The notes under the pieces are model-generated. The model was not told where the DNA came from and ran no database searches. It saw only the letters and a list, made by a program, of their open reading frames with translations. From NCBI GenBank assembly GCA_945905815.1, contig CAMDQH010000019.1, positions 1-46,271 on the forward strand: a stretch of DNA of 46,271 bases, written 5' to 3'. The stretch's first letter is position 1; every line of letters starts with the position of its first letter. Of this stretch, positions 1-46,271 are shown in pieces. The DNA comes from Bacteriovorax stolpii. GTDB taxonomy: Bacteria; Bdellovibrionota; Bacteriovoracia; Bacteriovoracales; Bacteriovoracaceae. The position numbers and the translations under genes were made by a program.

Positions 1-2207
1 ACCATTTCATTTTTTAAACGAATATTGGAAAAAGTTCCGCGAGTCATCACTTCATCATGTCCACGACGAGCACCGTATTGGTTAAAATCAGCAGGTTTTA
101 CACCACGGCCCACAAGGTATGCGCCGGCCGGAGTTTCAGGCTTGAATGATCCAGCAGGAGAAATATGATCGGTCGTAATTGAATCACCAAAAAGACCAAG
201 CACATTTGCAGAAACTATATCTGTTACTGCTTCTGGATCTTTTTTCATGCCTTTAAAGTAAGGAGGGTTATTGATGTAAGTAGAATTTGAATCCCAAGCG
301 AATGTTTCGCCTTCTTTAACGGGAACCTTCTGCCAATCTTCGTCACCTTTAAAAACGTCAGAGTAACGAGATTTATACATCGCAGGTGTGATGGACTTTG
401 CCATCACGTCTTGAATTTCTTGAGATGAAGGCCAGATGTCTTTTAAGTAAACGTCCTGACCATTAGAACCTTTGCCAATTGCATCTTTTGAAAGATCAAT
501 CTTAACGTTACCAGCAATGGCATAGGCCACAACTAATGGTGGTGATGCGAGGTAATTTGCTTTGGTATCAGGTGAAACGCGTCCTTCAAAGTTTCTGTTT
601 CCAGAAAGAACTGCTGCCACGGCCAGACCACCATCTTTAATCGTTTTAGAAAATTCGGTATTGATTGGGCCAGAGTTTCCAATACAAGTCGTGCAGCCGT
701 AACCAACAAGGTTAAAGCCGATTTTATCTAGCTCACTTTGAAGGCCCGCAGCTTCTAAATAGTCAGTCACAACTTTAGAGCCTGGAGCAAGAGATGTTTT
801 TACCCATGGCTTCACTTTAAGCCCAAGTGCATTGGCTTTTTTGGCCACTAAACCCGCACCAATCAGAACTGATGGATTAGATGTATTGGTACATGAAGTA
901 ATTGCCGCAATCATCACGTCCCCATGAGTAAGTGAGAAATCAGCGTGATCTACTTTTTGTTTTTTATTAACGTCATCAGGATTAACTTTAAAACCAGTTT
1001 CAGAAGTTAAATCTTTCATAAAACCAGCAGCTAAATCAGTCAGGGCAACTTTATCTTGAGGACGTTTAGGGCCAGCAAGTGAAGGAACAACTGTTCCTAA
1101 ATCAAGTTCAAGAGAATCAGTATAGATAGGATCTTTAGCATCATTTCTCCAGAAGCCTTGCTCTTTAGCATAAGCTTCAACTAACTGAACGCGCTCTTCT
1201 TCACGACCAGAAAAGCGAAGATAATCAATCGTCTTTTCATCCACTGGGAAAAATCCACAAGTAGCACCATATTCAGGTGCCATGTTGGCCACTGTCGCAC
1301 GGTCAGCAAGAGTCATATCTTTTAGACCAGGGCCGTAGAATTCTACAAATTTATCTACCACACCTTTTTTACGAAGCATTTGAGTAACAGTTAACACGAG
1401 ATCGGTTGCTGTGACGCCTTCTTTAGTCTTACCAATAAATTTAAAACCAATGACTTCTGGAATAAGCATAGTAACGGCCTGGCCAAGCATCGCTGCTTCA
1501 GCTTCGATACCACCAACACCCCAACCAAGAACTGAAAGTCCATTGATCATGGTTGTGTGTGAATCTGTACCTACACATGTATCACAGTAAGCAATTGTTT
1601 TGCCGTCCTCTTCTTTTGTCCAAACAGTTTGGGCCAGATACTCAAGATTTACTTGGTGGCAAATCCCTGTACCCGGAGGAACGACGCGAAAGTTTTTAAA
1701 TGCTTTTTGACCCCATTTAAGGAAGTTGTATCTTTCAGCATTTCTTTCGTATTCTAATTTTTTATTTTTCTCGAACGCATCTTTGTCACCGAAGTAATCA
1801 ACAATCAAAGAGTGATCGATCACAAGATCAACTGGAACCAGAGGATTAATCTTCTGCGGATTTCCACCCACGGCCTTCATGGCGTCTCTCATCGCTGCTA
1901 AATCTACGACTGCCGGAACACCGGTAAAATCCTGCATAAGTACGCGGGCCGGATAGTAATTAATTTCGCGTGTTGATTGTTTATTTTTTGTCCACTCCCC
2001 CATCGCTTTGATGTCATCACCGTAAACAGTAAAACCATCTTCATTTCGAAGTAAGTTTTCCATCAAAACTTTAAGTGAGTAAGGAAGATTATCCACGTCA
2101 CCAACACCAGCAGCTTGCGCCACCTTGAGTGAGAAATAATCGTAAGATTTGTTACCGACTTTAAGGGTCCGGCGAGTTTTAAAAGAATCTAGTCTTTTCT
2201 CTGACAC
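1..2207 (-). CDS. acnA: aconitate hydratase A (3' end beyond window)
   Basis: Aconitase converts citrate to isocitrate through cis-aconitate in the cytoplasmic TCA cycle. I translated 735 codons from a GTG at 2207, which has an AGGGGAG ribosome-binding site six bases upstream. The family is usually about 890 residues, so the C-terminal swivel domain is partly off the window. The three [4Fe-4S] cysteines are present: C439 in SCTNTSNPS, and C505 and C508 in [13 protein letters not shown]. Their spacing matches E. coli AcnA (435, 501, 504). The motif [19 protein letters not shown] is also intact. The gene stands alone on the minus strand, downstream of the sucA-sucB-lpdA operon but with its own promoter. 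Family assignment is secure. Assignment to the AcnA rather than the AcnB type rests on motif order and the N-terminal sequence. Confidence 0.97.
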
Positions 2208-2242
2208 TTTGATCTCCCCTGTGGGTGAAAAATTAATAACTT

Positions 2243-2271
2243 ATTCTAGCGCTCTTATGGGATTCAGACAA
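2243..2271 (-). promoter_or_regulatory. sigma-70-type promoter of acnA
   Basis: Read on the minus strand, TTGTCT (2271-2266) and TAGAAT (2248-2243) are separated by exactly 17 bases. This would start transcription near 2236 and give a leader of about 29 bases before the GTG start codon. It is a sequence match only. Confidence 0.55.
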
Positions 2272-2379
2272 AGGGAAAGGCCTTGAAATTTGAAGGCAAT
2301 ACCAAAGCGGCACCGTCAGGGATTGTTGATTTAAAACTATTTCAAATTTACCCGAAAAGACTATTACGAAGGCGGTTTT

Positions 2380-2826
2380 ATGACGAATGCTGAATTTTGT
2401 GTGACTCGAGAAAAGCACCTGGACCATATGGTAAAAGTTGTACCCTTTATCGTGTGCGCCTATGCCATTCAATGTTATTTTATTTCCAAAGTTGATACTG
2501 TGGACATTGCCGCAAATGGATTGTTTTTTCTTGGTGGATGCTTGGTGTTTATGATTATGGGTTTCATTATCTACGATTTGACTCACACTGTAACATTTGA
2601 AAATGAGAAATTTACCATTGAAGTTAAATGGCTTAAATACTCTAAAACCTTCACCTACTTCGATATTACCAATGTTGAAATTTCTGAGGCCGGTCAAAGT
2701 TTTGCGACACTGACTCTGACTACAAAAGATGGAAAAAAAATGGGATTCTACTTTGTGGATGAAGCAGATAAAATCAAGACATGGTTAGAACAAAAAAGGA
2801 TTCCACAATTACGATCCGCGGCTTAA
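2380..2826 (+). CDS. small membrane protein with C-terminal PH-like domain
   Basis: This 148-residue protein is not a family I can name with certainty. Two hydrophobic segments (about residues 18-36 and 45-66) form a helical hairpin in the inner membrane. They are followed by a cytoplasmic stretch of alternating beta-strand pattern (about 70-138), ending in a helix that resembles the small bacterial PH-like domains found behind membrane hairpins. A GAAGG ribosome-binding site lies eight bases before the ATG. It is divergent from acnA with about 170 bases between them. An antisense frame at 2233-2697 was rejected in favour of this one because of its ribosome-binding site and domain-like pattern. 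The function is unknown. Confidence 0.75.
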   Translation: MTNAEFCVTREKHLDHMVKVVPFIVCAYAIQCYFISKVDTVDIAANGLFFLGGCLVFMIMGFIIYDLTHTVTFENEKFTIEVKWLKYSKTFTYFDITNVEISEAGQSFATLTLTTKDGKKMGFYFVDEADKIKTWLEQKRIPQLRSAA

Positions 2827-2882
2827 TCGTTTTCTTTTTTTGCCCCACTATGCATAAAGGCCGAGACTTTTAACAGGTTCAA

Positions 2883-2910
2883 TTAAGATTCTTTTTTCAA
2901 ATAATCTTAA
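2883..2910. repeat. AT-rich inverted repeat between convergent genes
   Basis: TTAAGATT (2883-2890) is complementary to AATCTTAA (2903-2910) with a 12-base loop. It sits between the convergent small membrane protein gene and lpdA. It may help end transcription, but there is no clear U-tract after the stem in either direction, so it is only a weak terminator candidate. Confidence 0.35.
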
Positions 2911-2929
2911 AAAAAACAAAATCCACTCT

Positions 2930-4333
2930 TTAAAGATTAAGCGCTCTATTCTCGCTTGCAATCAAACAGGCCTCTTTAAAAGCTTCAGCATAAGTAGGAT
3001 GAGCATGAGAAGTACGGCCAATGTCTTCGGCCGAAGCTCTGAATTCCATCGCTACAACTGCCTCAGCAATTAAATCAGCAACTCTAGGGCCAATCATATG
3101 AACACCAAGGATTTCATCGGTAGTTTTATCGGCCAGAACTTTAATAAACCCATCTTTTTCATTGGAAGCTTTAGCTCTTCCAGAAGCAAGAAATGGAAAT
3201 TTCCCTACCTTATACTGAACACCTTTTTGCTTGAGTTCCTGTTCAGTAGCACCTACTGCGGAGACTTCTGGCCAAGTATAAACAACTCCAGGGATAAGAT
3301 TGTAATTAATATGAGGTTTTTGTCCGGCGATGATCTCGGCCACAAATACGCCCTCTTCTTCGGCCTTATGAGCAAGCATGGCTCCGCGAACAACATCACC
3401 AATGGCATAAATGTTTGGAACAGCTGTTTGCAAGTGATCAGTTACAGCAATACGTCCACGCTCATCAACTTTAAGACCTGCATTTTCAAGTCCAAGGTTA
3501 TCTGTATAAGGTCTACGTCCAACGGCCACTAGAACATAGTCACCCTTGAGTTCAATTTCTTCATTTGTAGTCTTGCTTTTTGCTTTAACAATGACTTCGT
3601 TTTTATTACGAACAACGGAAGTCACTCCGTGACCGAGGTGAAAATCAACGCCATCTTTTTTAAGAACTTTGTGCAATTCTTTACCAAGATCTAGATCCAT
3701 CATTGAGATAACTGAATCAGCGTATTCAACAACAGATACTTTAGATCCTAAACGCTTAAAGACTGATCCAAGCTCAAGACCAATCACTCCACCACCAATA
3801 ACAATAAAATGCTCTGGGACAACTTGTAACTTCAACGCTTCAGTTGAAGTAATAATTCGTTCCTTATCAACAACAACACCAGGAAGAGATGAAGGTTTAG
3901 AACCTGTGGCGATAATAATATTTTTGCCTTGAATTTCCAGCGGGCCTTTTTCGCCTTTAATGATAATGGTATTTTTATCTTTAAAAGATCCATGTCCTTC
4001 AAAGACAGTGATCTTGTTTTTCTTCATTAAGAAAGCAACACCGCCGGCCATATCGCTTACAACTTTTGCAACACGATCACTCATTTTCTTAACGTTAAGC
4101 TTAACATCTTTAACTTCAATCCCATGAACGTCATGCGAATGAATAGTTTCAAAATAGCGTTCAGAAGAATCAAGCCAGGTCTTGGACGGAATACAACCTA
4201 CGTTTCCACAAGTGCCACCTAAGGTTTTGTAGCGTTCAATGATTGCTACTTTCATTTTAAGTTGAGAAGCACGAATGGCAGCAATATATCCGCCTGGGCC
4301 TGAACCAATAACGACTAAATCAAATTGTTCCAT
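2930..4333 (-). CDS. lpdA: dihydrolipoyl dehydrogenase (E3)
   Basis: E3 reoxidises dihydrolipoamide on the E2 subunit and reduces NAD+. It serves the 2-oxoglutarate dehydrogenase complex encoded just upstream and possibly other 2-oxo-acid dehydrogenases. The N-terminal FAD fold has GSGPGG. The redox disulphide motif GGTCGNVGC lies at about residues 39-47. A second nucleotide-binding motif GGGVIGLELG is present, and the C-terminal HAHPTYAEAF carries the catalytic His-Glu pair. I prefer the ATG at 4333 (467 residues), nine bases after GAAGGA, over the TTG two codons upstream. It follows sucB by 59 bases, a gap that holds an 18-bp palindrome. All key residues are intact and length is normal. Confidence 0.97.
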   Translation of the reverse strand: MEQFDLVVIGSGPGGYIAAIRASQLKMKVAIIERYKTLGGTCGNVGCIPSKTWLDSSERYFETIHSHDVHGIEVKDVKLNVKKMSDRVAKVVSDMAGGVAFLMKKNKITVFEGHGSFKDKNTIIIKGEKGPLEIQGKNIIIATGSKPSSLPGVVVDKERIITSTEALKLQVVPEHFIVIGGGVIGLELGSVFKRLGSKVSVVEYADSVISMMDLDLGKELHKVLKKDGVDFHLGHGVTSVVRNKNEVIVKAKSKTTNEEIELKGDYVLVAVGRRPYTDNLGLENAGLKVDERGRIAVTDHLQTAVPNIYAIGDVVRGAMLAHKAEEEGVFVAEIIAGQKPHINYNLIPGVVYTWPEVSAVGATEQELKQKGVQYKVGKFPFLASGRAKASNEKDGFIKVLADKTTDEILGVHMIGPRVADLIAEAVVAMEFRASAEDIGRTSHAHPTYAEAFKEACLIASENRALNL

Positions 4334-4362
4334 AATCAAATATCCTTCAAATGATGCGGTTT

Positions 4363-4380
4363 ACTTCCGCCGGCGGAAGT
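4363..4380. repeat. perfect 18-bp GC-rich palindrome in the sucB-lpdA gap
   Basis: ACTTCCGCCGGCGGAAGT is a perfect palindrome lying 30 bases before the lpdA start codon. In RNA it would form a stem just upstream of the ribosome-binding site. There is no U-tract, so it is not a standard terminator. An mRNA-stability element, a translational control hairpin or a dispersed extragenic palindrome are all possible. Confidence 0.6.
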
Positions 4381-4392
4381 GAATCTTAAGCA

Positions 4393-5592
4393 CTAAAGAT
4401 CAAGCAACATACGTGAAGGATCCTCAAGCATTTCTTTCACCGCTTTAAGAAAAGACACTGACTCACGGCCATCAATAATACGGTGATCATAAGAGAGGGC
4501 CAAATACATAATTGGACGAATAACGACCTGACCATTCACAGCAACCGGACGATCAACAATATTATGCATTCCGAGAATAGCAGACTGAGGAATATTAATA
4601 ATCGGTGTTGAAAGCATTGAACCGAAAGTTCCACCATTTGTTATCGTGAATGTTCCGTTCTGCATTTCATCAATAGTAAGTTTTCCGTCACGAGCACGTG
4701 TAGCAAGTTCAATTATTCTTAATTCAATTTGTGCCAAGCTCATAGATTCCGCATTTCGAATAACCGGAACAACTAAACCACGCGGAGTAGAAACAGCAAC
4801 CCCAACGTCCGCGTAATTATGATAAACGATTTCAGTTCCATCAATCATTCCGTTTACGGCCGGAAATTGTTTTAAGGCCGTTGTACAAGCTTTTGTAAAA
4901 AAGCTCATGAACCCCAAGCCAACACCATGTTTTTCTTTGAAAGCATCTTTATATTTTTTACGAATTTCCATAACGGCACTCATGTCAACTTCATTAAAAG
5001 TAGTGAGCATGGCCGTCGTGTTTTTAGCAGTCACTAAACGGCTTGCAATCGTTTTACGAAGACCTGACATTTTTTCTCGTCTAACTTCGCGAGAAAAAGA
5101 TGCTGCCATTGTTTGGTGAGCAAGAGATTTAAGATCCGAAGCAACTGGCGTTGGTGCAGACGAAGCACTCATGGCATCAGCTTTAGTAATCCTTCCATCT
5201 TTTCCAGATCCCTGAACCCCAGAAGCATCTACGCCCTTCTCAGAAAGAATCTTAGATGCTGCCGGAGAAGGAAAGTTTTTATCAGTAGAAGTTTGAATAG
5301 GTGCAGACTCAACAGGTTTAGAGACAGCTGCTGGCACCGCAGCTGCTGCACCTGCAGAAGCCGTTTCATCTACTTCAGCCACTTTTGTTCCGATAGCAAC
5401 AGTCTCGCCTTCTTTTATTAATATTTTTAATTTCCCTGCTTTGGGGGCAGAAATTTCAAGTGTCGCCTTATCCGATTCAATCGAACAAATGGCTTCATCA
5501 AGTTTGACAATATCGCCGTCTTTCTTTAACCAGCTGGCAATTGTAACTTCTGAAATAGACTCACCAACAGTAGGAATCTTAACATCAACCAT
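4393..5592 (-). CDS. sucB: 2-oxoglutarate dehydrogenase E2, dihydrolipoyl succinyltransferase
   Basis: E2 transfers the succinyl group from E1 to coenzyme A through a swinging lipoyl arm. The 399-residue protein has one N-terminal lipoyl domain with the modified lysine at K42 (ESDKATLE). An Ala/Pro-rich linker follows, then a peripheral-subunit-binding domain at about 107-145 ([23 protein letters not shown]). The C-terminal acyltransferase core ends in DHRIIDGRE, with catalytic H370 and D374. Length and domain order are those of SucB/OdhB. An AAAGGA ribosome-binding site precedes the ATG. It lies 23 bases downstream of sucA and 59 bases upstream of lpdA, so the three form one operon. Confidence 0.97.
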
Positions 5593-5615
5593 AAAACTAT
5601 CCTTTCTTATACTTC

Positions 5616-8363
5616 TTAAACTGATTCAATTTTTTCTGCAAACGCACCATTCACAATCTTAGATTGTTCGGCAGCATGCACACTGGCGTATCCAGTTGCA
5701 GGAGATGCCGAAGATTTACGAGCAAGAAGTTTAAAATCATCAAACTGCACGTAACGACGAAGGAATGTAAAAGCACCCATGTTTTTAGGCTCTTCTTGTA
5801 CCCAAACTTTTTCAGCACCCTTGTATTTTTCAAGTAGCTTCCAGCTTTGCTCTTCAGGCATGGGATATATTTGTTCAAGGCGAACAATCGCAACATCTTT
5901 GCGTTTATCTTTTTGCTGTTTAGCTTTTAGATCATAATAAATTTTACCGGTACACATAAGTAAACGTTTAACGTCTTTAGCATTTACTGATGGATCGTCG
6001 ATAATTTCTTGAAAACCACTTTCGGTGAAATCTTTCAATTTAGAAACACACTCTGGGTGTCTGAGAAGAGATTTTGGCGTAAAAATAATGAGTGGTTTTC
6101 TAAAATCCCATTTAACCTGACGTCGAAGGATATGAAAAATATTTGCTGGTGTTGTAAGGTTAGCGACAACCATATTCCATTCAGCAGCGAGCTGAAGAAA
6201 TCTTTCTGGACGAGCGTTTGAGTGCTCAGGGCCTTGTCCTTCGTATCCATGCGGAAGCATCATAACAATACCTGTTTGGCGCTGCCATTTTGATTCACCA
6301 GAAGCAATAAACTGATCAATAATTGTTTGAGCGCCATTGGCGAAATCACCAAATTGAGCTTCCCAAATATTAAGAGAACTTGGAGAACCTAGAGAATAAC
6401 CGTACTCAAATCCAAGAACGGCATATTCAGAGAGAAGTGAGTTATAAATTCTATATTCGCCTTGATTATCTGAAACTTTATTCAAAAACAAATGACGGGT
6501 GTTATTGATCTCATCCACGACTCCAGCATGACGATGAGAAAAAGTCCCACGAATACAATCCTGTCCGGACATACGGACTGAAATACCCTCTTGAAGAAGA
6601 GATCCATAGGCCATTAATTCACCCATTGCCCAGTCAAAATTATCATCGGCCCAGCGTTTTTGTCTTTCTTCAAGAAGCTTCTCAATTTTTTGAATCGGCT
6701 TAAAATTAGCGGGTAAAGTTGTCAGGGCCTTAAGGTTTTTCTCCAAAACGTCTTTTGAAACTGCAGTTTTTGGAGAATAATCAAAATCCTTCGGACTTGA
6801 TCTACGAAAAGCTTCCCATTGCTCTTCCGGTTTCTGATAGAGATAAGGAAGTGGCTTCTGCTTAACCATGTTAAAGCGATCTTGAAGAATATTTTTAAAT
6901 TGCTCTTCCATTTGAACCGCAAGTTGCGCTTCAATTTGCTTACCTTCAATTAATTTATCTTTATACACTTCCCGAGGATTGGCGTGCTTTGAAATCAAAT
7001 TATAAAAAGACGGTTGAGTGAATCTAGGCTCGTCAGATTCATTATGGCCATGCTTACGATAGCAAACCATATCGATGAAAATATCTTTTTGAAACTTTGC
7101 TCTGAATTCAGATGCTAGCTCAACTGCATAAACAACGGCTTCCGCATCATCACCGTTGACGTGAAGAATTGGTGTATCAAGAACTCTTGCGACTGATGTG
7201 GAATAAATAGAAGACCTGGCATCATCAAAGTCTGTTGTAAAACCAATTTGGTTATTGATGACAAAGTGAATTGCGCCACCAACATTATATCCTTTAAGGC
7301 CCGACATTTGGACTGTTTCATAACAAATCCCTTGTCCAGCAACAGCAGCATCCCCATGAATAATGATTGGTAAAATCTTATTCGAATTTTCTTTATAAAG
7401 AGTATCTCCCTGAGCTCGCGAGTACCCCAAGACCACAGCGCTTACTGCTTCAAGGTGAGATGGATTAGGCATAAGTTTTAAATAAACTTTTTGCCCACCT
7501 GGAGTAGAGATATGAGAAGAGTAACCCATGTGATATTTAACATCCCCGTCTCCCATCGTAAGATCTGGAGTGGCCTGGCCTTCAAATTCATTAAAAATGT
7601 ATTCGTACGTTTTGCCCATAATGTTGGCAAGAATATTAAGACGACCACGATGGGCCATACCGATCACAACTTCTTCAACTCCTAACGATGCTGATACATT
7701 GATGATTGCGTCCAAAGCTGGAATCGTATTTTCTCCACCTTCAAGTGAAAATCTTTTTTGTCCAACATATTTCGTATGAAGAAAATTTTCAAAAGCCACG
7801 GCTTCATTAAGCTTAGATAAAATCCTCTTTTTCTTTTCAATTGAAAAATTTCTATCTTTGGCCGTACTTTCAAATTTGGTTTGAAACCACTGAAGTACCT
7901 CGACATCGTTAATGTGCATAAATTCTGCACCGATAGTCCCACAGTAAATCGCCCGTAAATGAGCAATAATATCTTTTAACTTGGCATTTGTTTTTCCTAC
8001 AGATTCACCAATAGCAAATGTTTCTTCGAGGTCTGCATTGGTAAGAGCGAAATCTTCCAGGTCCAGATGAGGAAAACGATTTTTTCTTTCACGAATGGGA
8101 TTGGTAACCGAAATCAAGTGTCCGCGAGCTCGGTAGGCCTCAATCAATCGATACACTTTAAATTCTTTCCCCAGATTTGAAGAAGCAACAGCAGAAGCAT
8201 CACCTAAAACTTGCGACTGACTTAAAGCAAATTCAACACCTTTAAAAAATTGTCTCCATGAAGAATCCACTGATTCAGGATTTCTCCGATAGTCGGTGTA
8301 GAGTCCATCGATATAAGTGTTATCGGATGATGAAACGTAAGAATAGTCTTGCGGCAGTGGCAT
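5616..8363 (-). CDS. sucA: 2-oxoglutarate dehydrogenase E1 (thiamine diphosphate-dependent)
   Basis: E1 decarboxylates 2-oxoglutarate and succinylates the lipoyl group of E2. The 915-residue length is typical. The N-terminus has the family's short helix that docks E1 to E2 ([20 protein letters not shown]). The core carries GMAHRGRLN and the thiamine-diphosphate site [10 protein letters not shown]. The [10 protein letters not shown] and [13 protein letters not shown] segments are intact, as is the C-terminal transketolase-like half ([20 protein letters not shown]). It is the first gene of sucA-sucB-lpdA. The ATG at 8363 has only a weak ribosome-binding site (AGAG), but the family N-terminus fits this start. 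Confidence 0.97.
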
Positions 8364-8400
8364 AATAAGCTCTGATTTTTGAGGTTAACCTATGAATAAT

Positions 8401-8429
8401 ATTATAGATCAAAGCTTGAGATAGTGAAA
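8401..8429 (-). promoter_or_regulatory. promoter candidate for the sucA-sucB-lpdA operon
   Basis: On the minus strand a perfect TATAAT lies at 8406-8401 with TTTCAC (8429-8424) 17 bases upstream. The predicted start near 8394 gives a leader of about 30 bases before sucA. The -35 element is weak. Confidence 0.5.
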
Positions 8430-8637
8430 ATATTAATCCAAGGAATAATACCGTATTTTTTTAATCAGGAACAAGTCAGTGCTGCGGATCGTTAAGGAAG
8501 TTCTCTTGAAATTACTTTAAAATTTTTCTGAACACAGCTGACATAAAAGGAATTTAATTCTGTCGTCTTAAACGCTCAGAAATATTACGGAAGTTTTTAC
8601 GGACACATGTTTGAAAGCTTTAAGAGTAAGTCTGGCC
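8430..8637. other. intergenic DNA, no gene recognised
   Basis: I find only very short frames here on both strands. A 60-codon plus-strand frame at 8611-8793 has no ribosome-binding site or protein-like pattern. The stretch separates the sucA promoter from the 3' end of the small secreted ORF at 8755-8832. Confidence 0.4.
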
Positions 8638-8754
8638 TTAATTGAAACAGCTAGGAAGCTCGAGTCTTGTTTCGCGTTTGATCTTCAAAAAATTAGAATC
8701 AATGCAACTCGTAAAAATGGGGGTCGTTTGCTTGCCTGCCCAGACGCAAGTCTT

Positions 8755-8832
8755 TTAAGACACTGCTGCCTCGGTCGTCATATGAATCAATAGGAGTGCG
8801 AAAAATATCAAAAAGCATGCTCTTAATTTCAT
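8755..8832 (-). CDS. possible tiny secreted peptide, or start of a decayed gene
   Basis: The ATG at 8832 overlaps the TGA of the HELEH protein gene in an ATGA, the usual sign of translational coupling. The 25 codons encode a clean signal-peptide-like sequence: MKLRA, then about 12 hydrophobic residues, then a hydrophilic tail ending TTEAAVS. A TAA stop follows (8757-8755). The same frame then stays open for 38 more codons to 8638 and contains three cysteines. Either this is a genuine tiny secreted peptide, or the stop has broken a 64-codon secreted-peptide gene. The function is unknown. Confidence 0.35.
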   Translation of the reverse strand: MKLRACFLIFFALLLIHMTTEAAVS

Positions 8833-9419
8833 TCCATATCCTGATGATTTTCTTCCTGCCAAACAGAGATTTCTTCCGGAGTATAATAAAACCGCTGTTT
8901 AATTTTTAATTGCTTAGGAGTAAGCAACTGATAAATCCAAAAGCGGTAACCTTTAATCCCTTCTGAAAGGCCTTTTTGCATGGCCTTAAGATCAGTCTTC
9001 CTTTCATATCTTGCCCGAAAATTTCTATCAGTTAAGTATTTTATTGCATGAGCGGCAATTTTCCCAGAAGACCACCCTTCATAATCTTTTACATGCTCTA
9101 GCTCATGAACAAGAATCCCTTGAAGCGAATTCATATCAGGTGGACAAGCAAGCAAACGAACATTTAACTGGACCTCATATACTCTCTTTTGAGATTTCTT
9201 CAAAAGAGTTTTCATATCAGGCCGTGCCTGCAAAAAATACGCATCAGATTTAAATGTTGTAACTTTTATTTTTGTTTTTTCAAGTTCTGGAAAATATTTC
9301 TGATGAGTTTCAATTAACAGAGAATTAAAAGTTTCAAGAGATATGGCCGGTGCACAGTTTTCTGCGTACGCAAAAGAGGTACAAAAAGTCAGGATGATGA
9401 GTGCTTTAAAAAGGTACAT
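8829..9419 (-). CDS. secreted zinc-metallopeptidase-like protein (HELEH)
   Basis: The 196-residue protein begins with a signal peptide (about residues 1-19, ending AYA). It carries HELEH at 105-109, the classic two-histidine zinc site with a catalytic glutamate. ERKTD at 139-143 could give the third ligand in an E-x3-D arrangement. Three cysteines (C13 in the leader, C21, C92) leave one possible disulphide in the mature protein. This resembles short secreted gluzincin-type peptidases. I cannot assign a family or substrate. It is convergent with nothing nearby and may be coupled to the tiny ORF at 8832. Zinc binding is well supported; proteolysis is inferred. Confidence 0.7.
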   Translation of the reverse strand: MYLFKALIILTFCTSFAYAENCAPAISLETFNSLLIETHQKYFPELEKTKIKVTTFKSDAYFLQARPDMKTLLKKSQKRVYEVQLNVRLLACPPDMNSLQGILVHELEHVKDYEGWSSGKIAAHAIKYLTDRNFRARYERKTDLKAMQKGLSEGIKGYRFWIYQLLTPKQLKIKQRFYYTPEEISVWQEENHQDME

Positions 9420-9481
9420 AGAACTATATTAATGCCACATCCCCTACCTGTTGGGACCTCTGGAAAAACTTACATTCCCGC

Positions 9482-10156
9482 CTAAAGATTAGACAAAAAT
9501 GTCTTCACCCCTTGAATCACTTTCATCGGAATCTCATGTCCTCCATCAAAAACATCCAAATGCCCTTGGAAATTGAGCGCTTTTAATTTTTCTTCCAATA
9601 ATTGGGCCCCTTTGAGAGGCAAAATCGGGTCCTTGGTTCCATGAGATTGATAAAATGGAATCCCCTTGGCGGTCTTGGGATACCTCTCTTCGGCCAGAAG
9701 ATTGCCTGACAAAAGCACCAGTCCCGCAAGTGGCAGGTCTGGAATCAACGCCAGATGCGATACACACATTGCCCCCTGAGAAAAGCCACCCAGGATAATT
9801 TTTTTATGTTTCTTCGAAAGATCCCGAACGTAAAGTTCAAGCTGTTTTAAAGTCAGATCAAACTCAGGCGGAATACTGTTGGCCATATTCCTGAACTCTC
9901 CTGTTCGAATAGCGCGGTCCAAAGCTTCCATATCAATCGAAAACCACGCCCGCCCCTCATAATACCCCATCGGTAGTGGTAAAATACCATTCGGAAAATA
10001 CCAATTATAACTTCCGTTATCCCACATCTCCCAAAGAGGAAAAAGGTCTTGCATATTGGCGCCATAGCCATGCAGAAAAACGATAGCTGTTTCAGCATTC
10101 GCATTTTCGATACAAAGACTTTCTATTCCAACAATATTTTTAACGAGGGGTTTCAT
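9482..10156 (-). CDS. alpha/beta-hydrolase, carboxylesterase/phospholipase family
   Basis: The 224-residue cytoplasmic protein has the full catalytic triad of the short acyl-protein-thioesterase/carboxylesterase family. These are S126 in GGFSQGAM, D176 in GTKDPILP, and H207 in GGHEIP. The oxyanion-hole stretch FLHGYGANMQD follows the first strand. There is no signal peptide. Such enzymes cleave short-chain esters, thioesters or lysophospholipids; the natural substrate cannot be read from sequence. AAGGA lies eight bases before the ATG. It starts 27 bases after the end of the upstream coiled-coil gene on the same strand, so the two are probably co-transcribed. Confidence 0.9.
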   Translation of the reverse strand: MKPLVKNIVGIESLCIENANAETAIVFLHGYGANMQDLFPLWEMWDNGSYNWYFPNGILPLPMGYYEGRAWFSIDMEALDRAIRTGEFRNMANSIPPEFDLTLKQLELYVRDLSKKHKKIILGGFSQGAMCVSHLALIPDLPLAGLVLLSGNLLAEERYPKTAKGIPFYQSHGTKDPILPLKGAQLLEEKLKALNFQGHLDVFDGGHEIPMKVIQGVKTFLSNL

Positions 10157-10183
10157 GGAGTCATCCTTGGTTTATGGATGATC

Positions 10184-10741
10184 CTATTTTCTTTTTTTTG
10201 CAGTGAAGTCGGCAAGTATCTTTTTGATCATTAACACTTCTTGTTTCAGATCCGGGTGTTTAGCATTTATACGAACGAGTAATTGGTTAACTTGATGGTC
10301 CATAAGTTTCATGTCGCCAAGCAGCTCACTTAAAATATCAGTTTTAAACTCAGCGACTGATACTCTCACATCTGCATCAAACTCTGCTTTTCTCGCTTTC
10401 TCTCTTAATTGAACTATTTCTTCGCTCTCAAGATCATAATGACCTTCAACCACTTGCTGAGGTTGTGACTTAAGAGCGGTAGCTCCTGCAGAACGAGGAG
10501 CTTGAGACCCTGGGGCCGCAGGTCGGCCAAGTTGTTGAGCTGTACGCGCATCATCTAGTTTTTTAACTTGTCCCATTGGTTGTGGAGCTGCAGGCGCACC
10601 TGGAGGGCGAGTTGGTCTCGGCTTAACTCCGCTATCTTGCATCTGGAATTCCAGATCAACGTCCTGATGGACGGCGTCGTTTTTCTTCTTTTTCATCTCG
10701 TCTTCGTCTTCGAATTCGAGGTCTAGATCATCTAGTGCCAT
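10184..10741 (-). CDS. acidic/Pro-rich/coiled-coil protein of unknown function
   Basis: I do not recognise this 185-residue protein. Residues 1-30 are strongly acidic (DDLDLEFEDEDE) and then Lys-rich. Residues 40-95 are a disordered Pro/Ala linker. Residues 105-182 form a predicted charged helix or coiled coil ending in KKRK. The layout suits an adaptor or scaffold. A GGAAAGGA ribosome-binding site precedes the ATG. It is divergently paired across about 160 bases with a degenerate receiver-domain protein that also starts with an acidic tail, which hints at a shared signalling or motility role. That is inference from context only. Confidence 0.75.
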   Translation of the reverse strand: MALDDLDLEFEDEDEMKKKKNDAVHQDVDLEFQMQDSGVKPRPTRPPGAPAAPQPMGQVKKLDDARTAQQLGRPAAPGSQAPRSAGATALKSQPQQVVEGHYDLESEEIVQLREKARKAEFDADVRVSVAEFKTDILSELLGDMKLMDHQVNQLLVRINAKHPDLKQEVLMIKKILADFTAKKRK

Positions 10742-10836
10742 TAGTTTACATTCCTTTCCTTAGTAGTCTTATCGGTTTTCCATTTAGTAACTTGAGTCAT
10801 TCTGTAAAGTTTCTCGATTAAGCTTCTAATATCTGT

Positions 10837-10863
10837 TAAGCTTTGCCAGAAAATGGACGATAA
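10837..10863 (+). promoter_or_regulatory. sigma-28 (FliA)-type promoter candidate
   Basis: TAAGCTTT, 11 bases, then GACGATAA closely matches the flagellar sigma-28 consensus (TAAAGTTT, 11 bases, GCCGATAA). Transcription would start about 35 bases before the pseudo-receiver gene. An exact TAAAGTTT also occurs at 10805-10812 but lacks a matching -10 element. Confidence 0.5.
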
Positions 10864-10903
10864 GCTGTCAGATTTATAGAAAGATTATATTTGGAGGAGC
10901 CCC

Positions 10904-11500
10904 ATGTCGGGACCTGATGAGGATGATAAACCAACCGTAGTGTTGGATCTTAACCTTCTAAAAAAACAAAAGTTGATGCAGGAAGAAGACCTGGCCAACA
11001 TGGCCACAGAGCTGGAGTTCAATACAGCTCCAGAATCAGAGAGTTCAGAAGATTTTGCTGAACAATTTTTAGAGCAAAGAAGCAAAGCAGCTCCTTCAAT
11101 CGCGGGAAAATCCGCGGCCAGACAGGAAGCTAGTTTCCCTGTTATCCTTTTTGATTTTACGAGTGATTTTTTCCAGAAGTCACAAGCCCAGTTCCCTAAG
11201 GGATTTTCTTATACCATTGTTAAAACGCTTGCGGATCTTAACCAATGTTTAAGATCAAAAGATTTTCAAATTGTTATATTTAATTATGATGGAAATCCCA
11301 AGGCAGTGAATCAACTCTGTGCCCAGATCAAGGCCAAGAAACCAGCGACTAAAACAATGATTATGGCGAAAGCGATATCACCAGAAAAAGCTGTGGCCCA
11401 CGCTAAAACGGCTTCAGGCGCTGCTAGTTATTATCAATATCCATTAGAGGCATCGAAGATAGAAAAAGAATTAAAAAAACTGAAGGCACTGGCAAAATAA
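10904..11500 (+). CDS. degenerate receiver-domain (pseudo-receiver) protein
   Basis: The 198-residue protein has an acidic N-terminal tail (residues 1-20, DEDDKPTVVLDLNLLKKQK) and a disordered linker. Residues 78-196 have the strand-helix rhythm of a response-regulator receiver. Strand 1 is VILFDF, strand 3 is FQIVIFNYDG, strand 4 is KTMIMAK and the last strand runs YYQYPLEASKI. The residue expected to accept phosphate is N127, and the conserved Lys before Pro is Tyr (Y179), so classical phosphorylation looks impossible. GGAGGA precedes the ATG, and a sigma-28-like promoter and a good terminator flank the gene. The receiver call is from pattern, not from a search. Confidence 0.65.
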   Translation: MSGPDEDDKPTVVLDLNLLKKQKLMQEEDLANMATELEFNTAPESESSEDFAEQFLEQRSKAAPSIAGKSAARQEASFPVILFDFTSDFFQKSQAQFPKGFSYTIVKTLADLNQCLRSKDFQIVIFNYDGNPKAVNQLCAQIKAKKPATKTMIMAKAISPEKAVAHAKTASGAASYYQYPLEASKIEKELKKLKALAK

Positions 11501-11514
11501 GTTTCAAAAAAAAA

Positions 11515-11545
11515 AGCCATCGCGGTCAAGACGATGGCTTCTTTA
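11515..11545 (+). terminator. rho-independent terminator after the pseudo-receiver gene
   Basis: AGCCATCG (11515-11522) pairs perfectly with CGATGGCT (11532-11539) around a nine-base loop. A T-rich run follows and an A-tract precedes the stem. It begins 14 bases after the stop codon. Confidence 0.8.
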
Positions 11546-11648
11546 TAAGATCTGGGAGGAAATCATGGTTAAATGATTTTCGGACCCATCATTTACGAAT
11601 TCCTGATTCTCGTCAACACTCCAAAGCTCTTTTTTTTTAACACTCAAT

Positions 11649-11682
11649 CCCATCAAGATGTTAGAAAACATCACTTGACGGG
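11649..11682 (+). promoter_or_regulatory. imperfect hairpin in the leader of the cytochrome gene
   Basis: CCCATCAAGATGTT (11649-11662) pairs with AACATCACTTGACGGG (11667-11682) across a four-base loop. There is one mismatch and a two-base bulge. It lies 27 bases before the cytochrome start, with GGTTTTT between. It could be an attenuator or an operator; neither is shown. Nearby, GGGAGG precedes a three-codon ORF at about 11564, a possible mini-leader. Confidence 0.35.
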
Positions 11683-11709
11683 CCATGTCTGGTTTTTAAT
11701 CATTAACTG

Positions 11710-13389
11710 ATGAAAAACAAGCATCTTGCTAAACTTATTTTATTTACCATGCTTTCCCTGCCTTCCTTCGCTCAAGAGTGGGGCCGAGATTTCGAAGTGC
11801 TTACCCCCAGAGAAAATATTTATCAGTTGGATGAAGGCACCTACCAGAAAAAAATAAATGAAGGTAGAAAGATTGCCTTATTCTACCCTGTTGTTGTTAG
11901 TGATTTGTTAATCCCCTATCAACCTGTAAAAGCCTTTTTTGAAAGTGATCCAAATGATCCCGTTCGAAAAGTTCTGTATAATCTGGCACGAGTTGTTTCC
12001 CCATTTAAATCAATGGATGATGTTTTTAAATGGCTTGGTCTCCATGAATTTCCGCGAACAGTACAAAGTGAAACACCAAATGCGTTCCCTGTTCTAACAA
12101 ATCAAGAAACAGAACTTGCAATGGGTGCAACGATATTTCATACCGACAATGGAGAAGCACTTACTTTTGGCTGTGCGGCCTGCCACTCGGCAGATTTATT
12201 TGGAGTAAAAGTTCTAGGTCTTACAAATCGTTTTCCACGCGCTAATGAAATTTTCAGACAAGGTCAGGCCCTTGCTCCTTATATTAATTCATTTCTTTTC
12301 AAGGATCTGTTGAAGTCTACGGAAGGTGAAAGGCAGATGCTGCTTAAACTAAAATCCACAGTGAAATGGATTGGAACTAAAAAACCGACAGTACTTGGAC
12401 TCGATACAAGTCTTGCGCAAGTGGCACTCTCTCTTGCAAAAAGAGAGCAAGACCCATACGCCACAAAAACTGAAAAATCGGCAAAATCACCACGTCCAAA
12501 TAAATTATCCGAAATGATTGCTGACTCAAAACCAGCGGTATGGTGGAACGTAAAGCATAAAAACCGTTGGCTCTCAGATGGATCTATCGTTTCAGGAAAT
12601 CCAGTGCATACAAATTTTCTTTGGAATGAAATTGGAAGAGGAACTGATTTAAAAAAATTAGAAACATGGATGAAAGATAATCAAAATCAAATAGAAGCTT
12701 TAACAGCTGCAGTGTTTGCTTCGAAGCCTCCGCGGTATGAAAAGTTTTTTGGTGTAGATTCCATTGATATTGAGAAAGCAAAGCGCGGGCAAAAGCATTT
12801 TGTACAATCATGCCAGAAATGCCATGGAGCTTACGAAAAGGGCTGGGACCAACCGCAGGCCTTAAAATTATCTGACGTTAAACTCATGCAAAACTTTAAA
12901 GTCACTTACCATAAAAAAACCCCGGTTATAGATGTAGGAACAGACCCTGGTCGCTACTTGGGCATGAAAGAATTTGCAGATGATCTCAATCGTCTTCAAA
13001 TCTCAAAAGATATCAAGACTGTTGTCGAGCCTCAGAAAGGTTATGTGCCACCCCCACTTGAGGGTATCTGGTCTCGCTGGCCATATTTTCACAATAACTC
13101 TATTCCGAACTTATGTGCTCTCTTAACGGTCAATACTTTACGACCAAAAACTTACGTGGCCGGACAAGCAATCAATAAACAAACCGATTTTGATCAGGAA
13201 TGTGTAGGATACCCCATTGGTGATAAAGCGCCTGAAGCATGGAAGAATGATAAAGATTATTTTTACGACACTCAACTTGAGGGTCTATCAAACTCAGGAC
13301 ACGACGTGAAAATATTCATCAAGGAAGGCAAAGAAATTTATACTCCTTTAGAAAAATCGGAGCTGATAGAGTTCTTGAAAACACTTTAG
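11710..13389 (+). CDS. periplasmic di-haem cytochrome c, RoxA/peroxidase-like
   Basis: The 559-residue protein starts with a signal peptide (about 1-21, ending SFAQ), so it acts in the periplasm or outside the cell. It has two covalent haem sites: CAACH at 155-159 and CQKCH at 368-372. The 213-residue spacing and the C-terminal segment PPPLEGIWSRWPYFHNNS resemble the RoxA-type rubber oxygenase/di-haem peroxidase-like group. In that group, members cleave polyisoprenoids, reduce peroxide or have unknown roles. I cannot choose between these. The gene ends exactly where the convergent GNAT-C39 gene ends, with no base between. Confidence 0.85.
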   Translation: MKNKHLAKLILFTMLSLPSFAQEWGRDFEVLTPRENIYQLDEGTYQKKINEGRKIALFYPVVVSDLLIPYQPVKAFFESDPNDPVRKVLYNLARVVSPFKSMDDVFKWLGLHEFPRTVQSETPNAFPVLTNQETELAMGATIFHTDNGEALTFGCAACHSADLFGVKVLGLTNRFPRANEIFRQGQALAPYINSFLFKDLLKSTEGERQMLLKLKSTVKWIGTKKPTVLGLDTSLAQVALSLAKREQDPYATKTEKSAKSPRPNKLSEMIADSKPAVWWNVKHKNRWLSDGSIVSGNPVHTNFLWNEIGRGTDLKKLETWMKDNQNQIEALTAAVFASKPPRYEKFFGVDSIDIEKAKRGQKHFVQSCQKCHGAYEKGWDQPQALKLSDVKLMQNFKVTYHKKTPVIDVGTDPGRYLGMKEFADDLNRLQISKDIKTVVEPQKGYVPPPLEGIWSRWPYFHNNSIPNLCALLTVNTLRPKTYVAGQAINKQTDFDQECVGYPIGDKAPEAWKNDKDYFYDTQLEGLSNSGHDVKIFIKEGKEIYTPLEKSELIEFLKTL

Positions 13390-14523
13390 TTACTCGCCGT
13401 AGACGACAACGGTGGCAGAAGTTTTGCTTTTGCCCCATCTAGAAATTTTCAAAAACTGATCTTCAGGAATGGGAATGTGGACGCGACTTATAACGCCTTC
13501 ATGCTCGACTTCCTGATCCGGGTCATGAATGAAAACGAAACCATCATCATAGGCCGTAACTGTAACCCAGTGAGGAACATGGTTATGATCAAAGTGATAA
13601 GTGGTAATCAAAACAATCGGCACTCCACCTTTTTTCAAAATCTCTTTTAAATCCTCGAGAGTCAGCCGCTTTTTATGGATCTTAATATTCGTTTCTTCGA
13701 TTTTTTTGACAAAATCTTTATGAACGAGCTCGATAATTTTCTTTTTCTCCAAGCTTCTGACAGAATTTAAAAACATAGGGGAAGTCTGAGAAAGAAAAAT
13801 TTCTGATCTATACCCTCTTCTCCAGGCCGAAAGCGCAAGCCCATGTGGCCCACAGCCGCCATGGCCAGAAGTCATAAAAATAGTCGTGGCCTCTCGCCAG
13901 ATCTGTAATTCATTTGAAAGAGACATATCGCACTTAGGATTAAAAGTTCGCATCGCCATCATGAGGCAAGATGACCCACAGGTAAAATCAGTTCCCTGTT
14001 GGTGGTAGGGAATATCTAAACGTGGTGTCTTCTTGAGAGTTCGTATTCTCTTCTCAAAGCAAAGCGCGGTTGACCCATCATCGTAGTAATCCTCTTTCTG
14101 AGTGAATTTTACATAACCTAGTTTTTTATAAAGATTAATTGCACCCTTATTATCGGCCTTAACTTCTAAACGAAGATGGGCACAATCCTTATCCTCAGCA
14201 GTTCGCTCTTCAAGCTCAGTCATGAGCTTAGTGGCCAGACCATGGCCCTGAAATTCCTTTAAGGTGCAAATGGAATAAAGTCTGGCAAGACTAGTTCCAC
14301 GGTTTATAAGAACTAGCCCGTACCCAACTACCCTGGTCTGGTATTCCAACACAAGCATGATTGATCGTGCATGCTTAATCATCCAGTGAAAACTACGCCT
14401 GCTCATCTGATCGTAGCTAAAACAAGCGTTCTCTACCTCGACAAGCTGCCCCAGATCAGTCAATTTTACTTTTCTAATTTTTACTTTCGTAGGGTCAATG
14501 ACCCCCTTGAAGATGCGTTCCAT
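13390..14523 (-). CDS. GNAT acetyltransferase fused to a C39-like cysteine peptidase domain
   Basis: Two domains are visible. Residues about 15-170 are a GNAT fold with the acetyl-CoA loop FQGHGLATKLM and the terminal YKKLGY segment. Residues about 180-377 are a papain-like C39-type domain. Its catalytic Cys is in DFTCGSSC, its His in VPHWVTV and its Asp in FIHDPD, so the triad is complete. I start at the ATG at 14523 (377 residues) because the GNAT domain begins soon after. A longer frame reaches 14643, but it would run across the start of the divergent ATP-grasp gene and adds no domain. No strong ribosome-binding site is visible. The domain pair, next to RimK-like and aspartoacylase genes, suggests making or trimming an acylated amino acid or peptide. 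Confidence 0.88.
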   Translation of the reverse strand: MERIFKGVIDPTKVKIRKVKLTDLGQLVEVENACFSYDQMSRRSFHWMIKHARSIMLVLEYQTRVVGYGLVLINRGTSLARLYSICTLKEFQGHGLATKLMTELEERTAEDKDCAHLRLEVKADNKGAINLYKKLGYVKFTQKEDYYDDGSTALCFEKRIRTLKKTPRLDIPYHQQGTDFTCGSSCLMMAMRTFNPKCDMSLSNELQIWREATTIFMTSGHGGCGPHGLALSAWRRGYRSEIFLSQTSPMFLNSVRSLEKKKIIELVHKDFVKKIEETNIKIHKKRLTLEDLKEILKKGGVPIVLITTYHFDHNHVPHWVTVTAYDDGFVFIHDPDQEVEHEGVISRVHIPIPEDQFLKISRWGKSKTSATVVVYGE

Positions 14524-14562
14524 TCTGATATTGTACATAAATACAAACAACTTGGAAGGCAC

Positions 14563-16050
14563 GTGGCCAAAATTATTGTCATCGTCGAGAAACTTAAGGA
14601 CTGGAACTCTTACTATCCCGTTGAACAACTTATGACCCCGCAAGATTACCTTGTTAATTGGGACGAGAGTCTTTATTCATCTAAAATTTCCGATGGCAGA
14701 ATTAAAATTATTAATCTGTGCCGTAACTATAAGTACCAGAGTAACGGTTACTACTGCTCACTTCTTGCAGAGGCCCGTGGTCATTCGGTGATTCCTTCAA
14801 TTAAAGCAATTAATGATCTTAGTAAATCTTTTCTCTATTCATTGCAAACTGAAGATCTGGATCTGGCACTTCAAAAAGCGCTTAAAAATCAGAACTCCGC
14901 AGTCCCATTCACAATCACCATTTACTTTGGGAAAACAGAAAAGGAACCACTTCAAGATGTGGCACGACAGATCTTTGATCTTTTTGCTGCCCCAATTCTT
15001 CACGTGGACTTCATATGGGATAAAAAGTGGGAAATTAAAGCAATTCGAACGGGTAGCCTAAATGCTCTTACCCCGGCCGATGAGGATAAGTTTGCTGGCT
15101 CATTAGATGAATACTCTGCAAAAATCTGGCGTAAACCAAAAACCAAGAAAAAATACCGGTATGATTTGGCCATTTTACACAATCCGTCCGAAGCTATGCC
15201 CCCATCGGATAGAAAAGCACTGGCCAATTTCATTAGGGCCGGAAAAGACAGCGACGTTTTAGTAGAACTAATCGAGAAGAAAGATTACTCGCGGATTGCT
15301 GAATTTGATGCACTATTCATTCGAGAAACAACAGCTATAAATCATCACACTTACCGTTTTGCAAAAAAAGCTGAAGCCGAGGGCCTCATTGTCATAGACG
15401 ATCCCATGTCGATTTTAAGATGTACGAATAAAATCTACATGCATAACTTACTCCAATCAAACAATATTAACACACCCAAGACACTCGTCATAAGTAACAA
15501 TGCAGAACAGCTCAAAGAAGCAGTAGATGAGATTGGCTTTCCGATGATCATTAAAATACCTGACGGATCATTCTCTAAAGGTATTTATAAAGTTAAAACT
15601 TTGGAGGAAATGAAAAAGATAACTGGAGATCTTTTCAAAAAAACTGCACTCCTTCTGGCACAGGAATATTTCTATACCGATTTTGATTGGCGAATTGGCA
15701 TACTCAACGACCGCCCCATTTACGCTTGTAAGTACTACATGACTAAAGGTCACTGGCAAATATACAACCATGATAAAAAAGTAAGCACTGGAATTCAGTC
15801 CGGCGACTCAGAAACTTTCCCTATTTCAAAAGTTCCAAAACACGTTATTTCAACAGCACTTAAAATGTCTCATCAAATTGGCAACAGTCTCTACGGAGTT
15901 GACCTAAAAGAAAAAGATAAGAAAGCATACGTCATTGAAATAAATGATAATCCTAATATTGACGTGGATGTTGAGGACGCAATTGCTGGAATGGACCTCT
16001 ACCATAACATCATTCATGAATTCGTAAGAAGGATTGAGGCGAATAAATGA
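14563..16050 (+). CDS. RimK-family ATP-grasp amide ligase with N-terminal RLAN-type domain
   Basis: The protein (495 residues from the preferred GTG) has an N-terminal domain seen in RimK-like ligases, including LCRNYKYQSNGYYCSLLAEA. A C-terminal ATP-grasp follows (about 290-490). Its ATP-binding loop is PMIIKIPDGSFSKGIYKV and its metal-binding segment EINDNPN. Such enzymes use ATP to join an amino acid, often glutamate, to a carboxylate. I choose GTG 14563, preceded by GGAAGG at 14554-14559, because the family sequence begins there (VAKIIVIVEKLKDW). A 64-codon extension to an ATG at 14371 lies inside the divergent GNAT-C39 gene. The stop codon overlaps the next ATG by four bases, so it is coupled to the aspartoacylase. 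Confidence 0.88.
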   Translation: MAKIIVIVEKLKDWNSYYPVEQLMTPQDYLVNWDESLYSSKISDGRIKIINLCRNYKYQSNGYYCSLLAEARGHSVIPSIKAINDLSKSFLYSLQTEDLDLALQKALKNQNSAVPFTITIYFGKTEKEPLQDVARQIFDLFAAPILHVDFIWDKKWEIKAIRTGSLNALTPADEDKFAGSLDEYSAKIWRKPKTKKKYRYDLAILHNPSEAMPPSDRKALANFIRAGKDSDVLVELIEKKDYSRIAEFDALFIRETTAINHHTYRFAKKAEAEGLIVIDDPMSILRCTNKIYMHNLLQSNNINTPKTLVISNNAEQLKEAVDEIGFPMIIKIPDGSFSKGIYKVKTLEEMKKITGDLFKKTALLLAQEYFYTDFDWRIGILNDRPIYACKYYMTKGHWQIYNHDKKVSTGIQSGDSETFPISKVPKHVISTALKMSHQIGNSLYGVDLKEKDKKAYVIEINDNPNIDVDVEDAIAGMDLYHNIIHEFVRRIEANK

Positions 16051-16886
16051 AGAAGCCTACAAGAGTTGTTATCGTGGGAGGAACTCACGGCAATGAATGG
16101 ACTGGAATTCAAATCGTGCGCCACTATCAGGATTATTTAAAAAATAAATTTCCAAAGCTAGTTCTCGAATTTATTTTTGCTAATCCTGTTGCTCATGAAG
16201 AAAACTCACGTTTCAAAGATGAAGACTTGAACCGTGCCTTTCAGTATTTAGATGAGAAAAGAACTTCCTATGAACATATTCGTGCTCATGAAATTAAGGC
16301 GATTATCGAACGTGAACCTTGCCTGGTATTGGATCTGCACACCACGACTTCTGCTATGGGAAATAGTTTGATCGTTACCAGATACAATTCCCTAAACCTC
16401 TCTTTATGCGCCAAGTTGTCGCAGCAATTCCCAGATTGTCGTGTTATTGGGGCCCCGGATCCGAAATTAAAGTTTCTCGCAAGTCAGTCAGAATTTGGGC
16501 TCATATTAGAGGTTGGTCCCGTGGCAAATAGCGTTGTAGATGCTGTTCCACTGGAATCAACCCTGGCCTTAATAGAGCAAATTTTAGAGGCAATGAGTGA
16601 CTCACAGATCGTTAGCGGTAACTGTGTTGAACTGTATGAGGAAACTCAGGATGTTTATTATCCTCAAGGCGAAAAAGGTGAATTAAATGGCTATATTCAT
16701 TCTGGATTCCAGGGCAAAAACTTCCACCTTTTAAATGGCAAATTTGTCCCTTTTATGACATTTCAAAAAGAGTCAATTGAGATGAAAATTGACGAAGATT
16801 TGTATCCAATTTTTATCAACGAAGCTGCATATTACCCTCAGAAATTGGCCTTTACACTGTGCCGAAAAAAATCGATATCCTACTAA
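16047..16886 (+). CDS. aspartoacylase/succinylglutamate desuccinylase family zinc hydrolase
   Basis: This 279-residue enzyme has the zinc ligands of the M14-related aspartoacylase family: H14 and E17 in GGTHGNE, and H98 in LDLHTTT. The catalytic glutamate is E155 in LEVGP. The substrate-carboxylate motif RFKDEDLNR is typical of enzymes acting on N-acyl-aspartate or similar acidic N-acyl amino acids. Length is close to that of known aspartoacylases. Its start overlaps the ATP-grasp stop (ATGA), so the two are translationally coupled. With the divergent GNAT-C39 gene it could form a make-and-break cycle for an N-acyl amino acid or conjugate. The exact substrate is not readable. Confidence 0.88.
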   Translation: MKKPTRVVIVGGTHGNEWTGIQIVRHYQDYLKNKFPKLVLEFIFANPVAHEENSRFKDEDLNRAFQYLDEKRTSYEHIRAHEIKAIIEREPCLVLDLHTTTSAMGNSLIVTRYNSLNLSLCAKLSQQFPDCRVIGAPDPKLKFLASQSEFGLILEVGPVANSVVDAVPLESTLALIEQILEAMSDSQIVSGNCVELYEETQDVYYPQGEKGELNGYIHSGFQGKNFHLLNGKFVPFMTFQKESIEMKIDEDLYPIFINEAAYYPQKLAFTLCRKKSISY

Positions 16887-16955
16887 TGCGGTACATTGTT
16901 TTAATGGCACAAAAAGTTGCTGACATCAAATAGCTAAAATAATTCTGATAACATC

Positions 16956-16984
16956 TTGCGCATATTAAAAAGTTCGATTAAATT
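16956..16984 (+). promoter_or_regulatory. promoter candidate for the Ala-rich lipoprotein gene
   Basis: TTGCGC (16956-16961), 17 bases, TAAATT (16979-16984). The -35 overlaps the left arm of an inverted repeat: GCATATTAAA at 16960-16969 and TTTAATATGC at 17016-17025. The arms bracket the predicted transcription start, so the arms could bind a regulator or fold in DNA. Confidence 0.45.
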
Positions 16985-17056
16985 TAAAGAACTAAATCAA
17001 GAATTACGAATCATCTTTAATATGCACATTGGATGAATCACAAACAAGGGGTCTTT

Positions 17057-17251
17057 ATGTCTAAGTATTTATTTCTAGCTGCTGCTTTAATCGTTCTTGC
17101 TGTTGCTTGTAACAAAAAAGAAGAAGTTGCTGCACCTGAAGCTACTACAACTGAACAAGCTGCTCCAGAAGCTGCTCCAACAACTGAAGCTGCTCCAGAA
17201 GCTGCTCCAGCTGCAGAAGCTGCTCCAACTGAAGCTCCAGCTGCTGAGTAA
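17057..17251 (+). CDS. small Ala/Pro/Glu-repeat lipoprotein
   Basis: The 64-residue product starts at ATG 17057, eight bases after AAGGGG; an ATG eight codons upstream lacks a site. A lipoprotein signal (LIVLAVAC) places the lipidated cysteine at residue 18. The -3 residue is Ala rather than the more usual Leu. The mature part is KKEE followed by repeats of the type EAAPxx (Ala, Pro, Glu, Thr only). It is probably an extended, flexible envelope tether or spacer. It is monocistronic, with its own promoter candidate and a strong terminator, which suggests high expression. No enzymatic role is apparent. Confidence 0.85.
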   Translation: MSKYLFLAAALIVLAVACNKKEEVAAPEATTTEQAAPEAAPTTEAAPEAAPAAEAAPTEAPAAE

Positions 17252-17278
17252 TTTTGAATTAAAATCAAAATATAAAAG

Positions 17279-17307
17279 AGGCCTGCTTTCGAGCAGGCCT
17301 TTTTTTT
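17279..17307 (+). terminator. strong rho-independent terminator after the lipoprotein gene
   Basis: A nine-base perfect stem (AGGCCTGCT / AGCAGGCCT) with a TTCG tetraloop is followed by eight T residues. Confidence 0.95.
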
Positions 17308-17371
17308 GGTTTATATTAACAAAAGACAACTTTAAGTTATTGTAAAGATTAGCAACACCCACTTAACGATT

Positions 17372-17398
17372 CAACTATTACGGCAGGTCTTCCGATAA
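17372..17398 (+). promoter_or_regulatory. possible sigma-28-type promoter of the outer-membrane protein gene
   Basis: TCCGATAA (17391-17398) is a near-perfect sigma-28 -10 element, 28 bases before the ATG. The corresponding -35 (CAACTATT, 11 bases upstream) matches only about half of the consensus. Confidence 0.3.
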
Positions 17399-17425
17399 GC
17401 CATTAACGGCATACAAGGACATTGC

Positions 17426-19009
17426 ATGAAAGTATTATTGATCGCCCTTTGTCTGGTTCCTTCTACCATATTTGCACAAGAGACTCATCGTGAAGCAACT
17501 TCAGAGGAACGTAAAATTATTCTACCGGAAAATGAAGAAAAAAAACTAAAAGAACTAGGAATCCAGGAAGCGAGGGAATCTGAGCTCAACATTATGAACG
17601 AGGCTTTAATTCGTCAGGCGCACGCCAATGGAAAACTAGATGAGACTCAACTCAAGGGATATATTCAGAAGCTAACCGACCACGGTTTACCTCCAGAAAA
17701 GATTAAACAAGAAATTGAAAATTTAAGTCTTAAATATTTTGCGAAACTACAGGTTAACGATCTGGAAAAAGTTCTTAACAGTGAAAAGCAAAAAGAATAC
17801 GAAGAAAAATTTAATCAATTACAATTAAAAAGCGAAAGCGACAAACTCTCGCACGAAGAGCTAGATAAACAAATATCTCTTTTGGATACGGAAATTTCAA
17901 ATTCTCAGACAACTAAAGACAATGAAATTAAAATGCTGGCATTCAAAGAATCATTTCTTAAGGCCGCACAGGACAATACTTTTGTGAAACGTCCTATTGT
18001 CACAAACAATAAACAATTTACTCCAATTAAAGTGATGGTTCCGAAAGATTTCTCGCTTCAAACATTTACTTTTAAAGACCCTTTATGCCTTTCAAAATCA
18101 GAAATACCTTTAAGCTCTCAGCTTAATCAGTTGAATCAACAAATGATATCCATCACAAACAGTGGTGAAAGTAACAAAAAACCGCGCATACACCAAATCT
18201 ATTTTGCTTGGGGGTGGAACCGAGGTTACCATTCAAATACAGACGTAAAATTTACAACTCCAGATGGTACATTTACAATTCATGACACTCACAGTACTGA
18301 TCGCCCAAGTCCCTTCGACCCAAAAATATATTTTAATCCCTCTACCATGAGTATTCCTCAATACAACATGGAACTTGGTGTGATGTTTAATGAGAAATGG
18401 GGAATGGAACTAAAGCAAGATCACATGAAGTTAGTTTTCGATAACTCTCGGCCATATGAAATTACCGGCGACTATAGTCATCAGGTCGTTATTACGAACG
18501 AACATCCAACCAATGAGTGGGATCAACAAATCCCAGTTGATTTCAGCGTTGCAAAGGCAAAAAAAGATGCAACCTGGCTTCAGTTCGAACATTCCGACGG
18601 ATACAACTATGCTAGTTTGGGTGCCGTCTATAATCAAAATCTCTATCAAACAAAAAAAGAAAACTTTAAAATTGATGGACGCTTCGGGGCCGGCGCAGGA
18701 CTCATGATTCCAAAAACAAAAGTCATGTTCCATCAAGATCGTCAGTGGAACTGGGAAGGCCTGGATAATAAATTTCATATTGCTGGCGGTGGTGTACACG
18801 CCGAAGCCAAACTAAGATTCACATTTTGGAATTCAATATTTCTTCAAGCGGCCACACGTGGCACTTATATAAAAGTTAAAGATGCCCTGGTGGATGGATC
18901 AGAATCTCGAATGGAGCATGTACAGCCGATTGCTTCAATTCAATTCATGGGACAAATTGGTTACGTTCATACATTTAAAGCTAAAAATAAAAAAGTTCCA
19001 AAATCTTAA
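17426..19009 (+). CDS. coiled-coil plus beta-barrel outer-membrane protein
   Basis: The 527-residue protein is not a family I can name. Residues 1-17 are a signal peptide ending IFA. Residues about 25-185 are highly charged and helical, with long coiled-coil stretches. From about 250 to the end the sequence is rich in aromatic residues with alternating polar/hydrophobic strands, for example IHQIYFAWGWNRGYHS and LEFHS-like turns. The last strand, GQIGYVHTF, resembles an outer-membrane barrel strand, although about eight basic residues follow it. This suggests a barrel with a periplasmic helical arm. It begins soon after a CCGATAA -10-like element. The topology is inferred by eye. Confidence 0.7.
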   Translation: MKVLLIALCLVPSTIFAQETHREATSEERKIILPENEEKKLKELGIQEARESELNIMNEALIRQAHANGKLDETQLKGYIQKLTDHGLPPEKIKQEIENLSLKYFAKLQVNDLEKVLNSEKQKEYEEKFNQLQLKSESDKLSHEELDKQISLLDTEISNSQTTKDNEIKMLAFKESFLKAAQDNTFVKRPIVTNNKQFTPIKVMVPKDFSLQTFTFKDPLCLSKSEIPLSSQLNQLNQQMISITNSGESNKKPRIHQIYFAWGWNRGYHSNTDVKFTTPDGTFTIHDTHSTDRPSPFDPKIYFNPSTMSIPQYNMELGVMFNEKWGMELKQDHMKLVFDNSRPYEITGDYSHQVVITNEHPTNEWDQQIPVDFSVAKAKKDATWLQFEHSDGYNYASLGAVYNQNLYQTKKENFKIDGRFGAGAGLMIPKTKVMFHQDRQWNWEGLDNKFHIAGGGVHAEAKLRFTFWNSIFLQAATRGTYIKVKDALVDGSESRMEHVQPIASIQFMGQIGYVHTFKAKNKKVPKS

Positions 19010-19048
19010 TTAAAAAATTATAAGAAAAGAATTCAAAGGCTATAAATT

Positions 19049-19072
19049 AAAAAAGGCCAGCTTTCGCGGGCC
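19049..19072 (-). terminator. terminator of the collagen-like gene
   Basis: On the minus strand GGCCCGC (19072-19066), a GAAA loop and GCTGGCC (19061-19055) form a stem with one mismatch, followed by six T residues. It is oriented to stop the collagen-like transcript before the convergent outer-membrane protein gene. Confidence 0.6.
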
Positions 19073-19103
19073 CCCATGTTTACAGTTATTTAATTCAGAT
19101 CAA

Positions 19104-19276
19104 TTAAAGTGCACAAGGTTGGTATTGACCATTTTTCCAACAATCACCTTTAGCACCTGTATCACCTTTAACACCTTGTGAACCTTGAGATCCTGTATCA
19201 CCTTTAACACCTTGGTTACCTTGAGATCCTGTATCACCTTTAACACCTTGGTTACCTTGAGCACCATCTTGACCGT
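19104..19276 (-). pseudogene. 3' remnant of a collagen-like (Gly-X-Y) protein gene
   Basis: Reading on the minus strand, about 57 codons encode Gly-X-Y triplets such as GVKGDTGSQGNQ. They end in AKGDCWKNGQYQPCAL and a TAA at 19106-19104. Bacterial collagen-like proteins are surface or secreted fibres, and the short Cys-containing tail looks like a trimerising or anchoring cap. There is no start codon: the frame is closed by a TGA at 19283-19281, right where the opposite-strand protease frame begins. The 3' end and terminator are intact, so the gene has lost its 5' part, including any signal peptide. Confidence 0.75.
19149..19264. repeat. 36-bp tandem repeats encoding collagen triplets
   Basis: About three copies of a 36-bp unit encode the 12-residue block GVKGDTGSQGNQ. 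The first two copies (on the minus strand) are virtually identical and the last diverges. Near-identical tandem repeats like this can recombine in the genome or collapse during assembly. Confidence 0.8.
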
Positions 19277-20521
19277 TTGTTCATATCATCATTTAGCGCA
19301 TTAGCTAGTGAAAAGAGCTGCCCCAAATCTTTTGAAATCCTCGAGCGGGATAAAAAAGATGGATACACATTTGTTTCTCGTGAATTAAAAGATCTATACT
19401 GCAACGAAAGCTTTGAGGGCGATTTCATTAAAATTGTATTAGCAACTGAAGAAGAGGCAATTTCTTTTAATCATGCTAATGAAGAGCTTGTTAAAAAAGC
19501 TGCAAACGTTTATCATCACTTAACAATTGCAAGAAATTTTTGGTTAAATGAAATAAAATCAGATTATGTAAAGTCACTTCCGCAATTAATAGTTCGTCTG
19601 GACATAACAAACGCTTACTCTTCGGCCAGACATTTTAAAAATGCAGAACAAGAAAAGAACTATAATAATGCCTGGTCAATTCCGGCCGGTCAGACTCCAG
19701 GCTTCGTAAAAGAATCAAAGAAATGGGACAAGGAAATCTGGTTCAGCCCAATGAAAAAGATTGAGGCAAGAAAAATGATTGAATCTGATGGATCAAATCC
19801 GATTCATGAAAGTCTCATGATTGTTAAAGACCCAATAATTGACTTCAACAAGAATCGTCTCCTATATACAGGTATAAGTATGATTGCTTACCCAACAATG
19901 AACAACAGTTCATTTTTAGATCTAGCGATAAAAACTCTAGGACCTATCGCTATTGTATATGGGTTGCTTGCAGCAACGAAGCATATGGATACATGGTTTA
20001 TGGATAAGTATTATTTCGTTGATACTGCCATGGTGCCCGAAATTATTTATCATGAGTATGCTCATATTGCGATGTCCGACACAATGAAAACAGTACACTC
20101 AGTTCCGGTCATAGAAGGTATGGCCGATTATTTTGCATCTCGAATTGCAGATCGACGTCACATGTACAAGAAGCTGAAAAACATTTCAAGCAACAAGGAC
20201 AAAAACGTTAAAAACAAATCTTTTTACCACCCATACTTAGAAGGTGCGTGGAATGCCACGTCTGACTTTACAGTAAGTCTACTTTGGAAAGGCAAGATCG
20301 AATTTGACAAAGTAAATGAACTTAGAGCAAAGAAAGGGCAACCACCAATAGCAAATTACGACGAGATTATTTATCTTACACACTTAGTATTAAATGAAAC
20401 CTCTGACATTGCGAATGATCTAACAAAGATGTTAATCCAAACGTGTAAAGAAAAGTGTCAGGGCGTTAGGGCTGGAGTAAATACACTGAACAATGTCTTC
20501 GAAGCAAAAGGCTTGAATTAA
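19277..20521 (+). CDS. secreted gluzincin-type metalloprotease, 5' end missing
   Basis: The frame encodes a zinc peptidase with HEYAH at residues 259-263 and a third ligand E280 in EGMADYFA, the arrangement of gluzincin proteases. The N-terminus reads FISSFSALA then SEKSCPKSF. This is the second half of a signal peptide and its cleavage site, with no ATG, no basic n-region and no ribosome-binding site. The listed start is a TTG used only as a coordinate. The upstream DNA switches abruptly to antisense collagen repeats, so the gene's head has been lost or misassembled. The rest (414 codons) is intact. The substrate is unknown. Confidence 0.75.
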   Translation: MFISSFSALASEKSCPKSFEILERDKKDGYTFVSRELKDLYCNESFEGDFIKIVLATEEEAISFNHANEELVKKAANVYHHLTIARNFWLNEIKSDYVKSLPQLIVRLDITNAYSSARHFKNAEQEKNYNNAWSIPAGQTPGFVKESKKWDKEIWFSPMKKIEARKMIESDGSNPIHESLMIVKDPIIDFNKNRLLYTGISMIAYPTMNNSSFLDLAIKTLGPIAIVYGLLAATKHMDTWFMDKYYFVDTAMVPEIIYHEYAHIAMSDTMKTVHSVPVIEGMADYFASRIADRRHMYKKLKNISSNKDKNVKNKSFYHPYLEGAWNATSDFTVSLLWKGKIEFDKVNELRAKKGQPPIANYDEIIYLTHLVLNETSDIANDLTKMLIQTCKEKCQGVRAGVNTLNNVFEAKGLN

Positions 20522-20675
20522 AAAATTTAGATAAAATTATTTTTATAAACATATACTTTTTCATCTCTCAAGTCGCCAACCCGCAGCGGGACGTTTTAGA
20601 ACTAAACTGTTTTAATCTTCTCCCCAAGCCTTAAGTTAATCTTAAGGCAACTTCCAACTTTCAACTGCAGGTCGA

Positions 20676-23600
20676 ATGGATTCATCCCAATTCTCATCTA
20701 ACCTTTTAGATGATCATTATTTTGCCAATGAAGTATTAGGTATCGAACGACTTGAGGCACTTGCAACTTCGTTTGCTAAAGAGCTTAAAACGATGTGGCC
20801 TTCAGGCAAAGGAATAAATCTTTTGCCCCAAATGAAGAAATCATCCGACGAATTACTGGAAGCATATCTCTATCTCACAAAAAGTATCTCAGGCCAAAAC
20901 TTAAAGCCCGCTACAGAGTGGTTCTTGGATAATTATCACATCATTGAAGACCAACTAAGAAGTATTAAAAGGGATTTGCCAAAAAACTTTTATGACGAAT
21001 TACCTAAAATAAGTGAAGGTGCTTTTTCAGGTTACCCGCGTGTTTATGCAATTGCTTACACCTATGTCTTGAAAACGGACTCAAGATTAGACACTGAATC
21101 TATTAAAAAATTCGTGAAGACATTTCAAGAAGTAACACCACTAGCGATTGGGGAATTATGGGCAATAGCTATTACGTTTAGGATCTCTCTGATTAAAAGG
21201 CTTGGGCCTCTTGTAGAAAGTATTATCTTTGATACTCAAAAAAGAGCTGAGGCCGACTTACTTGCGGATAAACTTTTAGAGCATGCTACGAAAAGAGAAA
21301 GTAAGCCCGCACAACTAATTAAAATTTTGGTAGCGGGACTAAACCAACAAGTAAAATCCAATAGACCTTTCTTTGTCCAACTTATCCAACGTCTTCGTGA
21401 TCAGGATCCAAGTGTGTCTAGTGCTTTTGATCATCTTGAAAAAATGCTCCAATCTTATCAAACAAATGCTAGTGAAATTGTAGGTCAAGAACATTACAGG
21501 CAAGCTGCAACTCAGGTGACCATTGGAAATATTATTTCAAGCATGAGGCTCTTATCCAAAATAGACTGGCATGATTTTTTTGAGAGCGTAAGCTTGGTAG
21601 ACCCAATACTATGCAATGACCCAATAGGTGCTTACGGAAAGATGGATAAGGCCACACGTGACTCTTATCGCAAAGTCATAGAACGTATCGCAAAACATTC
21701 CAAGCACTCAGAAATTCAAGTTGCCCAAAAAACGATTGAATGTGCTACCAATCAAATTTCTCATGCCCCTGAGGATTTAAGAAAAAAGCACATAGGCCAT
21801 TACCTTTTAGATGATGGCGTTTTTGAACTTGAAAGAAAACTAGATTATAAATCTCCACTTGCCGAAAAAATAAGCCGCTTTATTGACGAAGATCCTACCT
21901 ATATCTATTTCGGGTTTCTATTTTTGCTAATGGTAACTTTTATTTCAATTATATTAAAAATTTTTCAAAGAGCAGATCAAAGCACATTCGAAGTTTATAT
22001 GATTGTTTTACTTATCACTTTACCAATTAGTGACCTATCTCTATCTGTTTTAAATTTCTCATTAACTCTAATGAGACTTCCAAAGCGGCTACCTCGAATG
22101 GAAACTGAAAAAGGGATACAGGAATGTGACTCTTCAATGGTTATTGTCCCATGCCTCCTGACGAGCCACGCCATAGTTCAGGAATTAGTAAATAATCTTG
22201 AAGTTCAATTTCTGGCCAATCAGGACCCACATATTTATTTTGCGATTCTCGGGGACTTAGGAGACGCAAAAAATGAAACGACTGATAGAGATAAAGACTT
22301 GCTGTATTTAGCAAAAAAAGGGATAGAAGATTTAAACCATCGATATAGTAAAAACCTCAATCCTCGTTTTTATTTTTTCCACCGGGCCAGACTATATAAT
22401 GCATCAGAAGAAAAGTGGATTTGCTGGGAAAGAAAGCGTGGAAAGATCATTGAATTTAACCGCCTACTCCGCGGTAATACAACAACGAGCTATATAAATA
22501 GTGAGATTGATTTTGATTTTCTTAAAAAAATCAAATACGTCATTACTTTGGATGCTGATACACAGTTACCACTACAAAATGCCAGACGCCTAATAGGGAC
22601 AATTACTCACCCATTGAATTTACCTATCTACGACCCCGAAAAAAATCGGATATGTAAGGGTTACGCAATACTGCAACCTCGTATCAGCGTTTCAATGGTA
22701 TCCGCCGTAAAGACTCGGTTTGCTCGAATTTTTTCAGGAAATACGGGAATTGATCCCTACACCACCGCCATCTCTGACGTATATCAGGACCTCTTTAATG
22801 AAGGAAGTTTCACAGGAAAGGGTCTTTATGTCGTAGATGCATTTGAAAAAGTTATTGGTGAAAGAATTCCAGAAAACTGTGTATTAAGTCATGATCTTTT
22901 AGAAGGCAGTTATGCTAGAGTTGGCCTTACAACTGACCTGGAGCTTATTGATGACTATCCCTTAAATTTTGAAATTTTTGCAAAACGAATGCACCGATGG
23001 ACAAGAGGCGATTGGCAGATTGCCATATGGTTGTTGCCTTGGGTGCCAAATAGTAAAAATCAATGGGTGCGAAACAATTTACCTCTGATAGCTCGTTGGA
23101 AAATTTTTGACAACTTACGCAGAAGCCTCCTGACTCCAACGCTTCTGCTTTGGCTACTTTTGAGTTGGACATACTTAAAAGGCAATCCAGTGGCATGGAC
23201 CCTCGTTATTATTATTGCCATGAGTTTCCCAGTCTACGCTCCTTCAATTAGTGATCTTTTTAGACGACATGAAAGTACTTGGCGTGAACATTTAAAAACC
23301 TGCCTTTGGGAAATTGAGAATCGTTTAAAACAAATTTTTATGATGCTCATATTCATGCCATCCATGGCGGTGGATCAGGTTGATGCTATCGTTAGATCAT
23401 TGTATCGAATGTTGATATCAAAAAAACATCTTCTGGAATGGGTTACTTTCTCGCAGTCTCAATTGCAAAGCCAAGCTGAATTTGGATGGAAAGAACTCCT
23501 TACAAATGGTCCCCTTTTTTCTATTGCGACGACATTGCTGCTCTACTTTATTAAACCTTCCTCACTCTACGTTGCTTCACCATTTCTTATTGCATGGGCC

Positions 23601-26600
23601 CTTTCACCTATTGTGTCAAGATTGACGAAGCAAAGGATAAAACCTAAAGATACGCCACTAGATCAAGAGGAAGTAAAACTTTATCGTCGCTATGCTCGAA
23701 TAACATGGTGCTTTTTCGAAACTTTTGCAAATGAAGAAAATAATTGGCTTGCACCAGATAATTTTCAAGAAGACCCTGTCCCAGTCGTGGCGAATCGTAC
23801 GTCTCCTACAAATATTGGACTTCAGTTATTATCAACCCTTTCAGCATTTGACTTAGGTTATATAGGCTTTCGTAAAATGATTGAAATCTTAGAAAAAGTC
23901 ATTGATTCTCTCGGTAAACTAGAACGAATGAATGGACACTTTTATAACTGGTATAATACCCACGATTTAACTCCGTTAAAACCTCGCTATATCTCATCAG
24001 TTGATAGTGGTAATCTGGCGGGCCATTTAATTGTAATAAAACAAGCATGTTTAAAATTAAGTGAAGGGCCTTATGTAAACCCGCATATCTGTCTTGGCCT
24101 CAGGGACTGTTTAAATATATTATTGGACCATATTGAAGAGCATCAGAAAAATCCACAGAAAACCCATCAAAGTTCTTTTAAAAAAATAATACTACAGATA
24201 CATGAGTTGAGTCGTTCATTAGAGAATGCCACTTGTAAAAAAGTTATTGAACAATTGAAAGAAACTGAAAGTTTACTTCATGAACTAATTCCCGAAGAAG
24301 ATTCAAAGGTCAATAAGTGGATAAAGATCACACTCAACCAAGCATTGTCCTTTCAGGCCGATGAACTAGGATCGCATACAGATTTACCTGAAAGATTGAA
24401 TAAAATAGCAACGAAGTGTCAGGCCATATATCTTGAAATGGACTTTCACTTCCTGTTTGACGAAGAAAGAAAAATATTCTCGATCGGTTTTAATGCAACT
24501 GAAGGAAGAAGAGATGATTCTTACTATGATCTTCTCGCTTCGGAATCCAGACTCACCAGTTTTTTTGCCATCGCGAAAGGAGACGTACCAGATGACCATT
24601 GGTTTCGATTGGGTCGCAGCCTTACCAACGTATCAGGGAGTCGTGCACTCATTTCTTGGAGTGCAACCATGTTCGAGTATTTGATGCCCTTACTTGTTAT
24701 GAGACGTTACGAAGGAACGCTTCTTGATCAAACTTATGATGCTGTTGTTTTAAGACAAATTGAATATGGTGAACAACGCCAGATCCCCTGGGGAGTTTCA
24801 GAGTCAGGATACTATGCCAGGGATTTAAATTTTAATTATCAGTATGGCCCATTTGGCATACCAGGGCTTGGCCTTAAAAGGGGATTACGTGATGAATTAG
24901 TTGTTTCACCGTACTCTACCATGCTAGCGGCAATGGTAGCACCTCGAAAGGCACTTGCGAATCTGCTTCGATTGGAAAAAATGGATGTTTTAGGAACTTT
25001 TGGGTTCTATGAATCTATAGATTATACACCTGGTAGACTTCCTAAAAATAAAAAATCGGTTATTCTAAAATCCTACATGGCCCATCATCAAGGCATGAGT
25101 TTAATTTCAATAAATAATTTGTTAAATAAATCAATTATGCAGCGAAGATTTCACGCAGAACCAAGAGTTAAGGCGGTACAACTTTTATTGCAAGAAAGAA
25201 TCCCGGTCATTCCACAAATTGCCAAACCTCGTGCCGAGGAGACACATATTGAAAGCTTTTCCAGATTCAGTGATACTTTTCACACTCGAATCTATACCGA
25301 CCCGTCACTATCAACACCGAGAACACAGATCATCTCAAATGGTAACTATTCTCTTATGATGTCGACGGTCGGATCTGGATTTTCAAAATGCGAAGAAAGA
25401 ATGGTAACGCGTTGGAAAGAAGATTCAACCCTGGATAATTGGGGACAATTTATCTACATTAAAAATATGGAGAGTCAAAAAACCTGGTCGGCAGGATTTC
25501 AACCTATAGGAGGTAAACCTAGAAATTATGAAGCTCATTTTTCTGAAAGTAAAATTGAATTTTTCAGACAAGACAATGATGTTTCAACTCATACTGAAGT
25601 TATTGTATCTTCTGAGGACAATGTGGAGATGCGGCAGGTCTCTCTTACTAATAATTCTAATCTTACAATCGAGATTGAGGTTACAAGCTATATGGAAGTA
25701 ACCCTCGCAAAGGCAGCTGATGATGCTGCTCATCCTGCCTTTAGTAACCTTTTTATTCAAACTGAGTTTTGTGCAGAAACTGAATCTCTCCTTGCCAATC
25801 GCCGTTTACGTTCAAAAGGTGAGACTGGCATTTGGGGCCTGCATCTATCAACTGTAATAGGTGATGTTGTTGGTAAACTTCAATATGAGACTGATAGAAA
25901 CCGTTTTCTTGGCCGTGGTAGGAGTATTAAGAATCCTATCGTTATGACCAATGAAATTGAGCTCTCTAATACCGTAGGGGCCGTACTTGATCCCGTTTTT
26001 TCTTTAAGGAGGCGTGTACGAATTAAGCCACGTCAAACAGCTCGCATTATTTTTACTACCGGATTAGTTTATACAAGAGAGGAAGCGCTTAGGGTTATTG
26101 AGAAATATCATGATCCAAATATTTTCCTACGTCAGACAAATCTGGGCTGGGTAAAAAATCAGATTGAACTTCGCCACTTAAATATTTCAATGGAAAAGGC
26201 CCACATTTATCAGCGTCTCGGTGGTCGAATTCTTTATCTAGCCCCCTATCTAAGGGCACAGTCTGAAGTTCTCATCTCCAACATTAAAAATCAATCAGCA
26301 CTCTGGGCCTATGGTATAAGCGGGGATATACCTATTCTTCTCACACGCATCCAAGATGAAAAAGACATGGAAATGATCAGAGAACTTCTCAGGTGCCATG
26401 AATATTTAAGATTAAAAGGGTTGAAAATTGATCTCGTAATCCTAAATGAGCACGCAACAAGCTATATGCAACATTTACAAGATGAACTCATGAGACAAAT
26501 TCTTATCAGTGGGTTTCATTCACTTCTGGATAAACCAGGAGGTATTTTTATCAGAAGGGCAGATATTATTCCGGCCGAGGATCTGGTATTAATTAAAGCT

Positions 26601-29135
26601 GTGGCGCGAGTCAGTCTATATGCTAACAAGGGAACGCTTGTAGATCAATTGAGAAGGAGGCCTCTCGAGCAGGAACCACCTCCCCGTTTCATCCCTACTG
26701 TCCAAAAGAAAGATTATCCCCATATTCCATTTGTTCGTCCTCAACTAGAATTTTTCAATGGACTGGGTGGTTTTACAGCTGATGGACATGAATATGTAAT
26801 TACTCTTACAGCTGAACAATGGACTCCAGCTCCATGGATCAACGTCGTGGCCAATAAAAAAGATTTTGGGTTTATTATATCGGAATCAGGACAAGGTTAT
26901 ACTTGGTCACTTAACAGTCGAGAAAATCGACTATCTTCTTGGTCTAATGATCCAGTTACTGATCCTTCTTCAGAAGCAATATATATCCGAGATGAAGAAA
27001 GTGGTGCCTTTTGGTCTCCAACTCCCCTTCCTATTAGAGGCCCTCAAAGTTATGTGATAAGACACGGCCAGGGCTACAGCGATTTTTTGCATGATTCACA
27101 TGGAATTTCACATCATATGAAGGTTTTTGTTCCTTTAAATGATTCTGTAAAAATCATTAAATTAAAATTAAAAAATGTGGGTGATAAGACAAGAAAACTA
27201 TCCATTACAAGTTACATTGACTGGGTACTAGGTTTTTCAAGAACACATTCCGCACAAACACTAACTACTTTTTGGGATGACAATGCCCATGCTATTTTTG
27301 CTAAAAACACTTACAACAACGAGTTTGCCCAAAGGGTCGCATTTCTAACCAGTAGCGAAGACAATAATTCTTTTACCTGTGACAGAAAAGAATTCATCGG
27401 CCGAAACGGCAGCATGGCAAATCCCGCCGCACTTAATAGAACAAATTTGGGCAACAAATCCGGAGGTAGATTTGATCCATGTGGCGCAATTCAATCAAGC
27501 TTTGACTTGAAACCAAATACTGAAAGAGAAATTATTATTCTTATTGGTCAAGGTGAGAATGAAGAGGAGGCCAGGCACTTATCAGAATTTTATCAAATCT
27601 CAGAGAACGCAAACAATGCATTACTTGCAGTAAATAACTATTGGAATGAAACTCTTGGCACACTAACTATTAAAACTCCTGATGCTTCAATGAATATGCT
27701 GGTTAATCGCTGGCTTCTTTATCAAACGCTTGCCTGTAGAATTTGGGCACGCACTGCCTTCTACCAATCTGGAGGGGCCTTCGGGTACCGAGATCAATTA
27801 CAAGATGTAATGGCGATGGTTTATTCTCATCCAGAAATCACGAGGGACCAAATCAAATTGGCAGCATCAAGGCAATTCCACGAGGGTGATGTCCAGCATT
27901 GGTGGCATCCACCAACCGGCCGTGGGGTACGGACTCGATTTTCCGATGATTTATTATGGCTTCCCTTTGTTGTAAATTATTACATCGAAGTTACAGGTGA
28001 TTATTCTATTCTAGATGAAGTCGTTCCCTACATAGAAACGCCCATCCTTGATGAAGGAAATGATGAAACCTATACCCAACCGATCTTTTCAAAAGAAATG
28101 GGAACTGTTTTTGAACACTGCTCACGTGCCATAGACAGAAGTCTTAAAGTTGGTGACAACGGTCTTCCTCTCATGGGGTCCGGTGACTGGAACGATGGAA
28201 TGAGTCGAGTCGGTCATCATGGAAAAGGTGAAAGTGTTTGGCTTGCATGGTTTTTAATAAAAACACTAAGAGGCTTTATACCATTGTGTGATTTTAAAAA
28301 TGATATTACTCAATCTGAAAAATATATTGTTAATGTAGTAAAACTGAAAAACGCAGTAGAAAACAACGCTTGGGATGGTGAATGGTACCTTCGTGCATTT
28401 TTTGATAATGGCGATAAAATGGGCTCTCATTTAAGTGAAGAATGCAAAATTGATTCTATTGCGCAGTCTTGGTCACTCTTATCTGGTGAAGGTAATCAAG
28501 AGAGAAGTAAAAAATCCCTTGAATCTGTGAATAAATTTTTAATAGATCGTGATGAAAAAATCATTAAACTTTTTACGCCTCCTTTTGATAAGAGCTCACA
28601 AGATCCTGGCTACATTAAAGGTTATCTACCAGGTGTAAGAGAAAATGGCGGCCAGTACACCCATGCTGCTATCTGGACCATGATGGCCTATGCTGCTCTC
28701 AAAGATGGTCAAACTGCTACCGAAATCTTTTCGATGATCAATCCAATTAATCGTTCAGCAACACTAACTGGATTACAAAAATACAAAGTTGAACCTTACG
28801 TCATTGCGGCAGATATCTATGGTGTTTATCCACATGTTGGGCGGGGCGGATGGAGTTGGTACACTGGATCGGCGAGCTGGATGTATCGAGCGGCTATCGA
28901 ATCCATCCTGGGATTTAAACTGCATCAAAATAAACTTACTATCCAGCCTTGTATTCCCAAAGAATGGGATAATTTTGAAATCACCTATCATAAAGGGAAA
29001 GCACACTTCAAGATTACTGTACTGAATAATAAATCAGAAACCTCAATAGAAGTAGATGGTGTCATGATCGTCGGAAATCAAATTCCGATTCTTAGTGATG
29101 ACATAGAGCATCAAGTGGTCATCAAGCTGGGTTAA
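20676..29135 (+). CDS. ndvB: NdvB/ChvB-type cyclic beta-glucan synthase
   Basis: At 2819 residues this matches the giant cyclic beta-1,2-glucan synthases (about 2800-2870). These build, cyclise and trim periplasmic glucan rings. The N-terminal cytoplasmic region (1-400) is followed by membrane segments at about 408-430 and 437-465. A GT84 glycosyltransferase domain comes next, with VITLDADTQLP at about 621 and RMHRWTRGDWQ at about 771, then more membrane segments at about 810-860 and 950-985. A glycoamylase-like region includes MAHHQGMSL. The C-terminal GH94 phosphorylase half has YRDQLQDVMA near 2370 and GSGDWNDGMSRVG near 2501, including the catalytic Asp. It stands alone. Linkage type cannot be read from sequence. 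Confidence 0.93.
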   Translation: MDSSQFSSNLLDDHYFANEVLGIERLEALATSFAKELKTMWPSGKGINLLPQMKKSSDELLEAYLYLTKSISGQNLKPATEWFLDNYHIIEDQLRSIKRDLPKNFYDELPKISEGAFSGYPRVYAIAYTYVLKTDSRLDTESIKKFVKTFQEVTPLAIGELWAIAITFRISLIKRLGPLVESIIFDTQKRAEADLLADKLLEHATKRESKPAQLIKILVAGLNQQVKSNRPFFVQLIQRLRDQDPSVSSAFDHLEKMLQSYQTNASEIVGQEHYRQAATQVTIGNIISSMRLLSKIDWHDFFESVSLVDPILCNDPIGAYGKMDKATRDSYRKVIERIAKHSKHSEIQVAQKTIECATNQISHAPEDLRKKHIGHYLLDDGVFELERKLDYKSPLAEKISRFIDEDPTYIYFGFLFLLMVTFISIILKIFQRADQSTFEVYMIVLLITLPISDLSLSVLNFSLTLMRLPKRLPRMETEKGIQECDSSMVIVPCLLTSHAIVQELVNNLEVQFLANQDPHIYFAILGDLGDAKNETTDRDKDLLYLAKKGIEDLNHRYSKNLNPRFYFFHRARLYNASEEKWICWERKRGKIIEFNRLLRGNTTTSYINSEIDFDFLKKIKYVITLDADTQLPLQNARRLIGTITHPLNLPIYDPEKNRICKGYAILQPRISVSMVSAVKTRFARIFSGNTGIDPYTTAISDVYQDLFNEGSFTGKGLYVVDAFEKVIGERIPENCVLSHDLLEGSYARVGLTTDLELIDDYPLNFEIFAKRMHRWTRGDWQIAIWLLPWVPNSKNQWVRNNLPLIARWKIFDNLRRSLLTPTLLLWLLLSWTYLKGNPVAWTLVIIIAMSFPVYAPSISDLFRRHESTWREHLKTCLWEIENRLKQIFMMLIFMPSMAVDQVDAIVRSLYRMLISKKHLLEWVTFSQSQLQSQAEFGWKELLTNGPLFSIATTLLLYFIKPSSLYVASPFLIAWALSPIVSRLTKQRIKPKDTPLDQEEVKLYRRYARITWCFFETFANEENNWLAPDNFQEDPVPVVANRTSPTNIGLQLLSTLSAFDLGYIGFRKMIEILEKVIDSLGKLERMNGHFYNWYNTHDLTPLKPRYISSVDSGNLAGHLIVIKQACLKLSEGPYVNPHICLGLRDCLNILLDHIEEHQKNPQKTHQSSFKKIILQIHELSRSLENATCKKVIEQLKETESLLHELIPEEDSKVNKWIKITLNQALSFQADELGSHTDLPERLNKIATKCQAIYLEMDFHFLFDEERKIFSIGFNATEGRRDDSYYDLLASESRLTSFFAIAKGDVPDDHWFRLGRSLTNVSGSRALISWSATMFEYLMPLLVMRRYEGTLLDQTYDAVVLRQIEYGEQRQIPWGVSESGYYARDLNFNYQYGPFGIPGLGLKRGLRDELVVSPYSTMLAAMVAPRKALANLLRLEKMDVLGTFGFYESIDYTPGRLPKNKKSVILKSYMAHHQGMSLISINNLLNKSIMQRRFHAEPRVKAVQLLLQERIPVIPQIAKPRAEETHIESFSRFSDTFHTRIYTDPSLSTPRTQIISNGNYSLMMSTVGSGFSKCEERMVTRWKEDSTLDNWGQFIYIKNMESQKTWSAGFQPIGGKPRNYEAHFSESKIEFFRQDNDVSTHTEVIVSSEDNVEMRQVSLTNNSNLTIEIEVTSYMEVTLAKAADDAAHPAFSNLFIQTEFCAETESLLANRRLRSKGETGIWGLHLSTVIGDVVGKLQYETDRNRFLGRGRSIKNPIVMTNEIELSNTVGAVLDPVFSLRRRVRIKPRQTARIIFTTGLVYTREEALRVIEKYHDPNIFLRQTNLGWVKNQIELRHLNISMEKAHIYQRLGGRILYLAPYLRAQSEVLISNIKNQSALWAYGISGDIPILLTRIQDEKDMEMIRELLRCHEYLRLKGLKIDLVILNEHATSYMQHLQDELMRQILISGFHSLLDKPGGIFIRRADIIPAEDLVLIKAVARVSLYANKGTLVDQLRRRPLEQEPPPRFIPTVQKKDYPHIPFVRPQLEFFNGLGGFTADGHEYVITLTAEQWTPAPWINVVANKKDFGFIISESGQGYTWSLNSRENRLSSWSNDPVTDPSSEAIYIRDEESGAFWSPTPLPIRGPQSYVIRHGQGYSDFLHDSHGISHHMKVFVPLNDSVKIIKLKLKNVGDKTRKLSITSYIDWVLGFSRTHSAQTLTTFWDDNAHAIFAKNTYNNEFAQRVAFLTSSEDNNSFTCDRKEFIGRNGSMANPAALNRTNLGNKSGGRFDPCGAIQSSFDLKPNTEREIIILIGQGENEEEARHLSEFYQISENANNALLAVNNYWNETLGTLTIKTPDASMNMLVNRWLLYQTLACRIWARTAFYQSGGAFGYRDQLQDVMAMVYSHPEITRDQIKLAASRQFHEGDVQHWWHPPTGRGVRTRFSDDLLWLPFVVNYYIEVTGDYSILDEVVPYIETPILDEGNDETYTQPIFSKEMGTVFEHCSRAIDRSLKVGDNGLPLMGSGDWNDGMSRVGHHGKGESVWLAWFLIKTLRGFIPLCDFKNDITQSEKYIVNVVKLKNAVENNAWDGEWYLRAFFDNGDKMGSHLSEECKIDSIAQSWSLLSGEGNQERSKKSLESVNKFLIDRDEKIIKLFTPPFDKSSQDPGYIKGYLPGVRENGGQYTHAAIWTMMAYAALKDGQTATEIFSMINPINRSATLTGLQKYKVEPYVIAADIYGVYPHVGRGGWSWYTGSASWMYRAAIESILGFKLHQNKLTIQPCIPKEWDNFEITYHKGKAHFKITVLNNKSETSIEVDGVMIVGNQIPILSDDIEHQVVIKLG

Positions 29136-29248
29136 TCGACCGATCCTTTGGATTTAAGAGATCTAACTTCTCAAAATTCATTCCCATATTAAATTATGCA
29201 GCTATCATTAATATAGATCCGCTATATAACTTCCTCTTAGGACTAATT

Positions 29249-31486
29249 ATGCAACCTTTCAGAAAGCTAAAAAACCAGTTCGGAATAGGATTACTGGAAA
29301 TCATGGTCGCTATTGGACTTACAGGTGGATTGGCATTGACTATTTCCAAGGTGATGCAAAATTTTCAGCAAGAAGCCAAACAAGTTGAATCAAAAAGAGA
29401 AAGTATAAATTTGAAAGGTTTGATACAAGATACTCTAAATAATACTACGGCCTGTCAGTATACATTTTCAGGGGTAACTGCGGCACAGTGGACGAGTTTA
29501 GCAGGGAGTTCCACTTATTCTGTTACTCTTCCCAGCGTGAAAGATAAATTGAATGAGATTAAATATTCTACAACCTCGACAGATATTAATCCACTCACTA
29601 TTAAGAGCTTATCGTTAACCAATTATAATTCAGGTCTTCTTACAGGTGACTTTATCATCCAATCTACTTTTAGAAGATCCTCTACAATAACCCAAGTGGT
29701 GAAGCCAATAAAAATTCCCATAAATTTTACGTTCACTGGGACTACATTATCAGCTTGTTCAACAATGGCCTTTGGTGGTGAATGGATGCTTGGAGGTAAC
29801 GCCGGAACAGTTGCAGGAACTGATTATATCGGAACTTCAGATTCTAAAGATTTTGTTTTTAAAACAAATGCCACCGAAAGAGCGAGATTTACCGTCAGTG
29901 GTAATTTGGGGATTGGGACGACGACACCAACTGAAAAGCTTCACGTCTTTGGTGGAAGAGCAATTATAGATGGTTTAACAACTGGCACTCAAACAGTGTT
30001 TAAGGTGATGAACAGTAATAGCGGAACAACAAGACTTGGATTTCAAGCAACAACTGACTCAGTCATTGGTTATCAAAGCAAATTGAGAATTGGAGTTGTG
30101 GCAGCCGATAATGCCGCACTAACCGTTGATACCATGATGCTTGATAACTCTGGCAACGTCGGGATCGGAACGACAGCGCCTTCAAATCTTCTGTCTCTAG
30201 GTGGCCAGACAGCGCGAATTATCGCCATGGAAAGAAATACAACTGCGGCTACAGGAGGGCAGGGATTAACAATAAGTTCAGGCGGAGCAATAGCAGGAAC
30301 CGCAAATTTGGCAGGAGGAGATTTAACATTAAGATCGGGAATTGCAACAGGTACAGGCTCTTCTGCTATGCGCTTTTTCACAGCAACAGCAGGAGCAACT
30401 GCTACAACTGATAGAACAGCAACTGAAAAAATGACGATTCTGGGAAGTGGCAACGTCGGAGTAGGAACAATTGCACCTACTTTGAAAGGACATTTTGTTA
30501 CAGCTTCAACTAATGACGGAGTCATGATTGAACAAACTGGGACAACCGCTGCTGCCTTAAGACTTAAGCAAACCGGCGGTTCTGGCCATGATTGGGCACT
30601 TTTAAGTTTGGGCACAGGAAACTCGCAACTTGAAGGCACAATGGAACTTTATGACTATTCAGGAATAGGGACAGTCATGGGGTTAAATGGAACTGTCGGT
30701 AGCGTTGGTATTCGCGGAGCAGCTCCTTCAACGGCGCTTTCAGGAAGTAACGACGAGGTGATGAGAGTTCATGGAAGCGTTAAACTGCAAGGGTACTATG
30801 TAAATAGTGTTGGAATACTTTTTGGTAACGATACAAATCAGAAAGGCCAAATTCGTTTTTGGCAAATGAACGCTGGGAACCCTTATTGGACGATCGGGGA
30901 ATTCATTGGGGCCGGAACCTACCCTGCGCATGCGGGTTTGGTGGTCACACCGGATAATGCTTATGGTTTTGGAGCTTGGCCAGGTGTTACCACAACTAAG
31001 GCCTACATCATAGATGGTAAAGGATATTCCAATGGTGGTGCCGGTTGGGGAACTTCTTCAGATGGAAGGTTGAAGAGGAATATTGAAGAATTTAGTGGAG
31101 CTTTAAGTAAAATTAATCTCCTCAGACCAGTAAGATATGAGTGGATTAATAAATCGTTGCACGACAATCGTGAGAATGAATATGGCTTTATTGCCCAAGA
31201 TGTTGAAAAGTATTTTCCCGATTGGGTTACCCACATAAAATTAAAAGATGGGATAAAAGGGAAAAAGAATGCGGACAGCTTATTGATTCCAGAGGGTGAA
31301 AAAACGAAGCATTTATCTTTGACCATGAGTTTTAATGCTTTTGTAGTTAAAGCAATTCAAGAGTTAGATGAGAAGTTTAATAAAAATCATGATTCAACAG
31401 AAAATCAGATAAATGACCTTCAGGCAGAAAACAAAGAACTCAGAGACAGATTGGCTAAAATTGAAAAAATGCTGGATAACAAATAA
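29249..31486 (+). CDS. prepilin-like/tail-fibre chimera with S74 autoprocessing domain
   Basis: The 745-residue protein joins three parts. Residues 1-40 are a type IV prepilin signal: cleavage after G12, Glu at +5 (E17), then a hydrophobic helix. The middle has tail-fibre-like beta repeats marked by GNLGIGTTTP (about 219), GNVGIGTTAP (about 300) and GNVGVGTIAP (about 400). Residues about 600-720 are a peptidase S74 chaperone domain. S604-D605 and K609 have the Ser-x4-Lys spacing of the self-cleaving dyad, then YGFIAQDVEKYFPDW. The C-terminus is a coiled coil. S74 domains trimerise phage fibres and cut themselves off, so this is probably a trimeric surface fibre or adhesin. How pilin export and trimerisation fit together is unclear. 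Confidence 0.85.
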   Translation: MQPFRKLKNQFGIGLLEIMVAIGLTGGLALTISKVMQNFQQEAKQVESKRESINLKGLIQDTLNNTTACQYTFSGVTAAQWTSLAGSSTYSVTLPSVKDKLNEIKYSTTSTDINPLTIKSLSLTNYNSGLLTGDFIIQSTFRRSSTITQVVKPIKIPINFTFTGTTLSACSTMAFGGEWMLGGNAGTVAGTDYIGTSDSKDFVFKTNATERARFTVSGNLGIGTTTPTEKLHVFGGRAIIDGLTTGTQTVFKVMNSNSGTTRLGFQATTDSVIGYQSKLRIGVVAADNAALTVDTMMLDNSGNVGIGTTAPSNLLSLGGQTARIIAMERNTTAATGGQGLTISSGGAIAGTANLAGGDLTLRSGIATGTGSSAMRFFTATAGATATTDRTATEKMTILGSGNVGVGTIAPTLKGHFVTASTNDGVMIEQTGTTAAALRLKQTGGSGHDWALLSLGTGNSQLEGTMELYDYSGIGTVMGLNGTVGSVGIRGAAPSTALSGSNDEVMRVHGSVKLQGYYVNSVGILFGNDTNQKGQIRFWQMNAGNPYWTIGEFIGAGTYPAHAGLVVTPDNAYGFGAWPGVTTTKAYIIDGKGYSNGGAGWGTSSDGRLKRNIEEFSGALSKINLLRPVRYEWINKSLHDNRENEYGFIAQDVEKYFPDWVTHIKLKDGIKGKKNADSLLIPEGEKTKHLSLTMSFNAFVVKAIQELDEKFNKNHDSTENQINDLQAENKELRDRLAKIEKMLDNK

Positions 31487-31496
31487 ATGACAAAAA

Positions 31497-31534
31497 GATC
31501 AATAGGGATATGGCCTGCCTACTCCCTATTGATC
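31497..31534. terminator. 12-bp inverted repeat between convergent fibre and recQ genes
   Basis: GATCAATAGGGA (31497-31508) is perfectly complementary to TCCCTATTGATC (31523-31534). The right arm overlaps the last codons of recQ. It probably acts as a bidirectional terminator or transcript end, although neither side has a long U-tract. Confidence 0.5.
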
Positions 31535-33324
31535 AACTCCAGAAAAAATTTTCCGTAATTCTCTAATTTGTTTTGCCCTACTCCATGAACCATCAAAAAC
31601 TCGTCATTATTACGAGGCATCAGCGAACACATATCATGCAAAGACTTATCATTAAAAACGATATATGAAGGAAGATGCTTTTCTTTGGCCAATTTGTTTC
31701 TGAGCCGTTTAAGTGATTCAAACAGATCATCCCGATCATGGCTGACCTCTTTGGTCTTAGAAGACTCCTTCTTCCCTTTCTTCGAAATTACTGAAAACTC
31801 CTGCTTTCGTAATTGAAGCTTGGCCCCACCAGTTAAAATCTCCAAAGACTTTTGATTAAGCCCCAGGCTCCGGTATTCCCAGCTCTTGATGAATATAAAA
31901 TTTAAATTAAGCAACTGCCTTAAAACGCTATTCCAATGTTCTTTTGGCATATCTTTGCCAATACCAAAAACTGAAAGAGTGTCATGTCTTCGATCAGATA
32001 TCTTTGTACTTTTACTTCCACGAATAACATCGATTATATGACCGGCACCATACATTTGCTGAGTACGGTATATGGTCGACATCATCTTTTGTGCATCAAC
32101 AGTTGCATCCCAAAGGACTGGTGGTTCCATGCAGGTATCGCAATTTCCACATGCTCCAACTCTGTTTTGGCCAAAATATCCAAGCACATAATTTCTTCGG
32201 CAAGTACCCGTTTCACACAAGGCCAGCATCGAATCCAGCTTGTGCCTGGCCACTTTTTTATAGCTTTCATCAGCATCAGTGGTCTCAAGCATATGTGAGA
32301 GTTTCACTACATCTTGAAGACCATAAACCATCCAGGCATTCGAAGCCTTTCCATCACGTCCGGCCCTACCTGTTTCTTGATAATAACTCTCGATACTTTT
32401 TGGTAGATCTAAATGCGCCACGAACCTCACATCTGGCCGGTCAATCCCCATGCCGAAAGCAATTGTAGCAACTACAATAATTCGTTCCTCAGCATTAAAA
32501 AGGCTTTGGTTTTTTGATCGCTCTTGTTGAGAAAGACCAGCGTGGTAAGGAACGGCCGGGTGCCCGAGTTTTCGAAGGGCCTTTGCCACTCGCTCGACCT
32601 TGTCTCGAGAAAGACAATAAACAATCCCGGTATCATGAGGGTGATGAGTTTTGATGAATTCATTTAATTGTTTCATTTCATCAGCTCGCTCAAGAATCAT
32701 ATACTTGATGTTCGGGCGATCAAATGAAGAGACAAGAACTTTTGGAGTTTCAAGGGATAGCTGCTCAGAAATATCGACTCTGGTTTTTGCATCTGCAGTA
32801 GCAGTTAATGCGATAACTGGTACACCTGGGAACTTTAATTTAAGTTCCCCTAAGCGTGTATAATCTTTTCGAAACTCATGGCCCCACTGAGATACACAAT
32901 GGGCCTCATCAATAGCAATCAGCGATATTTTTAGCTGGTTGAAGAAAGATCCTAAGTTTGCAGACAGAATCCCTTCTGGAGAAACATAAACAAGTTTAAT
33001 TTTACCTTTTAGGATTTTCTCTTTAGTTTTTTGTGATTCACTAATAGAAAGTGAAGAATTCAAAAACACCGCCTCTACGCCGTACTCCTTAAGATTCATG
33101 ACCTGATCATGCATTAAAGAAATGAGTGGCGAGATAACTAGCGTAACTCCACTTAAATACAAGGCCGGAATCTGGTAACAAAGGGATTTTCCTCCCCCTG
33201 TTGGCATAATCGCCAGGGTATCTTTCCCGTCTAGAACAGAAGTGATGGCGTTATACTGCTCAAAACGAAACGTTTGGTATCCAAAAGTTTCTTTTAGAAT
33301 GTGATGAAGTTTTTTGTCTCTCAT
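31519..33324 (-). CDS. recQ: ATP-dependent DNA helicase RecQ
   Basis: RecQ unwinds DNA 3' to 5' in recombination and fork repair. The 601-residue length is typical. Walker A is GGGKSLCYQ at about 43-51, the Walker B box is DEAHCVSQWGHEF, and TATAD is motif III. VYCLSRDKVER and GMGIDRPDVRFVAH lie in the second helicase lobe, and the arginine-finger region is YYQETGRAGRDG. The zinc-binding CRRNYVLGYFG...CGNCDTC block and a C-terminal HRDC domain (PSYIVFNDKSLHDM) are both present. It ends within an inverted repeat shared with the convergent fibre gene. The promoter candidate leaves almost no leader. Confidence 0.97.
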   Translation of the reverse strand: MRDKKLHHILKETFGYQTFRFEQYNAITSVLDGKDTLAIMPTGGGKSLCYQIPALYLSGVTLVISPLISLMHDQVMNLKEYGVEAVFLNSSLSISESQKTKEKILKGKIKLVYVSPEGILSANLGSFFNQLKISLIAIDEAHCVSQWGHEFRKDYTRLGELKLKFPGVPVIALTATADAKTRVDISEQLSLETPKVLVSSFDRPNIKYMILERADEMKQLNEFIKTHHPHDTGIVYCLSRDKVERVAKALRKLGHPAVPYHAGLSQQERSKNQSLFNAEERIIVVATIAFGMGIDRPDVRFVAHLDLPKSIESYYQETGRAGRDGKASNAWMVYGLQDVVKLSHMLETTDADESYKKVARHKLDSMLALCETGTCRRNYVLGYFGQNRVGACGNCDTCMEPPVLWDATVDAQKMMSTIYRTQQMYGAGHIIDVIRGSKSTKISDRRHDTLSVFGIGKDMPKEHWNSVLRQLLNLNFIFIKSWEYRSLGLNQKSLEILTGGAKLQLRKQEFSVISKKGKKESSKTKEVSHDRDDLFESLKRLRNKLAKEKHLPSYIVFNDKSLHDMCSLMPRNNDEFLMVHGVGQNKLENYGKFFLELINRE

Positions 33325-33335
33325 ATACCATTTAA

Positions 33336-33365
33336 ATTATAACGAATTTTGCAGAATGCAAACAA
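33336..33365 (-). promoter_or_regulatory. recQ promoter candidate giving a near-leaderless mRNA
   Basis: On the minus strand a perfect TATAAT (33341-33336) lies 18 bases after TTGTTT (33365-33360). The predicted start falls about five bases before the recQ ATG, and no ribosome-binding site is visible, consistent with leaderless or near-leaderless translation. Confidence 0.45.
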
Positions 33366-33404
33366 AGACTAGACCATTACTTATTCAAATATTATAACTG
33401 AAAT

Positions 33405-34610
33405 ATGAATAACTATTTAAGACCTCTGACGTTTGTAACGATCCTTTATTTTCTTTTTGGCTTCCTAACTTGCCTAAATGATGTACTGATCCCTCATCTT
33501 AAAGGTCTCTTTACACTTAATTACACCCAAGCAATTTTGGTACAGGTTTGCTTTTTTTCAGCTTATTTTTTTATGTCAATTCCATCTGGAAGAATAACGC
33601 ATAAAAAAGGATACCGCTTCGGTATTGTAGCTGGTCTGGCAATTGCGGCTGTTGGCACCCTTGGATTCATTCCGGCCGCCGCCTTGGGCTCATATGGTAT
33701 TTTTCTGGTCTCACTATTCATTCTGGCATCAGGTATTACTCTACTTCAAGTTGCAGTAAACCCTTACGTCACTTTGCTTGGATCACCTGAAAGAAGCGCA
33801 TTTCGTTTAAATCTTGCTCAGGCGTTTAATTCGCTCGGAACAACTCTTGCCCCCTTATTAGGAAGCATTCTCATATTAGAATCTACCGATAAAATTAAAG
33901 GAATTCAGCTTCCATACCTTGGCCTTACAATAGTACTCATTATTGTTGCCTTTGTATTTTCTCGCATTCCTTTGCCTTCCTTGAGCGATTACTCAAATCA
34001 GGAAGTGGCCGGCGGAGATGAAAGTTTTAAAGAATCAATTCACGAATACATGGCCACGCTTAAAAGACATCCACACCTAATATTAGGAATGCTTGCTATT
34101 TTCTTTTATGTTGGTGCCGAGGTAAGTATTGGAAGCTTTTTAATTGCTTGGTTAAATGATCCAAATGTTGCTGGATTCACCACTGAAGACGCCGGACGCT
34201 ACGTGTCCTTCTACTGGGGTGGAGCGATGGTTGGACGATTTCTGGGTAGTTATCTGACGGCAAGATTTCATCCAGTAAAAGTACTCAAAGTATCTTTACT
34301 AACCGTTCTTGTGCTTATTATTATCGCCACCACAGCTTACCAACCTGGTATTTCAATGTGGGCAATCATTGCAATCGGTTTATTTAACTCGATACAATTT
34401 CCCACTATCTTTTCCCTTAGTGTTTCAGGTCTAGGAAAAGATACTGCCTATGCTTCAGGTCTTATTTGTACCTGTATCGTTGGTGGAGCACTCATTCCCT
34501 TACTTCAAGGAATTACAGCTGACTCCATCGGACTAAGATGGTCATTTTTAATTCCTCTTGTATGTTACGCATATATTTTTATGGTCGCTGGTCGTCTGGA
34601 AAAAAAATAA
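33405..34610 (+). CDS. nagP: MFS sugar permease, FucP/NagP family
   Basis: The 401-residue protein is almost entirely hydrophobic, with about 12 membrane helices. It has the FucP-family opening (FLTCLNDVLIPHLK) and SIPSGRITHKKGYRFG between helices 2 and 3. Members carry fucose, glucose/galactose or N-acetylglucosamine by proton symport. The next gene, 20 bases away, is an N-acetylglucosamine-kinase-like ATPase. That favours an amino-sugar substrate and a NagP-like role, which is inference from context. It diverges from recQ with 80 bases between. Amino sugars from peptidoglycan or chitin would be plausible nutrients. Confidence 0.88.
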   Translation: MNNYLRPLTFVTILYFLFGFLTCLNDVLIPHLKGLFTLNYTQAILVQVCFFSAYFFMSIPSGRITHKKGYRFGIVAGLAIAAVGTLGFIPAAALGSYGIFLVSLFILASGITLLQVAVNPYVTLLGSPERSAFRLNLAQAFNSLGTTLAPLLGSILILESTDKIKGIQLPYLGLTIVLIIVAFVFSRIPLPSLSDYSNQEVAGGDESFKESIHEYMATLKRHPHLILGMLAIFFYVGAEVSIGSFLIAWLNDPNVAGFTTEDAGRYVSFYWGGAMVGRFLGSYLTARFHPVKVLKVSLLTVLVLIIIATTAYQPGISMWAIIAIGLFNSIQFPTIFSLSVSGLGKDTAYASGLICTCIVGGALIPLLQGITADSIGLRWSFLIPLVCYAYIFMVAGRLEKK

Positions 34611-34630
34611 AAAAACGAAAAGGATAAACC

Positions 34631-35482
34631 ATGTGGATCGTTGTCGACAGTGGCTCAACTAAAGCTGATTGGATTTTAGTTGATGGCAACAGGAAGCAAA
34701 CTGCTGTAAGCACCATGGGCTTTAACCCCTACTTTCATTCACCAGAAAAAGTTTTCTCTGAACTCTCCAAAAAAACTTTCACCGACATTATTCCCATTCA
34801 TAACGTAAAAAATGTTTATTACTACGGTGCCGGATGCCCTGATGAAAATTACCGCACGCGGATGAAAGAAGGCCTAAGCAAAGTTTTTACAAACGCTACA
34901 ATTGAAGTCAATCATGACCTACTAGGTGCTGCCCGGGCCACCTGCGGAAGACAACCTGGAATTTGCGGCATTATGGGAACAGGATCAAACTCATGTTCCT
35001 ACGATGGACAATTCATAACAGACAACATAACAGCACTCGCCCATGTTTTAGGCGACGAAGGCGGGGGTGTTCAACTAGGACGCCTCTTACTTCAGTCCTA
35101 CTTCTACCGTGAATTACCCAAGGATCTTGAGAGCGAATTTGAGAAGGCGTACCCTGAAGGAAAAGACGCCATCATTCACCGTGTATATGGTGAAGGCCAA
35201 AACGTCCACATTGCAAGTTTTGCAGAGTTTCTCATACGCCATAAGTCTCATCCTGCCGCCAGAAAACTCATAGATCAGGCTTTCCATGATTTTGCTAAAC
35301 GCCACTTAAAAAAATATGAGAATTGGCAGAACTTGGAGATAAACCTAGTAGGATCTATTGCTGGACTTTTGACTGATGAACTACGAGAAGTATTTGCCCA
35401 GGAAGGTCTCAAACTTGGCAAAGTTATTCGTAAGCCAATTGATAAGCTGGTCGAATATCACTTGCCAGGCAATCGGTTATAG
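34631..35482 (+). CDS. BadF/BadG-family kinase, likely N-acetylglucosamine kinase
   Basis: The 283-residue protein has the actin-like ATPase motifs of the BadF/BadG/BcrA group. These are VDSGSTKADW (phosphate 1), GTGSNS (phosphate 2/adenosine) and GDEGGG. Stand-alone members of this size phosphorylate N-acetylglucosamine or glucosamine in the cytoplasm. AAGGA precedes the ATG, and the gene lies 20 bases after the permease, so the pair would import and trap the sugar. The last 25 bases overlap the 3' end of the convergent cupin gene. Confidence 0.88.
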   Translation: MWIVVDSGSTKADWILVDGNRKQTAVSTMGFNPYFHSPEKVFSELSKKTFTDIIPIHNVKNVYYYGAGCPDENYRTRMKEGLSKVFTNATIEVNHDLLGAARATCGRQPGICGIMGTGSNSCSYDGQFITDNITALAHVLGDEGGGVQLGRLLLQSYFYRELPKDLESEFEKAYPEGKDAIIHRVYGEGQNVHIASFAEFLIRHKSHPAARKLIDQAFHDFAKRHLKKYENWQNLEINLVGSIAGLLTDELREVFAQEGLKLGKVIRKPIDKLVEYHLPGNRL

Positions 35483-35817
35483 TCATCCTGATAGCGCTTA
35501 ATATCATCCTCGCCCAAATAACTACCAAGCTGCACTTCAACTAATATAAGATCTTCGGTTCCAAGATTCTGCAGACGATGAATGCTGCCTTTAGGAATAT
35601 AGATATACCCATCAGGACCCATTTTAATTTCTTTATCATCCAAAGTAACCAGGGCCTCACCTTGAACCACCACCCAGTGTTCTGCACGGTGCTCATGGCT
35701 TTGAAGAGATAACCTGGCGCCAGGGTTTACAAGAATTTTTTTAACCTTGTATCCGGGCTCTTCAAGCGCGTTAAAATAGGTTCCCCAAGGTCTTTCAAAT
35801 AATTTTTCATTTTTCAT
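35458..35817 (-). CDS. stand-alone cupin, C-terminal domain of type II phosphomannose isomerase
   Basis: The 119-residue protein matches the cupin half of bifunctional ManC/AlgA-type enzymes without the guanylyltransferase half. Visible motifs are RPWGTYFNAL, PGARLSLQSHEHRAEHWVVV with the metal-binding His residues, IYIPKGSIHRL, and EVQLGSYLGEDDIKRYQDDY. It probably isomerises mannose 6-phosphate and fructose 6-phosphate, or acts as a small sugar-binding cupin. The complete metal site suggests activity. It overlaps the kinase gene tail-to-tail by 25 bases. Confidence 0.9.
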   Translation of the reverse strand: MKNEKLFERPWGTYFNALEEPGYKVKKILVNPGARLSLQSHEHRAEHWVVVQGEALVTLDDKEIKMGPDGYIYIPKGSIHRLQNLGTEDLILVEVQLGSYLGEDDIKRYQDDYNRLPGK

Positions 35818-35901
35818 TTCTAGAGTTTAGCATGGGCAACTTTTTGCGACAGGCCAGGTAGGTATTTTTTTACTAATCTAATTTAACGACCTAAGACAAC
35901 G

Positions 35902-36015
35902 CTAGTTTGGCAAAATTGACAGGATGAGAAGCTGGATATACCCGGCAGCTACAAGAATAATGATCCGATCAAGCATAACCACAAACATAATAGCGCCAAA
36001 TTCTTCATAACCCAT
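35902..36015 (-). CDS. possible 37-residue single-span membrane protein
   Basis: From the ATG at 36015 the frame encodes MGYEEFGA and then a long hydrophobic helix ending LILSILPN. Codon choice looks coding-like and the frame points the same way as the cupin gene, 84 bases downstream. No ribosome-binding site is visible. A longer frame reaching 36225 was rejected because it crosses a terminator and another small gene. Confidence 0.3.
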   Translation of the reverse strand: MGYEEFGAIMFVVMLDRIIILVAAGYIQLLILSILPN

Positions 36016-36073
36016 TTTTATGAGAGTGAAACCAAAACAAGATAAGCGCGCCGCGTCTACCAACAGGTATAGG

Positions 36074-36100
36074 AAAAAAAAGGCCGGGACAAGCCCGACC
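36074..36100 (-). terminator. terminator of the Lys-rich small gene
   Basis: On the minus strand GGTCGGG (36100-36094) and CCCGGCC (36088-36082) form a stem with one G-T pair, followed by eight T residues. It lies 18 bases after the stop codon of the small gene. Confidence 0.85.
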
Positions 36101-36118
36101 TCTATAGAAACAAATAAC

Positions 36119-36232
36119 TTATTTAACTTTGTTTTTGTTCTTCTCTTTCTTCTTGTCTTGCTTCTCTTTAGTTGTGAGTTTAGCTTTGCCTTTAATTTTA
36201 CCTTTGTCTTGTCCACCTTCTCCACGGGCCAT
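36119..36232 (-). CDS. 37-residue Lys-rich small protein
   Basis: The frame encodes a 37-residue, strongly basic protein: 14 lysines, starting MARGEGGQDKGKIKGKAK and ending NKNKVK. AAAGGAG lies before the ATG at 36232 with good spacing, and a strong terminator follows the stop. That makes this a genuine short gene that a length filter would miss. Its composition suggests binding to nucleic acid, ribosome or acidic polymer. I know no named family for it. A TATAAT at 36295-36290 could be the -10 element of its promoter; the -35 is weak. Confidence 0.75.
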   Translation of the reverse strand: MARGEGGQDKGKIKGKAKLTTKEKQDKKKEKNKNKVK

Positions 36233-36303
36233 TTGAATCTCCTTTAAAATGTTTTCGGTCACAAATACATTTTAACATGATTTTACGAGATTATAAAAGC
36301 TAG

Positions 36304-36423
36304 TTATTTGCAGTTAGTATCAAGAAACTCGATTAATGAATTGGCCGGACACCAATCTATGCGAAGAAAGCCTGTATCTTTTTCAAGGTTTTGGGGAAAT
36401 TTCTTGGAAAATATACGCCACAT
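36304..36423 (-). CDS. possible 39-residue ORF with protein-like C-terminus
   Basis: The ATG at 36423 opens 39 codons starting MWRIFSKKFPQ and ending IEFLDTNCK. The second half, RIDWCPANSLIEFL, looks like real protein with Trp and two Cys. It could be a small gene or the surviving 3' end of a longer one. A TAGG sits too close to the ATG to be a good ribosome-binding site. It runs antisense to the promoter candidate of the large secreted protein gene. Confidence 0.3.
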   Translation of the reverse strand: MWRIFSKKFPQNLEKDTGFLRIDWCPANSLIEFLDTNCK

Positions 36424-36432
36424 ACCTATTTA
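36404..36432 (+). promoter_or_regulatory. promoter candidate for the large secreted protein gene
   Basis: TTGGAA (36404-36409), 17 bases, TATTTA (36427-36432). The predicted start near 36439 is the first base of a hairpin (ATGTAATA at 36438-36445, TATTACAT at 36452-36459). A second one follows at 36463-36499. Confidence 0.4.
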
Positions 36433-36437
36433 GTAAA

Positions 36438-36499
36438 ATGTAATAAGAAAATATTACATCGTACAAACCCTTTAGATACACGATCTAGAACGGGTTTGT
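36438..36499. repeat. two consecutive inverted repeats in a leader region
   Basis: ATGTAATA/TATTACAT (loop six) is followed four bases later by ACAAACCC (36463-36470)/GGGTTTGT (36492-36499, loop 21). The second ends 11 bases before the start codon of the secreted protein gene. They may be operators or an mRNA element covering the ribosome-binding site. Confidence 0.5.
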
Positions 36500-36510
36500 T
36501 AGATAGTCTT

Positions 36511-38751
36511 ATGAGAAAATTAAGCCTTTTATTCATCCTAGCTATAGCTGTTCCTTCCTTTGCGGAAGAAATCCCGGGTTCAACTCTACTTTCATACTTC
36601 TCAGGTAGCTGTACTACGAGTGGTCAATGGACTCAGGCCGCAATTGCTGATTCCGCGGCCCTAATCAAAACGTTAAATGCCATGTCGGCCGATCCTGATT
36701 GCGCCACTGCTTCAGGAGCAATTTCACAGTTAAATAATTTAAGTTCTCAAGTTGCGATATATGATAAAATAAATTCTACCAAAAATTTAATTGCCACATA
36801 CAATGCTGAAGAACAGGAACTTCTGATTCAGTTAACAATGACGAATGATTCTGTAGTTATACGTGAGATCAACTCTGCTCTTCGCACCCTACAAATCCAA
36901 CGTGCGAAACTTCTTAATTCAGATACCACTGCCTCACAAATGACAGGCACAGATAAAGTAACGGTTCTGGGTCAAATCGCTCAAAGTGCAAACTCTTCTT
37001 TTCAACAAATTACTTCCAATGAAAAATGTCTGAATAAAAATCCCACTTTACTTACCTCTGCTACGTCGATTGTGGCAGGTGTGGGCTCCGCAGTAACAAT
37101 GATCAATCCTGCTATTGGGATAGCCATGACTGCTGGTTCAACTTTTATCAATGTTGCAATGGAAGGAATTAAGAATTCCAGACGGGCCCACAGAATTAAA
37201 AATATTGCCGATAGCACAGTAACCTTTGAAGCCTATAGTTGTGCACTTGAATCGATGTCAGATCGTTGGTGCCAAATGACTGATGCTGAGGCATTTTTAA
37301 AATTCAAGGCAGAACACCGCCGGGATACCCAAACGAAACCAGGTCTGGCCCAAGCAATTTCTCTTAATGATCGAGAGATTCCTGTGGTTTTGGACTGGTT
37401 GAATAAAATCAGAAACGGTGTGGCCCCAAGGACCACCGCTGATGCCAGTAGAAGACAAGCAGTTTTAACTCGTGAATTATTTGCTCGTTCCCGATCTGAT
37501 TATGGTCAGAGCTTAATTGAGCAGAGTCGTAAAACTTATGACTCTATGGCCGGTAAACCGGATGACCAACAATGGAAATTTCTCCGTACTGTAGTAGCTT
37601 CGCTGGCCCCAGATGGTGACGCTGCCCCTAGTGGTTCAGGAGTCAGAGATCCTTTAAATGATATTTATGCTCCGAAGTTTGCTGCATACAATTTAGTTGG
37701 CATGAAAGAAAATGACCCCGAAATAATATGCAATGGTAATATCTGTAAATTCGATACTTGGAATAAGCCTGCTTCCTTGAACCCTACTCTTGACACAGTT
37801 AAAGTTAAATTTCTTGAGTGGATCGGCCGAGCTACTGAACTAGTCAACCGTGAGTTGACTGAAGTGCAGCAGCCAGATCCTCTAAACACACTCTCAAGTG
37901 GAAATATGGAGGCAGAACCGTGGATGATCACACCACTTGATGCTTTCCAAACCATTGCTGATTTTCTGGAAAACAACCCCCCAGGCGAGCGTCAAGGTGA
38001 CTTTAGAAAACTTTATGAAGATACTTTGGCCAAATTAAGAACCATTCATGATGTCGCTACAGTGGCCATAGCAACCGGTCAAATGGTGACTCCTCCAAAT
38101 TGCGAGCCTGCTGTTTGTAACGGAGATATTTGTGCTGCGCCAGTTTGTATTTCGGATTTAAGCCCAATTGAACATATCTATGATACCGCTCAACTTAAAT
38201 ATGGAATTGTAGTTCTTCAATCACGTCTTGAATTAATCGTGCGTCTTTCCTTACTTGAATACATTAAAAATAGTTCCGAGGAAGATCAGGTTCTAGTTGC
38301 CCAACTGTTGGCCTCTGATCGTTTTTATCAAACCATCAGTAATATGAATGGCACGGCAAGTTTTGCTAAATTGAACAGAGATATTATCAAAGGCAAGGCC
38401 TACACTATGGAGAACCTTTCAAGCTTCATGGACATCTTTGGAAAAAATATCAATCGCTCACTTCGCACACTCAATCAGGAAGAACTTAAAGCTAAGCCTG
38501 ATGTCGCAAAAGCCAAACGTGATATGCGAACGTCCATGTGTTTTTTAATTCTTGGTGCAGAAAATGTTGAGAAGTGGATTGATATTGAACTCTGCAACGG
38601 ACTAAAAATGGAAGCGATGGAGCCAGGCGGTCCTCAATCTGTGACAATTCAAGCTTCAACTTTTGGAAAAGACTTAGGACAGAGGGCCTGTACTTCAAGA
38701 GAATTCTTTAGACAGAGTGACATCTATCAAAAATGGGGCATTAAGAATTAA
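36511..38751 (+). CDS. large secreted protein with hydrophobic hairpin, unknown function
   Basis: I start at the ATG at 36511 (746 residues) because it opens a clean signal peptide (about 1-18, ending SFA). A 40-codon extension upstream would bury that signal. The mature protein is mostly helical: coiled-coil-like stretches at about 75-165, then a Gly/Ala-rich hydrophobic segment at about 180-222 (TSIVAGVGSAVTMINPAIGI and onward) that could enter a membrane as a hairpin. A long helical remainder follows, including a Cys cluster (CEPAVCNGDICAAPVC). Helical arms flanking a hydrophobic hairpin recall alpha-helical pore formers, but I do not recognise the family and the analogy is weak. Confidence 0.75.
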   Translation: MRKLSLLFILAIAVPSFAEEIPGSTLLSYFSGSCTTSGQWTQAAIADSAALIKTLNAMSADPDCATASGAISQLNNLSSQVAIYDKINSTKNLIATYNAEEQELLIQLTMTNDSVVIREINSALRTLQIQRAKLLNSDTTASQMTGTDKVTVLGQIAQSANSSFQQITSNEKCLNKNPTLLTSATSIVAGVGSAVTMINPAIGIAMTAGSTFINVAMEGIKNSRRAHRIKNIADSTVTFEAYSCALESMSDRWCQMTDAEAFLKFKAEHRRDTQTKPGLAQAISLNDREIPVVLDWLNKIRNGVAPRTTADASRRQAVLTRELFARSRSDYGQSLIEQSRKTYDSMAGKPDDQQWKFLRTVVASLAPDGDAAPSGSGVRDPLNDIYAPKFAAYNLVGMKENDPEIICNGNICKFDTWNKPASLNPTLDTVKVKFLEWIGRATELVNRELTEVQQPDPLNTLSSGNMEAEPWMITPLDAFQTIADFLENNPPGERQGDFRKLYEDTLAKLRTIHDVATVAIATGQMVTPPNCEPAVCNGDICAAPVCISDLSPIEHIYDTAQLKYGIVVLQSRLELIVRLSLLEYIKNSSEEDQVLVAQLLASDRFYQTISNMNGTASFAKLNRDIIKGKAYTMENLSSFMDIFGKNINRSLRTLNQEELKAKPDVAKAKRDMRTSMCFLILGAENVEKWIDIELCNGLKMEAMEPGGPQSVTIQASTFGKDLGQRACTSREFFRQSDIYQKWGIKN

Positions 38752-38865
38752 AATCACTTTAAGATGGCCATGGTTCTCGTAAGCTATTAGATTTGTATTA
38801 TCGTCGCACTTCCAAAATTCAGACTCAAATACTGCTCCTTTTTGATCATAATTAGTAATGCCAAA

Positions 38866-38888
38866 AAGTGTCTAAAACTTAGACACTT
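38866..38888. promoter_or_regulatory. TGTCTAA-type palindrome, operator candidate
   Basis: AAGTGTCTAA, AAC, TTAGACACTT is a perfect 10-bp inverted repeat, 127 bases before the HEIGHH protease gene. A similar GTCTAA, AAA, TTAGAC occurs at 43901-43915 before another secreted-protein gene. Both share GTCTAA, three bases, TTAGACAC on the plus strand. Confidence 0.5.
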
Positions 38889-39015
38889 CCTCTCATAAAT
38901 CACTTTTTACCCATAAAAAAGAAGCAAATTATTCCACTTCGCTTTCGTCGGCTTTTTCTCTCCTTCGGAATTTCCGAAAGGTTTTCATATCCAATGAATA
39001 CCAGGAGAAGAAAAA

Positions 39016-40275
39016 GTGAAATTTCTTTTAATCGCAATAATGAGTTTATCGCCAATCATACATAGTTATGCTTGTGGCAATGGACCTGGTGATGGTTACT
39101 TACCAAAAAACAATCTCTATATCCCTGATGGCCATGGTTTGATTCAGGGAATAGAAAAAGCTGAATTCGATACTGTCTTAGATCAAGTCTCCACTATCTA
39201 TTCATCCGAGATATCTCGCTTCGGCGGAACATTAAAGATCATTCGTAAGTGGACGGACGGAACAGTGAACGCTTTGGCACGCCGTGAAGGTAGTAATTTT
39301 GTAATTGAGATGTTTGGAGGTCTCGCCCGCCATAGTGCCATTACAAAAGATGCCTTTACTCTGGTGGCCTGTCACGAAATCGGGCACCATATCGGTGGGG
39401 CCCCGGTTTATAACGATGCCAGCATGGGCTGGGCCAGTACAGAAGGTCAGTCGGATTATTTTGCGACGGCGAAATGTTTAAGAAAAGTTTTTCAAAAAGA
39501 AGATAATCAGCAGATCGTGGAACAGATGAAGATTGACCCTATAGTTCAAAGAGAATGTAATCAGAAACATTCAGATCCAAATGAGCAGGCAATTTGTAAA
39601 AGAATTTCCATGGCCGGTCTATCAGGTGCTTCGATGTTTGCCGTGATTCAGAATCAACCTATGCCAAAGTTTGATACGCCTGATCCAGCGGTCGTCGGTC
39701 AAACTTATGAATCACATCCGCAATACCAGTGCCGCCTGGACACCTATTTTAACGGAGCTGTTTGTGATGTATCAGAAGATATTGATTTTAGTTCCACAGA
39801 TCCCCAAATCGGTGCCTGTAATCAAGCGGCAAATAAAAACTACGGATTCAGGCCTTTGTGCTGGTATAAACCAAATGGGGGTGGGAATCCTAATCCAACA
39901 CCTGACCCAAGCCCAGCTCCTGCTGGAATGGCCCAAACCCCTAACGTTAACGGACAGACAAGCATAACTGTTAACAATCCCAATACGACGATTCCAATTC
40001 AGATTGATGTGTCTAATATTTTAGGCGCGACAGGATTTGCTTTTGAAATCTCAAAACCAAATCAGGTTTTTTCAAATCCAAATGGGAGTGTTCCCGACCA
40101 GTCCAATGGTTTGATTCTTGAGCAGTATCAGTCCAAGAAAGGCACTTATACCCTTCTGCCTGCCAAGCACCTACCAGGCTGGGGCGTATATCAAATTCGG
40201 GTGATCGCCCTGGATACTCAGACAAACGCAGTTTCTAAAAATTCCAATTCATTTATATTAAACTTGAAGCGCTAA
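39016..40275 (+). CDS. secreted zinc metalloprotease (HEIGHH) with C-terminal beta domain
   Basis: The 419-residue protein has a signal peptide (about 1-19). The catalytic domain carries HEIGHH (120-125) and E143 in EGQSDYFA as the likely third zinc ligand. A Cys-rich part continues to about 285. A Pro/Gly/Asn linker (PNGGGNPNPTPDPSPAPAG) then leads to a C-terminal domain of about 110 residues with an Ig-like strand pattern, a probable substrate- or cell-binding module. This is the third HExxH-type secreted protein in the window. GGAGAAG precedes the ATG. The family assignment is general (gluzincin); substrate unknown. Confidence 0.85.
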   Translation: MKFLLIAIMSLSPIIHSYACGNGPGDGYLPKNNLYIPDGHGLIQGIEKAEFDTVLDQVSTIYSSEISRFGGTLKIIRKWTDGTVNALARREGSNFVIEMFGGLARHSAITKDAFTLVACHEIGHHIGGAPVYNDASMGWASTEGQSDYFATAKCLRKVFQKEDNQQIVEQMKIDPIVQRECNQKHSDPNEQAICKRISMAGLSGASMFAVIQNQPMPKFDTPDPAVVGQTYESHPQYQCRLDTYFNGAVCDVSEDIDFSSTDPQIGACNQAANKNYGFRPLCWYKPNGGGNPNPTPDPSPAPAGMAQTPNVNGQTSITVNNPNTTIPIQIDVSNILGATGFAFEISKPNQVFSNPNGSVPDQSNGLILEQYQSKKGTYTLLPAKHLPGWGVYQIRVIALDTQTNAVSKNSNSFILNLKR

Positions 40276-40297
40276 TTTAGGCCAAACCCAGAGGCCC

Positions 40298-43200
40298 CTA
40301 TTTTATTGGACTATAAAGACGAGGTTTTTTGAAAGTGATCACAATATTTCCCCCGTCACTTTCATTAATGTAATGCACTTGATCCCTATCTATCTCGATC
40401 TTGAAATCACGAATATTTCCCAAGTCAGCTTTAAGATCCTTAATTTTAAAAATTTGCTCACGATAATTATGAACATTAACCACAACGTCTTTAGTGCCTC
40501 CCAAATTCGAAAAACGAATCTTCTGAGCACCAATACCGTCTAAAACCAAAAAAGAATTGTCGTTTACATTTTTTGGCAAGGATAACTGCAAAACAAGCTT
40601 GCCAGCATTAATGTGCCCTGGAACGAAGGGAACCAAATGAGATGAATCAATGAACTGTTTCACATCCGAAAGTTCGCTCGAAGCTAGTAAACGATGTCTC
40701 ATTCCTTGAATAGTATCAAAAACAAATTCAATCTCATTTTTTAAACCTAAGTGAGTTAAATATGTGGCTTCAATTTTTACAAACCTTTCTGCAACTTTTA
40801 AGTCAAAAACAGTCGACTGATTGGGCAAAAGCTCTTCAATCTCTAAAACTTGTCCTTGGATAATGAAAACAAGATTTTTAAGAGAAAAACTTCTACGGTT
40901 GAAAAACTCTAACTTACCAAATCCTAGATATTTAAAATCAAGGTCGGATAAGATGGTACTTAAATGATTGAGTTCTTCTTTAGGTTTATTATCAACATCC
41001 CAAAACCCCCTCATATCATCGGGCATTTCATTATTAAAAGGGTCATTGTATCCAACGGGAACAGGCTGGGCCCAATTATCGTGAGATTGAAAAAAAGCTG
41101 CACCCAAGGCACCTTTGTCTAAAAGATTTTGCCAGTTTTCATAAAGACGATGGATTCTCAAAAACGTTGGTGTCTGTTCAAAGAATGCCACGAAGCCACC
41201 AAACTCACTTGCGTAAAAAGGTATATTTAAACTTTTGATATGATTTACACCATCTTTCCAGTAAACGTCCCCAGAGTCGAGCATGTTGACTCCAAGGATA
41301 TCGACAGGATATTTTATGTAGGTATTGTAAGTAGAGTAAGAAATGGGATACCGATAATAAGGTTCGTCGTGAATTCTCTCCAAACTTTTTGAAATGTTAA
41401 TAATGCTTTTATAATGATCATCATTTATTTCTAACTCGTTTCCGAGGTGATCAAAAAAGAGATAAGGATTTCCGTCTGTCTGGTCAACGTGCTCCTCATA
41501 TCTTTGCATTAACAGTTTGACGCTAGAATCTTTACTCATCTTAATGTTGGACCAAGTTGTCTCATCAGGCTGAGATATAATCAGTAGCTGATTGATTCGT
41601 GCCTGTTCTAACAAGTCTTCGGTGGGACTATGATAAACCCTAATACAGTTTGCTCCGGCCCTTTTTATTTGCCTAAGACCTTCTGAAAGACTTAAGTTAA
41701 TTTTTGAAGTACTAAAAGATGGAATGATACATTTTATCAAAAAGGGATCACCATTTACGAGAAGTTGACCTTGGCGAATTTCTTTGACGGAATTACTAAA
41801 TTTTCTATTTTGCACACAGCTGAAACCATTGACTTCGATCTCAGAGGTCACAAGCTCAGTTCCCCACCCCATATTTCCAACATGCTCAACAATTGTAGTT
41901 TTATCGCTAAGATTACCTTTGTATATGGTCTTTCCATTAACAGAAAGCTTTAAGCTGCGCTCATAATCCTCGACGTCCCCTTCAATATGATTCGTGATAT
42001 TTAAAAGATACTTCCCTTGCTCTATTGATTTTAGCCTCAGAAACATCCGTGAATAGAACGGAGGAGCTGTTTCAAATAAAATATATTTTCCAAAGAAGTA
42101 CTTTGGCTCTCCGCAATTATGAAAAACTAAAAAGTCATTCGCTAAAATAACTAAAGCAACAGAGATGGGTCCAAGGATGACGGCATAAAACTTTCTGACA
42201 CTTAATCTTTTCTTATTCGTATTTTCTGAAATACTTTGAGGAACAATAGATGAGTCAACCATATTGCTTCGATTAACTTTGCCCCATTTTTTATTGTTAA
42301 AAACTAGATCAAAAAAACCTAAGGTGCCACTAAAAAGATCAACCACAAGAACGAAAGGATAAAAAAAGATATGTGAATAAAATACTCCAAGAGATGGATA
42401 TTTATAAAGCCTTCTGCCACAGACTAGTACCAGGATTGGCGCCAGAACCATACAAAGATTTACCCAAAACAAGGGTTTAGAATAGGGAAAAGAAATAACC
42501 TGGTAATAAACCTCATGTTGATGAAACTTATAAATATAAACGGATACGAGGCTAATATAAGGGAAGAAAACAAGCACCCCTACAGCGGACTCATATATAA
42601 GATCTTTTATTGAGCTAAATCTTAGAATACCAATACTTACCGAAATGAAAATCGTTAAGCCAAGGCAAAAAGCTTGGACGTTATTGGTATATTGTAAAAA
42701 ATAATAAATACCAACGATATCTAAAAGACCAACAATCATTATTGGCAAAAAATAATATCCACCGTGGAGTAACATTTGAGCTTTTTGTTTTAGACCAACA
42801 TCTAAAGTAAGGATTTTCTTAAAATAATAAAAGAAAGTCTGGTTATGCCCATTGCTCCAGCGCCTCCTCCTTGCAATGTAACTTGAAAGATCAGGGGCAA
42901 CTTCCTCGTAGGAGCCAAAGTATGGATTGTACCCAATTTTCTTGCCCGAAACAATAAGCTCATAGGACAAAAAAGTATCTTCAGTCAATGAGTTTGGAAA
43001 CAACTTATTTTTTAATGCGGAGGCCTTAAAAACGCATGTAGTGCCGGTAAAAAAAGTATTTATTTTTAGTCTTCTATAAAGAGCATTGAATACTTCATTA
43101 CCAATATGGTTTTGAAGTGAATCCCACACTTGAAAGAAAGTTGAAATGGCAAGAGGCCGTCGCACCGACTGTACGACATCGTGTCCTTCATTGCCAGACA

Positions 43201-43669
43201 ACGTAATTGATGATGAAAGCCATTGATTATCCGCTCGGTGATCAGCATCTAAAAACGCAATAAAATCCTCGACTAGAGTGGGGAGGATTTTATTTATTTT
43301 TTCTTTTTTCCCTTGTTCACCCGTAAGACAAACATTGATTTTTCTATTCTCAACGTTGGGAAGGCTTTTTAAATACTCATCTAAAAATGGATAGGACGTA
43401 TCGTCCTCATCTTTAATTAACAAATAGATATTTATCTGACCTAAGTAATCTTGAGACAACAATGTCTTTAGAGAATCAATTAATGCTTCACCTTCATTAT
43501 ACGAAGGCACCAAAACTGCAACGCTTCCTTTGTTACTAGCATCAAGATTCTGTAATCCGATCTTGGTAGAAAACAAAAGCGAAAGACAACTTAAGACATA
43601 GCCTATTGAATAAAACAAAAGTATCAAAAGCACGAAAAAATATAAATACAGGCCAATCTTCAGTTCCAT
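40298..43669 (-). CDS. fusion of GT2 glycosyltransferase and GH2-like glycoside hydrolase
   Basis: Residues 1-280 form a membrane GT2 synthase-like domain: a leading helix, DEDD at 87-90, DADH at 141-144, TED at 229-231 and RRRRW at 267-271. More membrane helices follow to about 525. The C-terminal part (about 530-1123), which would face the periplasm, has a GH2-type architecture: beta domain, VNGDPFLIK, then a TIM-barrel with RAGANCIRVYHSP. The acid/base site is E745 in LGNELE and the nucleophile is E822 in YASEFGG. All key residues seem intact. AGGTAGAAG precedes the ATG. The protein may make and trim the same polysaccharide. No close named enzyme is known to me. Confidence 0.85.
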   Translation of the reverse strand: MELKIGLYLYFFVLLILLFYSIGYVLSCLSLLFSTKIGLQNLDASNKGSVAVLVPSYNEGEALIDSLKTLLSQDYLGQINIYLLIKDEDDTSYPFLDEYLKSLPNVENRKINVCLTGEQGKKEKINKILPTLVEDFIAFLDADHRADNQWLSSSITLSGNEGHDVVQSVRRPLAISTFFQVWDSLQNHIGNEVFNALYRRLKINTFFTGTTCVFKASALKNKLFPNSLTEDTFLSYELIVSGKKIGYNPYFGSYEEVAPDLSSYIARRRRWSNGHNQTFFYYFKKILTLDVGLKQKAQMLLHGGYYFLPIMIVGLLDIVGIYYFLQYTNNVQAFCLGLTIFISVSIGILRFSSIKDLIYESAVGVLVFFPYISLVSVYIYKFHQHEVYYQVISFPYSKPLFWVNLCMVLAPILVLVCGRRLYKYPSLGVFYSHIFFYPFVLVVDLFSGTLGFFDLVFNNKKWGKVNRSNMVDSSIVPQSISENTNKKRLSVRKFYAVILGPISVALVILANDFLVFHNCGEPKYFFGKYILFETAPPFYSRMFLRLKSIEQGKYLLNITNHIEGDVEDYERSLKLSVNGKTIYKGNLSDKTTIVEHVGNMGWGTELVTSEIEVNGFSCVQNRKFSNSVKEIRQGQLLVNGDPFLIKCIIPSFSTSKINLSLSEGLRQIKRAGANCIRVYHSPTEDLLEQARINQLLIISQPDETTWSNIKMSKDSSVKLLMQRYEEHVDQTDGNPYLFFDHLGNELEINDDHYKSIINISKSLERIHDEPYYRYPISYSTYNTYIKYPVDILGVNMLDSGDVYWKDGVNHIKSLNIPFYASEFGGFVAFFEQTPTFLRIHRLYENWQNLLDKGALGAAFFQSHDNWAQPVPVGYNDPFNNEMPDDMRGFWDVDNKPKEELNHLSTILSDLDFKYLGFGKLEFFNRRSFSLKNLVFIIQGQVLEIEELLPNQSTVFDLKVAERFVKIEATYLTHLGLKNEIEFVFDTIQGMRHRLLASSELSDVKQFIDSSHLVPFVPGHINAGKLVLQLSLPKNVNDNSFLVLDGIGAQKIRFSNLGGTKDVVVNVHNYREQIFKIKDLKADLGNIRDFKIEIDRDQVHYINESDGGNIVITFKKPRLYSPIK

Positions 43670-43680
43670 CTTCTACCTAT

Positions 43681-43794
43681 TTATCGTTTGAGTACAGGGA
43701 CCACAACCTCTGCATCATTTAAAAGAATAAACGTCTCATCTGATTGATTATATTTAACCTTATCTTTTTCAAGAGAGTAAGCCTTATTATGTTA
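43681..43794 (-). pseudogene. 3' remnant of a gene upstream of the GT2-GH2 gene
   Basis: An open frame of 36 codons ends at TAA 43683-43681, 11 bases before the GT2-GH2 start, a typical operon spacing. It reads protein-like (NKAYSLEKDKVKYNQ, ending VVVPVLKR). It has no start codon and is closed upstream by a TAA at 43794-43792. The simplest view is the tail of a gene once co-transcribed with the GT2-GH2 gene whose front has been lost, just beside the repeat block at 43836-43877. Confidence 0.4.
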
Positions 43795-43835
43795 AAATTC
43801 AAAAAGATGGAGGCCTAAACAGGCATCGTAGCCAT

Positions 43836-43877
43836 GTGACATTATCGCCCCGCCGTTAAGGTGACAAAATCCCCCCG
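43836..43877. repeat. two 17-bp direct repeats at 25-bp period, possible transposon-end remnant
   Basis: GTGACATTATCGCCCCG (43836-43852) and GTGACAAAATCCCCCCG (43861-43877) match at 14 of 17 positions and start 25 bases apart. A small hairpin (GCCT-AAAC-AGGC) precedes them. Multiple short repeats with a C-rich end resemble transposase-binding sites at insertion-sequence ends such as those of the IS21 family. This is not proven. Together with the remnant at 43681-43794 and a 37-codon stopped frame it suggests an old rearrangement. Confidence 0.35.
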
Positions 43878-43900
43878 AATTTACACCTGAATTGTGAATC

Positions 43901-43915
43901 GTCTAAAAATTAGAC
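43901..43915. promoter_or_regulatory. second TGTCTAA-type palindrome, operator candidate
   Basis: GTCTAA (43901-43906), AAA, TTAGAC (43910-43915), followed by AC. It lies 101 bases before the small secreted protein gene and shares its core with the site at 38866-38888. Confidence 0.45.
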
Positions 43916-43960
43916 ACCACTATTTCATTATTTCACTTCGTCACCTTTTTTTCTTCTGTT

Positions 43961-43969
43961 TGCTATGAT
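43961..43969 (+). promoter_or_regulatory. extended -10 promoter of the small secreted protein gene
   Basis: TGC followed by TATGAT is an extended -10 element, 47 bases before the ATG. There is no clear -35. The TTAGACAC palindrome lies about 46 bases upstream of it. Confidence 0.45.
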
Positions 43970-44016
43970 GCTTTTATACAAAAAACGACCCTCAACAACT
44001 ATTTGGAGAAAAAATC

Positions 44017-44379
44017 ATGAAAAAACTACTTCTTATCACTCTTGCAGTTCTCTCTTTTAACGCTCTCGCAAAAGATAAGGTTCTTATCTCTTGTACTACT
44101 TATGGTGATGCTTTAAGCGAAGTTCAAGTTCTTACGAACGCTAATAACGATCAAACAATCAAAATTATCGAAATGGATCTTTCATCAAAAAAACTACAAG
44201 TCATGATGCCTACATTCCTTACAGTTAAGAAAACAGAGCAAACTCTTTCAGCGGCCCGTTACCCAGACAGTGCTTCAGGCGGAGAAGTTGATGAAGCAGT
44301 CATCTTAGTTGTTTCAGCTGATAAAAAGTCAGCGCGTCTTGCTCATAAAGGTTCAGTGTTTTTTATGGATTGCCGTTAA
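44017..44379 (+). CDS. small secreted protein with two cysteines
   Basis: The 120-residue product has a signal peptide (about 1-18, ending ALA) and a mature domain of about 100 residues with predicted beta strands. The mature part has exactly two cysteines (C26 near the start, C119 just before the last residue), which could form a disulphide linking the two ends of a compact beta fold. GGAG lies before the ATG. It has its own extended -10 promoter candidate and a strong terminator, so it is a single-gene unit. It is not a family I recognise. Confidence 0.82.
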   Translation: MKKLLLITLAVLSFNALAKDKVLISCTTYGDALSEVQVLTNANNDQTIKIIEMDLSSKKLQVMMPTFLTVKKTEQTLSAARYPDSASGGEVDEAVILVVSADKKSARLAHKGSVFFMDCR

Positions 44380-44399
44380 TCAGATAAGATCACATTCTT

Positions 44400-44427
44400 A
44401 AAAAAGCCGGTCTAGACCGGCTTTTTT
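44400..44427. terminator. bidirectional terminator after the small secreted protein gene
   Basis: A 12-base arm of A6 plus GCCGGT (44400-44411), a CTAG loop, and ACCGGC plus T6 (44416-44427) give a long perfect stem with a U-tract in either direction. Confidence 0.95.
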
Positions 44428-44574
44428 AATTTCAAGTAAAACTCAAGACTTAGAATGGCCTCGATTAAGGGGCAGCCTCACGATAAAACTTGTCAATTCA
44501 ACTAACAACTTGAAACTCCAACCCAACAGAGTCTTCAGCTCAAGATAGGCCAAGCTCCTTCCGATACTTAGTCC
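44428..44574. other. intergenic DNA before the GH16 gene
   Basis: No gene, repeat or convincing promoter was recognised in this 147-base stretch. Short frames exist on both strands, none with a ribosome-binding site. It must contain the GH16 promoter if that gene is monocistronic. Confidence 0.35.
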
Positions 44575-46271
44575 ATGGTTATCATTTCTGCCCTATTGGG
44601 ACTTTTATTGTTGTCTCCTGGAGAGGCTTCTGTCTGCGATGGACAAGATTGCAAAGTCATTATGTTTGATGATTTCACCGGACCTACCCCTGAAGAAGAT
44701 CCTGCCTGTTACACAAAAATACCCAACTGCAGTCCCAGACCCGAATGGGGAGATACTGGCAAGTGTAAAAATTTAGATGCTGAGGTTCTTTCGCAAACAG
44801 CACTGCTTAATAAATGTCGTTGGAAACTGTGGCAGGGATACTCAGTTTATGGCCGAGAAAAAACTTATCGCTGGGATCCTCATCAAATCCAAGTGTCTAA
44901 AGGACTTCTCACACTAACGGCCAAACCAAGCGGTGATGGTGCCGCTCTAGGTGATCCTGCCTGCATTCATTCATATGATACCCCTAAATGCGCTTATGTT
45001 TCCGGTGGAATCGATTCAAGACCCTCCTTTGGCGGTGAGCACGCAGGTTTTGACTTTCGCTATGGAAAAGTTGAATTTCGCGCCCGCATGGACATGGGGC
45101 CTGGTGCTTTCCCCGCCCTTTGGATGTTTGACTCTAGAACTCCTCCTTATCAAAAAAGAGCTATCACGGATAAAGAAAGGCAATACCAAGAAATTGATGT
45201 GCTGGAAATTTTCCCTGATCTTCCTTTCACTTGGCGAGATCCATGGAAGTTTTGGGTCGAGAACATGAGTCCTGTTCGCTCCAAGGCTTACCAATCTTTG
45301 CACTGGGGAGTTGATGGCACAAATAAATCATTTCTTAACGACCATATGGACATCTACCACGGAGACTTTCATCTTTTCTCTGCTGAATGGGAACCGGAAA
45401 AGATAGTCTTTAAAATTGATGGCAAAATCACTCACACGGTCTCATCCAAGCAAAGTAAAAATGGTCGGCAAGTCAGAATTCCTGATCACGAGATGTATCT
45501 GATACTTGATATGCAGCTGAGTCGTGGCAAAAAACTAGTTAACTATTTTAAGAAAAACGTTTTGCAAAATGATATTTCTCAACTGAATGGGCCAGTGAGA
45601 ATGCAAATCGACTGGGTCAAAGTGACCGCAAAACGCACCAACACAACTCCACTCATCAATTTTCCTCATCCACCTTTGGTGCCGGGAGTAAAATACCGGG
45701 TCGATAGAATTAATAGTAGGCCTGTTTTGGTTTATCCAGCTCCTTGTTCTTGGGGCGGCAACCTCGTTGGTCAGGACTGCCAGTTCAAAGTGCTTGATTC
45801 AGCCCTGCTACCTAGTCAGATGAATTACCTCGTGAGGACAGAGTTAACTGAGGGCGGACCAGGTGTGTATTACGTCAGTGAATTAATTTCCACTAAAAGT
45901 TGTCCCAACGGGGGAACTTATATCAAAACTGTTGGTGGTGATTTTTTCGCCTTCCGCCAAGAGACCCTTTATAAAAATCTCTGTCGCCTTCATCACATTC
46001 CTCCATCGGGCCCAGTTCTGGTTCCTGGAGTATCCTATTCCATGCTTGCTCCAGAATCTCAGCGCGGCTTCGGGATCTATTATCCACAATCCTCAACTCA
46101 ACCCGCCTGTCCGTGGGGAGGCAAGGCAATGGATCTACATGACTATTACGGAAGCTGGTGGTGGATACCTACATGCCAGGTAATGGAGCTTGATCGCAAC
46201 AGAATTGACCCTCTAAGATCAGTGGAAATCCTTATGGATCAAGATCCAAGCAAGCGGCAAATTCGTTATTA
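44575..46271 (+). CDS. secreted GH16 glycanase with repeated C-terminal modules (runs off window)
   Basis: I translated 565 codons from the ATG at 44575; an in-frame TAG one codon upstream rules out an earlier start. The N-terminus is a signal-like hydrophobic stretch (VIISALLGLLLLS), without positive charges and without a clear ribosome-binding site. The catalytic site is EIDVLE (E206, D208, E211), the GH16 nucleophile/acid-base pattern, preceded by RARMDMGPGAFPALW. GH16 enzymes cleave beta-1,3 or beta-1,3/1,4-glucans, agar-type or related glycans; this one cannot be assigned. After about residue 355 there are at least two modules with LVPGVxY, a Cys-Pro/Ser-Trp-Gly-Gly box and a following CQ. 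These are probably carbohydrate- or surface-binding domains. Confidence 0.85.
   Translation, partial: MVIISALLGLLLLSPGEASVCDGQDCKVIMFDDFTGPTPEEDPACYTKIPNCSPRPEWGDTGKCKNLDAEVLSQTALLNKCRWKLWQGYSVYGREKTYRWDPHQIQVSKGLLTLTAKPSGDGAALGDPACIHSYDTPKCAYVSGGIDSRPSFGGEHAGFDFRYGKVEFRARMDMGPGAFPALWMFDSRTPPYQKRAITDKERQYQEIDVLEIFPDLPFTWRDPWKFWVENMSPVRSKAYQSLHWGVDGTNKSFLNDHMDIYHGDFHLFSAEWEPEKIVFKIDGKITHTVSSKQSKNGRQVRIPDHEMYLILDMQLSRGKKLVNYFKKNVLQNDISQLNGPVRMQIDWVKVTAKRTNTTPLINFPHPPLVPGVKYRVDRINSRPVLVYPAPCSWGGNLVGQDCQFKVLDSALLPSQMNYLVRTELTEGGPGVYYVSELISTKSCPNGGTYIKTVGGDFFAFRQETLYKNLCRLHHIPPSGPVLVPGVSYSMLAPESQRGFGIYYPQSSTQPACPWGGKAMDLHDYYGSWWWIPTCQVMELDRNRIDPLRSVEILMDQDPSKRQIRY

Follow-up and report, generated by a model that had tools for sequence, protein, structure and literature searches.

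The window, i.e. the whole 46,271-nt stretch of DNA analysed here, encodes at 29249..31486 on the + strand (the strand of all features given below) a 745-residue protein with an ATG start, in which a prepilin leader, a pilin-like module, a fibre and an S74 chaperone follow one another. The gene is genuine and conserved, and it belongs to a class of modular pilins that has been catalogued but not characterised; its fibre resembles the mosaic adhesive trimeric (MAT) fibres of Bdellovibrio bacteriovorus. The reading we favour, with somewhat more than even confidence, is that of a modular minor pilin carrying a MAT-like phage fibre, which would be homotrimeric, matured by S74, placed at the pilus tip and probably an adhesin. 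The architecture, the conserved catalytic residues, the presence of both candidate export machineries in the genome, the recurrence in relatives and the exchange of tips between pilin modules are shown here. The combination of domains is not in itself new; its recurrence, the three anchors on which S74 tips are found and the tip exchange offer a way to test whether pili and prey recognition are connected.

The host assembly comprises 3.0 Mb in 141 contigs, and the nearest named homologues of the protein come from metagenome-assembled genomes of a Bacteriovoracaceae bacterium and of Halobacteriovorax sp. The organism is presumed to be predatory from the lifestyle of its family, which is related to the predatory Bdellovibrio.

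Prepilin leader, pilin-like module and export routes

Residues 1–12 (MQPFRKLKNQFG; 29249..29284) are a class III prepilin leader; the protein has a basic n-region, Gly at −1 (G12), Glu at +5 (E17) and a hydrophobic alpha1-N. The predicted cut after G12 would expose IGLLEIMV as the new N-terminus, and the residues that follow G12 are IGLLEIMVAIGLTGGLAL. A preliminary description of this DNA had proposed just such a leader, and G12 and E17, together with Cys69, are indeed invariant across 25 aligned N-terminal modules. Taken alone, the leader scores 14.5 bits against the N_methyl model PF07963, below the cut-off of 21.2. The search for paralogues sharing the leader, also suggested in that description, was productive: two are found in the same genome, on contigs C33 (40% identity over the N-module) and C83 (38%), and they score 31.9 and 28.6 bits against PF07963, both above the cut-off. 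The C33 paralogue also exceeds the cut-off of TIGR02532 (IV_pilin_GFxxxE; 22.3 vs 16.3). Given these paralogue scores, the invariant G12, E17 and Cys69 and the recurrence in relatives, we judge the leader to be real despite its own weak score.

The pilin-like module occupies residues 13–173 (29285..29767). An AlphaFold2 model built from 36 aligned pilin modules (pLDDT 86.6, pTM 0.75) has a first helix of 49 residues (alpha1, mature residues 3–51) and then a beta-sheet, the order expected of pilins; an earlier model from a shallower alignment had a pLDDT of 69.5. Foldseek searches of the PDB gave no significant match with either model, and the profile of the N-modules reaches TcpA and GspG across alpha1 only, with E between 0.01 and 0.02. 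Judged from the predicted structure, a pilin fold is likely. The same N-module also occurs in a version with no S74 domain, in two prepilin-type proteins of about 421 residues with Cys-rich C-terminal halves on contig C41 (L116:3377-4642 and 15582-16847, genome G000).

Prepilin peptidase PilD is encoded in the same genome, along with PilM and, next to it, a PilQ-type secretin, and so are PilB/PilT-type ATPases with a PilC-like gene, as well as pilin-like genes on C41. There is also an operon that fits a full type II secretion system (T2SS) by gene order and sizes, with GspD, GspE and GspG confirmed by Pfam. Since type IV pilus (T4P) and T2SS sets are both present, the genome alone is compatible with either route.

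The module might accordingly be a T2SS pseudopilin that caps the pseudopilus, its fibre being a periplasmic or briefly exposed tip and not part of a type IV pilus. The T2SS operon with its own pseudopilins and the weak matches of some N-modules to the pseudopilin models gspI (7/25) and gspJ (5/25) would fit this, but we consider it unlikely: the operon already holds a full set of G-to-K-sized pseudopilin genes, the fibre is longer than would be expected of a pseudopilus tip, and the N-modules most often match T4P-type minor pilins (PRK10557 in 18 of 25, ComGE in 16/25, IV_pilin_GFxxxE in 10/25). It is also improbable that the prepilin-like helix is a mere anchor, never entering a filament, for a trimer held on the inner membrane in the periplasm. 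The sub-threshold N_methyl score of the leader and the lack of a PDB match for the fold of the module agree with such an anchor, whereas the residues that PilD and filament assembly depend on (G12 and E17) are the invariant ones, a paralogue passes TIGR02532, and a phage-like tip would be of no obvious use in the periplasm.

Fibre shaft and S74 chaperone

Behind the pilin-like module lies a conserved junction, AFGGEWMLGGNAGTVAGTDYIGTSD (residues 174–198; 29768..29842), near-identical across eight close homologues, and then the variable fibre shaft (residues 199–603; 29843..31057). From residue 195 to residue 603 the protein resembles phage tail fibres in PHROGs. In phmmer searches the fibre matches solved Bdellovibrio MAT fibres (8ond, 6.6e-5; also 8ojn, 8oml and 8ol4), and GNxGIGTxxP-type loops occur at residues 218, 302 and 401, with a weaker one at 486. 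A trimeric surface fibre is likely, as the preliminary description had supposed.

The C-terminal domain had been read there as an S74 chaperone of about 142 residues whose Ser-Lys dyad has the phage spacing, and each part of this was borne out. PF13884 (Peptidase_S74, chaperone of endosialidase) matches residues 604–660 (31058..31228) with 59.6 bits and 3.6e-16, against a cut-off of 22 bits, and the part from S604 to the end is 142 residues long (745 − 604 + 1). The dyad S604-D605-G-R-L-K609 places Ser and Lys at i and i+5 (SDxxxK; codons 31058..31060 and 31073..31075), corresponding to S1264/K1269 of phage T5 (PMC4690869) and S578/K583 of MYRF (PMC3742443). Both residues are invariant in 13 aligned S74 domains and kept in 23/23 prepilin-S74 proteins. 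A profile of the 13 domains matches a long-tail-fibre distal subunit (6f45, 3.8e-16) and further a tail fibre (8jov), MYRF (7dc3) and a neck appendage (3gud). The remainder of the chaperone (31229..31483) includes a helical, coiled-coil-like tail and, from the sequence and alignment, is predicted to leave together with the S74 core.

In phages T5 and K1F the C-terminal chaperone is removed by a cut (PMC4690869; PMC3742443), and S74 cleavage has been shown for the MAT Bd3182, with S782A as the control (PMC10769870). Based on the dyad and these tested homologues, self-cleavage before S604 is likely, the predicted scissile bond being S603–S604. It is not certain, because a counterpart to the T5-type Arg, an oxyanion and folding sensor residue, is missing: in T5, R1250, which lies 14 residues before the Ser, senses correct folding (PMC4690869), and within the 32 residues before S604 we find no Arg but only Lys591 and Lys584. 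The residue in this region is variable across the whole S74 set. The expected polarity of such a cut is the reverse of that first proposed, where the fibre itself was to be released. Since the cut in T5 and K1F takes off the C-terminal chaperone, the fibre would keep its pilin anchor, and the predicted products would be a pilin-anchored fibre and a free 142-residue chaperone.

Known systems and a proposed assembly pathway

A survey from 2021 lists N_methyl + S74 (IPR012902-IPR030392) among the 15 commonest modular-pilin architectures and remarks that the pairing suggests unreported functions (Raynaud et al., PMC8179133). The class has the same domain order as the protein studied here, with the pilin leader N-terminal and S74 behind it, but the survey neither assigns it a function nor reports experiments on it, and takes S74 for a 'peptidase'. 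We instead interpret S74 as the chaperone that serves a MAT-like fibre, in a protein with paralogues and exchanged tips; this provides a likely function, that of a folding chaperone and not a peptidase, for a class that was catalogued and left unexplained. In the literature searched, 'modular pilin' and 'S74' co-occur only in this survey, and we found no paper there that joins MAT fibres to a pilin anchor.

The closest counterpart of the fibre is the S74 subgroup of B. bacteriovorus MATs, such as Bd3182, which are trimeric beta-helical fibres (PMC10769870). Besides the match in fibre sequence, they share with the protein studied here the C-terminal SDxxxK chaperone, which is self-cleaving in the MATs. 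The anchors differ: in MATs a signal peptide precedes a conserved, beta-rich N-domain of about 130 residues (PMC10769870), whereas here a prepilin leader and a pilin-like module take that place, and a sequence check found no SYSGR-type MAT N-domain in the protein. Regarding type IV pili, the authors of the MAT study go no further than mentioning a possible interplay (PMC10769870).

For the anchor, the nearest likeness is one of architecture. CofB and TcpB, homotrimeric minor pilins at the tips of type IVb pili (PMC9565799; PMC8179133), likewise combine a pilin module with C-terminal beta-rich domains, but they have a lectin-like tip, no S74 chaperone and belong to a different family. Together with the 2021 catalogue entry, they show that it was too strong to call pilin-type export and homotrimeric assembly normally separate systems, as had been done initially. 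The fibres of phage T5 (pb1) and of the K1F endosialidase share the Ser(i)-Lys(i+5) S74 domain, which in these phages is removed after trimerisation (PMC4690869); they are phage proteins without a membrane anchor, and the T5 sensor Arg is not found in our protein.

In the mechanism that we propose for the modular minor pilin, the prepilin helix would insert the protein into the inner membrane. In the periplasm the C-terminal S74 domains would bring about folding and trimerisation of the fibre, then be cut off before S604 and leave, as the dyad and the tested homologues suggest. PilD would cleave after G12. By analogy with CofB/TcpB, and with PilB, the pilin module would then become part of a type IV filament, its most likely place being the tip, and the trimeric fibre would thereby be pushed outside the cell, where it may bind a ligand, plausibly a prey-surface glycan. 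A role as an adhesin in prey recognition is plausible. If displayed on a pilus, the fibre would bring together type IV pili and chimeric MAT fibres, which have been studied separately as parts of bacterial predation. It would then act as a modular, retractable tip for recognising prey, and exchanging tips would alter its specificity.

Distribution among relatives and evidence for tip exchange

PF13884 is present in 22/58 relatives searched and in 84/129 genomes of the family. In a set of 72 S74 proteins that have intact 5' ends and come from the relatives, a prepilin leader opens 23 (22 identified by script, plus the protein from the window), and in three others position +5 is Gln or Ala; 26 start with the Sec-type MAT N-domain (SYSGR) and about 10 with a lipobox. 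Because some of the genomes are near relatives, the counts are not independent of one another. The pilin-anchored and Sec-type proteins have disjoint length ranges, 352–837 vs 985–2150 residues. Close relatives of the pilin module itself are rare, occurring in 3/291 genomes of the phylum at E below 1e-20, plus one (G019) among the relatives.

The pilin module is 59–63% identical to those of five close homologues, whose fibres are 25–30% and S74 parts 33–48% identical (44% in L113, over its remaining 32 residues). Similarly, two genes on one contig (L058 and L089) have pilin modules that are 89% identical and S74 parts that are 33% identical. When anchor type is mapped on the S74 tree, at least 15 changes are needed vs a minimum of 2, on a tree that is poorly resolved, and anchor types are still more clustered than shuffled labels. 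The GC content is about 36% in the pilin module, 44–47% in the fibre and 35% at the S74 end. The identity contrasts, the S74 tree and the GC profile are together consistent with fibre tips having been exchanged among pilin modules. We advance more tentatively, and at less than even odds, the wider idea that Bacteriovoracaceae may draw on one pool of exchangeable phage-like S74 tips, mounted on three anchors: the Sec-type MAT domain, a lipoprotein and a type IV minor pilin.

That the gene is a prophage remnant, or an assembly artefact fusing a pilin gene to a tail-fibre gene, is very improbable: S74 and the fibre do match phage tail fibres, but joins of this kind are present in at least 23 proteins from related genomes, including the named metagenome assemblies, the neighbours resemble housekeeping genes, and the best phage match has about 26% identity and begins only at residue 195. 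Misassembly is ruled out by the conservation of the join at residues 174–198 in independent assemblies, and a prophage origin was rejected on that distant phage match and on the window itself, where no phage genes are recognisable by eye.

The gene is solitary in its neighbourhood, outside any pilin operon, which weighs against the favoured minor-pilin reading. Just upstream (window 20676-29135) is an ORF of 2819 residues that by eye resembles a cyclic beta-glucan synthase or phosphorylase (NdvB-like). The two paralogous pilin-module genes, L003 (G000 C33:26290-27805) and L004 (C83:10344-11859), carry YadA-head-like NTAFGYxA repeats, and both run off their contigs at one identical 149-bp stretch, where a repeat broke the assembly. 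Because their C-termini, possibly S74 domains, are missing, the single S74 gene found in this genome may be an undercount.

Some neighbouring genes recur next to pilin-fibre genes. Related small lipoprotein-like genes lie 3' of them in two genomes (L120:11282-12073 and L121:7556-8356), the L120 one having no NCBIfam match. In L004 the gene immediately upstream of the pilin-fibre gene encodes an FHA domain; in L119 and L120 an FHA gene and a large glycosyltransferase are found upstream, and a glycosyltransferase similar to the latter is encoded in the window at 40298-43669.
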